Positions 1-64,000 of a stretch of DNA of 64,000 nucleotides are shown here, piece by piece. This DNA is from Rhodothermales bacterium (GTDB lineage: Bacteria > Bacteroidota > Rhodothermia > Rhodothermales > Bin80): NCBI GenBank assembly GCA_958296045.1, contig CATQHT010000003.1, positions 2,792,814-2,856,813 of the forward strand. The letters are read 5' to 3'. The position numbers and the translations under genes were made by a program. The notes under the pieces are model-generated. The model searched no databases and was not told where the DNA came from. It worked only from the letters and a program-made list of their open reading frames with translations. How positions within the stretch are numbered: the stretch's first letter is position 1; each line of letters starts with the position of its first letter.

Positions 1-2
1 AT

Positions 3-476
3 ATCCTGGTGGCCACTACTGTGATCGAAGTGGGGATTGATGCTCCCAACGCCACGATGATCGTGATTGAGCACGCGGAGCGTTTCGGCTTGAGCCAGCT
101 TCACCAGCTTCGAGGCCGCGTGGGGCGCGGCGCGCATGCAAGTCAGTGCATCCTTATGGCGGACTACCGTCAGACGCCCGAGGCCAAAGAGCGCCTCCGA
201 ACATTGACACAGACTACGGACGGTTTTGAGATCAGCGACAGGGATCTGCAGATCCGGGGCAGCGGCGACTTTTTTGGTACGCGGCAGCACGGCCTCCCTG
301 CCCTCAAGGTGGCCGATGTCGCGAACGACGTGAAGCTGCTCGAAGATGCGCGTGCCGCTGCCGAGGACCTATTTGAGGCTGACCCCAATTTGGAGCACAA
401 AGCGCACAGGCTTTTGCTATGGTACTTTGAAACCTTTGTCGGCAGCCGGGTGGGGCACCTGTTCAGGGTAGGGTGA
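3..476 (+). CDS. recG: ATP-dependent DNA helicase RecG, C-terminal part (cut by window edge)
   Basis: RecG remodels stalled replication forks and branches Holliday junctions in the cytoplasm. Only the last 157 or so residues are present; the frame is open to the left edge of the window. Helicase motif V/VI is visible as VIEVGIDAPNA followed by HQLRGRVGRG, the arginine-finger motif of superfamily 2 helicases. The RecG-specific tail follows, with DLQIRGSGDFFGTRQHG (the region that couples DNA translocation to ATP hydrolysis) and a short C-terminal helical domain. The stop is TGA at 474-476. The downstream neighbour, a sulfatase, is convergent with a gap of about 200 bp holding no recognisable gene. 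The identification is secure; the start lies outside the window. Confidence 0.95.
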   Translation: MLVATTVIEVGIDAPNATMIVIEHAERFGLSQLHQLRGRVGRGAHASQCILMADYRQTPEAKERLRTLTQTTDGFEISDRDLQIRGSGDFFGTRQHGLPALKVADVANDVKLLEDARAAAEDLFEADPNLEHKAHRLLLWYFETFVGSRVGHLFRVG

Positions 477-677
477 GGGGACTCGCTGCAGCGCCTCTTT
501 CCTTGCGGCTGCGCTTACCTTGCCTGTTACGCGTAACCGGAAGCCCTCCGTCCCCATTGGTGGCGCACCTTTCACGGGCGTGTTGGCGCATCCCAGTCAC
601 GTATGCGGCGATGCTGCGCTATGCGCGCTCTAGCGAATAAACGGGAGCCTCAGCCATCGCCATTGGTGCCGCGCACC

Positions 678-2159
678 TCACTCGTAGCCCGCGAACTGCC
701 ACCGCTCAATGTGTGATGGGCTGCGGCTACGCATGATGGCATCGATGCGGCCGACGATGTCTGGGTGCTGGGTAGCCATGTCGTTCGTTTCGGCTGGGTC
801 ATCGGCCAGGTTGTACAGCTCAATGGGCGCCTCGGGATCATCATGTCCGCCCAGGCGCACCCCTTTCCAGTCTCCGATGCGCACCGCCTGTGCTCCTTGC
901 CAGCTCCGACCATGGTATTCCCAGTACATCTCTGACGGCGGAGGGGCCTTTTGGCCCAACAGCACGGGCAGCAATGAGGTGCCGTCAACCTCGGCGATCG
1001 GGTTTGCGCCCGCAATCTCTGCCAGCGTGGGCATCACATCCCAGAAGGCGGACACATGACCTGTGGTAGTTCCAGGTGCGATATGGCCGGGCCACCAGGC
1101 AATCATAGGCACTCGGATGCCGCCTTCATAGACCTCCCCCTTGCCGCCGCGCAGCCCCCCAGAACTGTTAAACAGCTCCACATCGACGCCCCCCACATAC
1201 GTGGGGCCGTTGTCGCTGGAAAATATGACCATGGTGTTGTCTGCCAGCCCCAGCTCTTCTAAGAGGCTCATCAGGCGTCCTAGGTGTTCGTCCATACGCG
1301 AAATCATCGCCGCGTATGCGGAGGTGGGCCGAATATGCGGCAGATATCCCTGGCCGCCGGGGTAGGGCAATTCATCAAATACACCATCGTATTGCGCCAG
1401 CGCTTCGTCGGGCACCTGCAGGGCTAGGTGTGGCACCACATGCGGTACATACAAGAAGAAGGGCTGTTCCGCGTTGCGCCGGATGAAGGCTTCCGCTTCG
1501 TCCATCATCAGGTCTGGCGCGTAGTCCTGGCCCTTGTAGCGGTCATATGCGGCAGGGTCGTTCAGGTCGTCGCCCTCGAAGCGCTGGTGCGGATGAAAGT
1601 ATTTGTTGCCGAGCGAATCCCAGACGCCATTTTTCCAGAGGTGCGTTGGATAGTAGTTATGTGCCTGCTTCTGGTCCAGATAGCCGTAAAAGAAGTCAAA
1701 GCCCTGCTCATTGGGCTCACCTGTGGAGCCCGGGCCTCCCAGGCCCCACTTGCCGATGGCGGCCGTCGTATATCCGGCATCTTGCAGCATGCTTCCTAGC
1801 GTAAACGTTCCGGGAGCAAGCGGCAGCTGCCCGCGCTCTTCCTCGTCGGCGAACCCGCCCAGCTCAAAGTTGTCGCGCACATAGCAATGCCCGGTGTGGC
1901 GCCCAGTCAGCAGCGTGCACCGGGAAGGCGCACAGACGGGGCTGCCGCTGTAGTGCTGTGTAAACCGCATTCCCTCGGTAGCCAGACGATCCAGGTTGGG
2001 GGTCTGGATGAGCTCCTGACCATAGGCACCCACCTCACCGTAGCCGAGGTCATCGGCGAGAAAGTAGATGATGTTGGGCGCTGTACGTTCCGGTTGGCGG
2101 ATGCCCGCAAGAGGGGCGGCGATCAGGATCAGAAGCAGGGTAAGGCGGGCCATGGCCAA
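678..2159 (-). CDS. Type I sulfatase (arylsulfatase family), exported
   Basis: Predicted to hydrolyse sulfate esters, probably on polysaccharides or other external substrates. The 493-residue protein opens with a hydrophobic signal-like stretch (residues 4-19). It then shows the metal-binding NIIYFLADDLGYGE segment (Asp36-Asp37) and the sulfatase signature C-A-P-S-R at residues 76-80, followed by TLLTGRHTGH. Cys76 is the residue converted to formylglycine by a maturase in this family. IGKWGLGG, SSDNGP and a conserved C-terminal EMYWEYHGR segment also fit family S1. Length is normal. The gene stands alone with no sulfatase-maturase or SusCD pair nearby, so substrate cannot be inferred. Confidence 0.93.
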   Translation of the reverse strand: MAMARLTLLLILIAAPLAGIRQPERTAPNIIYFLADDLGYGEVGAYGQELIQTPNLDRLATEGMRFTQHYSGSPVCAPSRCTLLTGRHTGHCYVRDNFELGGFADEEERGQLPLAPGTFTLGSMLQDAGYTTAAIGKWGLGGPGSTGEPNEQGFDFFYGYLDQKQAHNYYPTHLWKNGVWDSLGNKYFHPHQRFEGDDLNDPAAYDRYKGQDYAPDLMMDEAEAFIRRNAEQPFFLYVPHVVPHLALQVPDEALAQYDGVFDELPYPGGQGYLPHIRPTSAYAAMISRMDEHLGRLMSLLEELGLADNTMVIFSSDNGPTYVGGVDVELFNSSGGLRGGKGEVYEGGIRVPMIAWWPGHIAPGTTTGHVSAFWDVMPTLAEIAGANPIAEVDGTSLLPVLLGQKAPPPSEMYWEYHGRSWQGAQAVRIGDWKGVRLGGHDDPEAPIELYNLADDPAETNDMATQHPDIVGRIDAIMRSRSPSHIERWQFAGYE

Positions 2160-2724
2160 GGATGCTGTGAGCGTCGCAGAATATACCTACGCCAAATGAA
2201 GCCCGACATGCGCCTGTTGCGACGCTGCGGAACCGATCCAAGTCACACGGAAAGGCTCAGCACCCTTATCAGCGTTCGGATGCCTCAGGCGCCGTCACCT
2301 TAGCGCGCGATCCTGACGCGTGGCTACGTGCGGCGGGCGGGGATCCTGATTGCAATGAGCTCCGCGGAGCGGGCTATGAATTCCCCGTTATGCAAATACC
2401 AGTTGTGGCCCCTACGGTACGCATCGCGAACGGACCTGTGGCCCGCTAGCTCCACCGTGTAGGGATGGTCCTCACGCGTAAGCTCCTGCACTATGGTGCT
2501 CCTGGAACAAGCACCGTTGCGCCTCTTGCGGGAATCCCGCACCCTCCTGCTCCTGGATTGCATTGTGGGCGCGATGCCCGTCATGGTGGTGTTCATCAAA
2601 AGGATGGCCTCTTGTTCAGCGGGCTCGAAAGTAATAACACCTGCCCGGTTATCTGCGCACAATTTGTCAACAAGATCCGAACACGAATGCACAGGGCTCG
2701 TATGAGAAGGCATCCCTGACGCGG
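2160..2724. other. Gene-poor stretch with one doubtful small ORF
   Basis: No recognisable gene. The only sizeable reading frame is on the minus strand at 2324-2713 (129 codons, arginine-rich); it has no motif I recognise and its start abuts repeat R1. It may be a decayed accessory gene. No convincing promoter or terminator was seen. Confidence 0.35.
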
Positions 2725-2878
2725 TGCAGCGTAACCGTCCCGTAGACTACATTGAATGCAGGCCATGTGGCCATCTTATGTTTTGATGGGGTTCTACGTG
2801 GTTATGCCGTAGCCTCTGCTCCAGGCAGGTTGGGAGCATCCTCAGTCGTGACCTGACGGCTTGGATTTGCGATACCGT
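2725..2878 (-). repeat. Dispersed repeat R1, copy a
   Basis: About 150 bp, near-identical over its length to copies split around the serine recombinase element (7783-7914 plus 10108-10166) and at 33700-33908, with a diverged copy at 4922-5050 and a right half at 63766-63820. One end is marked by GTAACCGTCCCGTAG (2731-2745), the other by the complement of GGTATCGCAAATCC near 2865-2878. The R1 centre reads GTAGAACCCC/ATCAAAACATAAG on the minus strand. This uninterrupted copy serves as the reference empty site for the recombinase insertion. No ORF is conserved in it. Confidence 0.8.
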
Positions 2879-3823
2879 GCGCCACGAAGGCGCGGAGGGA
2901 TACTGATTGTCCAACGACAACTAGAATTGAGACCAGCGACAATTAGAATTGCGGTTGGCGAGGAGAATCCGCCTTGGTGCCATAGTTGCCTGGGCCCTGG
3001 ATGCTGGCATGGTTTATGGGAGGCGGAGACTTCGAGTCCGGTGGATGTTTGTCCAGTCCATTCTTCAGGATGGACGCGATGCTCCTGTACGAGCGCGTGC
3101 CGATCGCGAGTGCCCTCGTACTAGCGCTTTCCATGCGGTTCTCCGCAGGTGCGAGCCAAGCGGAGCAGGCCCATGAGCGTGCGGAAACGAAGCAGGGGGT
3201 GCGGCTAAGCATCGATGATCTGCTGCACGATCTTGCGTGTGTCCGGCCCGACGCGCTCTGCCTGCGTAATTGACAGCGCGAAGGTCGCTGAGCGTATGCA
3301 CGCCGCAGAGCATCGCCTGGGCGCTGGTGAACCACGCCAAGCCAGAACGCGTTACCGGACATACTGCACGCCCACTGACCGAAACGTATTCAACCTGTAA
3401 CGGCGCTGCTGATGCAAAGGAATCGGTGCTCGGACCTGCGTTCGCAGCGCTTGCCTTTCGGGCGTACCTACGCGGACACCGCGAGGGTCCGCATAGGTCA
3501 CGGGCACCGACCGTGAGTGTGCGGATTATCGTGCACCCACTGCAAACATTTGGAATAGGGAACCGTTTTCCGGCCGCATGGCACACGGTAAGGAAATATG
3601 CACCGCTCAGGCTATGGACAAGAGAAACGTCAGACTAGCGGCCACGCGCACAACTCCCGCCCCAGGTACGAGTCTTGCGCGGGCGATTTCCCGTCGCTTG
3701 GTTAAGCTGTACGGCACGTGCAGAGATCTGGCATTGACCATCATCGTACGCAGGGCTGGAGTCACGGGAACTGACGGCCACTGCGACTCGGACGAAGGTT
3801 ACGGCCACACACCTGCAGGCATC
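2879..3823. other. Gene-poor stretch between R1 and the Panacea-like gene
   Basis: About 0.9 kb without a gene I can support. Overlapping frames in both strands are short, arginine/serine/cysteine-rich and look like noise. The frame of the downstream Panacea-like gene is open back to 3578, but that extension has no counterpart in its paralogue at 34464-35123. The stretch may be remnant mobile DNA. Confidence 0.4.
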
Positions 3824-4495
3824 TTGAAGACAGAGCCACCCCGCATCGCCAAATTCGACCAGCAGGCGAACATCGTGCTGGCAGCTATGGCCGCTGGTGG
3901 AGTAGGAGCACAATTTGATCCTGTTAGAATTCAGAAGCTCCTGTTCCTGATCGACCGCGAGGTTCCAAGAGCAGGCGGGCCCTTTTTCTCGTTCGCGCCA
4001 GACGACTACGGCCCCTTTGATGGTGCTGTCTACAGCGTGCTCTACCAGCTTGAGACCAACAGTAGCGTGGTGGTGGACCGAACCGGCCCATACGCAACGT
4101 TCGAATTATCGCAAGCGGGATATCATCAGGGGCAGTCCGTGCTGCACCAATTTGAACGTCGAACTGCCAAGTCGATCACCAGAAGATCACGTTGGGTGTT
4201 ATCACTGGCTTTCTGGGAGCTCATAAGGGTGGTTTACAGGGCATACCCGGACATGGCGGTCAACAGCAGGATACCAGAGCAGATACTCAGAATCAGTGTT
4301 AAGCCTTCGGTGGCGCCCCGCCCGTTTCTGGCAGGTATGACGAAGCTCTACGGCACATGGCAGCCAGAGGATGACCCGACGGCCGATCTGTCTCCAGAAG
4401 AGCAGGATTGGTTGGCCATCGCTAGCGACTGGTGGGCTGTCGGCGACGATCTTCGCACCGTGTTTGGCCAGCTGAATTTAGCCAAGGAAACCTGA
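3824..4495 (+). CDS. Panacea-like (DUF4065-type) protein, copy 1; putative antitoxin
   Basis: About 223 residues. The core VRIQKLLFLID...FSFAPDDYGPFDGAVYSVL matches the Panacea/DUF4065 pattern (helix with KLLFL, then YGPF and a second helix), followed by a winged-helix-like FELSQAGYHQGQSVL segment. Panacea domains are known as antitoxins that neutralise varied toxins encoded beside them. A clear paralogue lies at 34464-35123, sharing DIVLAAMAAGG-like, RWVLSLAFWEL and PxDLSPEEQD-like blocks. I chose TTG 3824 because it gives an N-terminus of similar length to the paralogue's ATG; the frame is open further upstream, so the start is uncertain. The stop overlaps the ATG of the following DUF2335 gene (TGATG), implying translational coupling. 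Antitoxin function is inference. Confidence 0.7.
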   Translation: MKTEPPRIAKFDQQANIVLAAMAAGGVGAQFDPVRIQKLLFLIDREVPRAGGPFFSFAPDDYGPFDGAVYSVLYQLETNSSVVVDRTGPYATFELSQAGYHQGQSVLHQFERRTAKSITRRSRWVLSLAFWELIRVVYRAYPDMAVNSRIPEQILRISVKPSVAPRPFLAGMTKLYGTWQPEDDPTADLSPEEQDWLAIASDWWAVGDDLRTVFGQLNLAKET

Positions 4496-4944
4496 TGGCA
4501 GACCGCTCTCCAACCGCCCCGGGCCCTAACGATTCTTCGACGTAGGACAGCGCAAGGCCGCTCACGCCATCAGCAGAGAAGCGTGTACTGGTTTTCCAAT
4601 CAAGGCAATTCCATGCTGGACCACTACCAACACCGCAGCACATGCGCCAGTACGACGAGGTCGTGCCCGGTACGGCGGAGCGATTACTGTTGCTGGCCGA
4701 GAAGCAGGCAGAACACCGCCGAGAAATTGAACACTTGGTAGTAAAGAGTGATGGGCGCCTCCAAGAGTGGGGGCAAAGATTCGCCTTTGCTCTGGCTCTC
4801 ATTGGCATCGGAGGCGGCCTGTACCTGCTCAACCTAGACAAACCCATCGGAGGCCTGGCCGCGGTAATGGTTGCCGCATGCTGGCCCTTAGCGATCTTAC
4901 TCCGACGCAGGCGCGTCGGAAGGCGCAACGTAACCGTCCCGTAG
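4495..4944 (+). pseudogene. DUF2335 membrane protein, copy 1, with in-frame TAG near the 5' end
   Basis: Translation from ATG 4495 meets TAG at 4543-4545 (codon 17), then the same frame runs open to 4944. After the stop it encodes QFHAGPLPTPQ, then DEVVPGTAERLLLLAEKQAEHR, a charged helix, and two hydrophobic segments (about FAFALALIGIGGGLYLL and PIGGLAAVMVAACW) ending in an Arg-rich tail. This is the DUF2335 layout: soluble proline/charged start, two membrane segments. The paralogue at 33972-34464 shares GPLPxPEQ, PGAAK and KPIGGLAGV-like blocks, showing that homology begins well upstream of the internal ATG 4642. The protein may be dead, or restarted internally. In the gene pair it would be the toxin-like membrane partner of the Panacea-like protein (inference). 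Its last codons run into R1. Confidence 0.65.
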
Positions 4945-5050
4945 AGAGCATTTAAGCCGGGAGGTTTGCCCTGCATATATTTGGGTGCGTTCTTCTATGG
5001 CTATGCGGTAACCTCGGCTTCGGGCAGGTTGAGGTATCCTCAACTCGGCA
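4922..5050 (-). repeat. Dispersed repeat R1, copy b (diverged)
   Basis: Begins with GTAACCGTCCCGTAGAG at 4930-4946, right at the end of the DUF2335 gene, and continues with a diverged R1 body (TATGCGGTAACCTCGGCTTCGG replaces TATGCCGTAGCCTCTGCTCC in copy a). Same orientation as copy a, so the two form direct repeats around the Panacea/DUF2335 pair. The 280 bp from 5050 to the IS66 element hold nothing recognisable. Confidence 0.65.
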
Positions 5051-5329
5051 GAGCAGCCATGACTGGTAGCTCTGACAGGTATCGCTATTCGCCGATGTTC
5101 TTTGGGTGTCTGGTTGCGGGTACGGGTGATCTTCTATTGAGGGCGCACCTAGTCAATGATCGAGCGGCTATGTGGCTGCAGTGCGGACTGGGATTGAAGT
5201 GCTTTTTTGGCATGTAGGCGGCGTAGTCACGCAGGTATGGCCGCGTATAGAAGGGCGGATCGTAGGTGCAGTATTACGTACGGATGGAGGCAGCAGAGCA
5301 TGGTTCATGGTCTTGCTCCGCGCATCCTT

Positions 5330-6982
5330 CTATGGAGGTGCCGGGGGATGGAGTGGCTGCCACTGGTGGGGTAGTAGCAGGTGGATCTTTTTGGCTGGAT
5401 GTCCCGCAGCAATGCGTGGCAGCACATCTTCGAGCCATTTTACGGGATTAACGCCGTGCAACCGGCACGTTGCCAGGAGCGTGTAGAAGGTGGCCATCTG
5501 CTTAGCTGCGTGGTGGGATCCGCAGAAGAGGTAGTGTTTGTGACCGATCGCAACCGTGCGCATGGCCCTTTCGACGGCGTTGGTATCAATTTCCAGGCGT
5601 CCGTCGTCGATGTATCGGCACAGCCGGTCCCACCGCGCCAGCGTGTAGTGCTTGGCCTTGCCCAGTAATTCCTTTGGGAGCGTATTCTGCTGCTGGAGCC
5701 ACGATTTAAGGTGGCGCAATACGGGTTTGGCCTTTTGCTGCCGCGCGATGCGTCGTTGTTCTGCAGAGGCATGGTTCTCGCGCAGCTGCGCTTCTATCCG
5801 GTAGAGCGTTCCTATTTGCTTCAGCACGAAGGCGGCTCTGTCGGGATCGGTACGGAGGGCTTGGTAAAAGTTACGTCGCGCATGGGCCTAGCAGTTGGCC
5901 AGTATGATGTGGGCATCCCGAATGAAGGTCAAGTAGGCGGCATATCCGTCGGTATGCAGCACGCCCTGGAACCCATGCAGGAATCCTCGTGGCACCTTGC
6001 TTCCGCGTCCGGGTGCGTATTGGTAGACCAGCAGCTTCTGTTTAGGGCAATGGTAGACCCAGAAGTATCCGCGATGAGTGGATCCTGTCTTCTTGCGATC
6101 CTGCACGCGGATCGTGGTCTCGTCCACCTGCAGGTATCCGCTCTTGCGTACCTGATCGGCCACGGCAAGCGCGAGCTGTTCCAGGTCAAAGCCTACCTTG
6201 TCCATCCAGTTTCCCATGGTGGACGATGGGATCTTTTAGCCCGAGCCGCGCTCTATTATCTTGGCTAGGCGGTGAAGCGGTAGACCATCCTCGACTTTGG
6301 ACGTAACAAGGTGCGCCAGCAACGATTCATGTACTCGCCCGCTGGGAATAGTGCGCGCAGGGAGTGGAGCGATACGCAGCCCCTTCGAAGGATCGGTGCT
6401 ATGCGCAAATACGCGGCGCCTATAGTTGATCACCTTCAGGTACCCTGGCTCCCACGCTACCACCTTGGTACTCTCAATTCGAATCGGTTTCCAGCCTTCC
6501 AGGTCTCCTTAGGGGTTAAGAAAGATCTCTTCCCTTGGCAGGTCGTCTGGCAGTTTGCTACGCTGCCCTTGGCGCCGCGTCTTGGGTTTGGCGTTCGCGC
6601 GATGGTCCTTAGTCGGTGTGCCCTGTACACCCGGGCGCGAGGCCGACGTATCTGCTGTCGCTGACGGTGGCGGCTTCTGATCCGCTGTCGCGCGGATGTC
6701 GTCGCTCACAGGCGGCTTTGGCTTCACACGCGCCTGTAAGCGCTCGCTTGTGCTGCCAAAGAGCTTTTGGGAGAGCTCACTGAGTTGGTCTTTGAGCTTG
6801 GCCATATCCTCGGCCAGACCTGCGTTCTTTGCCTCCGACCGCTGCCGTTGCGTACGCTCCTCGCTATGCAGGCGCCGCCAATGGTCACGCTTCGAACGAA
6901 GCCGCTCGACCACCGCGCGATGGTCCAGCTCGAGCCTCGCGCAACGCGGACAGGGGCGCTCCTGGGCAGGGATACTTGGCAC
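5330..6982 (-). pseudogene. tnpC: IS66 transposase TnpC, broken by three in-frame stop codons
   Basis: The frame runs unbroken for 551 codons except for stops at 6509-6511 (TAA), 6236-6238 (TAA) and 5888-5890 (TAG); no frameshift is needed. Domains in order: coiled-coil leader (RSEAKNAGLAEDMAKLKDQLSEL then QKLFGSTSERL), zinc-binding/linker region, and the DDE core with GYLQVDETTIRVQD, VLHTDGYAAY, and ERAMRTVAIGHKHYLFCGS carrying the catalytic Glu. The C-terminus WLEDVLPRIAAGHPAKKI is the usual IS66 ending. The TAG at 5888 falls between NC and AHARRNF, where the family normally has Trp, so it is a one-base W-to-stop change. The first two stops also follow family-conserved positions. Inactive unless read through. 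Confidence 0.9.
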
Positions 6983-7037
6983 GCCCTATTAACTCATGGC
7001 ATTTGCAAGTAGTTTCGAGAAGTTTATGTGAAGATAG

Positions 7038-7367
7038 TTATGAATCGGAACCCCGAAACCGGGGTCGATAGCGCACCGTCGCAGGCCGTACCCGGTCCAA
7101 GAGCATCATGAGCTCCGCCCATAAAGGCGTCGCGGTCTCTGGCAGCTCAAACGTCCGCGACTCGAGACGCTTGTTGTACAAAACCCACCCGCTGCGATCC
7201 CAAACCGGAAAAGTGATATGTGTCCGACGGTGGTTGATGAAAACGAACACATCGCCCAAGAGAGGATCACGCTTCATGCCCGAGCGCACCAGACTGCACA
7301 ACCCGTCAAAGCCTTTGCGCATGTCCGTAGGCTCCCGGCAAAAATGAAACACGTGCGACGGCCCCAA
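7038..7367 (-). CDS. tnpB: IS66 accessory protein TnpB
   Basis: A 109-residue protein of normal length for IS66 ORF2. The family blocks PTDMRKGFDGLCSLV, LGDVFVFINHRRTH, FPVWDRSGWVLYNKRLE and TFELP are all present. TnpB is needed for transposition of IS66 elements although its biochemical role is unsettled. It lies 2 bp after the end of tnpA and 55 bp before tnpC. It is the only intact gene of this element, so it is probably a relic. Confidence 0.92.
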   Translation of the reverse strand: MGPSHVFHFCREPTDMRKGFDGLCSLVRSGMKRDPLLGDVFVFINHRRTHITFPVWDRSGWVLYNKRLESRTFELPETATPLWAELMMLLDRVRPATVRYRPRFRGSDS

Positions 7368-7369
7368 TG

Positions 7370-7683
7370 CTAATATGACTGGCTCCGCTCACGCTGTAAC
7401 GCAGACCCGAGAAAGTCCGCCGATACCGGCGTGTACACGCGCAGACGCGCGCCGCCTGGAAACTCGACCTTTATCAACGCCCGCTCATGTACCTCCGGTG
7501 ACGATACATCCACAAAGGCGCCCGAAGCCCGAGACACAGATGCCGCGTACTTCTTGCGCCAGTAGTAAAAACCACGCTCCGACAGGCCGTGCTCAAGGCA
7601 CAACGCCTTCAGGCTCTGCGCACCACCAAAAAACGCTCCACCAGCGGAAACATGTCGTCCAAACTACGACGTAACGATGCCAT
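7370..7683 (-). pseudogene. tnpA: IS66 ORF1 (TnpA), frameshifted
   Basis: From ATG 7683 the sequence reads MASLRRSLDDMFPLVERFLVV, then runs out of frame; the frame that continues the family sequence (SLKALCLEHGLSERGFYYWRKKYA) is offset and open to 7370. A single indel near 7625-7640 explains this. The C-terminal half from 7603 remains open (77 codons). In intact IS66 elements ORF1 is a small helix-turn-helix protein. The break means the element lacks a functional ORF1 as well as TnpC. Confidence 0.75.
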
Positions 7684-7782
7684 TGCACCCCCCAGTTAAG
7701 TTGCTCACTGACCGACGCAACAATATCGGCAGCTCAAGCCCCTCAGCGTAATATGTACACTACGGGACACTTCTTCCCCGCC

Positions 7783-7914
7783 GGTGACGACCACTACATG
7801 CCTGGAGCAATCCCATAGACACCTGCTCGGTATCGCAAATCCAAGCCGTCAGGTCACGACTGAGGATGCTCCCAACCTGCCTGGAGCAGAGGCTACGGCA
7901 TAACCACGTAGAAC
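7783..7914 (+). repeat. Dispersed repeat R1, copy c, left half (attL side)
   Basis: Matches R1 copies a and d from CACTAC near 7790 through GGTATCGCAAATCCAAGCC to CCACGTAGAAC, which ends at 7914. There the match stops abruptly and resumes at 10108 on the other side of the recombinase element. Upstream, 7741-7782 carries a weak TACACTACGGGACAC resembling the R1 terminus. Confidence 0.8.
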
Positions 7915-8020
7915 TAACAACATGGAACCAAAAAGACTGTTGCGGCTGGATCGTGTTTTCGCCCGGCCCTGATGATGAATCTCTTGCATGTGATCGTATA
8001 CCAGATGTATTATAAGATGC

Positions 8021-8341
8021 ATGAAGCGAGCTTCACTGACCGAGCGTGCCGCACGCGTGGCTGCGGCCAAGTCGCTGTGTCGGGAGCACAGCACCGCAGA
8101 AGCGGCGCGCATCCTTGCCGCACGGTACGGCATCTCCCGAGTGCAGGCTTCGCGTTATGTCCGTGCGGCGCGCGAAGCGGATTCTTCGCTGGCTCGGGCG
8201 GAGGCTACCGCGCCCCTGAGTGTCTGGATTCCTGTGGCTCTGCTTGCGCGTGCGCGGGCTCGTGCACGCCATACCGGTGTGAGTCTGGGGGCGCTGGTGG
8301 CTCGAGCGCTGGCGCGTCTCTTGGACAGCGATTCACCGTGA
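8021..8341 (+). CDS. Small helix-turn-helix DNA-binding protein of the recombinase element
   Basis: 106 residues, basic and alanine-rich. Residues about 8-45 (RAARVAAAKSLCREHSTAEAARILAARYGISRVQASRYVRAA) have the spacing of a helix-turn-helix, with GISRVQASRYV as recognition helix. The C-terminal LSVWIPVALLARARARARHTGVSLGALVARALARLL resembles a ribbon-helix-helix-like dimerisation end (WIPxxLLxRAR then GVSLGALVARAL). It probably regulates the element or helps direct recombination; this is inference. ATG of the next small ORF follows the stop directly at 8342. An in-frame start upstream is not apparent. Confidence 0.7.
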   Translation: MKRASLTERAARVAAAKSLCREHSTAEAARILAARYGISRVQASRYVRAAREADSSLARAEATAPLSVWIPVALLARARARARHTGVSLGALVARALARLLDSDSP

Positions 8342-8566
8342 ATGCGTCCTATCCGCCTGACATACAAACCGGACCGGGCTGCGCAGCAGCGCATAGCACA
8401 GGCCTACGAGCTGTTGGTGCAGCACCGGATTTCGGAAGACCATACCTCCTCGCATGAAGCAAGAAGAGAAGATCGCGGCAGTGTACGTGCGTGTATCAAC
8501 CGAACTCCAGCGGCGTCAGCAGACGATAGACAGTCAGCTGGAGGCCGTGCTGATGAACGCGCGTGA
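8342..8566 (+). CDS. Small uncharacterised protein overlapping the recombinase start
   Basis: ATG 8342 lies immediately after the stop of the helix-turn-helix gene. The 74-residue frame begins MRPIRLTYKPDRAAQQRIAQAYELLVQH and overlaps the recombinase gene (start 8454) in another frame for its last third. Only the first 37 residues or so look protein-like; similar short genes often precede large serine recombinases. I do not recognise a domain. It may be genuine with a translational coupling role, or accidental. Confidence 0.4.
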   Translation: MRPIRLTYKPDRAAQQRIAQAYELLVQHRISEDHTSSHEARREDRGSVRACINRTPAASADDRQSAGGRADERA

Positions 8567-10148
8567 GCGTGGCTGGGCCATTGATAAGCAGCAGATCTTT
8601 GCTGACAACGGCTACAGTGGTGCCACCCTCGCCCGCCCCGGCTTGGACGCCTTGCGCGACCTGGTCGCCCACGGAGTCCTCGCGTATGTGTTGGTCCTAT
8701 CTCCCGATCGGCTCAGTCGCAGTTTCGCCTATCAGGTTCTGCTTCAGGAAGAGTTTGAACGCAACAATACCCGTCTTGTCTTCGTTGAGGAACCGGATAA
8801 CGCGACGCCGCAGCAGGTAATGCTGCGCCAGCTTCTGTCCGTACTGTCAGAGTATGAGCGTGCGCAGATTATCGAGCGCTGTCGCCGCGGTAAAATCTAC
8901 AAGGCCCGCCAGGGCTCTCTGAACATGATCAGCAGGCCTCCCTATGGTTATGACCTGATTCGTAAGACGGAGACCTCCGGCGCACGATTGGTGATCAATG
9001 CGTCCGAAGCTGCGGTGGTGCGCCTGATTTTCAAGCTTTATACCGAACCGGGCGGCACCCTGCCGTCAGTAGCACGGAAACTGGATGCACTGGGCCACCC
9101 CCCTCGGCACGCGAAGTACTGGAGCTCCTCCACCGTTTCTGTCATCCTGCGCAATGAGGCCTACATTGGTAAGGCAGCGTATCAGAAGACGACCAAGGCG
9201 GACAAGCGTGCTCGGCGCAATCGCACCGGGCGCAGCAAGAACGGTGCCGTACGGCGCATGTATTCACGAAAGGCTCGTCCACGAGAAGAGTGGATTATCT
9301 TGCGCGTGCCACCAATTGTTGACGAAGAAATCTTCCAACGTGCGCAAGAGCGGCGCAAACATAACACTCGCTTTTCCGGGCGAAACACGCGTACGCCAAG
9401 CCTCTTGCAGGGGCTATGTATCTGCGAGCAATGCGGATATTCGATGGGACGGCTCCTAGATTCGAGAGGCTCCACAAAGTACTATCGGTGTTTGGGGTCG
9501 GAGCCTTGGCGTTTTCCCGAAGGCGCCGTATGCGACAATCCCAAAATCAACGCCGATGCTATCGACGCAGAGGTGTGGAAGGCGGTGGTGGAATTGCTGG
9601 AAGCTCCTGAACTCATTCAGGCCGAGATTGATCGTCGAATCAAAGCAACTCGGGACCAGGGCCCAGCGCAACGGCGCAAGGACGAGCTGCAGAAGGAGCG
9701 TATGAGCTGTGGAAAACAAAACCGCCGACTGGTTGACGCATACCAGCAAGGCGTTATAAGTCTGGACGAGCTGCGCGATCGAACCGGACCGCTGCAAACG
9801 CGACTGCGGGCCATCGACTCCGAGCTCCGGGCACTAAAGGCCTATCAGATGGATGCCACGTCTACCTTGACGTTCGCCCACAGCGTTCAGAAATTTGTAG
9901 CGCGGATGCGTGAAGGCGAAAAGGACATGTCCATCACGGAACGTCAGCAGTTGGTTCGGCTCTTGGTTCGCGAAGTACGCGTCGGCAAAACTGAAGTCAC
10001 GGTATGCCATTGCATTCCGCTGGCACCCTCGGCAGACCCCAAGCAACGCTCCGACACGCCCCTGGCCTCGCCAGCCAGCGAAAATGACCATTTGGTTACA
10101 TGTCGTGATCAAAACATAAGATGGCCACATGGCCTGCATTCAATGTAG
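8454..10148 (+). CDS. Large serine recombinase (site-specific integrase)
   Basis: 564 residues. The N-terminal resolvase domain shows AAVYVRVSTELQRRQQTIDSQ with nucleophile Ser15, and LSPDRLSRSFAYQ with catalytic Arg residues. The recombinase domain follows (ISRPPYGYDLIRKTE, VVRLIFKLYTEPGGTLPSVARKLDALG, VSVILRNEAYIGKAAY). A zinc ribbon (GLCICEQCGYSM...YYRCLGS...VCDNP) comes next, then a long charged coiled-coil region (about 385-470) and a C-terminal helix. This is the large serine integrase family, which cuts both att sites at a 2-bp core via a Ser-DNA link. The last dozen or so codons and stop (10146-10148) lie outside the element in the R1 target, so integration supplies its C-terminus. 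Confidence 0.93.
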   Translation: MKQEEKIAAVYVRVSTELQRRQQTIDSQLEAVLMNARERGWAIDKQQIFADNGYSGATLARPGLDALRDLVAHGVLAYVLVLSPDRLSRSFAYQVLLQEEFERNNTRLVFVEEPDNATPQQVMLRQLLSVLSEYERAQIIERCRRGKIYKARQGSLNMISRPPYGYDLIRKTETSGARLVINASEAAVVRLIFKLYTEPGGTLPSVARKLDALGHPPRHAKYWSSSTVSVILRNEAYIGKAAYQKTTKADKRARRNRTGRSKNGAVRRMYSRKARPREEWIILRVPPIVDEEIFQRAQERRKHNTRFSGRNTRTPSLLQGLCICEQCGYSMGRLLDSRGSTKYYRCLGSEPWRFPEGAVCDNPKINADAIDAEVWKAVVELLEAPELIQAEIDRRIKATRDQGPAQRRKDELQKERMSCGKQNRRLVDAYQQGVISLDELRDRTGPLQTRLRAIDSELRALKAYQMDATSTLTFAHSVQKFVARMREGEKDMSITERQQLVRLLVREVRVGKTEVTVCHCIPLAPSADPKQRSDTPLASPASENDHLVTCRDQNIRWPHGLHSM

Positions 10149-10166
10149 TCTACGGGACGGTTACGG
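10108..10166 (+). repeat. Dispersed repeat R1, copy c, right half (attR side)
   Basis: Resumes the R1 sequence at ATCAAAACATAAGATGG and runs to the terminus CTACGGGACGGTTACGGTGCAG. It encodes the tail and stop of the recombinase and lies 30 bp upstream of the BNR-repeat gene start. Confidence 0.8.
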
Positions 10167-10195
10167 TGCAGCGCCCGAAGGACCTACCTGAACCG

Positions 10196-11248
10196 ATGGA
10201 AACTGTCCTGTTTGTCGGCACGGAGAAAGGCGCCTTTCTGATGAGGAGCCAGGATCGTACCCGCTGGGCTATTGAAGGTCCGCTGTTTAAAGGATGGAAG
10301 GTGACTGCAGCCGCGCGCGCTCCCGACGGGAGGTTCGTGGCGGCAAGCGCCAGTCACGTCTACGGACCCATGCTGCATGTCAGTGATAACCTGCAAACCT
10401 GGCAGGCCGTGGCGGATGGTCCGCGCTATCTGGATGGGCGCAAGCTGCAGCAGATATGGACTGTAGTGCCCGTCGCAGGAGGCATGTACGCAGGTGTGGC
10501 GGAGGCTGGACTGTTCTTTACCAACGACCCTATGGGACCATGGCAACCGGTGCCGGGTCTCAATGATCATCCCACGCGCGTGGCATGGCAGCCCGGCTTG
10601 GGCGGCCTGTGCGCGCATGTTTTACTGCATAATCCTCGCAACACCGACCAGCTTTGGTGTGGCATAAGCGCAGTCGGCGTGTTTCGGAGTGACGACGCAG
10701 GCGAGACCTGGCAACCCAAGAACCGGGGCATCCCCGTCGCCATCGAAGATAAGGAGCATAAAGAGATTGGCTTCTGCGTGCACGGTCTGGCCCTGGATCC
10801 GCATAATCCGGCCATTCTATACCGGCAGGATCATCTGGGCATGTTTCGGTCCACCGATGGGGGTGATACTTGGCATGACAACAGCGCGGGGCTTCCCGCC
10901 AACTTCGGCTTTCCCATCGTGACGGACCCTACCACTGGTACCGTGTACGCGTATCCGCTCCAGAGTGACGAGTATCGGCTGCCGCCAGGTGGCGCCATGG
11001 CCGTGTACCGAAGCCGCGACCAGGGTCTGACGTGGACGGCGTGCCGCGAAGGTCTGATGCAGAAAGGCGCCTGGACAACGGTGCTCCGTGGTGCGTTGAG
11101 CGTAGACGGACAGTCGCCCTGTGGCGTTTACCTCGGGACCACTTCGGGGACGGTGCACTACAGCATCGACGGTGGCGACACATGGCAGCACCAGCATGTT
11201 TTGCTTCCGCGCATTCTCTGCGTCGAAGTCTTTACGATAAGAGAATAA
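10196..11248 (+). CDS. BNR/Asp-box beta-propeller protein (sialidase-like fold)
   Basis: 350 residues from ATG 10196; the frame is open further up, but that part lies inside R1 and is not credible. AAGGA at 10180 is a weak ribosome site. Four Asp-box motifs are visible: FRSDDAGETWQ, FRSTDGGDTWHD, YRSRDQGLTWTA and YSIDGGDTWQH. These mark a sialidase or VPS10-type propeller; no sialidase catalytic Arg triad or Tyr-Glu can be assigned, and no signal peptide is seen, so catalysis is doubtful. The MoaD/ThiS-like gene starts at the next base after its stop and a VOC protein follows, implying one operon. The function of this trio is unknown to me. Confidence 0.85.
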   Translation: METVLFVGTEKGAFLMRSQDRTRWAIEGPLFKGWKVTAAARAPDGRFVAASASHVYGPMLHVSDNLQTWQAVADGPRYLDGRKLQQIWTVVPVAGGMYAGVAEAGLFFTNDPMGPWQPVPGLNDHPTRVAWQPGLGGLCAHVLLHNPRNTDQLWCGISAVGVFRSDDAGETWQPKNRGIPVAIEDKEHKEIGFCVHGLALDPHNPAILYRQDHLGMFRSTDGGDTWHDNSAGLPANFGFPIVTDPTTGTVYAYPLQSDEYRLPPGGAMAVYRSRDQGLTWTACREGLMQKGAWTTVLRGALSVDGQSPCGVYLGTTSGTVHYSIDGGDTWQHQHVLLPRILCVEVFTIRE

Positions 11249-11527
11249 ATGCCGCGCGTAACGGTCTATCTGCCTTCGTTGCTGGCCAACTTGACAGGTG
11301 AGCGCACGGTGCCGGTGACAGCAGAATCCGTGGGCGAGGCACTGAAGGTGCTGACGACGTGCCATCCGGCACTCCTGCAGGCGATATTCGACGAATCAGG
11401 TGCCCTGCGGGAGCATGTCCTTTGCTTTCACAACAAAGAAAACACACGCTGGCATGTGCGAGGCCTGCAGCGGCAACTCCGGCCAGGAGACCGCCTGACC
11501 CTCCTGCAGGCGGTAGCCGGCGGCTGA
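11249..11527 (+). CDS. MoaD/ThiS-family ubiquitin-like protein
   Basis: 92 residues with the beta-grasp pattern: VTVYLPSLLANLTG, an acidic VGEALKVLTTCHPAL helix, and a final RLTLLQAVAGG. The C-terminal Gly-Gly is the residue pair that is adenylated and thiocarboxylated in sulfur-carrier proteins. No MoaE, MoeB/ThiF activating enzyme or thiazole gene lies nearby. It begins directly after the stop of the BNR-repeat gene, so it is translated with it. A sulfur carrier role is supported by family; the target pathway is unknown. Confidence 0.85.
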   Translation: MPRVTVYLPSLLANLTGERTVPVTAESVGEALKVLTTCHPALLQAIFDESGALREHVLCFHNKENTRWHVRGLQRQLRPGDRLTLLQAVAGG

Positions 11528-11537
11528 CCTTGAGCTC

Positions 11538-11921
11538 ATGTCTGTTGGATGGATTGACCTGACCGTGGCCGATGCGTCAGGGGTTCGTGACTTTTACCAG
11601 GCCGTCGCCGATCTCGATCCAACGCCCGTTCCCATGGGCGGTTACGACGACTATGCCATGTGCACCGGCGGCAAAGCGATAGCGGGCATCTGCCATGCGC
11701 GCGGACCCAACGTGGGTCTGCCGCCGGTGTGGCTGCCATATTTTGAGGTCGCTTCGTTGGAGGCCAGCCTGGATGCAGCGCGCGCCCGAGGCGGCCACGT
11801 TTTGACGGAACCCAAAACCATTAGCGGCGGCATGCGTTATGCCGTGATTCGTGATCCGGCTGGCGCATCAGCGGCGCTGCTGGAGAAGACAGCCGCGGCT
11901 GAACGGGAAGGAAGTTCATGA
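11538..11921 (+). CDS. VOC-superfamily (glyoxalase/dioxygenase-like) protein
   Basis: 127 residues with the paired beta-alpha-beta-beta-beta modules of the vicinal-oxygen-chelate fold: GWIDLTVADASGVRDFYQAV, VWLPYFEVASLEASLDAARARGGHVLTEPK and MRYAVIRDPAGASAALLEK. Metal ligands of the classic set are incomplete (the first position is Asp or Asn rather than His), so activity is uncertain. It starts 10 bp after the MoaD-like gene and is probably the third gene of that operon. Confidence 0.85.
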   Translation: MSVGWIDLTVADASGVRDFYQAVADLDPTPVPMGGYDDYAMCTGGKAIAGICHARGPNVGLPPVWLPYFEVASLEASLDAARARGGHVLTEPKTISGGMRYAVIRDPAGASAALLEKTAAAEREGSS

Positions 11922-11952
11922 TACGCGCAAAGGCTCAAAGCCTGAGGCTGTC

Positions 11953-12368
11953 ATGAGTTTTGGAGCCATCAACTCGTTGGCTTTCGTCGCAGCTGCCCTC
12001 ATTCCTATGGTGCTGGGAGCGCTGTAGTTTGATCCGCTGTTTAGCAAGGTAGCATGCAGCTTTGCAGCTGGCGCAGACCAAGCCGGCGCGCAAACCTCCG
12101 GCTTGCTGACAGGAATGATCGGCTCTGTGGTGATGGCTGTCATAATGGCGGCGGTGCTTTCTGCGGTAGTGCGTACAGGAGACCTGGCACATGGCACGGC
12201 ATGATGGTAGGTGGCCTGATGGGGCTGGGCTTGCTGGTGCGGTACCGCGTTTACCGGGTGTGCATGCGCGGCGCTGATGGCCGTCAGGCTTAGCTATACC
12301 TATTGAGCATGGGGTTCACCCTGGTGGCATTGCTCCCGATGGGCCTATTGCTTAGTGCCTGGTTCTGA
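11953..12368 (+). pseudogene. Decayed DUF1761 paralogue
   Basis: Starts MSFGAINSLAFVAAALIPMVLGAL, then TAG at 12025-12027 where the intact neighbour has Trp (GSLWYGPLFGK versus GAL-stop-FDPLFSK). The frame continues through TSGLLTGMIGSVVMAVIMA to about 12195, shifts into HGMMVGGLMGLGLLV, and shifts again to end SMGFTLVALLPMGLLLSAWF. These blocks line up in order with the intact DUF1761 gene at 12504, so this is a broken tandem paralogue with one nonsense change and at least two indels. Confidence 0.8.
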
Positions 12369-12503
12369 TTGGCGGGCATGCGCGTCCAGACCACGTTAGC
12401 ATGCGGGAGTCTACCTTGTCGGGTCACGGCACAGACGGGGCTGGACTTGCACCGGTGGCTTGGCTGACGTACCTTTTCTTGAACAAACAAAAGCCCCTCT
12501 CGG

Positions 12504-12914
12504 ATGAACCTGTTTGACATCAACTGGCTCGCTATTCTCGTTGCCACGCTGCTTCCTATGGTGGTAGGTTCCCTCTGGTACGGCCCGCTCTTTGGTAAGA
12601 CGTGGATGAACCTCATGGAGGTGACGGAGGAAGAAATCAAAGGGAATTTCAACCCGCGGCAAGCCTACGGTATCTCCACCCTGATGGCGTTCATCATGGC
12701 GTTTGTGCTGGCCAACGTGATAGGATTGGCCGATCACGGTAGCGCTGTGCACGGCATGTTGCTGGGCGGGTTTCTGTGGCTGGGCCTGCTGGTTCCGTAC
12801 GGGTACCAGGCCGTGGCATTCGAACAGAGAAAGAAGCAGCTGTACTTCATGAGCATGGCCTATAACCTTGTCGTGCTCCTTCTGATGGGTCTGATCCTAG
12901 GTGGCTGGCAATAG
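12504..12914 (+). CDS. DUF1761 family membrane protein
   Basis: 136 residues, mostly hydrophobic, with about four membrane segments: INWLAILVATLLPMVVGSLWYGPLFG, LMAFIMAFVLANVIGL, LLGGFLWLGLLVPYGYQ and LVVLLLMGLILGGW. The WYGPLFGKTWM motif is typical of DUF1761. Function of this inner-membrane family is unknown. It lies between its decayed paralogue and ligA, all on the plus strand, with 40 bp to ligA. Confidence 0.88.
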   Translation: MNLFDINWLAILVATLLPMVVGSLWYGPLFGKTWMNLMEVTEEEIKGNFNPRQAYGISTLMAFIMAFVLANVIGLADHGSAVHGMLLGGFLWLGLLVPYGYQAVAFEQRKKQLYFMSMAYNLVVLLLMGLILGGWQ

Positions 12915-12942
12915 GACCAGGCAGGTCCCGCGGCGAGCCTAG

Positions 12943-17899
<4,957 letters not shown>

Positions 17900-17903
<4 letters not shown>

Positions 17904-18691
17904 GGAGTGGCGGCGGATTCTCTGGTTAGCAGGCGCGCAAGTACGGGGGCATGGTCTGAGGGCCTTTCTAGGCCGCGTTCGGCGGTATCGACCCAGGCAT
18001 GGACGGTACGTTTTGCCAGGCTCGAGGTCATGAGGATGTGGTCGATGCGCACGCCGATATTGTATTCAAAACTGCGGGCCCTGTAGTCCCACCAGGTGTA
18101 CACGCCGGGCCCTGGGGCATACTCGCGCAGTACATCCTTAAGATGGAATCGCTCTCGCAGGCGGCCAAGCGCATCGCGTGTAGGCGGATCGCAAAGCACG
18201 GACTCTGCCCAGCGTGCTGGATGCGCCGCATCCATGTCCATGATAATCACGTTGAAATCACCGAGCAGCACAAACTCGCCATAGTGGCGCTCCTGATCGG
18301 CCAGAAAGTCTTCCAGCTGTGCGAGCCAACGGAGCTTGTAGCGGTATTTTGACGAGCCGATGGGCGCGCCGTTGGGTACATAGACGTTGATAAAGCGGAT
18401 GCCCTGCACTGTGCCCGCGATGACTCTGGCTTGCTCGTCCAGCCCTTTGTCCACGGCCGTGGCTGGGGTGCGGCTAAGGATTGCCACGCCGTTCCAGGAT
18501 TTCTGCCCGTTGAGCACGGACTGATACCCCAGTGCTTCGAATGCCACACCTGGATAGTCATGAATGGTGCACTTAAGCTCCTGCAGGCAGACTACGTCCG
18601 GGCGATGAGCATCCAAGAACAAGGTCACGCGGTCCAAGCGCGCACGCACCGAGTTCACATTCCAGGTGACACACTTGATCGGTACATCCAT
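17900..18691 (-). CDS. xth: Exodeoxyribonuclease III
   Basis: 263 residues. AP endonuclease and 3'-5' exonuclease of base excision repair. Family motifs: KCVTWNVNSVRARL (Asn), VCLQELKC (metal-binding Glu), NVYVPNG (Tyr), LLGDFNVIIMD (Asp-Asn pair), VYTWWDYRARSFEYNIGVRIDHIL and SDHAPVLA (catalytic Asp-His). Length is normal. Its end overlaps the polA stop by 4 bp, tail to tail. The start faces sixA, 171 bp away, so the two are divergent. A decayed duplicate of its 5' end is seen at about 19400-19560. Confidence 0.95.
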
Positions 18692-18862
18692 AGGCCACTA
18701 TTTTGAATCCAAGATACGCTGCCTGAGTTTCCGCTTGAGCTACAGTCAGGCTTTTTTGGATGGCTGTGATGTGAGTGCAGAGCCCAGGCCGTGTCCGGGA
18801 TGCGCCAGAGCTTCGATTTCACGCCGTCAGGTCGCAAACGCGGCCAAGGGTCCACCTGTCTT

Positions 18863-19351
18863 ATGAAGTCTATACTGCTTTTTCGCCACGCCAAGTCGGA
18901 CTGGGGAGCGTCGTACCGCCATGACCATGAGCGTCCGCTGTCGCCGCGTGGCCGACGCGCGGCCAAGGCTATGGGCCGATTTCTCGCGCAGAGGGGTCCG
19001 ATGCCGGATCGCATCCTGTGTTCGACGGCGACGCGTGCTCGCAAGACGTACACCATCGCTTCGAAGGCGGGGGCGTGGGAAGGCCTGGTCACCTATCATG
19101 ACCGTCTCTATCACGAGGGGCCTGGCGCGCTGCTCGATCTTATCCGAATTATGCCTGAGGGTGTGGCCTGCGTAATGTTGGTGGGGCATCAGCCGACCTG
19201 GTCAGTCACTACCGGGCTGCTGTCAGGGACGGATCCGGGGCACTTTCCGACCGCGGCCATGGCCTGCGTGGTTGTGCCCGTGGCCTTGTGGTCAGAGGTT
19301 GACGCAGGCATCGGGCGCCTTGCATGGATGCAGCGCCCGAGGGAGCTGTAG
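18863..19351 (+). CDS. sixA: SixA-type histidine phosphatase
   Basis: 162 residues from ATG 18863. The N-terminal RHG motif is SILLFRHAKSDW, with the catalytic His phosphorylated during turnover; the second conserved Arg/His set is LCSTATRARKT and LVGHQPTW. Members dephosphorylate phosphohistidine proteins such as phosphorelay domains or the nitrogen phosphotransferase proteins. The frame is open upstream to 18791, but ATG 18863 gives the family N-terminus. Divergent from xth. Confidence 0.88.
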   Translation: MKSILLFRHAKSDWGASYRHDHERPLSPRGRRAAKAMGRFLAQRGPMPDRILCSTATRARKTYTIASKAGAWEGLVTYHDRLYHEGPGALLDLIRIMPEGVACVMLVGHQPTWSVTTGLLSGTDPGHFPTAAMACVVVPVALWSEVDAGIGRLAWMQRPREL

Positions 19352-19399
19352 CCAAGATCCAGGGCAACGACCGTAGGGGCTCGGGTCGGGCGATGTCTG

Positions 19400-19960
19400 T
19401 CCAGCACGGATGCATAATCCAATGCTTAGAAGGCCATATCGGGGTACTCCTGGCTGGTGCATTTGAGGTCCAGCAGGCAGACGGTATCCGGGCGATGCGT
19501 CATCGATTCCGGCGGAGTGTCCCCCTCATTCCAATGGATGTGCACTCCTTACATATTCATGTGTTCAGGGTTCGTTTGGAGTTTTCTGGAGCGTGCTGTC
19601 GCCCGAAACCGGGTGCACCAGAATGGCCGTCATTATAAGGTATACTGGCGTTTTGCAGCCAAGGCCAGGACCGACTGATCCTTTGGCGAATTGAGGACTG
19701 GTGCCGGATTGAATCTTCTATCCGATGACGACGCGTGAACCTGCCGGACTTGCGCTCCGTCTCTAATAGCAGGGGAGCGGGTAAGCACCCCGAGGAAGCA
19801 GTCCCCACGTTTACCTCTGTCACAAGAAATCCGAGGTGTTGCGTGGCCTCATCTGGACGATATCTGAATGCGTTGCATGCATGATGCTGATGGGGCATAG
19901 GCCGGCTTGGCCAGCCAGCACCAGACAGCTTTCCGCAGAGGTTTCGGTGTTGCAGATACA
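19400..19960 (+). pseudogene. Decayed duplicate of the xth 5' end and sixA
   Basis: The segment repeats, in the same order and orientation, the xth-sixA divergent region at about 18520-19260. 19415-19505 resembles the xth N-terminal coding region (shared GCAGGCAGAC and TCCGGGCGATG). 19634-19680 resembles the sixA start (TATACTG-CGTTTT-GCCA-GCCA). 19690-19735 matches the region around ATGCCGGAT and GACGCGTG. 19855-19945 matches the GGGGCATCAGCCG-TGG box of sixA (GGGGCATAGGCCGGCTTGG). Many indels and stops make it non-coding. It is a tandem segment duplication that has decayed. Confidence 0.65.
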
Positions 19961-20550
19961 CTGATTTGACCCCAATAGTGGGTGCATAGCTCGCTGCAGC
20001 GGGCCAAATCAAGATGTCAAGCGAAGCCTTAACCACATTGGCATCGGCGCTCAGGGAAAGACTATACCCGACCGTTTGGAACGGCTGGGTTGTACCCTTT
20101 TCATATGCTTCTCCGTTGCGCCAAGCTATTACACGGCCCGGGCACCGGGGCTGGCTCCTTCGCCGAGGACGGAACAAGCGCTACCAACTCTGGTTGAACG
20201 CAAAGTGCGTAAGCTATGTTGGCGTATCAGCATTTTAGGAATTGTGCCTTGCACCGGTTGGGGAGGCTCCACAGTGGGGCATCTGGTAGGCCGTCAGGAT
20301 GACCGGACCACAACGCTTCGGTCAGGAGAAACGTTGCTGCCGGGAGAGGGGGCTGCTTTGGCACTGGCTAGGTATTGCAGGCAAATATGGTGTATACCAG
20401 CATGTGGGTGCTCACGCGGGAGTCGTTTAGTTGCTTGGCGTAGTCAGTCCTGAGACTGTGATTTATCGGTCCTTGCAAACCCAGTCACGCTGCCCATGGG
20501 CCGCTCGCTTCGCTCATGGAGCCGTGCCTGCAGCATCCTCAGAGCTGTTC
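19961..20550. other. Gene-poor stretch upstream of the subtilase
   Basis: No supported gene. A plus-strand frame at 20014-20238 and another at 20076-20453 overlap and read like one frameshifted old coding region ending LPGEGAALALARYC, which I cannot identify. The promoter for the subtilase should lie here but no clear -10/-35 pair was picked. Confidence 0.35.
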
Positions 20551-23500
20551 ATGTCTTCGCAGCGCCGGGGTACCACACTTCGGTGGTCTACGTTTCTGAT
20601 ATGTCTGTTCGTCGCGCTCGCATGGTCTTCGGTGCCTGCGGTGCATGCACAGAGCGTCTTGCGGAAGCTGGGTAACAGCAATGCCGCTGATGATGTAATG
20701 CCTGGCGTGGTTCTGGTTCGATTCGTGGACGGGCAGACCCCCAGCCCGGCGGGTTCATTGGCGGAGTTCGAGGGGCTTCGTGCATTAGGATCAGACCTTT
20801 TCATCTCGGAAATCCGTCAGGCGTTTCCGATGCTCGAGGCCGTGGCCCGAAAGCGGCCCATATCCGCATCGATGGAGTGGCTTCGCGGCGTGTACGAAAT
20901 CCGTTACGATGGCCAGTTCGCCCCGCGGACGGTGGCACGCCTGCTGGAAAGGAGGCCGGAAGTGGAAGTCGCTGAGCCAAGATTCACTTACAAAATCACC
21001 GAGTACGGTGAGATGGGTGCTGATACTCCAGATGATCCAGGGTTCCCAGACCAGACTCATCTACGGCAATTGAGGCTGCCCGATGCCTGGGATATCACAA
21101 AGGGTGAATCGGGAAGTCGCGTGATCGCTATAGTAGATGACGGCACGGAATGGACCCACTCTGACCTCGTTGGCAACATGTGGACCAACCCAGGGGAAAT
21201 TGCGGGTAATAACATTGACGACGATGGCAACGGTTTCGTAGATGATATTCACGGTTGGAACTTCCGGTCTGACAATGCTGATCCTGTTCCGACGGGGGAT
21301 GCATCCCATGGCACACGGGTCGCCGGTGCGGCAAACGCTGTAACCAACAACGGCGAAGGGATCGCGGGAGCTGCATGGAACGCAGAAACTATGGCGATCA
21401 ACATAGAGTGTCGCACCGTGCCCCTATTATGTTACTCAGTGTCGGGTGTCCTCTATGCTGCGCTCAATGGTGCTGACGTTATCAACGCTAGTTTCTCATC
21501 CAATTCACGGTCCGTGGTCATGCAGGCGGCCGTGCAAGCGGCATTGGACAATGGGGCACTGGTGGTCGCAGCCGCGGGAAACTACCATTTGAATAGCGAT
21601 AGAGCACCTCGTTACCCATCAGATTATCATCAGGTCTTGGGGGTAGGAGCGACTAACAAGGACTCTGACCGCATCGCATCATTTTCCAATTACGGCCGCT
21701 CCGTTAATGTCTTTGCACCAGGCGTTAACATCGACGTCACACATCGTAACGGCTTATACGCTAGAGCCAGTGGCACGTCGTTTTCAACACCTCTGACGAG
21801 CGGCGTAACCGCCCTCGTCATGGAACAGCACGACACGTGGGAGCCGGAGCGCATCCGTGAGCATATTCGGCTCACATCAGACAATACTGATGCTAGCAAC
21901 GATGCCGCTTACAGGGGGCTGATGGGCCGGGGTCGCGTGAATGCTTACTCGGCTGTTTCGACGACTACAGAAAACCCAGGTGTTCGGCTGGTATCATATA
22001 CTGTTGAAGATTTAAACTCGGACGGGATCTTCCAACCCTCTGAACCGGTCACCATCACGGCTACATTCACCAATTTCGGAGGGTCCGCCACAAACCTGTC
22101 CGTTGGCTTCACAGCATCGGAGCCGACGTACGTAGTTTGGTCTCCGTCCAGCGTGTCCGTCGGCGCATTGGCCCATGGTGCTAGCCATACAGGCACGTTC
22201 ACGTTTTCGCCAGTGGCCTCCATTCCCAACAATACATGGGTTAGTTTTGCGTCCGCCATCACTGATGGATCGTTCACCGATTCGCCCGATGTGATTCCTG
22301 GCTTCATTCTAAATGCGCTGCCGACCTTCATGACGCACAGGACGACAAACCTAGTCGTTTCTATCGCGGATGACTGCAATATTGGATACCGGAAGTTCCA
22401 GGGCGGTGCCAGCGATGGGGGTGGTTTTAGGATCAGGTCTAACGGCCAGTGGTATGATTTGCTGTATGAGGGTGGTCTGATTATGGCTACCGCTCAGGAC
22501 AAGATGGTGGATTGCATACGCGATGGAAATTTTCCAGGTCAAGGCCAGAACGAGGGCTTTGCTCCAAAGAGTGGAACGTGGCCGACATTGTCTGATCCAG
22601 GCCAGATAGCATCTATGGACGGCAATGTCCAGATGGTCGAGTCCTCGTCGTCAACAGCCGCTCTCGGTCTGGAGGTAGTGCTGGACAGCTACACATTCAA
22701 TGAGGCGGGCCACGAAGAATACATCATGCTGGAGTACACAATCGCCAACACGACCTCCAGCAGTGTCTCTGGGCTATACTTTGGGATGTTTCTGGACTGG
22801 GATCTGGAATTAAGCGCGGCCGAGGATAAGTCGTCCTATGATGCGCAGCGCAAGTTCGGGTACCAGGAGTCCAGCAGCGGCACGAGTCTGGCGGCGGGTG
22901 TCAGACTGCTTTCCGACGAAGGGAGTCTCCTCTTCACGGCGATTGATAACGTGGCGGACCTTTATGATGGGTTTACGGATGCCGAGAAGTGGTCATTTCT
23001 TTCCGGCGGTGTAGTTAGTGGTACAATTTCTGACACGGACATTGCTCTTCTCTTGGGTGCAGGCCCGCTAAGCATCAGTGGTAATAACACGGCGAAGGTG
23101 GTATTTGCACTGGTTGCTGGTGACTCAGAAACTGCGTTGCTTGTCTCCGCGGATGCGGCAAAGGCTAAGTATGATGTTATCTTCGGCTCCGGTGGTACAC
23201 CGACCACCTTTGAGTTAACAGCAAGTCCAAGTTCTGTCAGTGAGGATGCTGGTGCTACTAGCGTAACGGTTACAGCCACGGTTACAGGAGGGGGCACGGC
23301 GGCAGCTGAGGCATTGATTCCGATATCTGTAGCGGGTTCCGGCACGGCATCGGCGGTGGATTTCGCATCGGTATCAGACTTCACGTTAACGGTGGCTTCG
23401 GGTGCTTCCTCTGGCGAAGGCTCGTTCATGTTGACTCCGGTGAATGACAACACTGATGAGCTGGACGAGACGATCACCATAACCAGTTCAAATACGTTCG

Positions 23501-26235
23501 TTACGAGCAATGCTGTGGTCAGTCTTATTGACGACGATGCCACGCCCGGCATCGAGCTCAGTGTGGGTCCGGCGACGGTGAGCGAGGATGCGGGGGCCAC
23601 GACGGTGACGGTGACGGCGACGAAGATCGGAAGTGCTTCCTTCCCTTCGGATCAGTCGGTGCCGATTTCCGTGAGTGGCTCAGGCGTTACCGATGTGGTG
23701 GACTTTGCGGCGGTGAATGACTTTACCATCACGCTGGGGGTGAGCAGTTCGTCTGCACAAGGCACGTTCACGTTGACGCCCACCGATGACACGGAAGATG
23801 AGGCGGATGAGACGATCGCCATTTCCAGTACGCACGCGGCGGTTTTGGGAAGCGTGACACTTGTATTGACTGATGACGATGATGCGCCTGGCATCGAGCT
23901 CAGTGTGAGTCCGACGACGGTGAGCGAGGATGCGGGGGCCACGACGGTGATGGTGACGGCGACGAAGATCGGAAGTACTTCCTTCCCTTCGGATCAGTCG
24001 GTGCCGATTTCCGTGAGTGGCTCAGGCGCTACCGATGTGGTGGACTTTGCGGCGGTGAATGACTTTACCATCACGCTGGGGGTGAGCGGTTCGTCTGCAC
24101 AAGGCACGTTCACGCTGACGCCCACCGATGACACGGAAGATGAGGCGGATGAGACGATCGCCATTTCCAGTACGCACGCGGCGGTTTTGGGAAGCGTGAC
24201 ACTTGTATTGACTGATGACGATGATGCGCCTGGCATCGAGCTCAGTGTGAGTCCGGCGACGGTGAGCGAGGATGCGGGGGCCACGACGGTGACGGTGACG
24301 GCGACGAAGATCGGAAGTACTTCCTTCCCTTCGGATCAGTTGGTGCCGATTTCCGTGAGTGGCTCAGGCGCTACCGATGTGGTGGACTTTGCGGCGGTGA
24401 ATGACTTTACCATCACGCTGGGGGCGAGCAGTTCGTCTGCGCAAGGCACGTTTACGCTGACGCCCACCGATGACACGGAAGATGAGGCGGATGAGACGAT
24501 CGCCATTTCCAGTACGCACGCGGCGGTTTTGGGAAGCGTGACACTTGTATTGACTGATGACGATGATGCGCCTGGCATCGCGCTCAGTGTAAGTCCGACG
24601 ACGGTGAGCGAGGATGCGGGGGCCACGACGGTGACGGTGACGGCGACAAAGACAGGCAGTGGCGCCTTTGTTTCGGACCAGTTGGTGCCGATTTCCGTGA
24701 GTGGCTCGGGCACTACTGATGTGGTGGACTTTGCGGCGGTGAATGACTTTACCATCACGCTGGAGGTGAGCAGCTCATTCGCCGACGGCACGTTTACGCT
24801 GACGCCGACGAACGATAGCGTAGACGAGATGAACGAAACCATAACGATCTCGAGTACACACTCCGAGGTATTGGGAAGCACGACACTCGCGCTGACAGAT
24901 GACGACGATACGCCAAGCATTGCGCTTAGCATCAGTCCGACGATGGTAAGCGAGGGCGCGGGAGCTACCACGGTCACGGTGACAACGACGAAGATCGGCA
25001 GCACTTCGTTTTCTTCGGATCAGTCGGTTCCGATCTCTGTGACTGGATCGGGCACTGCAGGAGTGGTGGACTTTGCCGCGGTGAGCGATTTCACCATTGC
25101 GTTGGCGGCCAGCAGCACTTCTGCCGAAGGGGCGTTTACGCTCACGCCGGAAGATGATGCGGAGGTTGAAGAAACCGAAGTTATCACGGTCTCTAGCACC
25201 AGCGCCCTGGTGACCGGGTCGGTCCTCCTCTTATTGACCGACAACGACGCGATTCCAGACGGACTGGTGTTGAGTGTGCACCCGTCCGCTGTGAACGAAG
25301 GGGCGGGTGCCGCGACGGTGATCGTAACTGCGACCGTGTCTGGGAGTGGCACGTACGATGCCGCGCAGGTGTTGACGCTGTCGGTCACCGGCTCCGGCCT
25401 GCTGCCAGCAGTTGACTTTGCAGACGTGGCGGACTTTGACCTTACCGTGGATGCAGCGGCGTCCAGCGGCGCGACAGCGTTCTTACTGAATCCGGTGGAC
25501 GATCATACGGACGAAACGGACGAACTCATCAGGGTGAGTAGCACGCATGCCAGTGTACTTGATACCGCATGGGTCACGCTCAGCGACGACGATGCGCCCC
25601 CAGCAGGGGTTGTGTTATCTGCATTGCCTGCCACCGTGGATGAGGGCGACGGACCCACGCCAATAGTCGTCACGGCCGCGACAAGCGGTGCCACCGTTTA
25701 TGCCGTGCGCCAGGAACTGATGATTGCCGTGACCGCATCCGGCGCGGCCGGTGCCGTGGACTTTGTGCCCGTCAGCGACTTCACACTCACGCTTGTCGCT
25801 GAAGCCGCCGAAGGCACCGCATCCTTCACGCTTACGCCAATTGACGACCAGGATAGTGAATCCGACGAAACGCTCACGCTCAGCAGCGACAGCCCGATTG
25901 TGCTGGCATCCACAACCGTCACTCTCACCGACAACGACAGTCCCACCAGCACGGAGCAGCCGGAAGTCACCACAGGAATTCGTATAGCGCCACCGTATCC
26001 CAACCCCAGCACAGGGATCATCACGTTCACCGTCACGGTACAGGAAGACGTCGGAACCATCAGCCTCAACCTCCTCAACCTCCTTGGACAACTGGTCGCC
26101 ACACCCATGGAAGGGATGCCGCAGCCAGGCGAATACACCATCCGGTTTGACGGGCAACACCTTCCGGCCGGTGTGTATGCCTACGTGCTGGATACAGCAA
26201 TGACCCGCCAAAGCGGAAGCCTCATACTTCAGTAG
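20551..26235 (+). CDS. Secreted S8 subtilisin-like peptidase with Calx-beta repeats and T9SS sorting domain
   Basis: 1894 residues from ATG 20551, chosen because it opens a standard signal peptide (RRGTTLRW then FLICLFVALAWSSVPAVHAQ); the frame extends to 20431. Domains: propeptide (about 35-170), S8 catalytic domain with Asp196 (IVDDGTEW), His253 (ASHGTRVAG), oxyanion Asn in VVAAAGN, and Ser410 (GTSFSTP), all intact. A beta-sandwich region (about 480-880) follows, then about eight tandem Calx-beta domains (about 888-1800; calcium-binding DDD ends), and a C-terminal PYPNPSTG...YTIRFDGQHLPAGVYAYVL type A sorting domain, cleaved on export by the type IX secretion system. Probably surface-attached or secreted. 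No T9SS machinery is in the window. Confidence 0.93.
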   Translation: MSSQRRGTTLRWSTFLICLFVALAWSSVPAVHAQSVLRKLGNSNAADDVMPGVVLVRFVDGQTPSPAGSLAEFEGLRALGSDLFISEIRQAFPMLEAVARKRPISASMEWLRGVYEIRYDGQFAPRTVARLLERRPEVEVAEPRFTYKITEYGEMGADTPDDPGFPDQTHLRQLRLPDAWDITKGESGSRVIAIVDDGTEWTHSDLVGNMWTNPGEIAGNNIDDDGNGFVDDIHGWNFRSDNADPVPTGDASHGTRVAGAANAVTNNGEGIAGAAWNAETMAINIECRTVPLLCYSVSGVLYAALNGADVINASFSSNSRSVVMQAAVQAALDNGALVVAAAGNYHLNSDRAPRYPSDYHQVLGVGATNKDSDRIASFSNYGRSVNVFAPGVNIDVTHRNGLYARASGTSFSTPLTSGVTALVMEQHDTWEPERIREHIRLTSDNTDASNDAAYRGLMGRGRVNAYSAVSTTTENPGVRLVSYTVEDLNSDGIFQPSEPVTITATFTNFGGSATNLSVGFTASEPTYVVWSPSSVSVGALAHGASHTGTFTFSPVASIPNNTWVSFASAITDGSFTDSPDVIPGFILNALPTFMTHRTTNLVVSIADDCNIGYRKFQGGASDGGGFRIRSNGQWYDLLYEGGLIMATAQDKMVDCIRDGNFPGQGQNEGFAPKSGTWPTLSDPGQIASMDGNVQMVESSSSTAALGLEVVLDSYTFNEAGHEEYIMLEYTIANTTSSSVSGLYFGMFLDWDLELSAAEDKSSYDAQRKFGYQESSSGTSLAAGVRLLSDEGSLLFTAIDNVADLYDGFTDAEKWSFLSGGVVSGTISDTDIALLLGAGPLSISGNNTAKVVFALVAGDSETALLVSADAAKAKYDVIFGSGGTPTTFELTASPSSVSEDAGATSVTVTATVTGGGTAAAEALIPISVAGSGTASAVDFASVSDFTLTVASGASSGEGSFMLTPVNDNTDELDETITITSSNTFVTSNAVVSLIDDDATPGIELSVGPATVSEDAGATTVTVTATKIGSASFPSDQSVPISVSGSGVTDVVDFAAVNDFTITLGVSSSSAQGTFTLTPTDDTEDEADETIAISSTHAAVLGSVTLVLTDDDDAPGIELSVSPTTVSEDAGATTVMVTATKIGSTSFPSDQSVPISVSGSGATDVVDFAAVNDFTITLGVSGSSAQGTFTLTPTDDTEDEADETIAISSTHAAVLGSVTLVLTDDDDAPGIELSVSPATVSEDAGATTVTVTATKIGSTSFPSDQLVPISVSGSGATDVVDFAAVNDFTITLGASSSSAQGTFTLTPTDDTEDEADETIAISSTHAAVLGSVTLVLTDDDDAPGIALSVSPTTVSEDAGATTVTVTATKTGSGAFVSDQLVPISVSGSGTTDVVDFAAVNDFTITLEVSSSFADGTFTLTPTNDSVDEMNETITISSTHSEVLGSTTLALTDDDDTPSIALSISPTMVSEGAGATTVTVTTTKIGSTSFSSDQSVPISVTGSGTAGVVDFAAVSDFTIALAASSTSAEGAFTLTPEDDAEVEETEVITVSSTSALVTGSVLLLLTDNDAIPDGLVLSVHPSAVNEGAGAATVIVTATVSGSGTYDAAQVLTLSVTGSGLLPAVDFADVADFDLTVDAAASSGATAFLLNPVDDHTDETDELIRVSSTHASVLDTAWVTLSDDDAPPAGVVLSALPATVDEGDGPTPIVVTAATSGATVYAVRQELMIAVTASGAAGAVDFVPVSDFTLTLVAEAAEGTASFTLTPIDDQDSESDETLTLSSDSPIVLASTTVTLTDNDSPTSTEQPEVTTGIRIAPPYPNPSTGIITFTVTVQEDVGTISLNLLNLLGQLVATPMEGMPQPGEYTIRFDGQHLPAGVYAYVLDTAMTRQSGSLILQ
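23212..25950 (+). repeat. Tandem Calx-beta repeats inside the subtilase gene
   Basis: Units start at 23548, 23890, 24232, 24574 and 24916, a strict 342-bp (114-codon) period; one diverged unit precedes (about 23212) and two follow (about 25258, 25606). The units at 23548, 23890 and 24232 are nearly identical at the DNA level, including synonymous sites, while outer units differ widely. The code of each unit runs from GIELSVSP to LTDDDDAP. Confidence 0.92.
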
Positions 26236-26270
26236 ATGCGCCAGGCCATCTGCGGATGCCACATACTCAG

Positions 26271-26430
26271 ATAACGCGCCAGTTTAACTCCGAAGTGCAC
26301 CACATGCAAACGGAGCAGTGTGGGAGCAGTTCCATCGAAGGGAGGGCGTAGCCCGACCGGAGATGGAACTGCTCGTTGTAGAATGAAAAAGCGTTTTAGG
26401 TCCCAAGATCTTCCGCACCAGCGGGGCAGG
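26271..26430 (-). repeat. Dispersed hairpin repeat R2, copy a
   Basis: Shares GCGCCAGTTTAACTCCGAAG and CACCACATGCA with the complement of R2 at 55330-55545, and its hairpin with R2 at 52435-52660. The hairpin at 26325-26373 has a perfect 12-bp stem, AGCAGTTCCATC against GATGGAACTGCT, with an inner GGGC/GCCC pairing. It lies 90 bp after the subtilase stop and could terminate transcription, though no U-tract follows. Confidence 0.7.
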
Positions 26431-26869
26431 CGTACCCTCCCCCCTGCGCGCAGGCGCGCATGATGCCGCTCGCAGACGGCATCGTGGCCTACAGGTCCGT
26501 CCGGTGACAGGTCCGAAACAGTTCATCTACGTATGCTGATCCGACGTAATCATATTAGTCAGCCTCCTTACCATAGGGCGGTATGACTTGCGTCCCGCAG
26601 GGCTGGGATGGGGGGAATTCAGCGGTGTTGTGAAAAGGTTTATGAATTTATAACGAATACAATGCAGCAATGCATAAGAAGTGCCTACAATGTCGTATAT
26701 AGTAACGAACATGGGGTAGTTGTACTCTGATCACAATCCGATGAGACGCATCTTGCTGACCGATGTATATCCGGGCCATCACATCGCACATCAGGAAGGG
26801 GTAGGTACGCTGGGGTTATCGCCTCGTATGTTCAGATAGCATTGGCGGCAAGATTCGGCAGACCCTGCT
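26431..26869. other. Gene-poor AT-richer stretch
   Basis: Nothing coding is supported. 26630-26710 is noticeably richer in A and T than the surroundings. From about 26870 the sequence resembles the region downstream of the second IS30 copy (about 52285-52365), which marks the IS30-associated DNA. Confidence 0.4.
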
Positions 26870-27985
26870 GTTGAAACTCGGCTGGGCTGCTGCGAATAGC
26901 TGATCCGGGCGCAGCGGCTTCTGCTGACCGTCTGGCTCAGACCCTGGAAACACCATCTACAGCGACTGCACCCGCATTACCGCTGCCGGTTCAACCGTGC
27001 GGAAGTTGGTCGCCTTCGGAAAGTACTGCCGTACCAGACCATTGGTATGCTCGTTCAGGCCACGCTCCCAGGAGTGGTACGGCTGCGCAAAGTAAAACGA
27101 GGCCGAAAGGGCCTGCGCGATCCGCCGGTGATGGGCAAATTCCTTTCCATTGTCCGCCGTGATGGTTAGCACCTTATCCTTCACCGGCTTCAGACACGCT
27201 ACGATCGCACGGCGGACTCCGATCGCAGCCTTCGAAGATACCTGCGCCAGAAACGTGAACTTCGAAGCACGGTCGACCATCGATACCAACGCACCCTGGT
27301 GCTGACTTCCAATGATCGTATCCACCTCCCAGTCCCCTATACGTGTCTTCTCCTCCACTATGGGGTCCCGTTCGCTGATATCTACACGACCGGGTATCAG
27401 GCCGCGCCCAGCACCGCTCTTGCTACGCCTGTTGTAACGCTTACCGCTGCGGCGAAGCAGCTTGTACAACGATCCCCCAGCCGCCCTGTTGCTCCAAATG
27501 TACCGGTAGATCCATGTGGTGCTTACCGCAACGACCCTCTCATGACCAAGCCGTCCCGCGATCTGCTCCAGACTCCAGTGCAAAGCAAGCTTCTCGGTTA
27601 CACAAGCCCACAGAGCCGCGGTTATCTTGCGAGGTTGCAACGACGCTTTCCGGCGCCGCTCACGTGCCAATCGGTCCGCCTGCTTATACCGGTAGCCTCT
27701 GCCTCCACTGTTGCGTCGCACCTCCCGGCTGATCGTCGATGGCGAACGACCCAGCTGCCGCGCTATTGCGCGTGTCGAATCCCCTCGCTTCCTCAACGCA
27801 TGAATCTGGCACCTCTCCTCATGCGAAAGATGACGGTAGCCCTTTGCCATCTGATAACCTCCAAGGATGTATGCACCCAGCAGGCCCGCGACCCACCGCT
27901 CTTATGCAATCATCGCGATAAAGATGCGCTGGTCAGCCCGCTGTCGCACCAAATCACGTGTTGCACTTCCTTGTTAAATGGGCCC
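26870..27985 (-). mobile_element. IS30-family insertion sequence, copy 1
   Basis: Contains a 3'-truncated IS30 transposase. The upstream end is shared with copy 2: ATTTAACAAGGAAGTGCAACAC (complement at about 27957-27979 here, 51198-51219 in copy 2). The downstream noncoding part is shared as AGGGTCTGAGCCAGAC. No matching inverted repeat was found at the far end, so the limits are approximate. Confidence 0.75.
26957..27850 (-). pseudogene. IS30 transposase, C-terminally truncated
   Basis: 297 residues. N-terminal helix-turn-helix GYRHLSHEERCQIHALRKRGDSTRAIARQLGRSPSTISREVRRN; DDE core with GDWEVDTIIGSQHQGALVSMVDR (Asp), LTITADNGKEFAHH (Asp) and GLNEHTNGLVRQYFPK (Glu). After VMRVQ the frame stops; the sister copy continues TILKDRPRKCLGYRTPAEVF, the conserved IS30 end. 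Comparison of downstream sequence shows a deletion of roughly 90 bp here. The catalytic triad is intact, but loss of the conserved end probably inactivates it. Confidence 0.85.
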
Positions 27986-28030
27986 GCTCTTCCTATACAG
28001 TGCTACCCACCACACCGGCGACGCCCGTCC

Positions 28031-28333
28031 ATGTACCACGCCGACATCATAAGCACGGAGCGTCCGCGGCTTGCGGCCTTGGTGGCCGCCTTGAATCGGT
28101 TGCGCGACACGCCCCAGGCAGCGCACTGACCAGCGGGCTGTTTTGATGTCGTCGCCACCCGGCGGGACGACCCCTCGTACGCACGGCTGATCTACGTGTC
28201 CGACGAGCCGCTGCCAGCATATGTGCTGGACGCGTTACGCTGGTATGCCCGCGCACAGCAGGTCGAGCGCCGCCGCACCGTCCCCGACCACGCTTTTGGG
28301 CGTCGGGACTCCACGGCACGCCCGCCGACATGA
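28031..28333 (+). pseudogene. Small protein upstream of AAA ATPase copy 1, with in-frame TGA
   Basis: From ATG 28031 the frame reads MYHADIISTERPRLAAL, meets TGA at 28127-28129, and continues in frame PAGCFDVVATRRDDPSYARLIYVSDEPLPA...ALRWYARAQQVE to 28333. The paralogue upstream of AAA copy 2 (33345-33536) reads HWPTGCFGVV and LLYVSPEPLSA...ALTWFARAQDV, so the TGA replaces a Trp codon. Upstream sequence is also conserved between the cassettes (CTATAC...GCTACCCA...CATGTACCAC). Function unknown. Confidence 0.65.
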
Positions 28334-28431
28334 GCATCTGTCCCGGTACGGGGATACCGCAGCGGGAGCAGATCGCCGCGTTGACGCGTATGCACGGTCC
28401 GTAACGGCATGGGGTCATGGCACCTCGTTCC

Positions 28432-29754
28432 ATGAAGCACTCCTCTGACATGCTCTCCCCTCGGAGAGGCCACCCGCAGGTGGTTCCGCCAAAACAGCTG
28501 GTCCCCATCACCACCCGGGACCGGGGGCCGGCAACTTTCTTTCACGGCCGCGAGCGGGAGATTCAGGCCTTTCAGAAGGCGCAGACGGACGCGCGCGCGT
28601 CCAGCGGCGGCACCATCTTTCTCATTCAGGATGCGCCCGGCGCCGGTAAGTCTGCCTTGCTTCACGAATGCGCTCAGCGCGCGGCAGAGGATGGGTGGCG
28701 TGTGGCAGAGATAACGAATGACGCGTTGTATGACCCTGCAGCGCTGGCGGACGCGGTGGACGTGCCCTACGCAACGAAGAGCACGGTTCACCGCGAGACC
28801 CGATGGAGGGCTGGACTGTCGTCGTCGGTTGCGCTATTCAGGCGGGGGGCGGAGGGGATGTCCTCGGAATACGCCGGCAGAGCACTGCGCAGAGTCTTGG
28901 AGGCGGCCGCCACGCCCAACGGTCTTGTGCTGGTGCTGGATGAGGCGCAGACTCTGCGCACGCTTCATGGCAGGCAGTGCCAACCTGCGCTAGAGACAAC
29001 CTTGGCCCTCATACACAACGGTAAGATAGGCGCGCCTGTAATCCTGCTGGCGGGCGGGCTCGGAATGTCCAGGTCTGTGCTTGGCCAATTCAGCATCTCC
29101 CGGTTTGAGCGGGGGCGTGTTATGGGGTTAGGGCGGTTATCTGTGATGGCGGAGCGGGCGGTTATCCGTGACTGGCTTGTCAGGGCCGGCGGGGCGCGTG
29201 GCGAGTCGGAATACCTAGCGCGGTGGATCGATACGATTGCGGCCGAGTGCTACGGCTGGCCGCAGCACATACAGAATTATGCGGTAGCAGCGGCGCAACG
29301 GCTGCTCGACACAGGTGGTGTTCTCACCGCGCAGGTGTCCACTGAAGCCCTAGCGGAGGGACGTGACGCCCGGGTGGAGTACTACGACGCCCGGGTGGAG
29401 GACCTCGACCGCGCAGACAGAGTGGCACTGGCGCGGCTGCTTAGGCAGGCTGGGGATGGCTGCGCCCTAGACACATCGGAGCTGATCGCGGCCTTCTCTA
29501 GCAGCGGGACACCGGGCGGCGGTCTGGACGTCTTGCGGAGCGCCCTGCACAAGGGGGTTGTGGTCAAGAGGCGGGACGGCCGCTTTGAGATTCCGATCCC
29601 GTCTATGCACACCTGGCTGGTGCAGGAATACGCCGACTCCGCGCGGACTCTTCCGCCAATGCCTCGTGCCGCGGAGGGGCCGGCTCCGGCACGGCAGCGT
29701 ACCACCCCCAGACGGAGCGATAACCGCGATCGCGATCCGGGACTGGGACGGTAA
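28432..29754 (+). CDS. AAA-type ATPase, copy 1
   Basis: 440 residues from ATG 28432 (MKHSSDM), chosen to match the start of copy 2 (MKHSSDT); the frame extends to 28417. The N-terminal VVPPKQLVPIT linker leads to FFHGREREIQAFQKA, then Walker A as DAPGAGKSALLHE (first Gly replaced by Asp; copy 2 has GAPGAGKT), Walker B VLVLDEAQT, sensor-like ILLAGGLG, and a C-terminal winged-helix-like region with GWPQHIQNYAVAAA and FEIPIPSMHTWLVQEY. The layout recalls ORC/Cdc6-like or STAND-type ATPases used as switches. It forms a cassette with the small ORF before it. Role unknown; defence, transposition targeting or plasmid-type functions are all possible. Confidence 0.8.
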   Translation: MKHSSDMLSPRRGHPQVVPPKQLVPITTRDRGPATFFHGREREIQAFQKAQTDARASSGGTIFLIQDAPGAGKSALLHECAQRAAEDGWRVAEITNDALYDPAALADAVDVPYATKSTVHRETRWRAGLSSSVALFRRGAEGMSSEYAGRALRRVLEAAATPNGLVLVLDEAQTLRTLHGRQCQPALETTLALIHNGKIGAPVILLAGGLGMSRSVLGQFSISRFERGRVMGLGRLSVMAERAVIRDWLVRAGGARGESEYLARWIDTIAAECYGWPQHIQNYAVAAAQRLLDTGGVLTAQVSTEALAEGRDARVEYYDARVEDLDRADRVALARLLRQAGDGCALDTSELIAAFSSSGTPGGGLDVLRSALHKGVVVKRRDGRFEIPIPSMHTWLVQEYADSARTLPPMPRAAEGPAPARQRTTPRRSDNRDRDPGLGR

Positions 29755-30054
29755 CCCTTGATGATGCGGGGGTTCGGAGTTGCCGCGACGCCGAAGCTGC
29801 GCCCTGGTCTTACGCTAGCTCCGTTTCACGGGGCGCGTATATTTGTTTCGCGGATTACCGGCTTCGTTTCTTGGCTGGTCGTGGTCGTTCCACGCCGGCC
29901 TCGTTTCGTATTACCGGGGCGGCGTCACGCACCGTGGCCTAGGCTCGCGTGTTGCGCCGCACGTTTCGCTCCGGTTATGACACCTTTCAGGCACAAGAGT
30001 TAGCTTTTGATGATTGTACTTATTAGCCACAAACCAAGACGTTCTGGAAGCTCT
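29755..30054. other. Intergenic stretch after AAA copy 1
   Basis: No gene is supported. A frame at 29758-30003 (81 codons) has no recognisable domain and no counterpart after AAA copy 2. Confidence 0.4.
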
Positions 30055-30056
30055 TG

Positions 30057-30873
30057 AAATACCCGGCTACGTCCGTCGCAGAGGACAAAGCTGTACGAGG
30101 TTATCCGCGATATCAAGGAGTCCGACCTTCCCGAGGATCTGTACGATTTTGGACTGGCCGTTCGCGACTGGGTCGTGCTACTCCGATCATTGGCTTCACG
30201 CATTCTTCCCGAGGATGCAGTCAAACGTTTGAACGCGATCGATGTGGACTTTGATGACCCTTCTGGCATCGACTTCACATTCGTGTCCAAAGCTAAGACA
30301 GAGCTTTCTGCCCTTGTTCCCGTAGTTGAGGACGCTCTTGCCTCCATCGACAGGCGTCTTGTGCCACCTCCTAATACAGATCTGCCAGGCGACATAAAAG
30401 GAGATTACGAAGAGACTGGGGCTATCGTGGAACTCTCCCCACGCGGCGCCACAGCATTGCTACGCCTGTGTATTCAGAAGCTCTGCATACACCTTGGCGG
30501 ATCAGGGGAAAATCTGTCTGAAGATATAGGCGCGCTGGTTAAGAAGGGCTTGAGCGCGAGAGTACAGAAAGCACTGGACACGGTCCGGGTTACAGGCAAC
30601 AATGCCGTTCATCCAAGCACACGTGATCTAAGTGACGACATTACAACTGCTAAGGCGCTATTCGATCTCGTGAATCTGATCGCCGATGCTATGATAACCC
30701 TGCCAAGGCAGATAGACGAGATGTATAACGCGTTTCCAGAAAGCAAACGCGAAGCCATTGACAGGCGTGATCTCTACGGGACGGTTACTCTTAGCGAGAC
30801 CCTCGCCAGAGTGAGGGAAGGCCCTTTCACCGAGAGCCGTGCCGTCAGATGCGAGAATACAGGCCTGATGTGA
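30057..30873 (+). CDS. DUF4145 domain protein (start uncertain)
   Basis: The first usual start codon in this frame is GTG 30175, but protein-like sequence (KLYEVIRDIKESDLPEDLYDFGLAVRDWVV) runs in frame from about 30057, and a TGA lies just before it. The gene may use an unusual start or have lost its 5' end by frameshift. The C-terminal domain is a clear DUF4145 match: IVELSPRGATALLRLCIQKLC, EDIGALVKKGLSARVQKALD, VTGNNAVHPSTRDL and ALFDLVNLIADAMITLP. DUF4145 is a helical, HEPN-like domain often found alone or fused to nucleases in defence islands. The last part of the frame (after 30775) reads through an R1 terminus into an IS110 fragment, so the native C-terminus is probably lost. Confidence 0.7.
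30776..30792 (+). repeat. R1 terminus at an island junction
   Basis: CTCTACGGGACGGTTAC is identical to the end of R1 copy b (complement of 4930-4946) and nearly so to the others. Here no R1 body lies to its left; it joins the DUF4145 coding sequence directly to the truncated IS110 gene. Confidence 0.5.
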
Positions 30874-30927
30874 CTTCGAGCCCCAGTCAATACTAGCGAA
30901 AGAGGTGGGTTGAGATTCAGTTAACAT
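30793..30927 (-). pseudogene. IS110-family transposase, N-terminal fragment
   Basis: From ATG 30927 the frame reads MLTESQPTSFASIDWGSKSHQ, then ILASDGTALGERAFPHSGEGLA, the start of an IS110 DEDD transposase (FASIDWGSKSH carries the first catalytic Asp). It is cut at 30793, where R1-terminus sequence begins. Only about 45 codons remain of a protein of usually 330-400 residues. Confidence 0.7.
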
Positions 30928-32027
30928 CGGCGATTGCCTCCTTAACTTGCGTGAACGCATTGGTGCGAGTCGCTGTGACGTTCCATCAGTCCCTGTATCG
31001 GTACTCGAAGGCACGAACTCCCTACGGGGGGGTTGTCACAGTACTCATCCTGGGCACGGATCCCTCCAGGCGCTCAAGGCAGCAGGAGGCTATTGGTGAC
31101 TCCCGGCGAGTTGACTCGTCGTTACGAGACGCAAGATGGAATTCGCGCTTCTGGTAATCGCAAGTCCGGGCCAGCCAAGCCCGTAGGCTGTCATGCAAAG
31201 CCAAAGCTGTCGCAGTCTCCACCCCATGGATCACACTTCCGTCGATGCTCATCAAGCGTAATGTACAAGATACAGGGGTACCAGAATCGCACTCGCGCTG
31301 GGCCGCCCAGTCACCAGATCATGTGGCGCGGGCTGGAGCGGTTGCCGCTGGCCACAATGGGATACGATGTCCGCGACGCCGAGTAGGGGCGGCCGTGCGC
31401 GGCAGCAACCGGCGCACTGTAATCTAGTCTCATGGCGAGAACTCAACACCCTGCCTGGGCTTTATGTCCACAGCAGGCAAGGGCTCTACCCGCACAGCAG
31501 GCGTACCCGAACGAAGCGTCCCTGCACAACAGAGCGATGAGCCCACAGCCAAAACACCCGTACCACATGGACACAACTCATGTCGCTCGGCAATGACTGG
31601 AGAAGCTTCTTACGCCCTCAAATGCGTAAGTCTACCAGCTAACTTGGTTAGATGGCAGACCTTGACCGACTGGTTCACTATGCGCACCACATCTCACTCA
31701 AGAGTAAAGCGATGCCCAAAAACGCACGCCCTGCGGAGCAGGAAACCTTACGAGCATCCATGACACATACACATGTGTACAGAAGCCGACTTTGTGTCCC
31801 TGACGCAAGACTCAAGGTGGCGCGCTTGAAACCGGAATTGGTGGCGTAGTTGATCGGAGTAGGCAGCTCGACACGTCAAAGAGCAGATTACGTATACGCA
31901 GCTTGAGGCGAACCTCCGCAGCGACGCCGCGCGTCATAGAGGAGCTACCGTCCTCCTGGTCCCTGATCGCGGTTATCACTGCGCTCTGGAACAGCAGCCT
32001 GCCGGTTGCTGCGGTTTAGGTTCTCAT
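30928..32027. other. Gene-poor stretch between the facing AAA cassettes
   Basis: About 1.1 kb with no supported gene. 31018-31033 contains CTACGGGGGGGTTGTC, a possible decayed R1 terminus. Short frames in both strands show no domain. Probably mobile-element debris. Confidence 0.4.
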
Positions 32028-33266
32028 CTACAGGGGTGTAGGTGGAGGGGTCCGTGCACGGTCTGCATATTCCTGTATAAGCCAGGTGTGCATGGACGGG
32101 ATCGGAACCTCAAAGAGGCCGGAAGGGCTCTCGGTCACAACTCCCTTGTATAAGACATGCTGAAATACCGCATGCGCGGCCTCCCGCGTCCTGTTGCCTG
32201 AAAAGGCTGCAACTAAGTCAGACTTCTCCAATGTGTTGTCCTTCCCCACTTGCCCCAGTAGGTTCGCCACTGCCCTTCTGTCACTGCGCTCAAGGCCCAC
32301 AAGTCTGCTTTCGTAGTACTTAACCTTCCTCCTGAGTCCTTGCGCCAGTACTTCAATTGGCACATCCGCAGTCAACCCGCTACCGCACTCATACAGCCAT
32401 CTCGCAGCCTGCGGTGCATAGACTTGTATGTGCTGCGGCCAACCGTGACATTGCGCCGCAATCGTGTCAAGCCAGTGAGTCAGGTATTCCAGATTGCCAT
32501 GCGCCCCTCCAGCCTTAATCAGCCAGTCCCGGATTACTGCCCGCTCTGCCGCCGACGAGAGTCTACCTAGCTGGCATACGCAGTCTTGCATAAGGCGAGT
32601 GATCCCAAATGAGCCTAACACGCCCTCGGAGGTACCCAGACCGCCAGCCAACAGGATTACAGGTGCACCGACCTGACCGTTGTGAATCTGTGTCAGATTT
32701 TGTGTCATTGGCAGATCGTATGGCGTTCCAACGGCTTTGCTAATCGTCTGCACCTCATCTAATACCAGCACCAGCCCGTTGGGCGTGGCGGCCTCCTTCA
32801 AGACTCTGTCCAGCGTAAGCCCCGCGAACTCTGAAGACTGACGTTTGGCCCGGTGGCGCACTAGCGCAGTCACTGAATACAGTCCAGCCCTCCATCCGGT
32901 CTCCCGGTGCACCGTGGTCTTCGTTGCATAAGACATGCCCACCGCCCTCGCCAGCGCATCAGGGTCATACAGCGCGTCGCTCCTTATCTCCACCACGCGC
33001 CATCCATCAGCCTTAGCCCGCAGCCCGCATTCGTGAAGCAAGGCAGTCTTGCCAGCACCGGGTGCGCCTTGGATGAGAAAGATAGTCCCGCCATTGGATT
33101 GGCGCGCGCTACCCAGCCTCTTTTTGAAGGTGCAGAGCTCCCGTTCGCGCCCATGAAAAAACGTCGCGGGACCCCGATCATCGCCCAGTATGGGAACCAG
33201 CGTGGACGGCGGGACCACCTGCTGCTTGCTGCTCTGGATGGAATGCGTGTCGGAGGAGTGCTTCAT
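32028..33266 (-). CDS. AAA-type ATPase, copy 2
   Basis: 412 residues, ATG 33266. Paralogue of copy 1 with the same order of blocks: VVPPSTLVPILGDDRGPATF, FHGRERELCTFKKRL, Walker A IQGAPGAGKTALLHE (canonical here), Walker B LVLVLDEVQT, VILLAGGLGTSEGVLGSFGI, ERAVIRDWLIKAGGA, CHGWPQHIQVYA, and FEVPIPSMHTWLIQEYADRARTPP near the C-terminus. It faces copy 1 across 2.3 kb and has the same small gene upstream (33345-33536). The canonical Walker A suggests this is the functional member. No neighbouring transposase, nuclease or replication gene clarifies its job. Confidence 0.8.
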   Translation of the reverse strand: MKHSSDTHSIQSSKQQVVPPSTLVPILGDDRGPATFFHGRERELCTFKKRLGSARQSNGGTIFLIQGAPGAGKTALLHECGLRAKADGWRVVEIRSDALYDPDALARAVGMSYATKTTVHRETGWRAGLYSVTALVRHRAKRQSSEFAGLTLDRVLKEAATPNGLVLVLDEVQTISKAVGTPYDLPMTQNLTQIHNGQVGAPVILLAGGLGTSEGVLGSFGITRLMQDCVCQLGRLSSAAERAVIRDWLIKAGGAHGNLEYLTHWLDTIAAQCHGWPQHIQVYAPQAARWLYECGSGLTADVPIEVLAQGLRRKVKYYESRLVGLERSDRRAVANLLGQVGKDNTLEKSDLVAAFSGNRTREAAHAVFQHVLYKGVVTESPSGLFEVPIPSMHTWLIQEYADRARTPPPTPL

Positions 33267-33344
33267 GGGACGAAATGCTGCACTTGCCAGACGTCCATTG
33301 TACCGTGCATACCATGCAAGGTACTACGCTTGCAAGCGGTGTGC

Positions 33345-33536
33345 TTACAGGCCCGAGAAGTGTGTGTAGTAGACATCCTGAGCACGGGCGAACCAAGTCA
33401 ATGCATCGGCCGCCTGCGCTGACAGCGGCTCTGGAGATACATAGAGTAAGCGGGTATACGAGGGGGTGGGCAGCAGCGCGCCTGATAAAGGCACGACACC
33501 AAAACATCCCGTCGGCCAATGCTCTAGGTGGTACAT
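33345..33536 (-). CDS. Small uncharacterised protein upstream of AAA copy 2
   Basis: 63 residues from ATG 33536 (MYHLEHWPTGCFGVVPLSG); a longer frame to 33590 lies in the conserved upstream region and is less likely. The core RLLYVSPEPLSAQAADALTWFARAQDV is conserved in the decayed copy at 28031-28333, which supports real coding. Start context CCATGTACCAC is conserved too. It ends 78 bp before the ATPase start, so the two may be co-transcribed. No known domain recognised. Confidence 0.6.
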   Translation of the reverse strand: MYHLEHWPTGCFGVVPLSGALLPTPSYTRLLYVSPEPLSAQAADALTWFARAQDVYYTHFSGL

Positions 33537-33699
33537 GGCCGCGCTTCGCCAATGTGGTTGGGTAGCGCAGTATAGGGAAAAGCGGAGCAAGAGAGGCTGG
33601 CGGAGGAGAGTCTATGATAGAGGCACCTGCCTGCGGGCAGCGTCCTTCTCGAGGCGGAGCATACCTACGGTATATGGGTGACATGAGCGCAGTGATCGC

Positions 33700-33908
33700 G
33701 CCACCGCCGGAGATCACCACTACACGTGTCGAGCAATCCTATACATACCTGCTCGGTATCGCAAATCCAAGCCATCCCATCACGGCTCAGGATACTCCCA
33801 ACCTGACCGCAGCTCAGACTACCGCATAACCACGTAGAACCCATCAAAACATAAGATGGTCACGTAGCCTGCATTTAATGCATTCTGCGGGACGGTTACG
33901 TTGCACCT
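33700..33908 (+). repeat. Dispersed repeat R1, copy d (longest)
   Basis: Full copy, about 200 bp: CACTAC and GAGCAATCC near 33717-33745, CCTGCTCGGTATCGCAAATCC at 33750-33770, centre CACGTAGAACCCATCAAAAC around 33833-33849, terminus CTGCGGGACGGTTACGTTGCACC at the right. It lies just after the 3' end of the leftward DUF2335 gene, as copy b does for the first module. Confidence 0.8.
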
Positions 33909-33971
33909 TCCCACGCGCATCCGCTGCCTCTGCCTGCAACACCCACCTATAGATGCTTCGTTTTCCTCGCT

Positions 33972-34464
33972 CTAACCGGCGATATTTCCCCTCTTTTTGC
34001 TTGCATTAGTGGTCGGGAGTCTCTCCCTGCCTCCGCGACGGCGGCGCAGCAGCGTGATGCTGGTCCAGGCGCATGCCGTTACCACGCCGGCCAAGCCTCC
34101 GATGGGCTTCCCAAGATATAGCAAAACCAAGCCCCCAACAAGGCCCACCACGCTAAGAAGGAAGGCAAGAATTTGCCCTCGAGAATTGAGTCTCCCCTCG
34201 TTTCGGATCGCCAGGGATTCCATCGTCCGTCGATGATTTGCTTCTTTCTCGACTTGCGAAAAAAACCATTTGGCCGCTCCCGGGAGGATGTTGTTATACT
34301 TCTCAAGCTGCTCGGGAGGAGGCAGCGGACCTTGGTGAAATTTCGTGGTGCGGCTAACCGTAAGGTTGACCACATCGCCAGTCACCTGTTGCGACCCTGC
34401 GTCGGTCGCGCTGTCGGCTCCGTCATCCTCGGGAATGCGATTCGGCGGGGGATCCGTCTGACAT
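33972..34464 (-). pseudogene. DUF2335 membrane protein, copy 2, apparent 5' frameshift
   Basis: The main frame runs from GTG 34385 to 33972: VTGDVVNLTVSRTTKFHQGPLPPPEQLEKYNNILPGAAKWF, a charged helix, and two membrane segments (ILAFLLSVVGLVGGLVLLYL, IGGLAGVVTACAWTSITLL). An ATG at 34464 overlaps the Panacea-like stop (TGATG), as in copy 1, but reads MSDGSP and leaves frame at the five-base C run (plus-strand G run 34447-34451). Removing one C would join it as MSDGSPPNRIPEDDGADSAT into the main frame. Either this is a frameshift mutation or translation starts at GTG 34385. The encoded protein is otherwise intact. Confidence 0.6.
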
Positions 34465-35123
34465 CAGCGTTCGTTAGACCTGCTGATCCCCTTGATTGCG
34501 CTGCGCAGATCATTTCCCACAGTCCACCAATCCGTTGCCATGGCCATCGCATCTCGCTCATCTGGAGATAATTCGGGCCTCACGTCATCCTCTGGTGGCC
34601 ATATATCGAATGGCCTTGTCATGCCTGACAGGAATGCCTGGCGGGAATTCAAAGACCTCCGCTCGGCCCTGAGTGCCGCCTGTGGAATCCGGGTATTTAC
34701 TGCCATCTCCGGGTACTGCCTGTAGATCGCCTCGACCAATTCCCAGAATGACAGCGATAGTACCCAACGTGAAATCCTACGTATGGATCTAGCAGTTCTC
34801 CTTTTAAGTCGTCTGAGCACCGCCTGGCCACGCGTGCGGCCTGCCTTTGACAAAGTGAATGTCCTGTACGGACCACTCCGATCAATTTCCGCATCGTCTG
34901 CTTTGACCAGGTCGGCGAGGACTTCATAGACTGCCGCATCGAAGGGGCCGTAGTTGTAGGCACGGAATGCGAAATGAGGCCCACCCGCGCCTGGAACCCT
35001 GTCGTCAATGAGGAACAGGAGCTTTTGGATCTGTACAGGGTCAAAATGGGCCGCTGGGCCGCCTGCTGCCATGGCAGCCAGCACAATGTCCGATTGCTGC
35101 ACGACCTTAGTAGTCAAGTCCAT
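34464..35123 (-). CDS. Panacea-like (DUF4065-type) protein, copy 2; putative antitoxin
   Basis: 219 residues from ATG 35123 (MDLTTKVVQQSDIVLAAM); the frame is open to 35291 but that extension overlaps the S9 peptidase stop and has no support. Core: VQIQKLLFLIDDRVPGAGG, FAFRAYNYGPFDAAVYEVL, FTLSKAGRTRGQAVL, RWVLSLSFWELVEAIYRQYPEMAVNTRIP, ending LSPDERDAMAMATDWW. It is clearly related to copy 1 but well diverged. Translationally coupled to DUF2335 copy 2 through TGATG. As in copy 1, R1 follows the pair on the same strand. Antitoxin role is inferred from the Panacea family. Confidence 0.72.
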   Translation of the reverse strand: MDLTTKVVQQSDIVLAAMAAGGPAAHFDPVQIQKLLFLIDDRVPGAGGPHFAFRAYNYGPFDAAVYEVLADLVKADDAEIDRSGPYRTFTLSKAGRTRGQAVLRRLKRRTARSIRRISRWVLSLSFWELVEAIYRQYPEMAVNTRIPQAALRAERRSLNSRQAFLSGMTRPFDIWPPEDDVRPELSPDERDAMAMATDWWTVGNDLRSAIKGISRSNER

Positions 35124-35271
35124 GTGTGAGGGAATTATGCAGAATGGAGAGACGCCTCCACACCATTTTATCTCTTGCCTGTGCGCTTGACCTTTGTTGC
35201 CTGTGTTAGGCCGCTTCACGCTCTTGGTTTCCATGCCCATCCTAGGTGGCCAGCGCCAACGGCCGGTTGGA

Positions 35272-38082
35272 CTACCGCTGGTCCCCGACAAGCTCCAGCC
35301 CTAAGGTCTTGCCTTTCATGAGCGCCGGCACGCCATGCTCCATCCACACAGGGGCAGGCGCACCCTTAAGGTAGTGGTCAAAGAACTGCTGCATCCGGAT
35401 AGTCCAGTCCTTCCGGTTCGCAAACGTTCTCAGTCCGTGTCCAGCGCCGTTGTAGTTGAGCATCCAAACCGGCTTGCCAAGCCGCCGCAAGGCCACAAAG
35501 AACTCAATACCCTGGTACCACGGCACAGCACCATCATCATCGTTGTGCATCATCAGAACCGGTGTCTCGACCTTGTCCGCCTGAAACAGCGGCGAATTGT
35601 CGATGTAGCGGAGCGGAACCTCCCACAACGAGCCGCCGATGCGGCTCTGCGTGCGCTCATATTGAAACATGCGGCTCATGCCGCTGCCCCAGCGGATACC
35701 GCCGTAGGCGCTGGTCATGTTGGACACCGGCGCGCCTGCCTCCGCAGCCTTGAAAAGGTTCGTCTCTGTAACCATGTAGGCGATCTGGTAGCCGCCCCAG
35801 CTATGACCCTGCACGCCAACATTGTCGGCCTGCACAAAGCCCTGGTTGATGAGCATCGTGACACCAGACATGACCGCATTGAGGGCGCTTTCGCCTGGAT
35901 ATCCCACCTTATACGGGATGTCGGGGATAAACACTAGGTAGCCCCGACTGACGTAGAATGAGACGCTGATGCTGGAGCCGCCAGCCGCCGGCGGGCGGTG
36001 CCAGTACAGTCCGCTGGACATCTTCTCGTAGAAATACACCATCATCGGATACTGCGCTGATGGATCAAATCCCTCTGGCTTGAACAGCATGCCGTCTAAT
36101 GGAACCCCATCGAGAGAGGTCCAGGAAACCAGCTCCGCGGTACCCCAAAGGTATTCTGACTGCTGTGGGTTGAGGTCGCTGATCCGCTCCATATCGCTAA
36201 AGTCGTCCTCGGCCACCCACAGATCGCCAAACTCCTCAAAACGTTCTCTTGTAACAAGTAGCTTTCCGGCATCTTCCGCCTGGCGAGGAAAGCCATACGA
36301 GTACGCACCCATAACCAGCTCTTTGGGTGCGGCGCCGTCCTCGGCGAGGTCGCCCGCATAGAAGCCGTTCTCCTTGGTTCCATAGTCAAAAGCAGACAAC
36401 AGGAGTGGGTCGGCTACAAAGTCCTCGTCCGGGTCTAGGCGCCGGTAGCGGAATCGCAAGTTGTTTTGCCGCCCGTATCCGTTGGTGACGGAGTAGGGCT
36501 CGCGCTTAGCAGACGGATCCAGCGCCCAGATGTCATGCTTATCATACACAAGAAAGGCCTCGTCATCTGCGGTCCAGCCCGCATAGCCGTAGCTGCTAGG
36601 CCTATATGGCCAGTCGTGATTCTCGTTGTCTACGCGGTAGGGCAATGCTGCGCTGACATTAACCACCTCGCCGCCGGTCGCAGGGACCACCATCCACGCC
36701 AGCGCGTTGCGGTCCCACCAGGAAACGAACTTAGCGTCTGGCGAAAAGTCTGCCGTGTCCTGAATGCGCTCTGCCAGCAGCTCCCGGCTGCCGTCGGTCA
36801 CGTCGACGCGGTATACATCCATGAAACGGGGTGAATCCCACGAAATCTCCTGCCGGTAAGGCATATTGGTGTTAGCAAGCGCGAAGTCCGCGTCGCCTTT
36901 GTCGCCCACCTCAACGGTCGGCATATCCTCTCGCGCAAGTTGCACCACGCGGCCCTGCGCCAGATGCACCACAGCCCGGTAAGAACGATTCCGCTCCTGC
37001 TCAAGCTGCTCCAGCTGCATGGGCTGCAAAAGCGGATCCTTCCAGTGCCAGATATCCAGCTTTACTTCGTCTTCGTCCTCATCTTCATCATCCGAGTCCT
37101 CATCCTCGGGCCTGGGCTGCGTGCCGAAAAAAAGCCGCCTACCCGACTCCGAAAAAGCCAAGCTCGCCCCACTGCCAACCCACCATCCTTCCGCAATACC
37201 CGGCGTGTCTGGCGTTACCAAGGTGTCGAGCGTACCGCCGTGCCATCGGTAGATGCGCCCTGCTGGATCGTCCGCCGCCTGGTCGTCCCTGTCAGAAATG
37301 AATGCGAGCTGCGCTTCTCCCTTGTCAAAGGTCAACTGCTCGTAGTCTCCCTTACCTGCCATCAACGTATCCACCTGCCAGGCGTCTGTGTCAATAAGCA
37401 GTACGCCATGTCTCATGCTGTCGGGCGGAGCAGCAGCCACCGCCAAGTAGCGTCCCTCTTCAGAGAAGTGGTATGCTCTGGCATGCGGCAGCTCAAGGGC
37501 GCGGCCCGTAACAAAGCTGTGCAAGACCAACGTGCCGTGCCCCTTATCGGAGGCGGAGTCCTTCTCATCGCCTCCCTCATCGCTAACTGTCGTGTCCGCC
37601 TCGACGGGCTCTAACTCCAAGTGCCATGCCAACAGGCCACCGGCCTCCTCGGGCATCTGAAAGGACTGCACGCGCGGGATGCGCGTCACCTCTCCTGTGG
37701 CAAGGTCCAGAATGGCCAGCGTGTCCTGGGGCATCTCATGGTCCTTCTTCTTGGCCTTGCGAGCGGCTTTGAGCGAGTCCTCGGCAGGCTTGATCAAAAA
37801 AGCCACATGCGATGCATCGCGCGCAAAGCGTGCGCCCGCTCCGCGGTCAAAGGTATAGACGGGCCCACCAGCCGTGCCCTGAACGCGCAACGTGCCATCT
37901 CCCTGATCTGGACCATACTCGTATAAAACCCAGCGGCCGTCGCTGGCTATCGCACGGCTACCTAGACGGTTCCACACGTCATAGGCATCGTGATCCAGCG
38001 GCACCTTGGCCTCCTGAGCCAGCGCCGAGTGGGCAAAAAGAAGCGCTACAAGGGCAAAGGTCCAGCGAACGTACATCGACAT
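35272..38082 (-). CDS. Exported prolyl oligopeptidase-family (S9) peptidase
   Basis: 936 residues. Signal peptide at the start (MYVRWTFALVALLFAHSALAQ). An N-terminal beta-propeller-like region (about 30-650) with an acidic insert (EDEDSDDEDEDEDEVK near residues 325-340) precedes the alpha/beta hydrolase domain. Catalytic Ser761 lies in VQGHSWGGYQ, Asp in MMHNDDDGAVPW and His in NGAGHGLR. This matches the DPP IV/S9C-like exported peptidases common in Bacteroidota that process peptides outside the cytoplasm. It follows pheA by 11 bp on the same strand and may be the last gene of the leftward cluster. Confidence 0.92.
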   Translation of the reverse strand: MSMYVRWTFALVALLFAHSALAQEAKVPLDHDAYDVWNRLGSRAIASDGRWVLYEYGPDQGDGTLRVQGTAGGPVYTFDRGAGARFARDASHVAFLIKPAEDSLKAARKAKKKDHEMPQDTLAILDLATGEVTRIPRVQSFQMPEEAGGLLAWHLELEPVEADTTVSDEGGDEKDSASDKGHGTLVLHSFVTGRALELPHARAYHFSEEGRYLAVAAAPPDSMRHGVLLIDTDAWQVDTLMAGKGDYEQLTFDKGEAQLAFISDRDDQAADDPAGRIYRWHGGTLDTLVTPDTPGIAEGWWVGSGASLAFSESGRRLFFGTQPRPEDEDSDDEDEDEDEVKLDIWHWKDPLLQPMQLEQLEQERNRSYRAVVHLAQGRVVQLAREDMPTVEVGDKGDADFALANTNMPYRQEISWDSPRFMDVYRVDVTDGSRELLAERIQDTADFSPDAKFVSWWDRNALAWMVVPATGGEVVNVSAALPYRVDNENHDWPYRPSSYGYAGWTADDEAFLVYDKHDIWALDPSAKREPYSVTNGYGRQNNLRFRYRRLDPDEDFVADPLLLSAFDYGTKENGFYAGDLAEDGAAPKELVMGAYSYGFPRQAEDAGKLLVTRERFEEFGDLWVAEDDFSDMERISDLNPQQSEYLWGTAELVSWTSLDGVPLDGMLFKPEGFDPSAQYPMMVYFYEKMSSGLYWHRPPAAGGSSISVSFYVSRGYLVFIPDIPYKVGYPGESALNAVMSGVTMLINQGFVQADNVGVQGHSWGGYQIAYMVTETNLFKAAEAGAPVSNMTSAYGGIRWGSGMSRMFQYERTQSRIGGSLWEVPLRYIDNSPLFQADKVETPVLMMHNDDDGAVPWYQGIEFFVALRRLGKPVWMLNYNGAGHGLRTFANRKDWTIRMQQFFDHYLKGAPAPVWMEHGVPALMKGKTLGLELVGDQR

Positions 38083-38093
38083 CAGTTTGGCAT

Positions 38094-38954
38094 TTATTTC
38101 GTTGCAGGATAACGGTCCCAGACAGCGCCCACAGGATACGATCCCAAGACACGCAGCTTACCGGTGATCTCCTGCAAATGGTCCAGAGCGCGCTGCAACA
38201 GCGGGGTGGTCACCCGGCCCGCGACATCCAGATAGAACAGGTAATGGCCGGGGCTGCCCACCAGCGGGCGACTTTCAATCTTGTGCAGGTCCAGGTCGCG
38301 CAGCGCAAACACGGCCAGACTCTTGAACAAGGCGCCCGGCACGTTGCGCTTGAGATCAAAAGCCAGAGAGGTCTTAAATGGCCGGTCCCCGATCTGCTGC
38401 AGGTTGGCGGCGGTCGGCCGAGCCAGGGCCAGAAAGCGTGTGAAGTTCTGGTCGTGACTCTCGATGTTCTCTGCCAGCACCGCCAGGCCATACTCGGCCG
38501 CGGCGTGGCGCGCCGCAATGGCGGCTGCGCCCGGAACAGACGCTGACGCCACGAGCTTGGCTGCTCCAGCGGTGTCATACGATGGCACCGTCTGCGCATG
38601 CGGCAGGGTACGCCGCAAGAAGTCCTCGCACTGGCCCAATGCCTGCGGGTGCGAAAGCACGCGCGTGACATCCGCCAAAGAGGTGCCGGGCGCCGCCAGA
38701 AGGCAGTGGCGCACACGCAACATCAGCTCCCCGGTGATCCGAACGCGGTGCTTGAGCAGAAGGTCGTAGTTGATATGGACGCTGCCAAAGAGAGAGTTCT
38801 CTATCGGGATAACACCGCGCGCGGCGCGCCCGGTTGTGACATGCCTAAACACCGACTGCATGGTCGGGCAGGCCACCGGCTCGGAGTTGGCATACATCAC
38901 ACGGGCAGCCATCTCACTGAAGGCGCCGGTGGCTCCCTGATACGATACCTTCAT
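38094..38954 (-). CDS. pheA: Prephenate dehydratase
   Basis: 286 residues, monofunctional type (no chorismate mutase part). Converts prephenate to phenylpyruvate in phenylalanine synthesis. Blocks: VSYQGATGAFSEMAA, ARGVIPIENSLFGSV, VLSHPQALGQCEDFL, the catalytic-domain YDTAGAAKLV (TRF-like region), and a C-terminal ACT domain with KTSLAFDLKRNVPGALFKSL and KIESRPLVGSPGHYLFYLD, the phenylalanine-binding ESRP motif giving feedback control. It overlaps argS by 4 bp (ATGA at 38951-38954), implying coupled translation. Confidence 0.95.
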   Translation of the reverse strand: MKVSYQGATGAFSEMAARVMYANSEPVACPTMQSVFRHVTTGRAARGVIPIENSLFGSVHINYDLLLKHRVRITGELMLRVRHCLLAAPGTSLADVTRVLSHPQALGQCEDFLRRTLPHAQTVPSYDTAGAAKLVASASVPGAAAIAARHAAAEYGLAVLAENIESHDQNFTRFLALARPTAANLQQIGDRPFKTSLAFDLKRNVPGALFKSLAVFALRDLDLHKIESRPLVGSPGHYLFYLDVAGRVTTPLLQRALDHLQEITGKLRVLGSYPVGAVWDRYPATK

Positions 38955-40693
38955 GGGGTCTCGTCGCGCCGGTCCATACGCTCTGGTGCGCTAATGCCCA
39001 ACACCGAAAGGCCGTTGGCAAGCACCGTACGCGTCGCGATCGCCAAAGCCATACGGGCGCCTGCGATTGGGGATGGCTCTTTGATGATGCGGCACTCGTG
39101 GTAAAAGCGCGAAAACGCCTCGGCCACCGAACGTAGATACACCGTCAGCCGGTGCGGCTCACGGGCCTGCGCAGCCTTCAAAAGCACCTTCGGGAAGCGC
39201 ACCAGCGAACGAATCAGCGCCAGCTCCGCCGGATGACTCAACAAGGCTAGGCTGCTAGGCCTGGACCCTGTCACCAGACCCACCCCGCGAGCCTTTGCTA
39301 CGATAGAACAGATGCGCGCGTGCGCATACTGAAGATAGAATACTGGATTCTTATCGCTGGCCTCTTTGGCCAGATCTAGGTCAAACTCAAGGTGCCGGCC
39401 CGCCGACCGCATCACAAAAAAGAAGCGCGTAACGTCCGGCCCGACCTCCTGGATGAGCGCGTCTAGTGTAACAAAGGTGGCTCTGCGTGTGCTCATCTTG
39501 ATTTCCTGGCCCGCACGCGTCAGTGTCACAAACTGGTATATGATGACCTCGATGCGGTCCGCATCCACGTTGAGCACACGCAAGGCACGCAGGATGTCTG
39601 GATACGTGGCGATGTGGTCGGCACCAAATATGTCGATGCAGGCATCATAACCGCGCGCGACTTTGTCGCGATGATACGCGATGTCGGGCAGCCGATAGGT
39701 GGGCTCACCGGAGCTCTTGACCAGTACCGTGTCCTGATCTTTGTCCAAAGCAGACGTCCTGAGCCATGTAGCACCCTCTTTACGGTAAAGGTAGCCGGAC
39801 TCCTCGAGCAAGCCCAGCACCTCTTCGAGCGCACCATTGTCGTAGAGCGACCGCTCATTGAAGAAGGTATCCATGCGGATGCCAAGCCGCTTCAGGGTGC
39901 GCCGGATACTGGCAAAGATCAATGTTTCGGCTTCATCGATGAATGGGCGCAGATCAGGTGTCCTCAAAAGACGCGCGCCCCACTTATCTACCAGCCTAAG
40001 AGCTACCTCAGCGATATAGGCACCCAGGTAACCATCATCGGGAAACGATGCCGGCACCAACCTGGGCTCTTCGCCACTACCTCGGTCCAAGAGCTTCGTG
40101 GCATACTGCATCCCGGGCGGGAGCAGCCCCTTCTGAAAAAGCATCTGCTCATACCGCGCGCGAACCGAAGCGCCGAGGACGCGCATCTGGCGTCCAGCAT
40201 CGTTGTAGTAGTATTCGCGTGCAACGGTATAGCCGGTCCACTCGAGCATGTTGGCTATAGTGTCGCCCAGAACAGCGTTGCGCCCGTGACCTACCGTGAG
40301 CGGCCCGGTGGGGTTGGCGCTGACAAACTCTACCAGCACCGTGCGGTCCCTCCCTTCTGTGCTGCGCCCGTAGCAAGGCCCGGCATCGAGGCAGTCGGCC
40401 AAAGCCTGGTACAGGTGCCCGCGCGCAAAACGAAAGTTGATAAAGCCGGGACGTACCACTTCGCAGGAATCCACCAGCAACGGATCCAGCACTAGCTCCG
40501 CCACTAAGGCTTGGGCGATCGCCAACGGCGGACGACGCAGGTGGCGCGCCAGCTTCAGGGCACAGTTCGAAGAAAGATCTCCAAAGCGCGCAGCACGCGG
40601 CTTTTCGAGCTCGGGCACGAAGCCCGCTGGTACCCCGTCAAACGTTTTCAGAGCGGCTTCCAAAGCCTCTTGGACCGCGACTTCCACCGTCAT
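38951..40693 (-). CDS. argS: Arginyl-tRNA synthetase
   Basis: 580 residues from ATG 40693, chosen because it overlaps the solA stop as ATGA; ATG 40699 is an alternative and the longer frame to 40888 lies inside solA. Class I motifs: FVSANPTGPLTVGHGRNAVLGD (HIGH-type) and EIKMSTRRATFV (KMSK-type). The N-terminal Arg-S add-on domain (FGDLSSNCALKLAR) and the C-terminal DALR anticodon-binding domain (LQYAHARICSI, HECRIIKEP) are complete. Attaches arginine to tRNA-Arg. Sits in the solA-argS-pheA overlapping run. Confidence 0.96.
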   Translation of the reverse strand: MTVEVAVQEALEAALKTFDGVPAGFVPELEKPRAARFGDLSSNCALKLARHLRRPPLAIAQALVAELVLDPLLVDSCEVVRPGFINFRFARGHLYQALADCLDAGPCYGRSTEGRDRTVLVEFVSANPTGPLTVGHGRNAVLGDTIANMLEWTGYTVAREYYYNDAGRQMRVLGASVRARYEQMLFQKGLLPPGMQYATKLLDRGSGEEPRLVPASFPDDGYLGAYIAEVALRLVDKWGARLLRTPDLRPFIDEAETLIFASIRRTLKRLGIRMDTFFNERSLYDNGALEEVLGLLEESGYLYRKEGATWLRTSALDKDQDTVLVKSSGEPTYRLPDIAYHRDKVARGYDACIDIFGADHIATYPDILRALRVLNVDADRIEVIIYQFVTLTRAGQEIKMSTRRATFVTLDALIQEVGPDVTRFFFVMRSAGRHLEFDLDLAKEASDKNPVFYLQYAHARICSIVAKARGVGLVTGSRPSSLALLSHPAELALIRSLVRFPKVLLKAAQAREPHRLTVYLRSVAEAFSRFYHECRIIKEPSPIAGARMALAIATRTVLANGLSVLGISAPERMDRRDETP

Positions 40694-41820
40694 GACCATC
40701 TCCACCGAAAAGGATCCACATTGATACGGGGCTCTCGCCCCAGCACCAAATCTGCTACCACCTCGCCTACGGCGGCAGAAGCCTTGAATCCATGCCCAGA
40801 GCACGCGCTCTGGACAACGACCCGGCGCCCGGTGCCAGGCAGGTGGTCGATCAGGTAGTGCAGATCGGGCGTGTTCGTGTACATGCATGTGGAAGCGTCC
40901 CGGCTAACGGCAAGTCCCTCTGGAAAAAGCCCGAGAAGCTTTTCATACAACACTCCTATGTCGGCTGCGCCTATTTTGCGGTCCAGCTGGGATGGATGCT
41001 CCACCAGCGTGCCCTCGTGGTGAAGACCAGCCTTAAGGCCATGCCCGAAGTCGGGAAAGCCATACAAGTTTGTGCCATCATCATCCCAGATAAAGGTCGG
41101 GCACCTTGTGGGGCTGAACGATGATCCGCTGGTAGGAAACCAGGCATTCACTACGCGCTCGATGCGGACCGGCGGGCGCATCGCCCCCAGCGCATCGCCC
41201 ACCCAGGCGCCCGCGGCCAGCACCATCCGGTCCGCCTCAATACGGCATGTCTCGCCGCGGACCGTGACGCTGTGCGGGCCCGCATGCCAGGAAAGCATGC
41301 GTTCGTGCATAAGCAGGCGTGCGCCCAGCGCCCGCGCTTGCGCTAGGTGCGCAGCAACGGCACGCTCCGGGTCAATGGCACCAGCATCGTGCTCGAATAC
41401 GCCTATCTCATGGCTCTTGAGGCGATAGGCGGGAAAAGAGGCATGGACCTCTCGAGGCGTCATCACCGCGGTTTCAATGCCTGCGGCGCGGGCAGACTCG
41501 ATCGTGCCCGCTACGCGGGCGCTGTCTGCGCGTCCTATCACCAGACAGCCGCAGCGGGTGATGAGCTGCTGCCCGGTCTCTTTCTCCAGCGATTCCCAGA
41601 GCCAGTACGCGCGTGCCAGAAGGGGTACGTACTGCTTACCCTCCGCATAGGCCTTGCGAATGATGCGGCTTTCGCTGTGCGTAGAGCCGCGACCATGGGG
41701 CGGTGCGAACTGGTCTATCCCTACTATAGGGATGCCGCGGCGCGCAAGGTGGCAGGCGGTGGCGCTACCCGCTGCTCCCAGCCCCACCACTACCACATCG
41801 GCGCGGATATCGGCCATCAT
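40690..41820 (-). CDS. solA: Monomeric sarcosine oxidase / N-methyltryptophan oxidase-type FAD enzyme
   Basis: 376 residues. N-terminal dinucleotide-binding VVVVGLGAAGSATACHLARRG, then DQFAPPHGRGSTHSESRIIRKAY, the family block after the FAD site. The C-terminal SACSGHGFKASAAVGE contains the Cys that links covalently to FAD in monomeric sarcosine oxidase and SolA. Oxidises N-methyl amino acids with release of formaldehyde and peroxide; the exact substrate cannot be read from sequence. It ends inside the argS start and follows rodA by 8 bp, so it is embedded in a cluster of housekeeping genes. Confidence 0.88.
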   Translation of the reverse strand: MMADIRADVVVVGLGAAGSATACHLARRGIPIVGIDQFAPPHGRGSTHSESRIIRKAYAEGKQYVPLLARAYWLWESLEKETGQQLITRCGCLVIGRADSARVAGTIESARAAGIETAVMTPREVHASFPAYRLKSHEIGVFEHDAGAIDPERAVAAHLAQARALGARLLMHERMLSWHAGPHSVTVRGETCRIEADRMVLAAGAWVGDALGAMRPPVRIERVVNAWFPTSGSSFSPTRCPTFIWDDDGTNLYGFPDFGHGLKAGLHHEGTLVEHPSQLDRKIGAADIGVLYEKLLGLFPEGLAVSRDASTCMYTNTPDLHYLIDHLPGTGRRVVVQSACSGHGFKASAAVGEVVADLVLGREPRINVDPFRWRWS

Positions 41821-41828
41821 AACGTCCG

Positions 41829-43118
41829 CTAAAATGAGAACTCCCTGCGGCGCATATGCAGGTTGAACACGATGGCCAACATCAACGTGTTGGCCAATAA
41901 GGCCGAACCCCCATAGGATACCAATGGAAGCGGGATGCCGATAACCGGAAGCAGCCCGAGTACCATGCCGATATTGATGTACACCTGGATAAGCAACAAG
42001 CCCGCAGCACTGGCGGCCAAAACGCTGCCGAAGGGGTGGTACACCTGATCCGCCATCATGACCATGCGCATGAGCAATATCCCAAACAGCGCTACGACCA
42101 GGATGGCTCCAGCGAATCCGAGCTCCTCACCGATCACAGAGAAGATAAAGTCTGTCGACTGCTCTGGGATGAATGCGCCCTGCGTCTGCGTTCCATGCAT
42201 CAGCCCTTGACCGAAGAGTCCGCCGGATCCAATCGCCGCCTTGGACTGCATCAGATGAAATCCCACGCCGCTCTGAAATTCGGGTGCTTCTGGATTGGCA
42301 AAAGCATTCAGACGGGCCACATGGTGAGGCTGCAGAACGTTGGCGAGTGCAAAATACACAGTCGCTACCGTGCCCCCGCTTAACAGCCCCCCCGCAGCCG
42401 CCACATGCCCCCGCGGCATTCGCTCAAAGATGCTGGCTGATGCCGAGCGGCTGGTCTGGTGTAGACCGAAAAGTACAAGCGTCAACAGCGCCGAGAAACC
42501 GATCGCAAACGGGATAGAAATCACCGCCAGATAGCAGGCAATAGCGGGTGTAATTAGCAGGATAACCAGTATCGGCGCCGAGCCAGCCCAGAACAGCACC
42601 ACGGGAATGAGCCCAACAAACACCAAGGCCGTTCCGGTGTCATTCTGCATCACCACCAGGATCGCAGGCAACAGCAGCAGGCCGACCGCAATCAGCTTGA
42701 AGGTGCCTGCCCGCTTCCTGCGGGAGGTGGCCAAGAGGCGGGCCACCGCCAATATCGTTCCCACCTTGGCGAGCTCAGACGACTGGAACCCGTATGAACC
42801 GATATACACCCAGGAGCGGGCTCCCCCCACCTCGCGCCCGAACACCAGGGCCGCGATAAGCAGCAGGATGCACGCACCGTAGGCGATAAAAGCCAGATCC
42901 ATATAGATATCCACGCGAATCAGGAGCGCGACGACCATGCAGACGAGCGCGATGACCATCCAGACTAGCTGCCGGTCAAAGTTGTTCTTGACGCTCCCCT
43001 CTAGATACTGGTGGGCGCTGCCCTGCGTAGCGCTGTAGATGGCCAGTAGCCCCAGCGAAACCAGCGCTAGCCAGATGAGCAGCGACCAGAAGTCGAGGTT
43101 TTCTAATTGGGAGCGCAT
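41829..43118 (-). CDS. rodA: Rod-shape determining glycosyltransferase RodA
   Basis: 429 residues with about ten membrane segments (SEDS family). Polymerises lipid II into glycan strands together with PBP2 for cell elongation. Family blocks: GGARSWVYIGSYGFQSSELAKVG, VVMQNDTGTALVFVGLIPV (with catalytic-type Asp), QSKAAIGSGGLFGQGLMHGTQTQ, FIPEQSTDFIFSVIGEELGF and the C-terminal GIPLPLVSYGGSALLAN. It starts 2 bp after the mrdA stop, the classical mrdA-rodA pair. Slightly longer than usual because of an extra central segment. Confidence 0.95.
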   Translation of the reverse strand: MRSQLENLDFWSLLIWLALVSLGLLAIYSATQGSAHQYLEGSVKNNFDRQLVWMVIALVCMVVALLIRVDIYMDLAFIAYGACILLLIAALVFGREVGGARSWVYIGSYGFQSSELAKVGTILAVARLLATSRRKRAGTFKLIAVGLLLLPAILVVMQNDTGTALVFVGLIPVVLFWAGSAPILVILLITPAIACYLAVISIPFAIGFSALLTLVLFGLHQTSRSASASIFERMPRGHVAAAGGLLSGGTVATVYFALANVLQPHHVARLNAFANPEAPEFQSGVGFHLMQSKAAIGSGGLFGQGLMHGTQTQGAFIPEQSTDFIFSVIGEELGFAGAILVVALFGILLMRMVMMADQVYHPFGSVLAASAAGLLLIQVYINIGMVLGLLPVIGIPLPLVSYGGSALLANTLMLAIVFNLHMRRREFSF

Positions 43119-43120
43119 GC

Positions 43121-44947
43121 TCAGCGGGGCGGCAACGGCTCACTCTTAGCCGTCAATGCACGATTCAACCTTAAGCGCACCTGCGGCGAGTCCGGCAGGT
43201 GACCCTTGAGATAGCGTTCAGCCATAAGGCTGGCGATAGGCGCGGCGCACAGACTGCCCCCGCCTGCATTTTCGCACTGAACGGCTACGGCAATACGCGG
43301 GTTATCGTACGGTGCAAACATGACAAACACCGAGTGGTCTTCCATGCCGCCTGGAGCCTGCGCCGTACCGGTCTTACCGCCGGTGGGAATGCCCGGAATC
43401 TGGGCCATGCGTCCTGAGCCGTTCTCCATCACGCGACGGAATCCGTAGCGAACAATATTGAAAAAGGCTGTGTCAATAGGGATGCGTGTCGGTTCGGGCG
43501 CGATGTGCACGGTGTCGCCTGTCGCCGGATGAGCCAAGTAGTCTACTAGACGCGGTTCAGGCAGGTATCCGCCATTACCAATGGCTGCGATATAGCGGGC
43601 CAGCTGCAAGGGCGTTACGCCCATATCGCCCTGGCCGATGCCAAGGTTCATGACGGTGCCGACGCCCCAGTGCACATAGGCGCGGTTGAAGTAGGAAGAG
43701 TCCGGTATAAGTCCCGGCGTCTGTTCGCGGATGTCGGTCGGTGCGTGCATGCCGAAGCCGAACATGTTGGCATACCGCCTAAACGTGCCGATCTCCATCC
43801 GGCGGCCCATTTCAAAGAAGAAGGAGTTGCAGCTGTTTTGAATGGCGTGGACGACATCCTGTTGTCCGTGCTGGCCTAGGCACCGGAAGATGCGGCCGCC
43901 ACCTAGGGGATGGTAGCCGGCGCAGTAGACGGTGCTGTTCGGGCCTACCGAATCGATCAGGCCGGTATCCAACGACATCAGCGCCACAAGTCCTTTCCAG
44001 GTGGAGCCCGGCGGCATCTGATTCATCGAAGCCCGGTTATACAGCGGCTTGTCCGGGTGGGTGTTAACTGCGACCCAGTCCTTCTGCACGATCCCTCCGC
44101 TAAATATGTTTAGGTCGTAGTCGGGGGCACTAAACAGCGCTATGATTCCGCCCGTCTGGGCGTCGATGGCTACAGCTGCGCCCCGCTTGTTCACAAAGAG
44201 TGACTCCGCCAGCGCCTGGACCCCTGCATCCATCGCCAGGTGGATGTCGTAGCCGCTCACTGCGGGTTCATCTCCCTGGCCGTCGGCATATGGCTTGACC
44301 TCAAGGCCGTACACGTTGACTACGCGCTGGGCCTTGCCCGGGATGCCGCGCAGGCGAGCCTCGTAGGCCCGTTCCACCCCTGTACGGCCGACGATGTCAC
44401 CCTGACGGTAACGGCCGCTGTACAAGGAGTCTTCGAGCTCGTCGCGGCGGATCTCGTCGATATATCCCAACGCGTGCGACGCGCGAGCTTCCGACGGATA
44501 GCGGCGCTTCTGGCTGACGATCTCCGCCACGCCAGGCAGCCTGAATAGATCTTCCTGTATGTGGCTGTACTGGTCATACGAGACGTTTCTGAAGGACAGG
44601 CTCGGACGGTACGAGGCCCATGCACGAGCCTCAGCCAGCCTCGCTAGGACCACGGAGTCCGTGACGCCCAGGTGCTCAGCCAATAACGTTACTTTGCCGT
44701 TGTCAAAGTAACGTGGCGTCAGCGTCACCGAAAATGAGGGTTCATTGTGCACCATGAGCACCCCGTGGCGGTCATAGATGGCGCCACGGGCTGGCATCAC
44801 CGTCAGCGTCCGAAGCGCATTGCCGCGCGATACCTCCTGGGCATCCCCCCTCCCGATGACCTGCAGCTCGAAGAGGCGTCCTGCTAGAAGCCCCAAAGAC
44901 ACGAAGATGACCACCAGCATGATTTTGGCTCGGTCGTCTTGGATCAC
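43121..44947 (-). CDS. mrdA: Penicillin-binding protein 2
   Basis: 608 residues, start GTG 44947. A single N-terminal membrane anchor (IMLVVIFVSLGLLAGRLFELQV), pedestal domain with TLTVMPARGAIYDRHGVLMVHNEPSFSV, and transpeptidase domain with the three active-site motifs: PPGSTWKGL (SxxK nucleophile), SCN in QNSCNSFFFEMG, and KTG in GGKTGTAQAPGG. Cross-links peptidoglycan during elongation with RodA. First gene of the leftward cluster; its 5' end faces the surface-antigen gene at 45105. Confidence 0.95.
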   Translation of the reverse strand: MIQDDRAKIMLVVIFVSLGLLAGRLFELQVIGRGDAQEVSRGNALRTLTVMPARGAIYDRHGVLMVHNEPSFSVTLTPRYFDNGKVTLLAEHLGVTDSVVLARLAEARAWASYRPSLSFRNVSYDQYSHIQEDLFRLPGVAEIVSQKRRYPSEARASHALGYIDEIRRDELEDSLYSGRYRQGDIVGRTGVERAYEARLRGIPGKAQRVVNVYGLEVKPYADGQGDEPAVSGYDIHLAMDAGVQALAESLFVNKRGAAVAIDAQTGGIIALFSAPDYDLNIFSGGIVQKDWVAVNTHPDKPLYNRASMNQMPPGSTWKGLVALMSLDTGLIDSVGPNSTVYCAGYHPLGGGRIFRCLGQHGQQDVVHAIQNSCNSFFFEMGRRMEIGTFRRYANMFGFGMHAPTDIREQTPGLIPDSSYFNRAYVHWGVGTVMNLGIGQGDMGVTPLQLARYIAAIGNGGYLPEPRLVDYLAHPATGDTVHIAPEPTRIPIDTAFFNIVRYGFRRVMENGSGRMAQIPGIPTGGKTGTAQAPGGMEDHSVFVMFAPYDNPRIAVAVQCENAGGGSLCAAPIASLMAERYLKGHLPDSPQVRLRLNRALTAKSEPLPPR

Positions 44948-45104
44948 ATCAGAGGGTTTAGCTGGTATGGAAAGTTAAGCTGTGGCACAGTTTTTGCGCC
45001 GTGGGGTCGGTACTGCTCCGGGAGCAGCTGCCCGGCGGAACACAGCCTGCAACCGCCGCCGCGGGTAGTTGTTACAATAATTCGCGCCACCTCTCCGAAG
45101 CGCC
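44948..45104. promoter_or_regulatory. Divergent promoter region between mrdA and the 45105 gene
   Basis: 157 bp between two divergent starts, so promoters for both directions should lie here. GTTACAATAATTCGC at about 45070-45084 is the most AT-rich part. I cannot assign definite -35/-10 boxes; no repeat or riboswitch is visible. Confidence 0.4.
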
Positions 45105-48100
45105 ATGAGAAAACATATGTTGCTGGCACTCCTGTTGCTGGCCATCTTCACTCTCAGCGCAACCGAGGCGCTGGCCCAAGGATTCGGCCGCAACAAAGTA
45201 CAATACGACAACTTCCAGTTCCGCAGCTTCAGGACACAGCATTTCGAGTGGTACTACTATCCAGAGGAGAAGGAGGCGGTCACGGACGCCGCGCGCATGG
45301 GAGAGCGCTGGTACCGACGGCACGCACGCACGTTCTTGCGGGAATTCTACAAGCGCAAGCCGGTCATCTTTTACGCCAATGACGCGGACTTTCAGCAGAC
45401 CAACGTTATCGGCGGGTTCATAGGGCAGGGCACAGGCGGCGTCACCGAGAGCCTCAAAGAGCGGGTCGTGATGCCGCTGACCGGAATCTATGCGGAAACG
45501 GACCACGTGCTCGGGCACGAGCTGGTGCATTCGTTTCAATATGATATAGGGTTGGTCCGCGATGACAGCTCCCGCTTTTCGCTGCAGCAACTCCCTCCTT
45601 GGCTGGTGGAGGGCATGGCGGAGTACCTGTCGGTTGGCCGCCAGGATGCGCACACGGCGATGTGGCTGCGCGACTCAGCGCTGCGCGACGACTTGCCAAC
45701 CATCGATGACCTGACGCGTAGCCCTCGTAAGTACTTTCCGTATCGTTTCGGTCAGGCTTACCTGGCATATATCGGCGGAAAGTACGGGGATGCGGCGGTA
45801 ACGAACCTTTTTAAGCTGGGCGGACGCACCGGTGTGGATTCCGCGTTCGTATACACTATTGGGATCCGTGCCGACTCGCTTTCTAGCGAGTGGGCGGAAG
45901 TGATTCGCGAGACGTACCTGCCTCTGATGGAGGGGCGCACGCACCCTGATAGCGCGGGGCGTCCTGTGCTGACCCGCGAAATCACCGGCGGCAACCTGCA
46001 TTTATCGCCTGCGGTGAGTCCAGACGGCCAATACGTGGCTTACCTTTCGGAGCGTGACGTATTCAACATCAACCTGTTTATTGCTGACGCGAATACGGGG
46101 CAGACGATACGGAAGCTGCGTGCGACCAACACCAATCCACATTTTGACAACATCCGCTTCATCAACTCGTCAGGTGCATGGTCGCCAGACGGCCGGAATT
46201 TCGTATTTGTCACCTTTGCGCAGGGCGACAATGAGTTGGCCGTATGGAACCTAGATACAGGCAGTCTGGAGCGCAGGATCAAGGTCGATGGGGTAGGTGC
46301 ACTAAGCAATCCTGCGTGGTCGCCTGATGGCCGCTTTATCGCATTCAGCGGCATTGATGGCGGCCTCAGCGACCTGTACGTTCTGGAACTTACCACAGGT
46401 GATGTTCGGCAGCTGAATAACGACCGCTATGCAGACTTAGCGCCAGCGTGGTCACCTGACGGGCGGACGATTGTTGTAGTCAGTGACCGGGGACCGGGAG
46501 GCACGAACTTCGAGACGCTTGAGTTTGCCGAGACGCGCCTCACGCTGGTGGATGTCGCAAGCGGCGAGATGGAGACTATTCGCCCATTTCCTCGGGGCAA
46601 GCACATCAATCCCCAGTTTTCGCCTGACGGTCGCAGCGTATACTTCGTCAGTGATCAGGATGGCTTCGCGGATCTGTACCGTTACACGCTGGCTGACGGC
46701 GGCCTGTACCGTGTGACGCGTCTAAAGACCGGAGTGAGCGGCATCACCAAGCTCTCTCCGACGATGTCGGTGGCAGCGCAGAACGGGCGCTTGATGTACT
46801 CGGTCTTTTTTGACGGCCAGTACCAGGTATTTGTGCTGGAGGCGTCCGAGGCGCAGGGCGTGCCCGTGAAGCCAGCTTCTGAGGAGGTGGCATTAGCGAG
46901 CATCCTTCCGCCTGCGGGAGCGCTCAATGAGGGGTTGGTGGCCGGATACTTGGACGATCCGCACACGGGACTGCCGGATCCTGCGTCGGTCGATGAGAAG
47001 TCGTACAGCTCAAAGCTCAAGCTTGACTACGTGGCGCCACCTACATTGGGGGCCTCTGTCGGTTCTGGGTATTACGGTTACGGCAGTGGCGTCTATGGAG
47101 GGATTGGCTTCTTTTTCAGCGATATGTTGGGCAACAAGGAGCTGGTGGCGGTGGCGCAGGCCAACGGGGGTCTCAAGGATATCGGCGGGCAGGTGCAGTA
47201 CATGAACCGGGGCAGCAGGTTCAACTACGGAGGTATGGTCGGGCACACGCCGATCGTGTTCGGGTATCCACAGGGAGGGTATGACCGATACGGCAATCTG
47301 GTGTATGTCGATCTGAGGCAGCGGATCTTTGTGGATCAGCTTATCGGCATTGGTTCGTATCCATTCTCCACTACGCGCCGCTTGGAGGTTTTTGGCGGCT
47401 TTTCGCGGTATTCGTTTGACTACGAACTCATTCAGATTGTCAGCTCGCCGTTCGGACAGAGCCGGCAGCGGATCCGGTTTGATCGTTGCAGCCGGTTAAC
47501 GCCGGAGGAGCGCGCGGAGGCCCTAACGTGTGAGCCGGACCCCATCAACTTGGCACAGGTGGGGGCCGCCTATGTGGGAGACTTTTCCAACTTTGGCTAT
47601 ACCTCTCCTTTGCAGGGTGGTCGTTACCGTCTTCAGGTGGCTCCCAGGTTCGGATCGAACAATTTCATTTCTGTGCTTCTGGATTACCGGCGTTACCTTT
47701 TCGTCAATCCCGTCACGTTTGCCGTGCGGGGATTGCATTCGGGGAGCTACGGTCCGAAGCTAGATGAGGGCGGCGTATTCGCGCGGGAGTACTTGGATGT
47801 CCCTTACTATGCGGGATTCCTTCGCGGCTACAGCCGTTACACCTTTGACGCGACCGAGTGCCGTGATGCGGCTTGCAGCGTCTTTTCGCGCCTGGAGGGA
47901 ACGCGCGTGGCCATGGCCAGTGCTGAGCTGCGGATACCGCTGTTTGGCGCCGAGACGCTGGGGTTGATCACTTTCCCGTACCTCCCTCTTGAGCTTGTTG
48001 GCTTTGCGGATGCAGGTCTGGCTTGGTCGAAGGGGCAGAATCCATTTGACTTTTTCCGATGGGAGACGGACGGGGTGGGTCGTGTACCGGTGGCCAGCGT

Positions 48101-48221
48101 GGGCACGGCCGCGCGCGTGAACATTCTGGGGTATATTGTGGCCGAGTTTTACTACGCCTATCCGTTTCAGCGTCCCGATCGGGGTGCGCACTTCGGGTTT
48201 CTCTTCAGTCCGGGCTGGTAG
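45105..48221 (+). CDS. Exported peptidase-MA-like / PD40 beta-propeller / outer-membrane barrel fusion
   Basis: 1038 residues. Signal peptide MLLALLLLAIFTLSATEALAQG. Next comes a gluzincin-type metallopeptidase region with HELVH at residues 138-142 and a following WLVEGMAEYLS whose Glu is the likely third zinc ligand. Then at least five TolB/PD40 propeller blades (SPDGQYVAYLS, SPDGRNFVFVTF, SPDGRFIAFSG, SPDGRTIVVVSD, SPDGRSVYFVSD, residues about 300-550). The last 370 residues have alternating, Gly/Tyr/aromatic-rich strands and end in an aromatic FLFSPGW, typical of an outer-membrane beta-barrel of the surface-antigen type. Probably surface located; the peptidase substrate is unknown. Confidence 0.85.
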   Translation: MRKHMLLALLLLAIFTLSATEALAQGFGRNKVQYDNFQFRSFRTQHFEWYYYPEEKEAVTDAARMGERWYRRHARTFLREFYKRKPVIFYANDADFQQTNVIGGFIGQGTGGVTESLKERVVMPLTGIYAETDHVLGHELVHSFQYDIGLVRDDSSRFSLQQLPPWLVEGMAEYLSVGRQDAHTAMWLRDSALRDDLPTIDDLTRSPRKYFPYRFGQAYLAYIGGKYGDAAVTNLFKLGGRTGVDSAFVYTIGIRADSLSSEWAEVIRETYLPLMEGRTHPDSAGRPVLTREITGGNLHLSPAVSPDGQYVAYLSERDVFNINLFIADANTGQTIRKLRATNTNPHFDNIRFINSSGAWSPDGRNFVFVTFAQGDNELAVWNLDTGSLERRIKVDGVGALSNPAWSPDGRFIAFSGIDGGLSDLYVLELTTGDVRQLNNDRYADLAPAWSPDGRTIVVVSDRGPGGTNFETLEFAETRLTLVDVASGEMETIRPFPRGKHINPQFSPDGRSVYFVSDQDGFADLYRYTLADGGLYRVTRLKTGVSGITKLSPTMSVAAQNGRLMYSVFFDGQYQVFVLEASEAQGVPVKPASEEVALASILPPAGALNEGLVAGYLDDPHTGLPDPASVDEKSYSSKLKLDYVAPPTLGASVGSGYYGYGSGVYGGIGFFFSDMLGNKELVAVAQANGGLKDIGGQVQYMNRGSRFNYGGMVGHTPIVFGYPQGGYDRYGNLVYVDLRQRIFVDQLIGIGSYPFSTTRRLEVFGGFSRYSFDYELIQIVSSPFGQSRQRIRFDRCSRLTPEERAEALTCEPDPINLAQVGAAYVGDFSNFGYTSPLQGGRYRLQVAPRFGSNNFISVLLDYRRYLFVNPVTFAVRGLHSGSYGPKLDEGGVFAREYLDVPYYAGFLRGYSRYTFDATECRDAACSVFSRLEGTRVAMASAELRIPLFGAETLGLITFPYLPLELVGFADAGLAWSKGQNPFDFFRWETDGVGRVPVASVGTAARVNILGYIVAEFYYAYPFQRPDRGAHFGFLFSPGW

Positions 48222-48295
48222 CAGGGAGCTCGGTGCGGGTATGAAGGGGCCTGTTGCTTCATCCTGAAGGCGTTGTCGGTTACCAGGAATCGACT

Positions 48296-49396
48296 TTGTA
48301 CGACAGGTTTCGTCAGTGGCTATTTCGGCTTGGTCCCGAGCGGGCGCATGCCGCAAGTATCGCGGTGGGGCAGGTAGCTCAGTTTGCCGCGTTCAACGCG
48401 ATTCGGCAGCGGTTCGCGTATTTGGATGCGTCGTTGGGCCAGCGGGTGGCAGGCATGGAGTTTCGCAACCCGGTGGGGTTGGCGGCCGGTGCGGACAAGG
48501 ATGGTAAGCTGCTGCCGTTGTGGGATGCGTTGGGATTCGGGTTTGCCGAGGTGGGTTCTGTCACGGTGCGCCCTTCCAGGGGCAATCCGCGTCCGCGGGC
48601 ATTTCGGTTACCTGAGGAGGCCGCCCTCATCAACAGGATGGGGTTACCCAATCAGGGCGCGATTCGTATAGGTCGCCGCTTGGCGCGCTTGCGCGCCCGC
48701 TGCAGGATCCCTGTTGGTATCAGTTTGGCCAGGACGCACGGGGCTGGCAAGGGGGGCATGGATCCTGTGGAAGATTACCGCCGGAGTTTCATGCTTTTGG
48801 CCCCTTTAGCTGACTACGTAGCGCTCAACATTTCGTGCCCCAATACGGACGATGGTCGCACCTTTGAGGATCCTGCCAGCTTAGACACGCTGTTGGGGGA
48901 GATCTACCGGCAGCGTAATGTGTTGATTCGCCTGCCGCCCGTCTTTCTCAAGCTTTCGCCGCCAACCTCGGTTCGGGTGGTGTTTGACAGCCAGGTGGAT
49001 GAGATACTGGCTGTAGGGCGCGCGCACGGCGTGGCTGGCTATATCGCGTGCAACACGGCTCCAGATCGCGATGGCTTGCGCACGTCGCCCGAGACGCTGG
49101 CTGCTATGGGTGCGGGCGGTCTGAGCGGCGTCCCGCTCAGGCCCCGAATGCTGCGGCAGGTGCGCTACCTTTATTCGCGGTTGGGGCCAGGCACCCCCAT
49201 CATTGGCGTGGGCGGCATTGACTCTGCGGAGTCCGCCTATCAGGCGCTCCGCGCTGGCGCGTCGGTGGTACAGCTTTACACGGCACTAGTCTATAAGGGT
49301 CCGGGCTTGCTGCTGCGCATCCTTGAGGGGCTCTCGGCGATCTGCGAGCGGGAAAGGCTGGGGACGATTAGCGATGCGATCGGGCTGGATGCCTAG
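48296..49396 (+). CDS. pyrD: Dihydroorotate dehydrogenase (class 2-like, quinone type)
   Basis: 366 residues from TTG 48296, chosen because LYDRFRQWLFRLGPERAHAAS is the usual class 2 N-terminal membrane helix pair and AGGAA lies 9 bp upstream; a TTG at 48254 is possible. Blocks: VGLAAGADKDGKLLP (FMN/orotate), VGSVTVRPSRGNPRPR, INRMGLPNQGA, VFLKLSP, YIACNTAPDR, GGLSGVPLRP and IIGVGGIDSAESAYQALRAGASVVQLYTALVYKGPGL. Oxidises dihydroorotate to orotate in pyrimidine synthesis at the inner membrane. The catalytic-base motif reads NISCPNT, with Cys181 where E. coli class 2 enzymes have Ser. Confidence 0.94.
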   Translation: MYDRFRQWLFRLGPERAHAASIAVGQVAQFAAFNAIRQRFAYLDASLGQRVAGMEFRNPVGLAAGADKDGKLLPLWDALGFGFAEVGSVTVRPSRGNPRPRAFRLPEEAALINRMGLPNQGAIRIGRRLARLRARCRIPVGISLARTHGAGKGGMDPVEDYRRSFMLLAPLADYVALNISCPNTDDGRTFEDPASLDTLLGEIYRQRNVLIRLPPVFLKLSPPTSVRVVFDSQVDEILAVGRAHGVAGYIACNTAPDRDGLRTSPETLAAMGAGGLSGVPLRPRMLRQVRYLYSRLGPGTPIIGVGGIDSAESAYQALRAGASVVQLYTALVYKGPGLLLRILEGLSAICERERLGTISDAIGLDA

Positions 49397-50034
49397 GGCA
49401 CAGGTCTGCTGACCATGCTCGATGGCCACGCTGCTGGACGTTGGACGCATGGTGTCATGGGTCGTACGGTGCTACGATGGTGGTGTGGCAGGTGCAGCGA
49501 TGGTCGATTTGTCTGGCGGGTACAATCCCGTGGTGAGAGTTCGTGCGCCCAATCCAATCCAAAGTGGACACCGATGCATAGCCACCAGCATTCACCGCGA
49601 CCCTGCAAACAGGCTCCCCTCCTGCGTGCAACTGGCTGTTGGAGGTAAGGCTGGGGAGTGAGAAAGAATGCGGCAGTGGTTGGTATCAGGTACTCTTTCG
49701 CCAGTGGAGGCTCTGATGTCCAGCAAAGCATCTCTGATGCGCAAATAGGGGATGTACTTCGGCCGTGTAGCTTACCCAACTTCGTCATTCGTAATGAAAT
49801 GAGAGGCCAGACCTCCCCTGTTCCCGGTTTGGGGCGCATGTTTTCGGGGGCTATGGGGCCTTACGGTTTACGGGAGTGGTTGGGGGTGGCTCTGGTTGGG
49901 GGTCGCCCCTGATTTGCATGCCCTCGATCGCATTGAGGTACCGTCATCGGGCCTCATCTGTGCGAATCGGACACAGCTCACCCTGCTCCTTCCAGAGTTC
50001 GTACGGGTGCCAGGCATGAGGAGCGTCACGGGAT
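49397..50034. other. Gene-poor stretch after pyrD
   Basis: About 640 bp with no supported gene. Short plus-strand frames (49422-49661, 49658-49912) have no recognisable domain and may be fragments of an old gene. Confidence 0.4.
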
Positions 50035-51189
50035 TCATGGATGAGGAGGTTTCTCGGGATCGCGTGGCTTATCGGAGACTTCTTCCTTGGTTCTTATCGC
50101 CGCGGGATCATAGCGCATGCCCAGACTCTGGACGATGCGCTCCATAAATGACCTCAGATTCTGATCCACTTTCAGGACGAGATATCGGTGCTTACTCTTC
50201 GGCATCACCGTGGTAATCCTGTGGATCTGGTTAAGGCCGAAGCGGAGCGAATCCCAGCTGTCATGAATGTTGCTGGCCTTGAGCTTTGTGCGCATCAAAT
50301 GGGCGGCAGGGTAGGTCAGCACGTTAATGAACAGATGCCCTTCAATGCGTTCACCTTTGCTGTGAACGACGGGCCGTGATCCGAGGTCGGACTTCATGAC
50401 TCGGAACGTGGCCTCAATTTCCGTGAGTCGCCAGTAGGTGCGCGCAATCTTTTTGACAGGCCAGGCGGTATGGCTGGTGCTGAGCACCTACCCTCCGGTG
50501 GCTTGGGTTCTTGTCTGATGGGAAGCACGCGCGCTAAACGTGACCGATTCGGCAAGGTGTGTCCCCTTTTTCTGCTTCACTTCAACCTCGTACAGGTGCG
50601 CCACCGCCCTGTATTTCTCCTGCAGGCGACCGACCTTACGCGCCACTTTGCTGATATTCTTCACACGTCTGGGCAGGGGCAGTCCCTCATTCAGGTATTC
50701 CAATGCCGCTTCAAACCGCTTGCATTTCGTCTGCAAGATCTGCTCTTGGGTGGCCTGCTGGGCTTCACTGTGGACATAGACGCGCAACGCTCCCTCCTCC
50801 TTGGACAACTTCCACGCCTGGACCTGCACCTCATTGGCGGTTTCAAACCGCTGATCGGGTGGCTCAGTGGGCACCGGAGGCGCTTTTATGCGCTCCACAC
50901 AGATCCAATCGAGGTTGTTTTCCTTCAAGTACGCCAGATTCGCCTTAGTGGCAATACCGGCATCCATGATAACGGTCGGCGTCGCTCCGTTAAGGTTCTC
51001 AATGGCCTGCTGGAGCGTAGCCGGCTCACTAGCATTGCCGCGTAGAATCTGCGCACTGCGCGGGAATCCCGAGGCATTGAGCGTCAGAGCGAGCGTGACC
51101 AGTGGACAGTCGGTCCGCTTTTCTCTGCTGCGCCCACAACGAAGGAGCTCTCCTTTCTGCCGACCGTGAAAGAAGGTATTGGTCAGGTC
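50035..51189 (-). pseudogene. IS1634-type (IS4-group) transposase, 5'-truncated with in-frame TAG
   Basis: The coding frame runs leftward from about 51189 to 50035 with one TAG at 50488-50490. Visible blocks: NTFFHGRQKGELL, LTLNASGFPRSAQILRGNASEPATL, PTVIMDAGIATKANLAYLKENN (a catalytic Asp), and after the stop WRLTEIEATFRVMKSDLGSRPVVHSKGERIEGHLFINVLTY with the catalytic Glu block of IS1634. The first third of the protein is missing; the frame meets the end of the IS30 copy at 51190. The upstream part was not found beyond the IS30, so more than a simple insertion took place. Confidence 0.82.
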
Positions 51190-52420
51190 AGGCCCATTTA
51201 ACAAGGAAGTGCAACACTTGATTTGGCAGAGCAATGGGTTGGCGAGCGCGTTGGCATCCCGATGGAGCCGCAAGGTCCAGAGGCTGTTGATATGTATTGT
51301 GGCTTCATCATTGGAGGGTATCAGATGGCAAAGGGCTACCGTCACCTTTCGTACGAGGAAAGGTGTCAGATTCATGCGTTGAAGAAGCGGGGGGATTCAA
51401 TACGCGCCATAGCGCGGCAGTTGGGTCGTTCGCCATCGACGATCAGTCGAGAGGTGCGGCGCAACAGTGGAGGTAGAGGCTATCGGTATAAGCAGGCGGA
51501 CCGACTGGCTCGTGTGCGGCGCCAGAAAGCATCGTAGCATCCTCGTAAGGTGACCGCAGCGCTGTGGGCCATGGTGCGTGAGAAGCTTGCCTTGCACTGG
51601 AGTCTGGAGCCAATCGCGGGTCGGCTTCGTCATGATGGGGTCGTTGCGTTGAGCACCACATGGATCTACCGGTACATTTGGAGCAACAGGGTAGCTGGCG
51701 GATCGTTGTACAAGCTACTTCTCCGTAGCGGTAAGCGTTACAACAGGCATAGTCAGCGCGGTGCTGGGCGCGGCCTGATACCGAACCGTGTATACATCAG
51801 CGAACGGGATCCCATAGCGGAGAGGAAGACGCGTGTAGGCGACCAGGAGGTGGATACGATCATTGGGGGCAAGCACCAGGGTGCGTTGGTATCGATGGTC
51901 GACCGTGCGTCGAGATGCACGTTTCTTGCGCTGGTATCTTCGAAGGCAGCGATCGTAGCGTGTCTGAAACCGGTGAAGGATCGGGTGCTTACCATCACGG
52001 CGGACAACGGGAAGGAATTCGCCCATCGCGAGCAAATCGCCCGGGCCCTTTCAGCGTCGTTTTACTTTGCGCAGCCGTACCATTCCTTAGAGCGTGGCTT
52101 GAACGAGCACACCAATGGCCTGGTACGGCAATACTTTCCGAAGGCGACCAACTTCCGCGCTGTTGAGCCAGCAGCGGTAATGCGGGGACAGACGATTCTG
52201 AAGGATCGTCCACGTAAGTGCTTGGGTTACCGCACACCGGCGGAGGTCTTCATTGGCGCGCGGTAGGCTGTAGCGGCCGCGGTGGATGGTGCACCAGGGT
52301 CTGAGCCAGACCCGACAGCAGAAGCCGGTGCGCCTGGATCAGCGATTCGCGGCAGTCCAGCCGGTGGTGATGGATTGATTCGGTCGTATCACCAGAACGA
52401 CCGGTAGGGCACGATACCGT
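51190..52420 (+). mobile_element. IS30-family insertion sequence, copy 2
   Basis: Left end carries ATTTAACAAGGAAGTGCAACAC at 51198-51219, also found in copy 1. The transposase occupies 51325-52266, and downstream noncoding sequence is shared with copy 1 (about 52285-52365). The right limit is approximate because I found no matching inverted repeat. Confidence 0.72.
51325..52266 (+). pseudogene. IS30 transposase with one in-frame stop
   Basis: 313 codons from ATG 51325 with TAG at 51535-51537; copy 1 has Leu there (KASLQPRK versus KAS-stop-HPRK). Helix-turn-helix at the start, DDE residues in VGDQEVDTIIG, TITADNGKEFAHR and GLNEHTNGLVRQYFPK. The conserved end DRPRKCLGYRTPAEVF, missing in copy 1, is present. 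Relative to copy 1 it has lost about five residues (GVRRA) after SKAAI. Each copy keeps what the other lost. Confidence 0.87.
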
Positions 52421-52434
52421 CTACATGCAGCATC

Positions 52435-52660
52435 ATGCATGGTTACGCGCATGGGAAAGGCGTTTGTCCCGCCGGCGCCGAAGCTCTTGGGGCCCAAAGC
52501 GCTGTTTCCGTCTGCCCGACGCCGTTCCATCTCCGGTCGGGCTTCGCCCTCTCTTCGGTGGAACGGCCCCTTCCTGCTCTCTTCGCTAACCTCTGTCTCT
52601 ATTTGCGAGCACACTGACCTGATTGTATATGTTGCGCCTCTGAGTTAAATTGGGGGACTT
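52435..52660 (+). repeat. Dispersed hairpin repeat R2, copy b
   Basis: Shares AGCTCTTGGGGCCCAAAGCG-like sequence, the hairpin and the terminus GAGTTAAA with copies a and c. The hairpin at 52521-52567 pairs GCCGTTCCATC with GGTGGAACGGC; compared with copy a one A-T pair has become C-G, so pairing is kept while sequence changed. It lies 100 bp upstream of the TonB receptor start. Confidence 0.65.
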
Positions 52661-52761
52661 CCAATCACGAGAACGCTGACACATCTGCAAGATGTTGCAG
52701 CACCCCAGCCTTCAGTTAGCGAGTTCTGGTGAATATCGGGAGTTGGCAAAACGAGCTGACC

Positions 52762-55266
52762 ATGAACGCAGCGGTATTTTCCCATCTGTTCTTCCGCCCG
52801 GCTTTATTTGTCGCCCCGGCGGTTCTCGCAACTCTTGCTACAGTCGGCTCGACTGTGGCCCAGGAATCGCCAGACACAGTCTTCGTGCTCGAGGAAGTCC
52901 ATGTGGTGGGTTCGCGGGCGGGTGTTGCTGATCCCGCAATACTCCCCGTCCCCGTGGACATCTACGGAGCCGAGGAGATCGCCCGCTTGGGGGAGGTCGA
53001 CTTGGCCGAGGTGCTCGGAAGCATCGCACCGTCATTCAACTCCACTCGCTTGTCCGCCGGTGATGGCGCGGCATTACACGTAGCCACGCTGCGCGGCATG
53101 AACGGCGACCAGGTGCTCGTCTTAGTCAACGGTAAGCGGCGCCACGGGGTCGCGTTTGCGAAGGTGCTGGCGGTGTCTGGACAAGGGACAACCGGTACGG
53201 ACCTTCGCGCGATTCCCGTACACGCGATCAAACGTATCGAGGTCCTGCGCGCGGGTGCGGCTTCCCAATACGGCTCAGACGCCATCGCCGGCGTCATCAA
53301 CATTGTGCTCAAGGACGACCCGAGCGGTATCAGCGCGTCCACTTTTCTCGGCCGCACGTCGCGCGGTGACGGGACGAGACTGATCACTTCGGCCAACGCT
53401 GGGGTTCCGCTCGGAGACGGCTTTCTTAACATCACGATGGAGGTCGCCAGGCAGGAGGTGACGAACCGGGCGGGTATGGCACCGACCTGTTTCGGCCCCG
53501 ATCCGTCATACGGCCCCTGCGCGGACGGAGGGAAGGTGATCCAACTGCTACGGAACGGTGAGCCCGACTACCGGAGTGCGGGCTTTATGGCGAATGCCGC
53601 GATTCCAGTGGGTGAATCAGTCGAGTTCTATGCCTTCGGAGGCTACTCTGGACGCGAAGCGGTGTCCGACGGGCTGTACCGCAAGGCGGACTGGGTACCG
53701 CGTTCGGTGAGCTATGTCTATCCAGACGGTTTCTTCCCGATTGAGGAATCGGACCTTACGGACAAGTCAGCTGTGGCGGGGGTGCGTGGCGATATGGGTG
53801 ATTGGTCGGGTGACCTCAGTCTCGGATTCGGGCACGGCCGATTCGCCTTCAGCGCCGCGAATTCGATCAACGCGTCCTACGCGGCCGAGTTTCTGGCGAA
53901 CAATCCGGCGGCCGACGGAGCCTCCATTGCTGCGAACGCCGGACCCCAAGACGTGTTCAGCGGAGGGCTGAATGTCCGCCAGTGGACGCTGAATACCGGT
54001 GCCACGCGGGTAGTGGAGATAGGTTCGACCCCGGCGTTTCTGGCCATCGGTGGCGCTTTCCGGCGGGATTCGTACTGGATGGAAGCCGGTGACCGGGCTT
54101 CTTGGGCGTGTGGACCGAGCGATACGTCTGGCAGCTTTCCGGCTGCCCATCACCAGAACGACGGGACCGTCTACGCCAGCTGCGGGATGCAGGGCTACCC
54201 GGGCTACAGTCCAACCTCGGCTTCGCTGAGCGAACAGGATCGCAATAGCTTCGGTGCCTACGCTGACATGGAGCTGCGGAAGCCGGCGGGGCATACGCTG
54301 AACGGTGCCCTCCGGTTCGAGCATTATACGGACGCCGGAAGTTCGTTGACCGGCAAGGTGGCGGGTCGTATCGGGTTGGGAAGATCGGGCGCAGCACTGC
54401 GCGCTGCCGTCTCCACGGGTTTCCGCGCACCGCGCCTTCCCCAGCGGGGTTTCAACACCATTGCCTTTGTGGGAGGTAACGACGGTTTGGTGAGCGCCGG
54501 CTTCCTGCCCGAAGGCGATCCCATAGCGTGCGCCGACTTCGGGGCGTGCTCGCTGAGCCATGAGACATCGCTGAGCCTTACAGGAGGGTTTGTCTATTCC
54601 AACGATGCTGGCTTGCTGGTGACCGCGGACTATTATCGGATTGCCGTTGCCGACGCCATCGCCCTGACCCAGAGCCTTAATCCAAGTCATGGGCTTCGTC
54701 CCGGTGCCCAGTTCCAGGGCCGCCCGGTGGACGCCGTTGCGTTCTGGACCAATGCGATCGACACGCGCACGCAGGGATTCGATCTAGTTGCGAACTGGCG
54801 CTTCCGCGGCATGGACTGGGGAGCTGTGGATCTCTCGGCCACTTTTCACCAGAACAGCACCGAGATCACTGCCAACCGGAACGAAAACTTCATCGGCGCC
54901 ACGCAGCAGACTCTCATCGAGAAGGCGCAGCCGAGGCGGCGAATCGGCGTCAGCGCGGATGTCCGATCCGCGCGAGGCTTCGGTGCGAGGTTCAGCTTGA
55001 ATCATATTGGTTCGGTCACCACCCCGTTCATCTTCGAGCAGAACGTCACGATCGACGCAGCATCGATCGTCGACTTGGAAGTCACGTTTCAGGTGGCTGG
55101 CCGCATCCAGGTAGGTTTCGGGGCCAGCAACCTGCTGGACCGCCTGCCGAACGGGCTCCCGGACGACTCTGCGGCCCAGATCTGGGCGATGGAGTACCCA
55201 TCCGAATCTCCCTACGGAGTCGCGGGACGGATCTGGCACATGCGGATAAACGTCGTCGGGAAATGA
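52762..55266 (+). CDS. TonB-dependent outer-membrane receptor
   Basis: 834 residues from ATG 52762 (MNAAVFSHLFFRPALFVAP), which gives a signal peptide ending near TVAQ; GTG 52729 also opens the frame. The plug domain includes VLEEVHVVGSR (TonB-box region), VDLAEVLGSIAPSFNSTR, LRGMNGDQVLVLVNGKRRH, and IKRIEVLRAGAASQYGSDAIAGVINIVLKDD. The rest is a 22-strand-type barrel with GAYADMELRKPAG, LRAAVSTGFRAPRLPQRGF and the aromatic end. Imports an unknown ligand (iron complex, vitamin or glycan) with TonB. It is flanked by direct R2 copies and its style differs from SusC receptors, suggesting an acquired gene. Confidence 0.93.
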   Translation: MNAAVFSHLFFRPALFVAPAVLATLATVGSTVAQESPDTVFVLEEVHVVGSRAGVADPAILPVPVDIYGAEEIARLGEVDLAEVLGSIAPSFNSTRLSAGDGAALHVATLRGMNGDQVLVLVNGKRRHGVAFAKVLAVSGQGTTGTDLRAIPVHAIKRIEVLRAGAASQYGSDAIAGVINIVLKDDPSGISASTFLGRTSRGDGTRLITSANAGVPLGDGFLNITMEVARQEVTNRAGMAPTCFGPDPSYGPCADGGKVIQLLRNGEPDYRSAGFMANAAIPVGESVEFYAFGGYSGREAVSDGLYRKADWVPRSVSYVYPDGFFPIEESDLTDKSAVAGVRGDMGDWSGDLSLGFGHGRFAFSAANSINASYAAEFLANNPAADGASIAANAGPQDVFSGGLNVRQWTLNTGATRVVEIGSTPAFLAIGGAFRRDSYWMEAGDRASWACGPSDTSGSFPAAHHQNDGTVYASCGMQGYPGYSPTSASLSEQDRNSFGAYADMELRKPAGHTLNGALRFEHYTDAGSSLTGKVAGRIGLGRSGAALRAAVSTGFRAPRLPQRGFNTIAFVGGNDGLVSAGFLPEGDPIACADFGACSLSHETSLSLTGGFVYSNDAGLLVTADYYRIAVADAIALTQSLNPSHGLRPGAQFQGRPVDAVAFWTNAIDTRTQGFDLVANWRFRGMDWGAVDLSATFHQNSTEITANRNENFIGATQQTLIEKAQPRRRIGVSADVRSARGFGARFSLNHIGSVTTPFIFEQNVTIDAASIVDLEVTFQVAGRIQVGFGASNLLDRLPNGLPDDSAAQIWAMEYPSESPYGVAGRIWHMRINVVGK

Positions 55267-55329
55267 TTGCGTCCCCAGTATGGGGCGCACGACTCCGTGT
55301 ACGGCTAGGGAGATTCCGCCCAAGGTCGC

Positions 55330-55545
55330 CGGCGGCTATGCTGGCTCTTGTGCGTAAGGCGTATGAGGTCTCGGTCCCGTGCCGAGGATTCCTCGGCGAC
55401 CAGGGGCGCTTCCCAGCCGCTCCAGGCTTCGCCCACCCTTCGATGGAACTGCTCCTTCCTGCTTTCCTCACTATTTTCTGCCCCCGCTAACGAGCACACG
55501 GCTCCGTCTGCATGTGGTGCACTTCGGAGTTAAACTGGCGCTTTC
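55330..55545 (+). repeat. Dispersed hairpin repeat R2, copy c
   Basis: Shares TCGATGGAACTGCTCC, GCATGTGGTGCACTTCGGAG and TTAAACTGGCG with the complement of copy a. The left arm of the hairpin is degraded here. Same orientation as copy b, so the TonB receptor gene lies between direct repeats. Confidence 0.7.
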
Positions 55546-55583
55546 TGGAATACGCTCCGAGCTCAATCAGTTGCATCTGTTCA

Positions 55584-56363
55584 ATGGCCATCATTCCTGA
55601 CGAGCTGCAAAAGCGGCTTTGCGATCAGCTCTGCGCAACAGTCCAAGTAGAGCGACGCGCAGACGACGTGTTGATGCTCGACGCCGAATTCAAGTTCCCC
55701 GACGGAGACCGCTATCCAATCTACTTGTCGGAGTCTCCCGGCGGTGTAAGGCTTTCCGACAGGGGTGACACGCTAATGCGGATCAGCTACGATCACGATT
55801 TAGACGCTTTCCTTACTGGAAGTCGCGGCCTTCTGGTAGAGCGAATCCTTGCCGAGGAAAGCGTGGCTAAGGACGGGGGCGTGTTCTACCTGGATACGCC
55901 TATCGACGATCTTGCTGCCGCACTTTTTCGTTATGGCCGTGCTCTGATCCGCATCTACGATCTCACGCTCCGCTCGCGATCCCGTTCCATCTCTACCTTC
56001 TATGAAGATTTCGCGAACCTGGTTCTCCAGATAATTGGGGAGGAACGGGTCAAGCGCGACCACCTCTTGACCGACATTCCCAATTCGGATGCTTATCCGA
56101 TTGACTATTGGTTGGAAGGAAAGGGAGGTGGTCAGGTCTTCCTTTTTGGAGTGCCGAATCGGGATAAGGCTCGCTTGACCACGATTTTTCTGTCCTATTT
56201 CCACCGATATAAGCTTGACTTCGAGTCGATCCTGGTGTTCAGTGATCAGGCCGAAATCCCTCGGCAGGATTTGGCAAGGCTCTCAGATGTGGGAGGAGAA
56301 ATGGTGTCGTCGCTCGCGTCGGGCAATGAGTTGCAGCGCAAGCTCATGCGCCGTGCTGCGTAG
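55584..56363 (+). CDS. DUF1828/DUF1829 domain protein
   Basis: 259 residues from ATG 55584 (MAIIPDELQKRLCDQLC); the frame is open to 55512 inside R2 but that part is unlikely. The N-terminal half has the DUF1828 pattern: FPDGDRYPIYLSESPGGVRLSDRGDTLMRIS then GVFYLDTP and a LAAALFRYGRAL helix. The C-terminal half is DUF1829-like: ISTFYEDFANLVLQII, YPIDYWLEGKGGGQVFLFGV, LTTIFLSYFHRY and FESILVFSDQAEIPRQDLARLSD. The family is widespread in phages, mobile islands and defence neighbourhoods but has no established function. It lies alone between R2 and an IS66 scrap. Confidence 0.8.
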   Translation: MAIIPDELQKRLCDQLCATVQVERRADDVLMLDAEFKFPDGDRYPIYLSESPGGVRLSDRGDTLMRISYDHDLDAFLTGSRGLLVERILAEESVAKDGGVFYLDTPIDDLAAALFRYGRALIRIYDLTLRSRSRSISTFYEDFANLVLQIIGEERVKRDHLLTDIPNSDAYPIDYWLEGKGGGQVFLFGVPNRDKARLTTIFLSYFHRYKLDFESILVFSDQAEIPRQDLARLSDVGGEMVSSLASGNELQRKLMRRAA

Positions 56364-56541
56364 TGTGGCAAAAGAATCCGCGGCGGCACGACTGGATAGG
56401 TCGCATTGGCGAATGATGTCGTTTGGGGCGGCATCAGCGTTACCTTCAGCGAATTGCTCCAGGTTATCAGCATGGCGTATCCGTCCGAAAGTCTGCAAAT
56501 TGGACAGGTAGTATTGTTGCCTAACCTTTTGGGATATCCTC

Positions 56542-56740
56542 GTAGATAACAGCATCCGCTTAACGCTGAGGCGCAAGGACCACCTGCATGCCGAGGTACA
56601 CAAAGCAGCCCAGCGCGCTGCCGTCATCTACTCGCTGCTGGAAACCTACAGACTGCAGGGCATTGATCCGCAAACCTAGCTCGAAAATGTGCTAGAGCGC
56701 ATGCCTACGCACACCACAGCCATCGGCGACCAGCTGCCCC
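56542..56740 (+). pseudogene. IS66 transposase C-terminal fragment
   Basis: In frame from GTA 56542: VDNSIRLTLRRKDHLHAEVHKAAQRAAVIYSLLETYRLQGIDPQT, TAG at 56677-56679, then LENVLERMPTHTTA. This matches the IS66 TnpC end (VDNNxxERxIRP...HxAAxRAAxIYSLLxTCKLxGINPxxWLxDVLxRIxTH). The stop stands where Trp is expected. It is a different IS66 lineage from the element at 5330-7690. Confidence 0.75.
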
Positions 56741-56827
56741 ATCGGGGTGCTAACCTGAAAATCGCCGCCACCCCACAGACACAGGTCCTACCCGTGCGCG
56801 CCCGCGCATAAGCTCCACTGTGCCGCT

Positions 56828-56997
56828 CTTGAGCGCAAGACGCGCACAGCAGTTCACAACCAGCCAAGCGCCCAGCGTGCGCCCACCACCGGCATTGTGG
56901 TGGATGCGAACAGCGATCCGAGTAGCCGGTGGCAAAAAGTATCAGACAAGCTACGGGCGTTGGGCATCCAACCTCCAGATCAGATGGAAAGAGAGGC
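56828..56997 (+). pseudogene. Fragment of a possible DUF3226-type gene, cut by intron sequence
   Basis: One frame reads TTGIVVDANSDPSSRWQKVSDKLRALGIQPPDQMERE up to the group II intron 5' end at 56998. The GIVVDAN-DP-RW pattern resembles DUF3226/TOPRIM-like proteins. The upstream part is lost and no downstream continuation was found after the intron array. Weak call. Confidence 0.3.
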
Positions 56998-57122
56998 GTG
57001 CGCCAGGCTAACTGGCGTTAGTACAGGGGGTGCAAGTCCCCCGTTGTGAAAGATTAACCAACTGCACATCTCCTCGAGCCGTGCGTCTGTACTCGCGAGG
57101 GTGCGGGCGAAGCGTCGGTAGA
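56998..57122 (+). mobile_element. Group II intron 5' fragment A
   Basis: Starts GTGCGCCAGGCTAACTGGCG (GUGYG-type 5' end) and runs 125 bp through the CAGGGGGTGCAAGTCCCCCG hairpin to GCGTCGGTAGA, then is replaced by the 5' end of fragment B. Confidence 0.8.
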
Positions 57123-57509
57123 GTGCGCCAGGCTAACTGGCGATAGTACAGGGGGTGCAAGTCCCCCGTTGTGAAAGACTAACCATCTGCACATCTCCTC
57201 GAGCCGTGCGTCTGTACTCGCGAGGGTACAGGCGAAGCGTCGGTAGAGGCGCGTGTGGGCAGGGCTAATGAGCACCGAAAACGCTATCGTCCGGGATGCC
57301 GAGGCTTTTCTATCGGTCGAAGGCAACACCTTCTTTGCCGCTAATGGTGAGGCGGAGGAGGGTCCCGCGGTGTCCAAGAACCCAGGCACGCACGTACGTA
57401 CTACGCCGGGACCTGGGAGGTCTCTCCATTACCCGTCCCTTCGGGGAGGGTCGCCAAAGCGTAGGCTAAATGCTGATCGGAGGATGTACGGTGGAGAGAA
57501 GTCAGATGC
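57123..57509 (+). mobile_element. Group II intron 5' fragment B
   Basis: Begins GTGCGCCAGGCTAACTGGCG again and contains domain I sequence up to GGGAGGTCTCT (57414-57424), then a diverged stretch (about 57425-57509). Followed at once by the 5' end of full intron C. Its domain I part matches copies C and D closely. Confidence 0.8.
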
Positions 57510-57870
57510 GTGCGCCAGGCTAACTGGCGTTAGTACAGGGGGTGCAAGTCCCCCGTTGTGAAAGACTAACCATCTGCACATCTCCTCGAGCCGTGCGTCG
57601 GTACTCGCGAGGGTACAGGCGAAGCGTCGGTAGAGGCGCGTGTGGGCAGGGCTAATGAGCACCGAAAACTTCATCGTCCGGGATGCCGAGACTTTGCATT
57701 TGGTCGAAGGCAACACCTTCTTTGCCGCTAATGGTGAGGCGGAGGAGGGTCCCGCGGTGTCCAAGAACCCAGGCACGCACGTACGTACTACGCCGGGACC
57801 TGGGAGGTCTCCGTGTCACCCTGGAGTCGTTCAGGGTCGCGAAAGAGAGGGTTAATCCCCGTAACTGGAG

Positions 57871-58835
57871 ATGAACGGCATGGAGAAGTCCGATACAGGA
57901 ATAGTAGCTAAGAAAGCAGCGAACAAGGGGCGTAGCCGCCCGGCGGAGCTGCCGGAGCCAAGTCCTGTACCTGAGGGGAAACTGGAAAACTCTAACACTG
58001 TCCGGGCGCGGGATCGGGTAGCGGTGCAACAAGGAGCGGACCGGTTGCGACAATTCGTGAAGCGGAAACCCAAGGAGAAGCTCACGACGCTTCTGCACCA
58101 TATCACGGTGAAATCGCTGCGGCATGCCTTCTATCGTTTAAAGAGGAAGGCAGCGCCAGGCGTGGACGGCGTGACATGGGCGGAGTACGAGGTTGGATTG
58201 ACAGCGCGTTTGGCTGACTTACATGACCGCGTGCACAGCGGAGCGTACCGGGCGATGCCGTCCAGGCGGGTTGAGATACCCAAGCCAGATGGCAGTACAC
58301 GACCGCTCGGCATTGCGGCACTGGAGGACAAGATTGTCCAGGCTGCGGTGGCGATCTGTATCCTGCTCCCGATCTATGAGGAGGAGTTTCTTGACTTCAG
58401 CTATGGGTTTAGGTACAAGCGGAAGGCGCATGATGCGTTGGACGCGTTGGCCTATGCGATCGAGCGTACGAAGGTCAACTGGATTGTTGATGCGGACATA
58501 CGTTCTTTCTTTGACATGGTGGACCAGGGCTGGTTGATTCGGTTTCTGGAGCACCGCATAGCGGACAAACGGGTCATTCGGCTGATCATCAAATGGCTCA
58601 AGGCAGGCGTAATGGAGGCCGGTGTTTTGCGGGACAGTCCGATGGGCACCCCGCAAGGCGCGGTAATTTCGCCGATACTGGCGAATGTGTACCTGCATTA
58701 TGTTCTGGACCTGTGGTACGATAAGCGATGGCGCGTGCGGGTGGCGTGGGGGGAAACCTGCCTTGTCCGTTATGCGGACGACTTTGTGGTAGGCTTCCAG
58801 CGGAAGCACGACGCGCAGCGTTTTCTAAGGGATCT
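57871..58835 (+). CDS. ltrA: Group II intron reverse transcriptase/maturase, 5' part (outer intron C)
   Basis: From ATG 57871 (MNGMEKSDTGIVAKKAANKG). RT blocks: AAPGVDGVTWAEYE, SRRVEIPKPDGSTRPLGIAALEDKIVQ, FSYGFRYKRKAHDAL, VDADIRSFFDMVDQ, DSPMGTPQGAVISPILANVYL, and LVRYADDFVVGF with the catalytic YADD. The frame reaches FLRDL at 58835 and is then interrupted by the inner intron; unspliced it would stop at 58875 after 13 foreign residues. Joined to 60735-61278 it gives 1509 nt (502 residues), the same as copy D. Encoded protein would act as RT and splicing factor for its own intron. Confidence 0.9.
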
Positions 58836-59392
58836 GTGTGTCACGTACAGGCATGGAGGTGAAAGTATGAGGTAGGAAAAAGAGCCTGATAACTGCGTGA
58901 GGGATGGAGGTAGGCCCTCCGCAGCCGCCAGTCAGGTGGAGGCTGCAAACCGCCCACTGCTGCTGCGCTTAAGAGGCGTGGTGGTTAGCGAGCTGGGAAA
59001 AGGCGGGGAAGTACCCCGTCAGGTGCGAGTCGTCGAAGTCGAACGAAAGTGAACCGTCGAAGACGTGTCGAAAAAGATAGACGATGTCAAAACCAGGGTA
59101 GAGATCCGTCCCTGGGACGAGGTCGGAGGGGTCCTGAAGCTTGTCCGATCGGCATCCGGCATATAGGCGGCGAGAGCGCGACTCAGGCCCTTGCGTGGAA
59201 CGTGAGAACCTGTCGGAGTGATGCTAAGGGAGCCTGGCAAGTGGGCAATACCCACAAGTCATTGAGTACCAATGCACTCCACAGGGGCGGACTGTCTCGT
59301 AGTAGTGATGATGATCCTGTAATGGGATCGGAGCGAAGGGGACAGCTCGTGCGGCTAACATCATCAGAGCAACTCAAAAGGGAAGGACTCAG

Positions 59393-60676
59393 ATGAAGAA
59401 AGCAAAGCCGTTTCCAGTCTCCCAGGCTCAGGTCTGGGAGGCATGGCGACGAGTGAAGAGGAACCACGGTGGAGCGGGAGTGGATGGCATGACCCTTGCC
59501 GACTTTGAAGCTAATCTAGAGGACAACCTCTATAAGCTTTGGAATCGTATGGCATCGGGTAGCTACCACCCCAAGCCGGTACGACGGGTGGACATACCCA
59601 AGGCGGATGGGAGTACTCGTCCGTTAGGGATTCCCACGGTGACGGATCGGATTGCCCAGATGGTAGCGAAGATGGCGTTGGAGGAGGATATGGAACGCGA
59701 GTTTCATGAAGACTCGTACGGTTATCGGCCGGGAAAGTCAGCGCATGATGCCCTGAAGAAGACACGTAAGCGCTGCTGGGACAGAGCGTGGGTGTTGGAC
59801 CTGGATATCAAGGCGTTCTTTGACACGATTGACCATACGCTGTTGATGCGTGCTGTACGGAAACATACGAGCGAGAAGTGGCTGCTGCTATATATTCAGC
59901 GGTGGTTGACGGCTCCGGTCGTGATGCCCGATGGAGAGGAGGCAGAGCGGACCATAGGCACCCCGCAAGGGGGCGTAATCAGTCCGATTCTGGCGAATCT
60001 GTTTCTACACTACGCCTTTGACAAGTGGATGACGATCTATTTTCCGACGATACCCTTTGAGCGGTACGCGGACGACATAGTCTGTCACTGCCAGACGGAG
60101 CGCCAAGCACGCAATCTATGGGCAGCACTGGAGCGCCGCTTAGCGAAGTGTGCGCTGTCGCTGCATCCTGAGAAGACCCGGATAGTGTACTGCAAGCAGT
60201 CCAACCGGAAGGGTAACTATCCTGACGTCTCGTTCACCTTTTTAGGCTTTACGTTTAGGCCACGAAGAGTGAAATCCCGAGGCGGAAGGCTATTCACAGG
60301 GTATACGCCTGCCATCAGCCGAAAAGCCGCAAAGGCCATTCGGCAAGATGTGCGTAGCTGGCGCTTGTGTCGGCAGACCTCAAGCAGAATGGAGGATCTC
60401 GCACGGCACTACAATGCTAAGATACGCGGATGGCTGAACTACTACGGGGCCTACAACAAGTGGATCCTGTACCATGTGCTGCAATCCATAGATGGCCATC
60501 TGGTGGCATGGGCCCGACGCAAATACAAGCGGTTGCGGCGCAGCAAGCGCCGCGGATACCGCTGGCTAAGGTCTATGGCCTACCGAAACCCGCACCTGTT
60601 TGCTCACTGGCCGGAGCTCCACGGACCCTCTTTATTCAAATCCAGGCGGCTGCACGAGAAGAGCCGTGTGAGGTGA
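59393..60676 (+). CDS. ltrA: Group II intron reverse transcriptase/maturase of the inner intron
   Basis: 427 residues from ATG 59393. RT blocks: GGAGVDGMTLADFEANLEDN, RRVDIPKADGSTRPLGIPTVTDRI, EDSYGYRPGKSAHDAL, LDLDIKAFFDTIDH, IGTPQGGVISPILANLFLHYAFD, and ERYADDIVCHC with YADD at 225-228. Then SFTFLGFTFRPR and a group II maturase X domain (GWLNYYGAYNKWILYHVLQSIDGHLVAWARRKYKRLR). No HNH endonuclease. The gene ends inside domain V (stop at 60674-60676). Intact, so the inner intron may be active. Confidence 0.95.
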   Translation: MKKAKPFPVSQAQVWEAWRRVKRNHGGAGVDGMTLADFEANLEDNLYKLWNRMASGSYHPKPVRRVDIPKADGSTRPLGIPTVTDRIAQMVAKMALEEDMEREFHEDSYGYRPGKSAHDALKKTRKRCWDRAWVLDLDIKAFFDTIDHTLLMRAVRKHTSEKWLLLYIQRWLTAPVVMPDGEEAERTIGTPQGGVISPILANLFLHYAFDKWMTIYFPTIPFERYADDIVCHCQTERQARNLWAALERRLAKCALSLHPEKTRIVYCKQSNRKGNYPDVSFTFLGFTFRPRRVKSRGGRLFTGYTPAISRKAAKAIRQDVRSWRLCRQTSSRMEDLARHYNAKIRGWLNYYGAYNKWILYHVLQSIDGHLVAWARRKYKRLRRSKRRGYRWLRSMAYRNPHLFAHWPELHGPSLFKSRRLHEKSRVR

Positions 60677-60734
60677 GAGTCTCACGCACGGTTCTGTGAG
60701 AGCCTGGGGGTGAGATTCCCCCAGGCTACTTGAC
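60661..60734 (+). ncRNA. Inner intron domains V and VI
   Basis: Domain V is 60661-60694: GAGCCGTGTGAGG, loop GAGA, paired to CTCACGCACGGTTC, the conserved 34-nt hairpin with the AGC-type catalytic start. Domain VI (60695-60734) is a GC-rich hairpin GCCTGGGGG/CCCCCAGGC followed by TACTTGAC, where the A near the 3' end is the likely branch point. Confidence 0.85.
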
Positions 60735-61278
60735 AGGGCAGCGGATGGCCAAATTTGGCTTATCCCTGCATCCGAAGAAGACTCGCTTGTTGGAATTTGG
60801 GCGGTTTGCGGCGGTGAATCGCCGCAGCCGAGGTGAGGATCGTCCCGAGACGTTTGACTTTCTGGGTTTTACGCATTATTGCCGTAGGGACCGCCGCGGT
60901 CGTTTCGGATTGGGACGGAAACCGGTGGGGAAGCGAATGGCACGAAAGCTGAAAAGCCTGCGTCAGGAGCTTCGCCGTAGGATGCATGCACCGTTACACG
61001 CTACAGCCCAGTGGCTGGGGCGCGTACTTCGGGGATGGCTGAACTACTATGCTGTTCCCACCAGCTTTGTGTTCCTACGAAGGTTCTTTACCCGCCTGAA
61101 GCGTGAATGGATGAAAATAATCCGCAGACGTTCGCAGAAGGATCGCATGACATGGAGTAAGCTGGAGACCATGATTACATGGTGCTGGCCTGCGCTCAAG
61201 ATCAAACACCCCTGGCCTAATCAACGATATGTCGCCATGCACGCCGGTGCGACCCAAGGGAGGAGCCGGATGCGTTAA
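60735..61278 (+). CDS. ltrA: Group II intron reverse transcriptase/maturase, 3' part (outer intron C)
   Basis: Continues the RT of 57871-58835 after the inner intron: GQRMAKFGLSLHPKKTRLLEF, ETFDFLGFTHYCRRDRRGRF, and the maturase X domain LRGWLNYYAVPTSFVFLRRFFTRLKREWMK, ending at 61278 within domain V. Codon phase matches the 5' part only if 58836-60734 is removed. Nearly identical to the same part of copy D. Confidence 0.88.
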
Positions 61279-61334
61279 CGCGCCCGTCCGGATCTGTGCG
61301 GGGGGCCCGGGGAAACCCGGGTCCCTACCGCGAG
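61263..61334 (+). ncRNA. Outer intron C domains V and VI
   Basis: Domain V 61263-61295: GAGCCGGATGCG, TTAA loop, CGCGCCCGTCCGGATCT. Domain VI: GCGG...CCCGGGGAAACCCGGG...CCCTACCGC, with a bulged A seven to eight bases before the end as candidate branch point. The next intron begins immediately at 61335. Confidence 0.85.
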
Positions 61335-61695
61335 GTGCGCCAGGCTAACTGGCGTTAGTACAGGGGGTGCAAGTCCCCCGTTGTGAAAGACTAACCATCT
61401 ACACATCTCCTCGAGCCGTGCGTCTGTACTCGCGAGGGTACAGGCGAAGCGTCGGTAGAGGCGCGTGTGGGCAGGGCTAATGAGCACCGAAAACTTCATC
61501 GTCCGGGATGCCGAGACTATGCATTTGGTCGAAGGCAACACCTTCTTTGCCGCTAATGGTGAGGCGGAGGAGGGTCCCGCGGTGTCCAAGAACCCAGGCA
61601 CGCACGTACGTACTACGCCGGGACCTGGGAGGTCTCCGTGTCACCCTGGAGTCGTTCAGGGTCGCGAAAGAGAGGGTTAATCCCCGTAACTGGAG

Positions 61696-63204
61696 ATGAA
61701 CGACATGGAGAAGTCCGATACAGGAATAGTAGCTAAGAAAGCAGCGAACAAGGGGCGTAGCCGCCCGGCGGAGCTGCCGGAGCCAAGTCCTGTACCTGAG
61801 GGGAAACTGGAAAACTCTAACACTGTCTGGGCGCGGGATCGGGTCGCGGTGCAACAAGGAGCGGACCGGTTGCGACAATTCGTGAAGCGGAAACCCAAGG
61901 AGAAGCTCACGACGCTTCTGCACCATATCACGGTGAAATCGCTGCGGCATGCCTTCTATCGTTTAAAGAGGAAGGCAGCGCCCGGCGTGGACGGCGTGAC
62001 ATGGGCGGAGTACGAGGTTGGATTGACAGCGCGTTTGGCTGACTTACACGACCGCGTACACAGCGGAGCGTACCGGGCGATGCCGTCCAGGCGGGTTGAG
62101 ATACCCAAGCCAGATGGCAGTACACGACCGCTCGGCATTGCGGCACTGGAGGACAAGATTGTCCAGGCTGCGGTGGCGATCTGTATCCTGCTCCCGATCT
62201 ATGAGGAGGAGTTTCTTGACTTCAGCTATGGGTTTAGGTACAAGCGGAAGGCGCATGATGCGTTGGACGCGTTGGCCTATGCGATCGAGCGTACGAAGGT
62301 CAACTGGATTGTTGATGCGGACATACGTTCTTTCTTTGACATGGTGGACCAGGGCTGGCTGATTCGGTTTCTGGAGCACCGCATAGCGGACAAACGGGTC
62401 ATTTGGCTGATCATCAAATGGCTCAAGGCAGGCGTAATGGAGGCCGGTGTTTTGCGGGACAGTCCGATGGGCACCCCGCAAGGCGCGGTTATTTCGCCGA
62501 TACTGGCGAATGTGTACCTGCATTATGCCCTGGACCTGTGGTATGATAAGCGATGGCGCGTGCGGGTGGCGTGGGGAGAAACCTGCCTTGTCCGTTATGC
62601 GGACGACTTTGTGGTAGGCTTCCAGCGGAAGCACGACGCGCAGCGTTTTCTAAGGGATCTAGGGCAGCGGATGGCCAAATTTGGCTTATCCCTGCATCCG
62701 AAGAAGACTCGCTTGTTGGAATTTGGGCGGTTTGCGGCGGTGAATCGCCGCAGCCGAGGTGAGGATCGTCCCGAGACGTTTGACTTTCTGGGTTTTACGC
62801 ATTATTGCCGAAGGGACCGTCGCGGTCGTTTCGGATTGGGACGGAAACCGGTGGGGAAGCGAATGGCACGAAAGCTGAAAAGCCTGCGTCAGGAGCTTCG
62901 CCGTAGGATGCATGCACCGTTACACGCTACAGCCCAGTGGCTGGGGCGCGTACTTCGGGGATGGCTGAACTACTATGCTGTTCCCACCAGCTTTGTGTTT
63001 CTACGAAGGTTCTTTACCCGCCTGAAGCGTGAATGGATGAAAATAATCCGCAGACGTTCGCAGAAGGATCGCATGACATGGAGTAAGCTGGAGACCATGA
63101 TTACATGGTGCTGGCCTGCGCTCAAGATCAAACACCCCTGGCCTAATCAACGAAATGTCGCCATGCACGCCGGTGCGACCCAAGGGAGGAGCCGGATGCG
63201 TTAA
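61696..63204 (+). CDS. ltrA: Group II intron reverse transcriptase/maturase (intron D)
   Basis: 502 residues, uninterrupted. RT motifs as in copy C, with YADD at 301-304 (CLVRYADDFVVGFQ), PQGAVISPILANVYLHYALD, and maturase X domain GWLNYYAVPTSFVF...FFTRLKREWMKIIRRR. An N-terminal extension (about 1-75) is rich in Lys, Pro and Glu. No HNH endonuclease domain, so retargeting would rely on nascent DNA primers. It could act in trans on intron C. Few substitutions separate it from C, so the duplication is recent. Confidence 0.95.
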   Translation: MNDMEKSDTGIVAKKAANKGRSRPAELPEPSPVPEGKLENSNTVWARDRVAVQQGADRLRQFVKRKPKEKLTTLLHHITVKSLRHAFYRLKRKAAPGVDGVTWAEYEVGLTARLADLHDRVHSGAYRAMPSRRVEIPKPDGSTRPLGIAALEDKIVQAAVAICILLPIYEEEFLDFSYGFRYKRKAHDALDALAYAIERTKVNWIVDADIRSFFDMVDQGWLIRFLEHRIADKRVIWLIIKWLKAGVMEAGVLRDSPMGTPQGAVISPILANVYLHYALDLWYDKRWRVRVAWGETCLVRYADDFVVGFQRKHDAQRFLRDLGQRMAKFGLSLHPKKTRLLEFGRFAAVNRRSRGEDRPETFDFLGFTHYCRRDRRGRFGLGRKPVGKRMARKLKSLRQELRRRMHAPLHATAQWLGRVLRGWLNYYAVPTSFVFLRRFFTRLKREWMKIIRRRSQKDRMTWSKLETMITWCWPALKIKHPWPNQRNVAMHAGATQGRSRMR

Positions 63205-63260
63205 CGCGCCCGTCCGGATCTGTGCGGGGGGCCCGGGGAAACCCGGGTCCCTACCGCGAG
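63189..63260 (+). ncRNA. Intron D domains V and VI
   Basis: Same structure and sequence as in intron C (offset 1854 from the 5' end in both): domain V 63189-63221 with TTAA loop, domain VI with bulged A in CCCTACCGC. Confidence 0.85.
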
Positions 63261-63573
63261 GACCATAGTAGCTACGAAGCCAGCGAACAACGCGTGGATG
63301 ACCACGGGGCGGAGCCGGTGGAGCCAAGGGTCGCACCCAAGGGGAAAGCGGAAAGCTGGATTCATGCCGGACTCTGGGCCGGATTTCGTGAATCTGTCCA
63401 TGGCTGTGGACTCAGAGCCACAGTCGGGGCGCAGGTGTACCGCTTACGGCTGGAGGTGGGTATTCCCACTTCCTAACGTCATGCACGCCGGTGCGACCTG
63501 CGGGAGGAGCCGTGTGCGTTAACGCGCACGCACGGATCTGTGCGGGGCCCCAGGGGAAACCCTGGGGCTACCG
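63261..63573 (+). mobile_element. Degenerate group II intron piece E
   Basis: 63261-63400 resembles the RT gene 5' region (ATAGTAGCTA-GAA-GCAGCGAACAA), then sequence is lost, and CATGCACGCCGGTGCGACC leads into a domain V (63507-63539: GAGCCGTGTGCG, TTAA, CGCGCACGCACGGATCT) and domain VI ending CTACCGCGAT at 63573. The domain V stem keeps its pairing although it differs from C/D by compensated changes (GGATGCG/CGCCCGTCC versus GTGTGCG/CGCACGCAC). A third, older intron with a large internal deletion. Confidence 0.75.
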
Positions 63574-63765
63574 CGATGGCGCGTGTGGGCAGGGCTAATG
63601 AGCACCGAAAATTCCATTGTCTGGGATGCCGAGGCTTTGCTTCTGGTCGAAGGCAACATCTTCTTTGCCGCTAATGGTGAGGCGGAGGAGAGTCCCACGG
63701 TGTCTAAGAACCCAGGCACGCACGTACGTACTACGCCGGGACCTGGGAGGTCTCTGTGTCACCAT
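63574..63765 (+). mobile_element. Group II intron domain I fragment F
   Basis: Matches the domain I part of C and D from GGCGCGTGTGGGCAGGGCTA to GGAGGTCTC-GTGTCACC, where the match ends and R1 right-half sequence (ATCAAAACATAAG) begins at 63767-63768. The true 5' start of this copy is missing. Confidence 0.78.
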
Positions 63766-63820
63766 CAAAACATAAGATGGCCACATGGCCTACATTTGAT
63801 GCTCTCTACGGGACGCTTAC
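63766..63820 (+). repeat. Dispersed repeat R1, right half only (copy e)
   Basis: CATCAAAACATAAGATGGCCACATGGCC through CTCTACGGGACGCTTACGCCGCAC. The left half of R1 is absent; intron fragment F takes its place. The break falls at the same central position that the serine recombinase element uses in copy c. Confidence 0.75.
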
Positions 63821-63952
63821 GCCGCACTTATATCTGAATGAACGGTGAATCCTATGCATCCATCAGGGCTATGGGGCCCGCGTAGTCGCCAGCAGGCCCA
63901 GCCGAAGGCTGAGCACGGTATCTTCTGGCATGAACCGCGTACGGCCTGAATC

Positions 63953-64000
63953 ATGATTCGTCTTGTATGGTGCCTGGTAGTGCTAGGCATGCTGTCCTTT
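63953..64000 (+). CDS. Start of an exported protein gene (cut by window edge)
   Basis: ATG 63953 reads MIRLVWCLVVLGMLSF to the end of the window, a typical signal-peptide start. Nothing more can be said; no clear ribosome site is visible, and the 130 bp upstream hold no recognised feature. Confidence 0.4.
   Translation, partial: MIRLVWCLVVLGMLSF

Follow-up and report, generated by a model that had tools for sequence, protein, structure and literature searches.

The interruption of the repeat R1 in the window, that is, the whole stretch of 64,000 nucleotides analysed here, is very probably due to a small mobile element that pairs a ribbon-helix-helix (RHH) protein with a large serine recombinase (LSR) and that inserts at short sites carried by other mobile elements. 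This explanation is built on the layout of the element, its ends, its sites, the corresponding empty sites, and the finding that elements nearly identical in sequence occupy one site in hosts that have diverged.

The window element and the IS66-family end

The insert of 2193 bp (2.19 kb) at 7915–10107 consists of an HTH/RHH ORF and an LSR gene. It lies, with its surroundings, among the following features (window positions):

2723–2730, no strand: 8-bp repeat GGTGCAGC outside R1 copy a
2731–2880, minus: R1 copy a (uninterrupted R1 over 2721–2880), the inverted end of the unit 2731–10164
5330–5827, 5888–6217 and 6509–6982, minus: IS66-family TnpC in pieces (Pfam)
7038–7367, minus: IS66-family TnpB (Pfam TnpB_IS66)
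7778–7914, plus: left half of R1 copy c (inner part of the IS66-family end)
7915–10107, plus: LSR element, type A, whole; ends taken from intact R1 and from the other copies in this genome, one of type A and 11 of type B
7917–7938, plus: left inverted arm, approximate (best 14/18 against the right arm)
8021–8341, plus: gene for a 106-aa HTH/ribbon-helix-helix (CopG-like) protein (type A against type B; rhizobial relatives)
8454–10148, plus: large serine recombinase gene, with its final codons and stop inside R1 (Pfam, PHROG)
10085–10107, minus: right inverted arm, approximate (best 14/18 against the left arm)
10108–10164, plus: right half of R1 copy c, up to the IS66-family tip
10165–10172, no strand: 8-bp repeat GGTGCAGC outside R1 copy c
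33704–33905, plus: R1 copy d, uninterrupted (83% over 202 nt)

The HTH/RHH protein is 91% identical in amino acids between the two types of element found in this genome, A and B (dN 0.046, dS 0.140), and can be aligned with rhizobial relatives whose genes carry a CopG-family annotation. The recombinase has the domains of a large serine recombinase, namely a Resolvase catalytic domain (105.2 bits in Pfam) followed by Recombinase (73.7) and Zn_ribbon_recom (42.1), all above cut-off, and matches a PHROG integrase family at 1.8e-100. Its ORF overruns the element end at 10107, which confirms the proposal of the first-pass annotation that the enzyme takes its C-terminal codons and stop from R1. The length of the ORF varies with this host-derived tail: 564 aa in L031, 556 aa in L032, and 600 aa in L033–L042, the ten type-B copies at a common IS1634 site, where the tail comes from host-IS sequence. 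A second small ORF (8342–8566) has a dN of 0.103 against a dS of 0.057 and unequal lengths in A and B and is therefore not treated as conserved. The PHROG comparison of the 2193-bp element gave no phage structural genes, a strong match for the LSR only and weak regulator-like matches for the small ORF; the element was accordingly not classed as a prophage. Inverted 18-bp arms, which had been proposed to match at 15 of 18 positions, do exist at the ends, with a best ungapped count of 14/18, a value equalled by 5 of 20,000 random pairs.

R1 had been taken for a free-standing dispersed repeat. It is, judging by the sequence, the non-coding terminal region of an IS66-family insertion sequence, because IS66 proteins adjoin copy c, because the copies extend into common IS upstream sequence, and because a unit bears R1 ends and an 8-bp repeat. 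The gene block at 5330–7367, which adjoins copy c, matches DDE_Tnp_IS66, DDE_Tnp_IS66_C, LZ_Tnp_IS66, and TnpB_IS66 in Pfam; the host of the window copy has both the TnpB and the TnpC proteins of this family, the latter fragmented. R1 a and R1 c terminate in GTAACCGTCCCG / CGGGACGGTTAC, and the unit 2731–10164 has an R1 end on each side and the identical 8 bp, GGTGCAGC, beyond both. The IS66 family makes a target duplication of 8 bp; terminal inverted repeats and such a duplication are found here for this unit, not for a single IS. When R1 and its surroundings were compared with the whole of the window's own genome (G000, 4.78 Mb, 4 contigs), there were 42 matches, about 30 of them R1 or parts of it. 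Most R1 copies run on leftwards into the common IS66 upstream sequence, which led to the rejection of R1 as an independent repeat, and terminate at GGGACGGTTAC(G). The composite-looking IS66 unit (2723–10172) carries passenger ORFs, including one for a DUF2335 protein (4642–4944) and a 305-aa ORF (3578–4495) with no Pfam match.

Comparison with uninterrupted R1 bears out the split of copy c at 7914/10108, and copies a and d are indeed empty sites. At the insertion point, intact R1 reads GTAGAACCCCATCAAAAC. The right junction (GTCGTG/ATCAAAAC, the slash marking the junction) is clean with respect to it, and the left junction (GTAGAAC/TAACAAC) lacks the four bases CCCA. Base for base, the insertion is thus not exact relative to intact R1, contrary to the claim of an exact position at its centre, and attL and attR, which were to be read directly, are not readable base by base at the window copy because of these four missing nucleotides.

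Several other arrangements were seen around R1 and in the window. A group II intron (Rfam RF02005, 63506–63712; region 63500–63826) terminates within a few bases of an R1-like half with CATCAAAAC as its first letters, near the break point of the LSR element in R1. In L194 (5472–5760; G000:C3, near 41690), the left half of R1 stops at CCCC-AT, which is the type-A core position, and runs directly into the start of a ParA-like ORF, with no right half in the 19 kb covered. Positions 23529–25196 of the window hold five tandem copies of a 342-nt repeat, 71–100% identical to the reference over 300 nt.

Repeated insertion in the window's genome

The genome contains 13 full copies of the element and 4 partial ones. 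Type A comprises the window copy and L032, which both abut R1 and have 10 differences between them; L032 is bordered on its right by R1-like sequence (82% over 67 bp) and has a left side without R1. Type B, about 90% identical to type A, comprises 11 full copies, none at R1: ten (L033–L042) lie in one IS1634 site, and L043, which has a frameshift near the LSR start, lies in another gene, which looks from its translation like a transporter permease. Relics also occur. Those in L045 and L047 are eroded LSR ends (44–50% identity in separate pieces) beside R1-like sequence, and that in L044 is an RHH piece (69%), likewise beside R1-like sequence and in the opposite orientation; the junctions of these three, as read by eye, are about 20 bp from the type-A site. 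The presence of old relics beside R1-like sequence thus indicates that IS66 ends were invaded more than once. L046 has a similar right end and is at another site.

The first-pass annotation had R1 acting as attB. R1 is used as a target, since both type-A copies abut it, but it is unlikely that R1 is the dedicated attB of the LSR and that the element integrates only at its centre. Such exclusiveness would agree with the R1-like sequence on the right of both type-A copies and with the relics that also sit in R1-like sequence. However, of the 13 copies in this genome, 11 occupy sites with no relation to R1, which is the very observation that had been named as the one to overturn the claim; the relatives elsewhere occupy mostly reverse transcriptase (RT) genes of group II introns, and also transposase genes, instead of R1; and the left junction at R1 is not exact. 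An R1-only reading is therefore already contradicted for the family, even if type A alone may still prefer R1, which leaves R1 as one of the att sites used by a family whose targets are mostly other mobile elements.

The host of type B is an IS1634 transposase (NCBIfam transpos_IS1634, 272.2 against a cut-off of 100), which is broken within FDLTN. A search for this site, with its right part as the query, found 19 copies that start from the junction at ≥94% identity, 10 of them occupied and 9 empty and full-length, as well as one additional empty fragment. The empty site is CACATTGGTCAGGTC, and the occupied site is CACATTG-GT/GACAACATGG ... CCACGTCGTG/GT-CAGGTC. When joined, the type-B arms form a near-palindrome with GT at its centre (18/22).

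The ten elements at this site are 0–4 nt apart over about 2191 nt, whereas nine host IS1634 copies are 25–81 nt apart, with a median of 44 (these are the occupied copies other than L033, the IS of which is truncated). For five of these nine, the nearest IS1634 copy is an empty one; that of L041 is L085, 12 nt away. Since nearly identical elements occupy diverged hosts that are mixed with empty copies, one element lineage evidently entered existing IS copies on repeated occasions. In a tree of 18 IS copies (L093 and L099 were dropped), there are 4 changes between occupied and empty labels, compared with a mean of 6.3 in shuffled labels, where 28 of 500 shuffles were as low; well-supported branches force 2 changes. 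As far as sequence comparison goes, the contrast in divergence between elements and hosts is strong evidence for repeated insertion, and the tree alone is weak evidence.

Another possibility is gene conversion, in which the element spreads among IS1634 copies via homologous recombination in their shared flanks (about 1.2 kb and about 0.9 kb) and not via the LSR. A poorly resolved IS1634 tree is what recombination would give. This possibility is nevertheless a distinctly improbable one: within 100 nt of the junction, the occupied copies (0.55% and 1.21%) are no more alike than the empty ones (0.99% and 0.51%), and gene conversion does not account for identical LSRs in different RT genes. The diversity near the junction thus gives no sign of gene conversion, although short tracts may still occur.

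It is very improbable that there was a single entry into IS1634, followed by transposition of an IS1634::LSR composite using the transposase of intact copies. The ten copies do share one site, and several occupied IS1634 copies have their own 4-bp flanking repeats, as read by eye; however, a single composite was rejected on the divergence of the elements (0–4 nt) versus that of their hosts (25–81 nt), and the occupied copies are interspersed with empty ones.

Relatives and their target genes

Relatives of the LSR in plasmid records are 37–45% identical among the matches listed. Five plasmid loci (L109–L113) have a small gene, annotated as CopG-family in four, together with the LSR, and are located next to or within a group II intron RT gene that is split; the halves are not all annotated in L112 and L113, and those of L110 match RVT_1. 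A single-protein query against genome contigs returned no relatives, and a query with an LSR alignment gave 182, of which 80 were taken further; four of the six rows of this alignment came from RT-inserted members, so the search may favour that clade. In 148 genomes of the window's wider lineage, the LSRs outside its own genome are 22–34% identical.

Of the 85 loci examined, 81 have an RHH homologue upstream of the LSR. The calculation of inverted ends was possible for 81 of these 85; the ends match at ≥18/22 in 67, of which 56 reach 20/22; the best match in random flank pairs (n = 26) was 14–16 of 22. The length of these 67 has a median of 2242 bp and lies between 2200 and 2320 bp in all but L160 (2693 bp), where the repeat is probably outside the element. 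The relatives measure about 2.24 kb and carry inverted ends of 22 bp.

A group II intron RT flanks the element in 61 of the 85 loci, on both sides in 42 and on one side in 19; it is found on neither side in 24, of which 8 have <250 nt of flanking sequence on one of the sides. No RT hits were found at 18 more distant LSR loci from the window's wider lineage, the flanks of which are short. In 37 of the 42 loci with RT on both sides, the two flanks are on the same strand (17 plus, 20 minus). The other five (L120, L137, L138, L157, and L168) are mixed, perhaps due to inversion between copies, rearrangement, or misassembly.

The arms match at ≥18/22 in 36 of the 37 same-strand loci, and the arm motif could be placed in 33 (the other three were dropped). 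In all 33, rejoining the two RT parts places the crossover on the codon that precedes the S of PQG[GSA]x-x-SP (PQGGx/x/SP), with GQG in two cases and SA instead of SP in one. On the RT N-terminal side, 31 of the 33 have T as the second core base. Both core bases agree between the sides in 17 of the 33, which is unusual for an LSR; the unequal cores of the other 16 suggest a tolerance of mismatches, mostly at the first core base, or a later change.

The RT flank in 61 of 85 loci could also mean that the RHH–LSR pair has long been a component of certain group II introns and was passed on with them, as opposed to invading them, but this is hardly credible given that the pair occurs in both orientations relative to the RT (the 17 plus and 20 minus cases), that one genome, B. 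erythrophlei, has four identical LSRs in different RTs, and that the same type of element is found in IS transposases.

Other hosts are IS1634 in L114 and L116 (NCBIfam); ISNCY in L115 and L117, by best score and with partial proteins below the model cut-off; IS110 in L193 (NCBIfam); and IS21, below cut-off, in L136. The right flank of L189 is like that of L193, and its LSR is identical. L167 splits a protein kinase gene and is, with L043, L132, L147, L152, and others, among the loci with no nameable mobile-element gene at the site. In the LSR tree, the A and B types of the window's genome group with L114–L117 in one clade (100/100), where the hosts are IS1634, ISNCY, and IS66. The other branch has 81 rows: 63 RT, 15 other, 2 IS110, and 1 IS21. 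Its RT count exceeds the 61 of the search through the addition of L144 and L177 by eye from their junction letters, and L144, where only SPL was read on the right, may be a chance case. The tree was rooted at its midpoint, which does not set the direction of host switching.

Proposed mechanism, known systems, and significance

LSRs cut and rejoin DNA at a 2-bp core between palindromic half-sites, and the ends and empty sites described above fit such a reaction. The LSR would excise the element as a circle, the joined arms of which would form attP, and would insert it at short target sites on other mobile elements. In this way, type A would have entered a non-coding IS66-family end in the window; type B, ten different IS1634 copies at one site; and the relatives, in many phyla, group II intron RT genes, at the codon just ahead of the conserved S in PQGGxxSP. 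Conserved, multi-copy mobile-element sequence would thus serve as attB. The RHH protein may be a regulator of the LSR or a directionality factor. Copies could be gained by excision from one sister chromosome and subsequent reinsertion, and a low cost to the cell might be the reason for the choice of target. The attP/attB architecture behind the proposed mechanism is that of an excerpt of PMC3783163. The 24 of 85 relatives without an RT flank, the loci with no nameable mobile-element gene, the four nucleotides missing at the left R1 junction, the left side of L032 without R1, and the agreement of both core bases in only 17 of 33 RT cases count against the proposed explanation, as do the coverage of 80 of the 182 relatives and the RT-inserted origin of four of the six alignment rows.

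The serine recombinase of the IS607 family also drives a short element, but, according to an excerpt of the literature, its TnpA has an inverted domain order and minimal target specificity, whereas the present element has an LSR with a zinc ribbon and a fixed site; the score against the IS607 NCBIfam model was 38.6, below the cut-off of 110. The SCC recombinases CcrA, CcrB, and CcrC were also rejected (119.6 against 900, 99.6 against 900, and 52.5 against 700, respectively). Other close known systems are the LSR transposons of the TnpX/TndX kind, such as Tn4451 and Tn5397, and the phiRv1 prophage, which sits in the REP13E12 repeats of M. tuberculosis and has an LSR for which the repeat is attB. 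The likeness to phiRv1 is in the LSR with a repeated sequence as attB; the difference is that phiRv1 is a prophage made of phage genes, whereas the present element is 2.2 kb long, has two genes, and belongs to a family with a common host preference.

TnpX/TndX transposons are likewise LSR-driven and use many genomic sites. The same holds for the clade of multi-targeting LSRs in Durrant et al. (2022, PMC10083194, in excerpt). DUF4368 is common in this clade (63%, in the same excerpt), but it is absent from the window LSR among Pfam matches at E ≤ 0.001, and the LSR was not assigned to the TndX-like clade by this marker. Unlike that clade, the present element consists of two genes without cargo, and its insertions are concentrated at fixed codons of mobile-element genes. 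Helper-embedded PICIs (PMC10111431, in excerpt) resemble it in lying at fixed sites in the genes of another element and in having an integrase clade confined to hosts of this kind; they differ in being phage satellites with many genes and regulated excision. In PMC open-licence full text, a scope that leaves subscription papers and preprints outside, no paper describing the family was found, nor was a description found of its lifestyle, in which the enzyme genes of other mobile elements are entered at fixed codons.

On balance, the comparison slightly favours a cross-phylum class of two-gene LSR elements that live off mobile elements, with RT and transposase codons as attB, interruption of the host element, and radiation by switching between introns and IS. 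If this is true, the DNA of conserved motifs in the enzymes of mobile elements would be a landing site, as tRNA genes are for phages, and the target would be present in many genomes and many copies, with only a small cost for the cell. As every insertion disrupts a gene for a transposase or an RT, the family might also restrain those elements. The family offers compact LSRs with natural multi-site targets, and the window's genome, where one site exists in 10 occupied and 9 empty full-length copies, would allow copy gain to be studied.

Follow-up and report, generated by a model that had tools for sequence, protein, structure and literature searches.

Nested group II introns of two lineages in a Rhodothermales genome, probably built by successive retrohoming

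Introduction

Do positions 57510..61334 of the DNA studied here hold two group II introns, one inside the other, and if so, how did the arrangement arise? Twintrons are central to ideas on intron multiplication and on the origin of spliceosomal introns. The window is a stretch of 64,000 nt (C3:2792814-2856813) from a 4.78-Mb, four-contig assembly of a Rhodothermales bacterium, which was searched for further copies of the introns found in it; nests were mapped on the intron-bearing stretches of the genome. A preliminary description had already pointed to the nested pair. We propose that this pair belongs to a four-level nest, written Z[K[O[I],O]], which has very probably been built up as copies of two group II lineages retrohomed one after another. 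All window features given below are on the forward (+) strand.

Results

The inner intron, here called I, occupies 58836..60734, as defined by comparison of empty and occupied copies; its 1899 nt run from GTGTG to TTGAC, with the GUGYG 5' end and AY 3' end of group II introns. Its D1-D4 core (58906..59024) matches RF01999 with 106 bits and its domains V-VI (60659..60734) match RF00029 with 61.7 bits, both above the gathering score, and the predicted fold of the latter has a bulge before the 3' end, consistent with a branch A. The encoded RT/maturase of 427 aa (59393..60676) contains RVT_1 and GIIM domains and matches TIGR04416 with 439 bits. EBS1 of I (AGATCC, 59102..59107) pairs in 6/6 positions with IBS1 (GGATCT, 58830..58835) in the flanking exon, which is the RT gene of the outer intron. 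The preliminary description had placed the inner intron in this gene between the same two positions and given it its own RT and domain V; the boundaries proved exact to the base, the RT and domain V were both recovered, and a D1-D4 core of its own can be added. It had also named missing essential domains as one finding that would speak against the inner intron, and both D1-D4 and D5-D6 were detected. It had suggested folding of both introns; for domains V-VI, folding gave z = -6.6 for I and z = -4.0 for copy D of the outer intron.

The outer intron, O, is present as two copies. Copy C (57510..61334) measures 3825 nt with I and 1926 nt without it, and copy D (61335..63260) is uninterrupted. Removal of 58836-60734 (1899 nt) from C leaves exactly the length of D, as had been claimed, with 20 substitutions (1.04%) and 0 indels, and no alternative placement of the boundaries of I yields the same C product. 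The RT/maturase gene of C is split into a first part of 965 nt that includes the YADD motif (57871..58835) and a last part of 544 nt with the maturase/thumb region (60735..61278). Joined, they restore the predicted ORF of 1509 nt and 502 aa, 99% identical to the 502-aa protein of D (61696..63204), and the junction reads GGGATCT followed by AGGGCAGCGG, again as in D. With I unspliced, the RT of C stops after the YADD motif (ORF 57871-58875).

Both copies of O have a D1-D4 core matching RF02005 (C: 57545..57769, 170.7 bits; D: 61370..61594, 174.2 bits). Domains V-VI of D (63187..63260) match RF00029 below the gathering score (32.2 bits, E 1.4e-4), and the O RT/maturase matches TIGR04416 with 354 bits, its GIIM domain falling slightly below the Pfam cut-off. 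All copies of O terminate in CGCGAG (the related intron K, described below, in CGCGAT), so that O lacks an AY 3' end; such an end is usual in group II introns, not strictly defining. Domain V of O and K has GGAUC instead of the usual GGUUC, and this is a family trait, since a Rhodopirellula relative shares it. I had been assigned to another lineage than its host, which is borne out by an RT identity of 38.8% over 361 aa and by the D1-D4 cores, which match different families in Rfam (RF02005 in O vs RF01999 in I). A group II intron lies within another one, then, and an exact empty copy of the host is at hand. The sequence evidence supports true nested group II introns of different lineages with intact domains and a host ORF that is intact after removal of the insert. 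The nest is not chance, judging from the further copies of I (97-100% identity) and O (97-99% identity) elsewhere in the genome.

Two further layers, K and Z, had been missed. C and D sit together in tandem after position 387 of an ORF-less intron, K, which spans 57123-63577; its first part (57123..57509, positions 1-387) is 91.5% identical to K 1-388, and its second part (63261..63577, positions 388-706) ends in domains V-VI at 63505-63577 (39.0 bits). Uninterrupted K copies are present elsewhere in the genome. K in turn interrupts an O/K-type intron, Z, after Z position 125: the first part of this outermost layer (56998..57122, positions 1-125) is 95% identical to O 1-130, and the second (63578..63763, positions 126-311), identified by its Rfam match and by copy mapping, is then broken off. 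The flanks of K, when joined, give GTCGGTAGA^GGCGCGTG, which is uninterrupted in copy D. With C and D in tandem at one K site and K within a truncated Z, the window reads Z[K[O[I],O]]. The earlier statement that host and empty sister stand side by side therefore holds in so far as D is an uninterrupted O; D is, however, a second O at the same site of an ORF-less K, with no ordinary exon.

Copy mapping did not find the 3' half of Z, and no recognisable gene was found across it. A truncated Z is, from its sequence, unable to splice, and the window nest cannot restore a gene, since Z is broken. These observations suit the view that the nests are dead, a graveyard of introns that no longer splice in a non-essential stretch, as do some K copies inserted into genes in antisense orientation, for which splicing would be of no use. 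Yet the RT ORFs are intact in most copies, D5-D6 are intact, there are recent, near-identical copies, and genes for an M1 peptidase and an amidohydrolase-like protein contain sense copies. We consider dead nests unlikely, while granting them more weight than the other alternatives discussed below.

By our own count, the genome contains about 60 copies of five intron types, estimated to make up about 1.5% of it. O (1926 nt, RT of 502 aa) is accompanied by K (706 nt), which is O-like with most of the ORF missing, and I (1899 nt, RT of 427 aa) by J (680 nt), which is I-like and ORF-less. Mapping of copies defined exact ends for all four, and D1-D4 and D5-D6 were detected in each. Nesting is reciprocal and reaches four levels in the genome-wide mapping. 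I is found in O at 1326 (window, L019); O in I at 163 (L017, L018), in J at 162 (L018, L021, L022) and in K at 387 (window, L019, L020, L023, L024, L025); K in J at 162 (L023) and at 502 (L018, L022); and J in O at 1714 (L018, L020, L021) and in I at 857 (L023). Tandems occur as O-O in the window, I-I in L019 and K-K in L025, and the deepest nests are I[O[J[O,K]]] (L018, C3:2358230-2365664) and I[J[K[O]]] (L023, C3:764768-769977). A scan of genome contigs returned distant relatives only (39-52%). Among sampled relatives, O-like RTs reach at most 66% identity and I-like RTs at most 72%, so that, within this sample, the expansion seems confined to the present genome.

Retrohoming requires pairing of EBS1 with the last bases of the insertion site. 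In O and K, a 12-nt loop at about 182-193 varies by copy; the seven bases at its 3' end pair with those directly preceding the insertion site of the copy in question. A pooled EBS1 search with one reference intron left the positions ambiguous, and per-copy loops settled them. Pairing in this fixed register over 30 O/K copies scored 281 vs 89 +/- 21 with permuted exons (0 of 20,000), and the corresponding variable loop of I and J at about 266-269 scored 159 vs 67.6 +/- 14.8 over 14 pairs (0 of 20,000), values that are not strict probabilities because the copies are related. These are the properties of EBS1 and IBS1, and we read the hypervariable loops and the bases that they match as such. In O, the loop sequence follows the target: GCATTTG with CAGATGC (7/7) for copies in K387, TCCCATG with TGGGA (5/5) in I163 and TTCTTTG with AAGAA (5/5) in J162. 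Pairing with the exon is poor in a few K copies (L047, L051), and no EBS2 pairing was established.

Within the window, EBS1 of copy C (GCATTTG, 57696..57702) pairs in 7/7 positions with IBS1 in K (CAGATGC, 57503..57509). Copy D has the same EBS1 (61521..61527), which fits the K site and not its present 5' neighbour, CCGCGAG, a poor match unless C leaves first. EBS1 of K (TCTATCG, 57309..57315) pairs 7/7 with CGGTAGA in Z (57116..57122), and EBS1 of Z (GCTTCTG, 63639..63645) still pairs 6/7 with GAGAGGC (56991..56997) across a 6.5-kb insert. This pairing bears on the possibility that collapsed or mis-joined intron repeats have given false nests, for which near-identical repeats of 0.7-7 kb would provide the occasion. 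Mis-joins would not produce an EBS1 in each nested copy that fits its own site, nor a Z that still fits its exon over such a distance; moreover, the assembly consists of four large contigs and several independent nests show differing combinations. An assembly artefact is thus extremely improbable.

Comparison of copies bears on how the layers were acquired. O copies cluster by target, with {I163}, {J162} and {K387 plus two others} at ultrafast bootstrap values of 97-100, which suggests that EBS1 changes founded subfamilies. The window copy of I is identical over 1899 nt to the first I of L019, whereas their O hosts differ at 12 sites; I accordingly inserted twice, independently and recently, as copying of the composite predicts about 12 differences in I. 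C differs from D at 20 positions and from the O of L020 at 11, so that C and D are not sisters. The many near-identical repeats, and the occurrence of O[I] twice (window, L019), could instead suggest that the nests came from recombination or tandem duplication between repeats, or that O[I] moved as a unit. The comparisons just given led us to reject both a tandem-duplication origin of C-D and the idea that O[I] travelled as one element, and base-exact junctions with a matching EBS1 argue against recombination as well; we regard this group of explanations as very improbable.

Discussion

Serial retrohoming, the reading that we strongly favour, accounts for the anatomy, the exact junctions, the EBS1/IBS1 matches, the target-wise clades and the independent insertion of I, all of which are observed, and for the location of 12 of the 14 O copies within introns although introns make up only about 1.5% of the genome. 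Counting against it are the AG end of O, the GGAUC of O/K domain V and the two poorly pairing K copies. In each of the two lineages, an RT-bearing intron would be accompanied by an ORF-deleted satellite, K in the case of O and J in that of I. We propose that every copy homed to a site at which its own EBS1 loop pairs with the final 6-7 bases, and that the loops diversified until entire subfamilies were directed at other introns in this genome: K387, I163 and J162 for O subfamilies, O1326 for I, and O1714 and I857 for J. The tandem would arise because, after insertion, IBS1 is still followed by a G, now the first base of the intron itself, and the site can be used again. A second insertion at this IBS1 would land just upstream of the older copy, the first G of the old intron replacing the 3' exon G, and C should therefore be younger than D.

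Since insertion is exact and without target duplication, splicing of I, then C, D and K should remove everything; both the order and the splicing itself are predicted from sequence. The expected junctions are GGGATCT^AGGGCAG for I, GTCAGATGC^GACCATAG for O and CAGATGC^GACCATAG at the K site. A full RT/maturase from C would need prior removal of I, and D or another intact O could supply the protein in trans. The site of I belongs to domain IV of O, where the RT gene is located, and the site of O to what is left of the ORF in K; both insertions thus spare the ribozyme core of the host. Cores are interrupted elsewhere: judged by intron position, O at I163, O at J162 and K at Z125 lie in domain I of their hosts. 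For insertions that interrupt the core of a group II intron, inner-first splicing is obligatory. Mobility would depend on the RTs; from relatedness and by analogy with Thermosynechococcus elongatus (PMC2882425), K may be mobilised in trans by the O RT and J by the I RT.

Restoration of the reading frame in C was rejected as proof of splicing: when an insertion is exact and duplicates no target bases, its removal restores the frame whichever strand it occupies, and antisense insertions are indeed present in genes.

Bacterial twintrons were described at the outset as known but uncommon, which agrees with the precedents in T. elongatus and Trichodesmium erythraeum, the bacterial cases being few and shallow. 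Together with Methanosarcina, they make the window a known kind of object. In the archaeon Methanosarcina acetivorans, up to five introns are nested by repeated homing (Dai & Zimmerly 2003, as related in the review PMC4424553). As far as that review describes them, these arrays resemble ours in repeated site-specific homing into introns with no surrounding coding exon, the intron sequence serving as a perpetual homing site; they differ in that homing is into related intron ORFs, whereas here two unrelated lineages nest reciprocally in a bacterium, with sites also in domain I and, for the intron M treated below, in domain V. The TeI3/TeI4 twintrons of T. elongatus hold an ORF-less intron within an RT-bearing one and have diversified EBS (PMC2882425). 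They share with our case ORF-less forms derived from an intron with an RT, an EBS that differs between families, insertion into a conserved site in other introns, and identical inner with diverged outer copies that show independent insertion; however, all descend from one intron and reach two levels (PMC2882425), while here unrelated RT-bearing introns nest in both directions over up to four levels. T. erythraeum has a bacterial group II twintron with two different RT ORFs, like ours, and sequential splicing was shown in vivo (PMC4649490); it is one two-level case in a protein gene, with no network of nested families (PMC4649490). On a limited literature search, reciprocal nesting of unrelated lineages, bacterial nests four levels deep, and insertion sites in domains I and V look new. 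The genome offers dozens of base-exact insertions with matching guide loops, and makes EBS1 switching, satellite trans-mobilisation, forced splicing order and tandem formation testable in one system.

Domain V is the only sequence that all group II introns have to retain. Copies of a third lineage, M (1968 nt, RT of 456 aa, RF02003), interrupt its 3' strand in other introns: in K (L098, L099) M lies between CACGGAT and CTGTGCGG, in I (L030) between CACGGTT and CTGTGAGAG, and M 3' ends are joined to I/J-type CTGT...GAGCC in L033, L101 and L024. A candidate EBS1 of M, ATCCGTG, pairs 7/7 with CACGGAT. We lean slightly towards viewing the genome as a web of introns specialised on introns, with EBS1 retuned to the other lineage, to the intron's own satellites and, in the case of M and its relatives in Proteobacteria, to domain V, which is catalytic and conserved. 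Homing into domain V would then be a general way of parasitising group II introns; the ribozyme of the host would be disabled as long as the parasite had not spliced out. If confirmed, such homing would also point to a target that is difficult for host introns to lose by mutation. In the open-licence papers searched, no description of a domain-V insertion of the M type was found. Relatives of M, about 62% identical, occur on plasmids of Caballeronia, Bradyrhizobium barranii, B. japonicum and Paraburkholderia phymatum; they likewise follow a domain-V strand, with matching EBS1 sequences AACCGTG, AACCGGA and AACCGAG. Other M relatives (L116, L119, L108) lie at other sites, and their EBS1 fits those sites.

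Insertion into domain V

The 3′ strand of domain V in other group II introns is the insertion site of lineage M, which was found at this position in the intron-bearing stretches L098 (1-2886), L099, L030, L033, L101 and L024, and M's candidate EBS1, the intron loop that pairs with the bases just 5′ of its own insertion site, matches domain V sequence. Proteobacterial relatives of M are likewise inserted in this strand of domain V, each with an EBS1 that fits it (L117, L118, L121 and L122). In the lineage of intron O and its ORF-less relative K, domain V carries GGAUC in place of GGUUC (window 63187-63260 and 63505-63577; L057 1565), which places a G opposite an A at the AGC triad, and GGAUC is also found in a Rhodopirellula relative.

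Host genes of intron K

Several copies of a gene recognized by eye as TnpB-like carry K at one common site (L025, L046, L052 and L095); spread of K by the host insertion sequence is therefore also possible. The sense copies in L037 and L042, one within an amidohydrolase-like gene (by eye) and the other within an M1 peptidase gene (Pfam), are suitable for examining splicing within ordinary host genes. Antisense K copies at L044 1384-2090, L043 1212-1917 and L019 2072-8501 lie, respectively, inside a fused aspartokinase/diaminopimelate decarboxylase gene and, as recognized by eye, inside putative Cmr2-like and recombinase-like ORFs; because of this orientation, splicing cannot rescue these host genes.

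Other elements

Window 2877-2907 is a 5′ remnant of the ORF-less intron J, with 31 bases identical to the J 5′ end and the rest of J absent beyond this match. In the deep nest L018, a 295-bp element at about 7550-7848 interrupts an O copy close to its domain V. The ends of this element are inverted (CCCAAGTTTGTC/GACAAACTTGGG) and its target, CCAA, is duplicated, so that it resembles a MITE.
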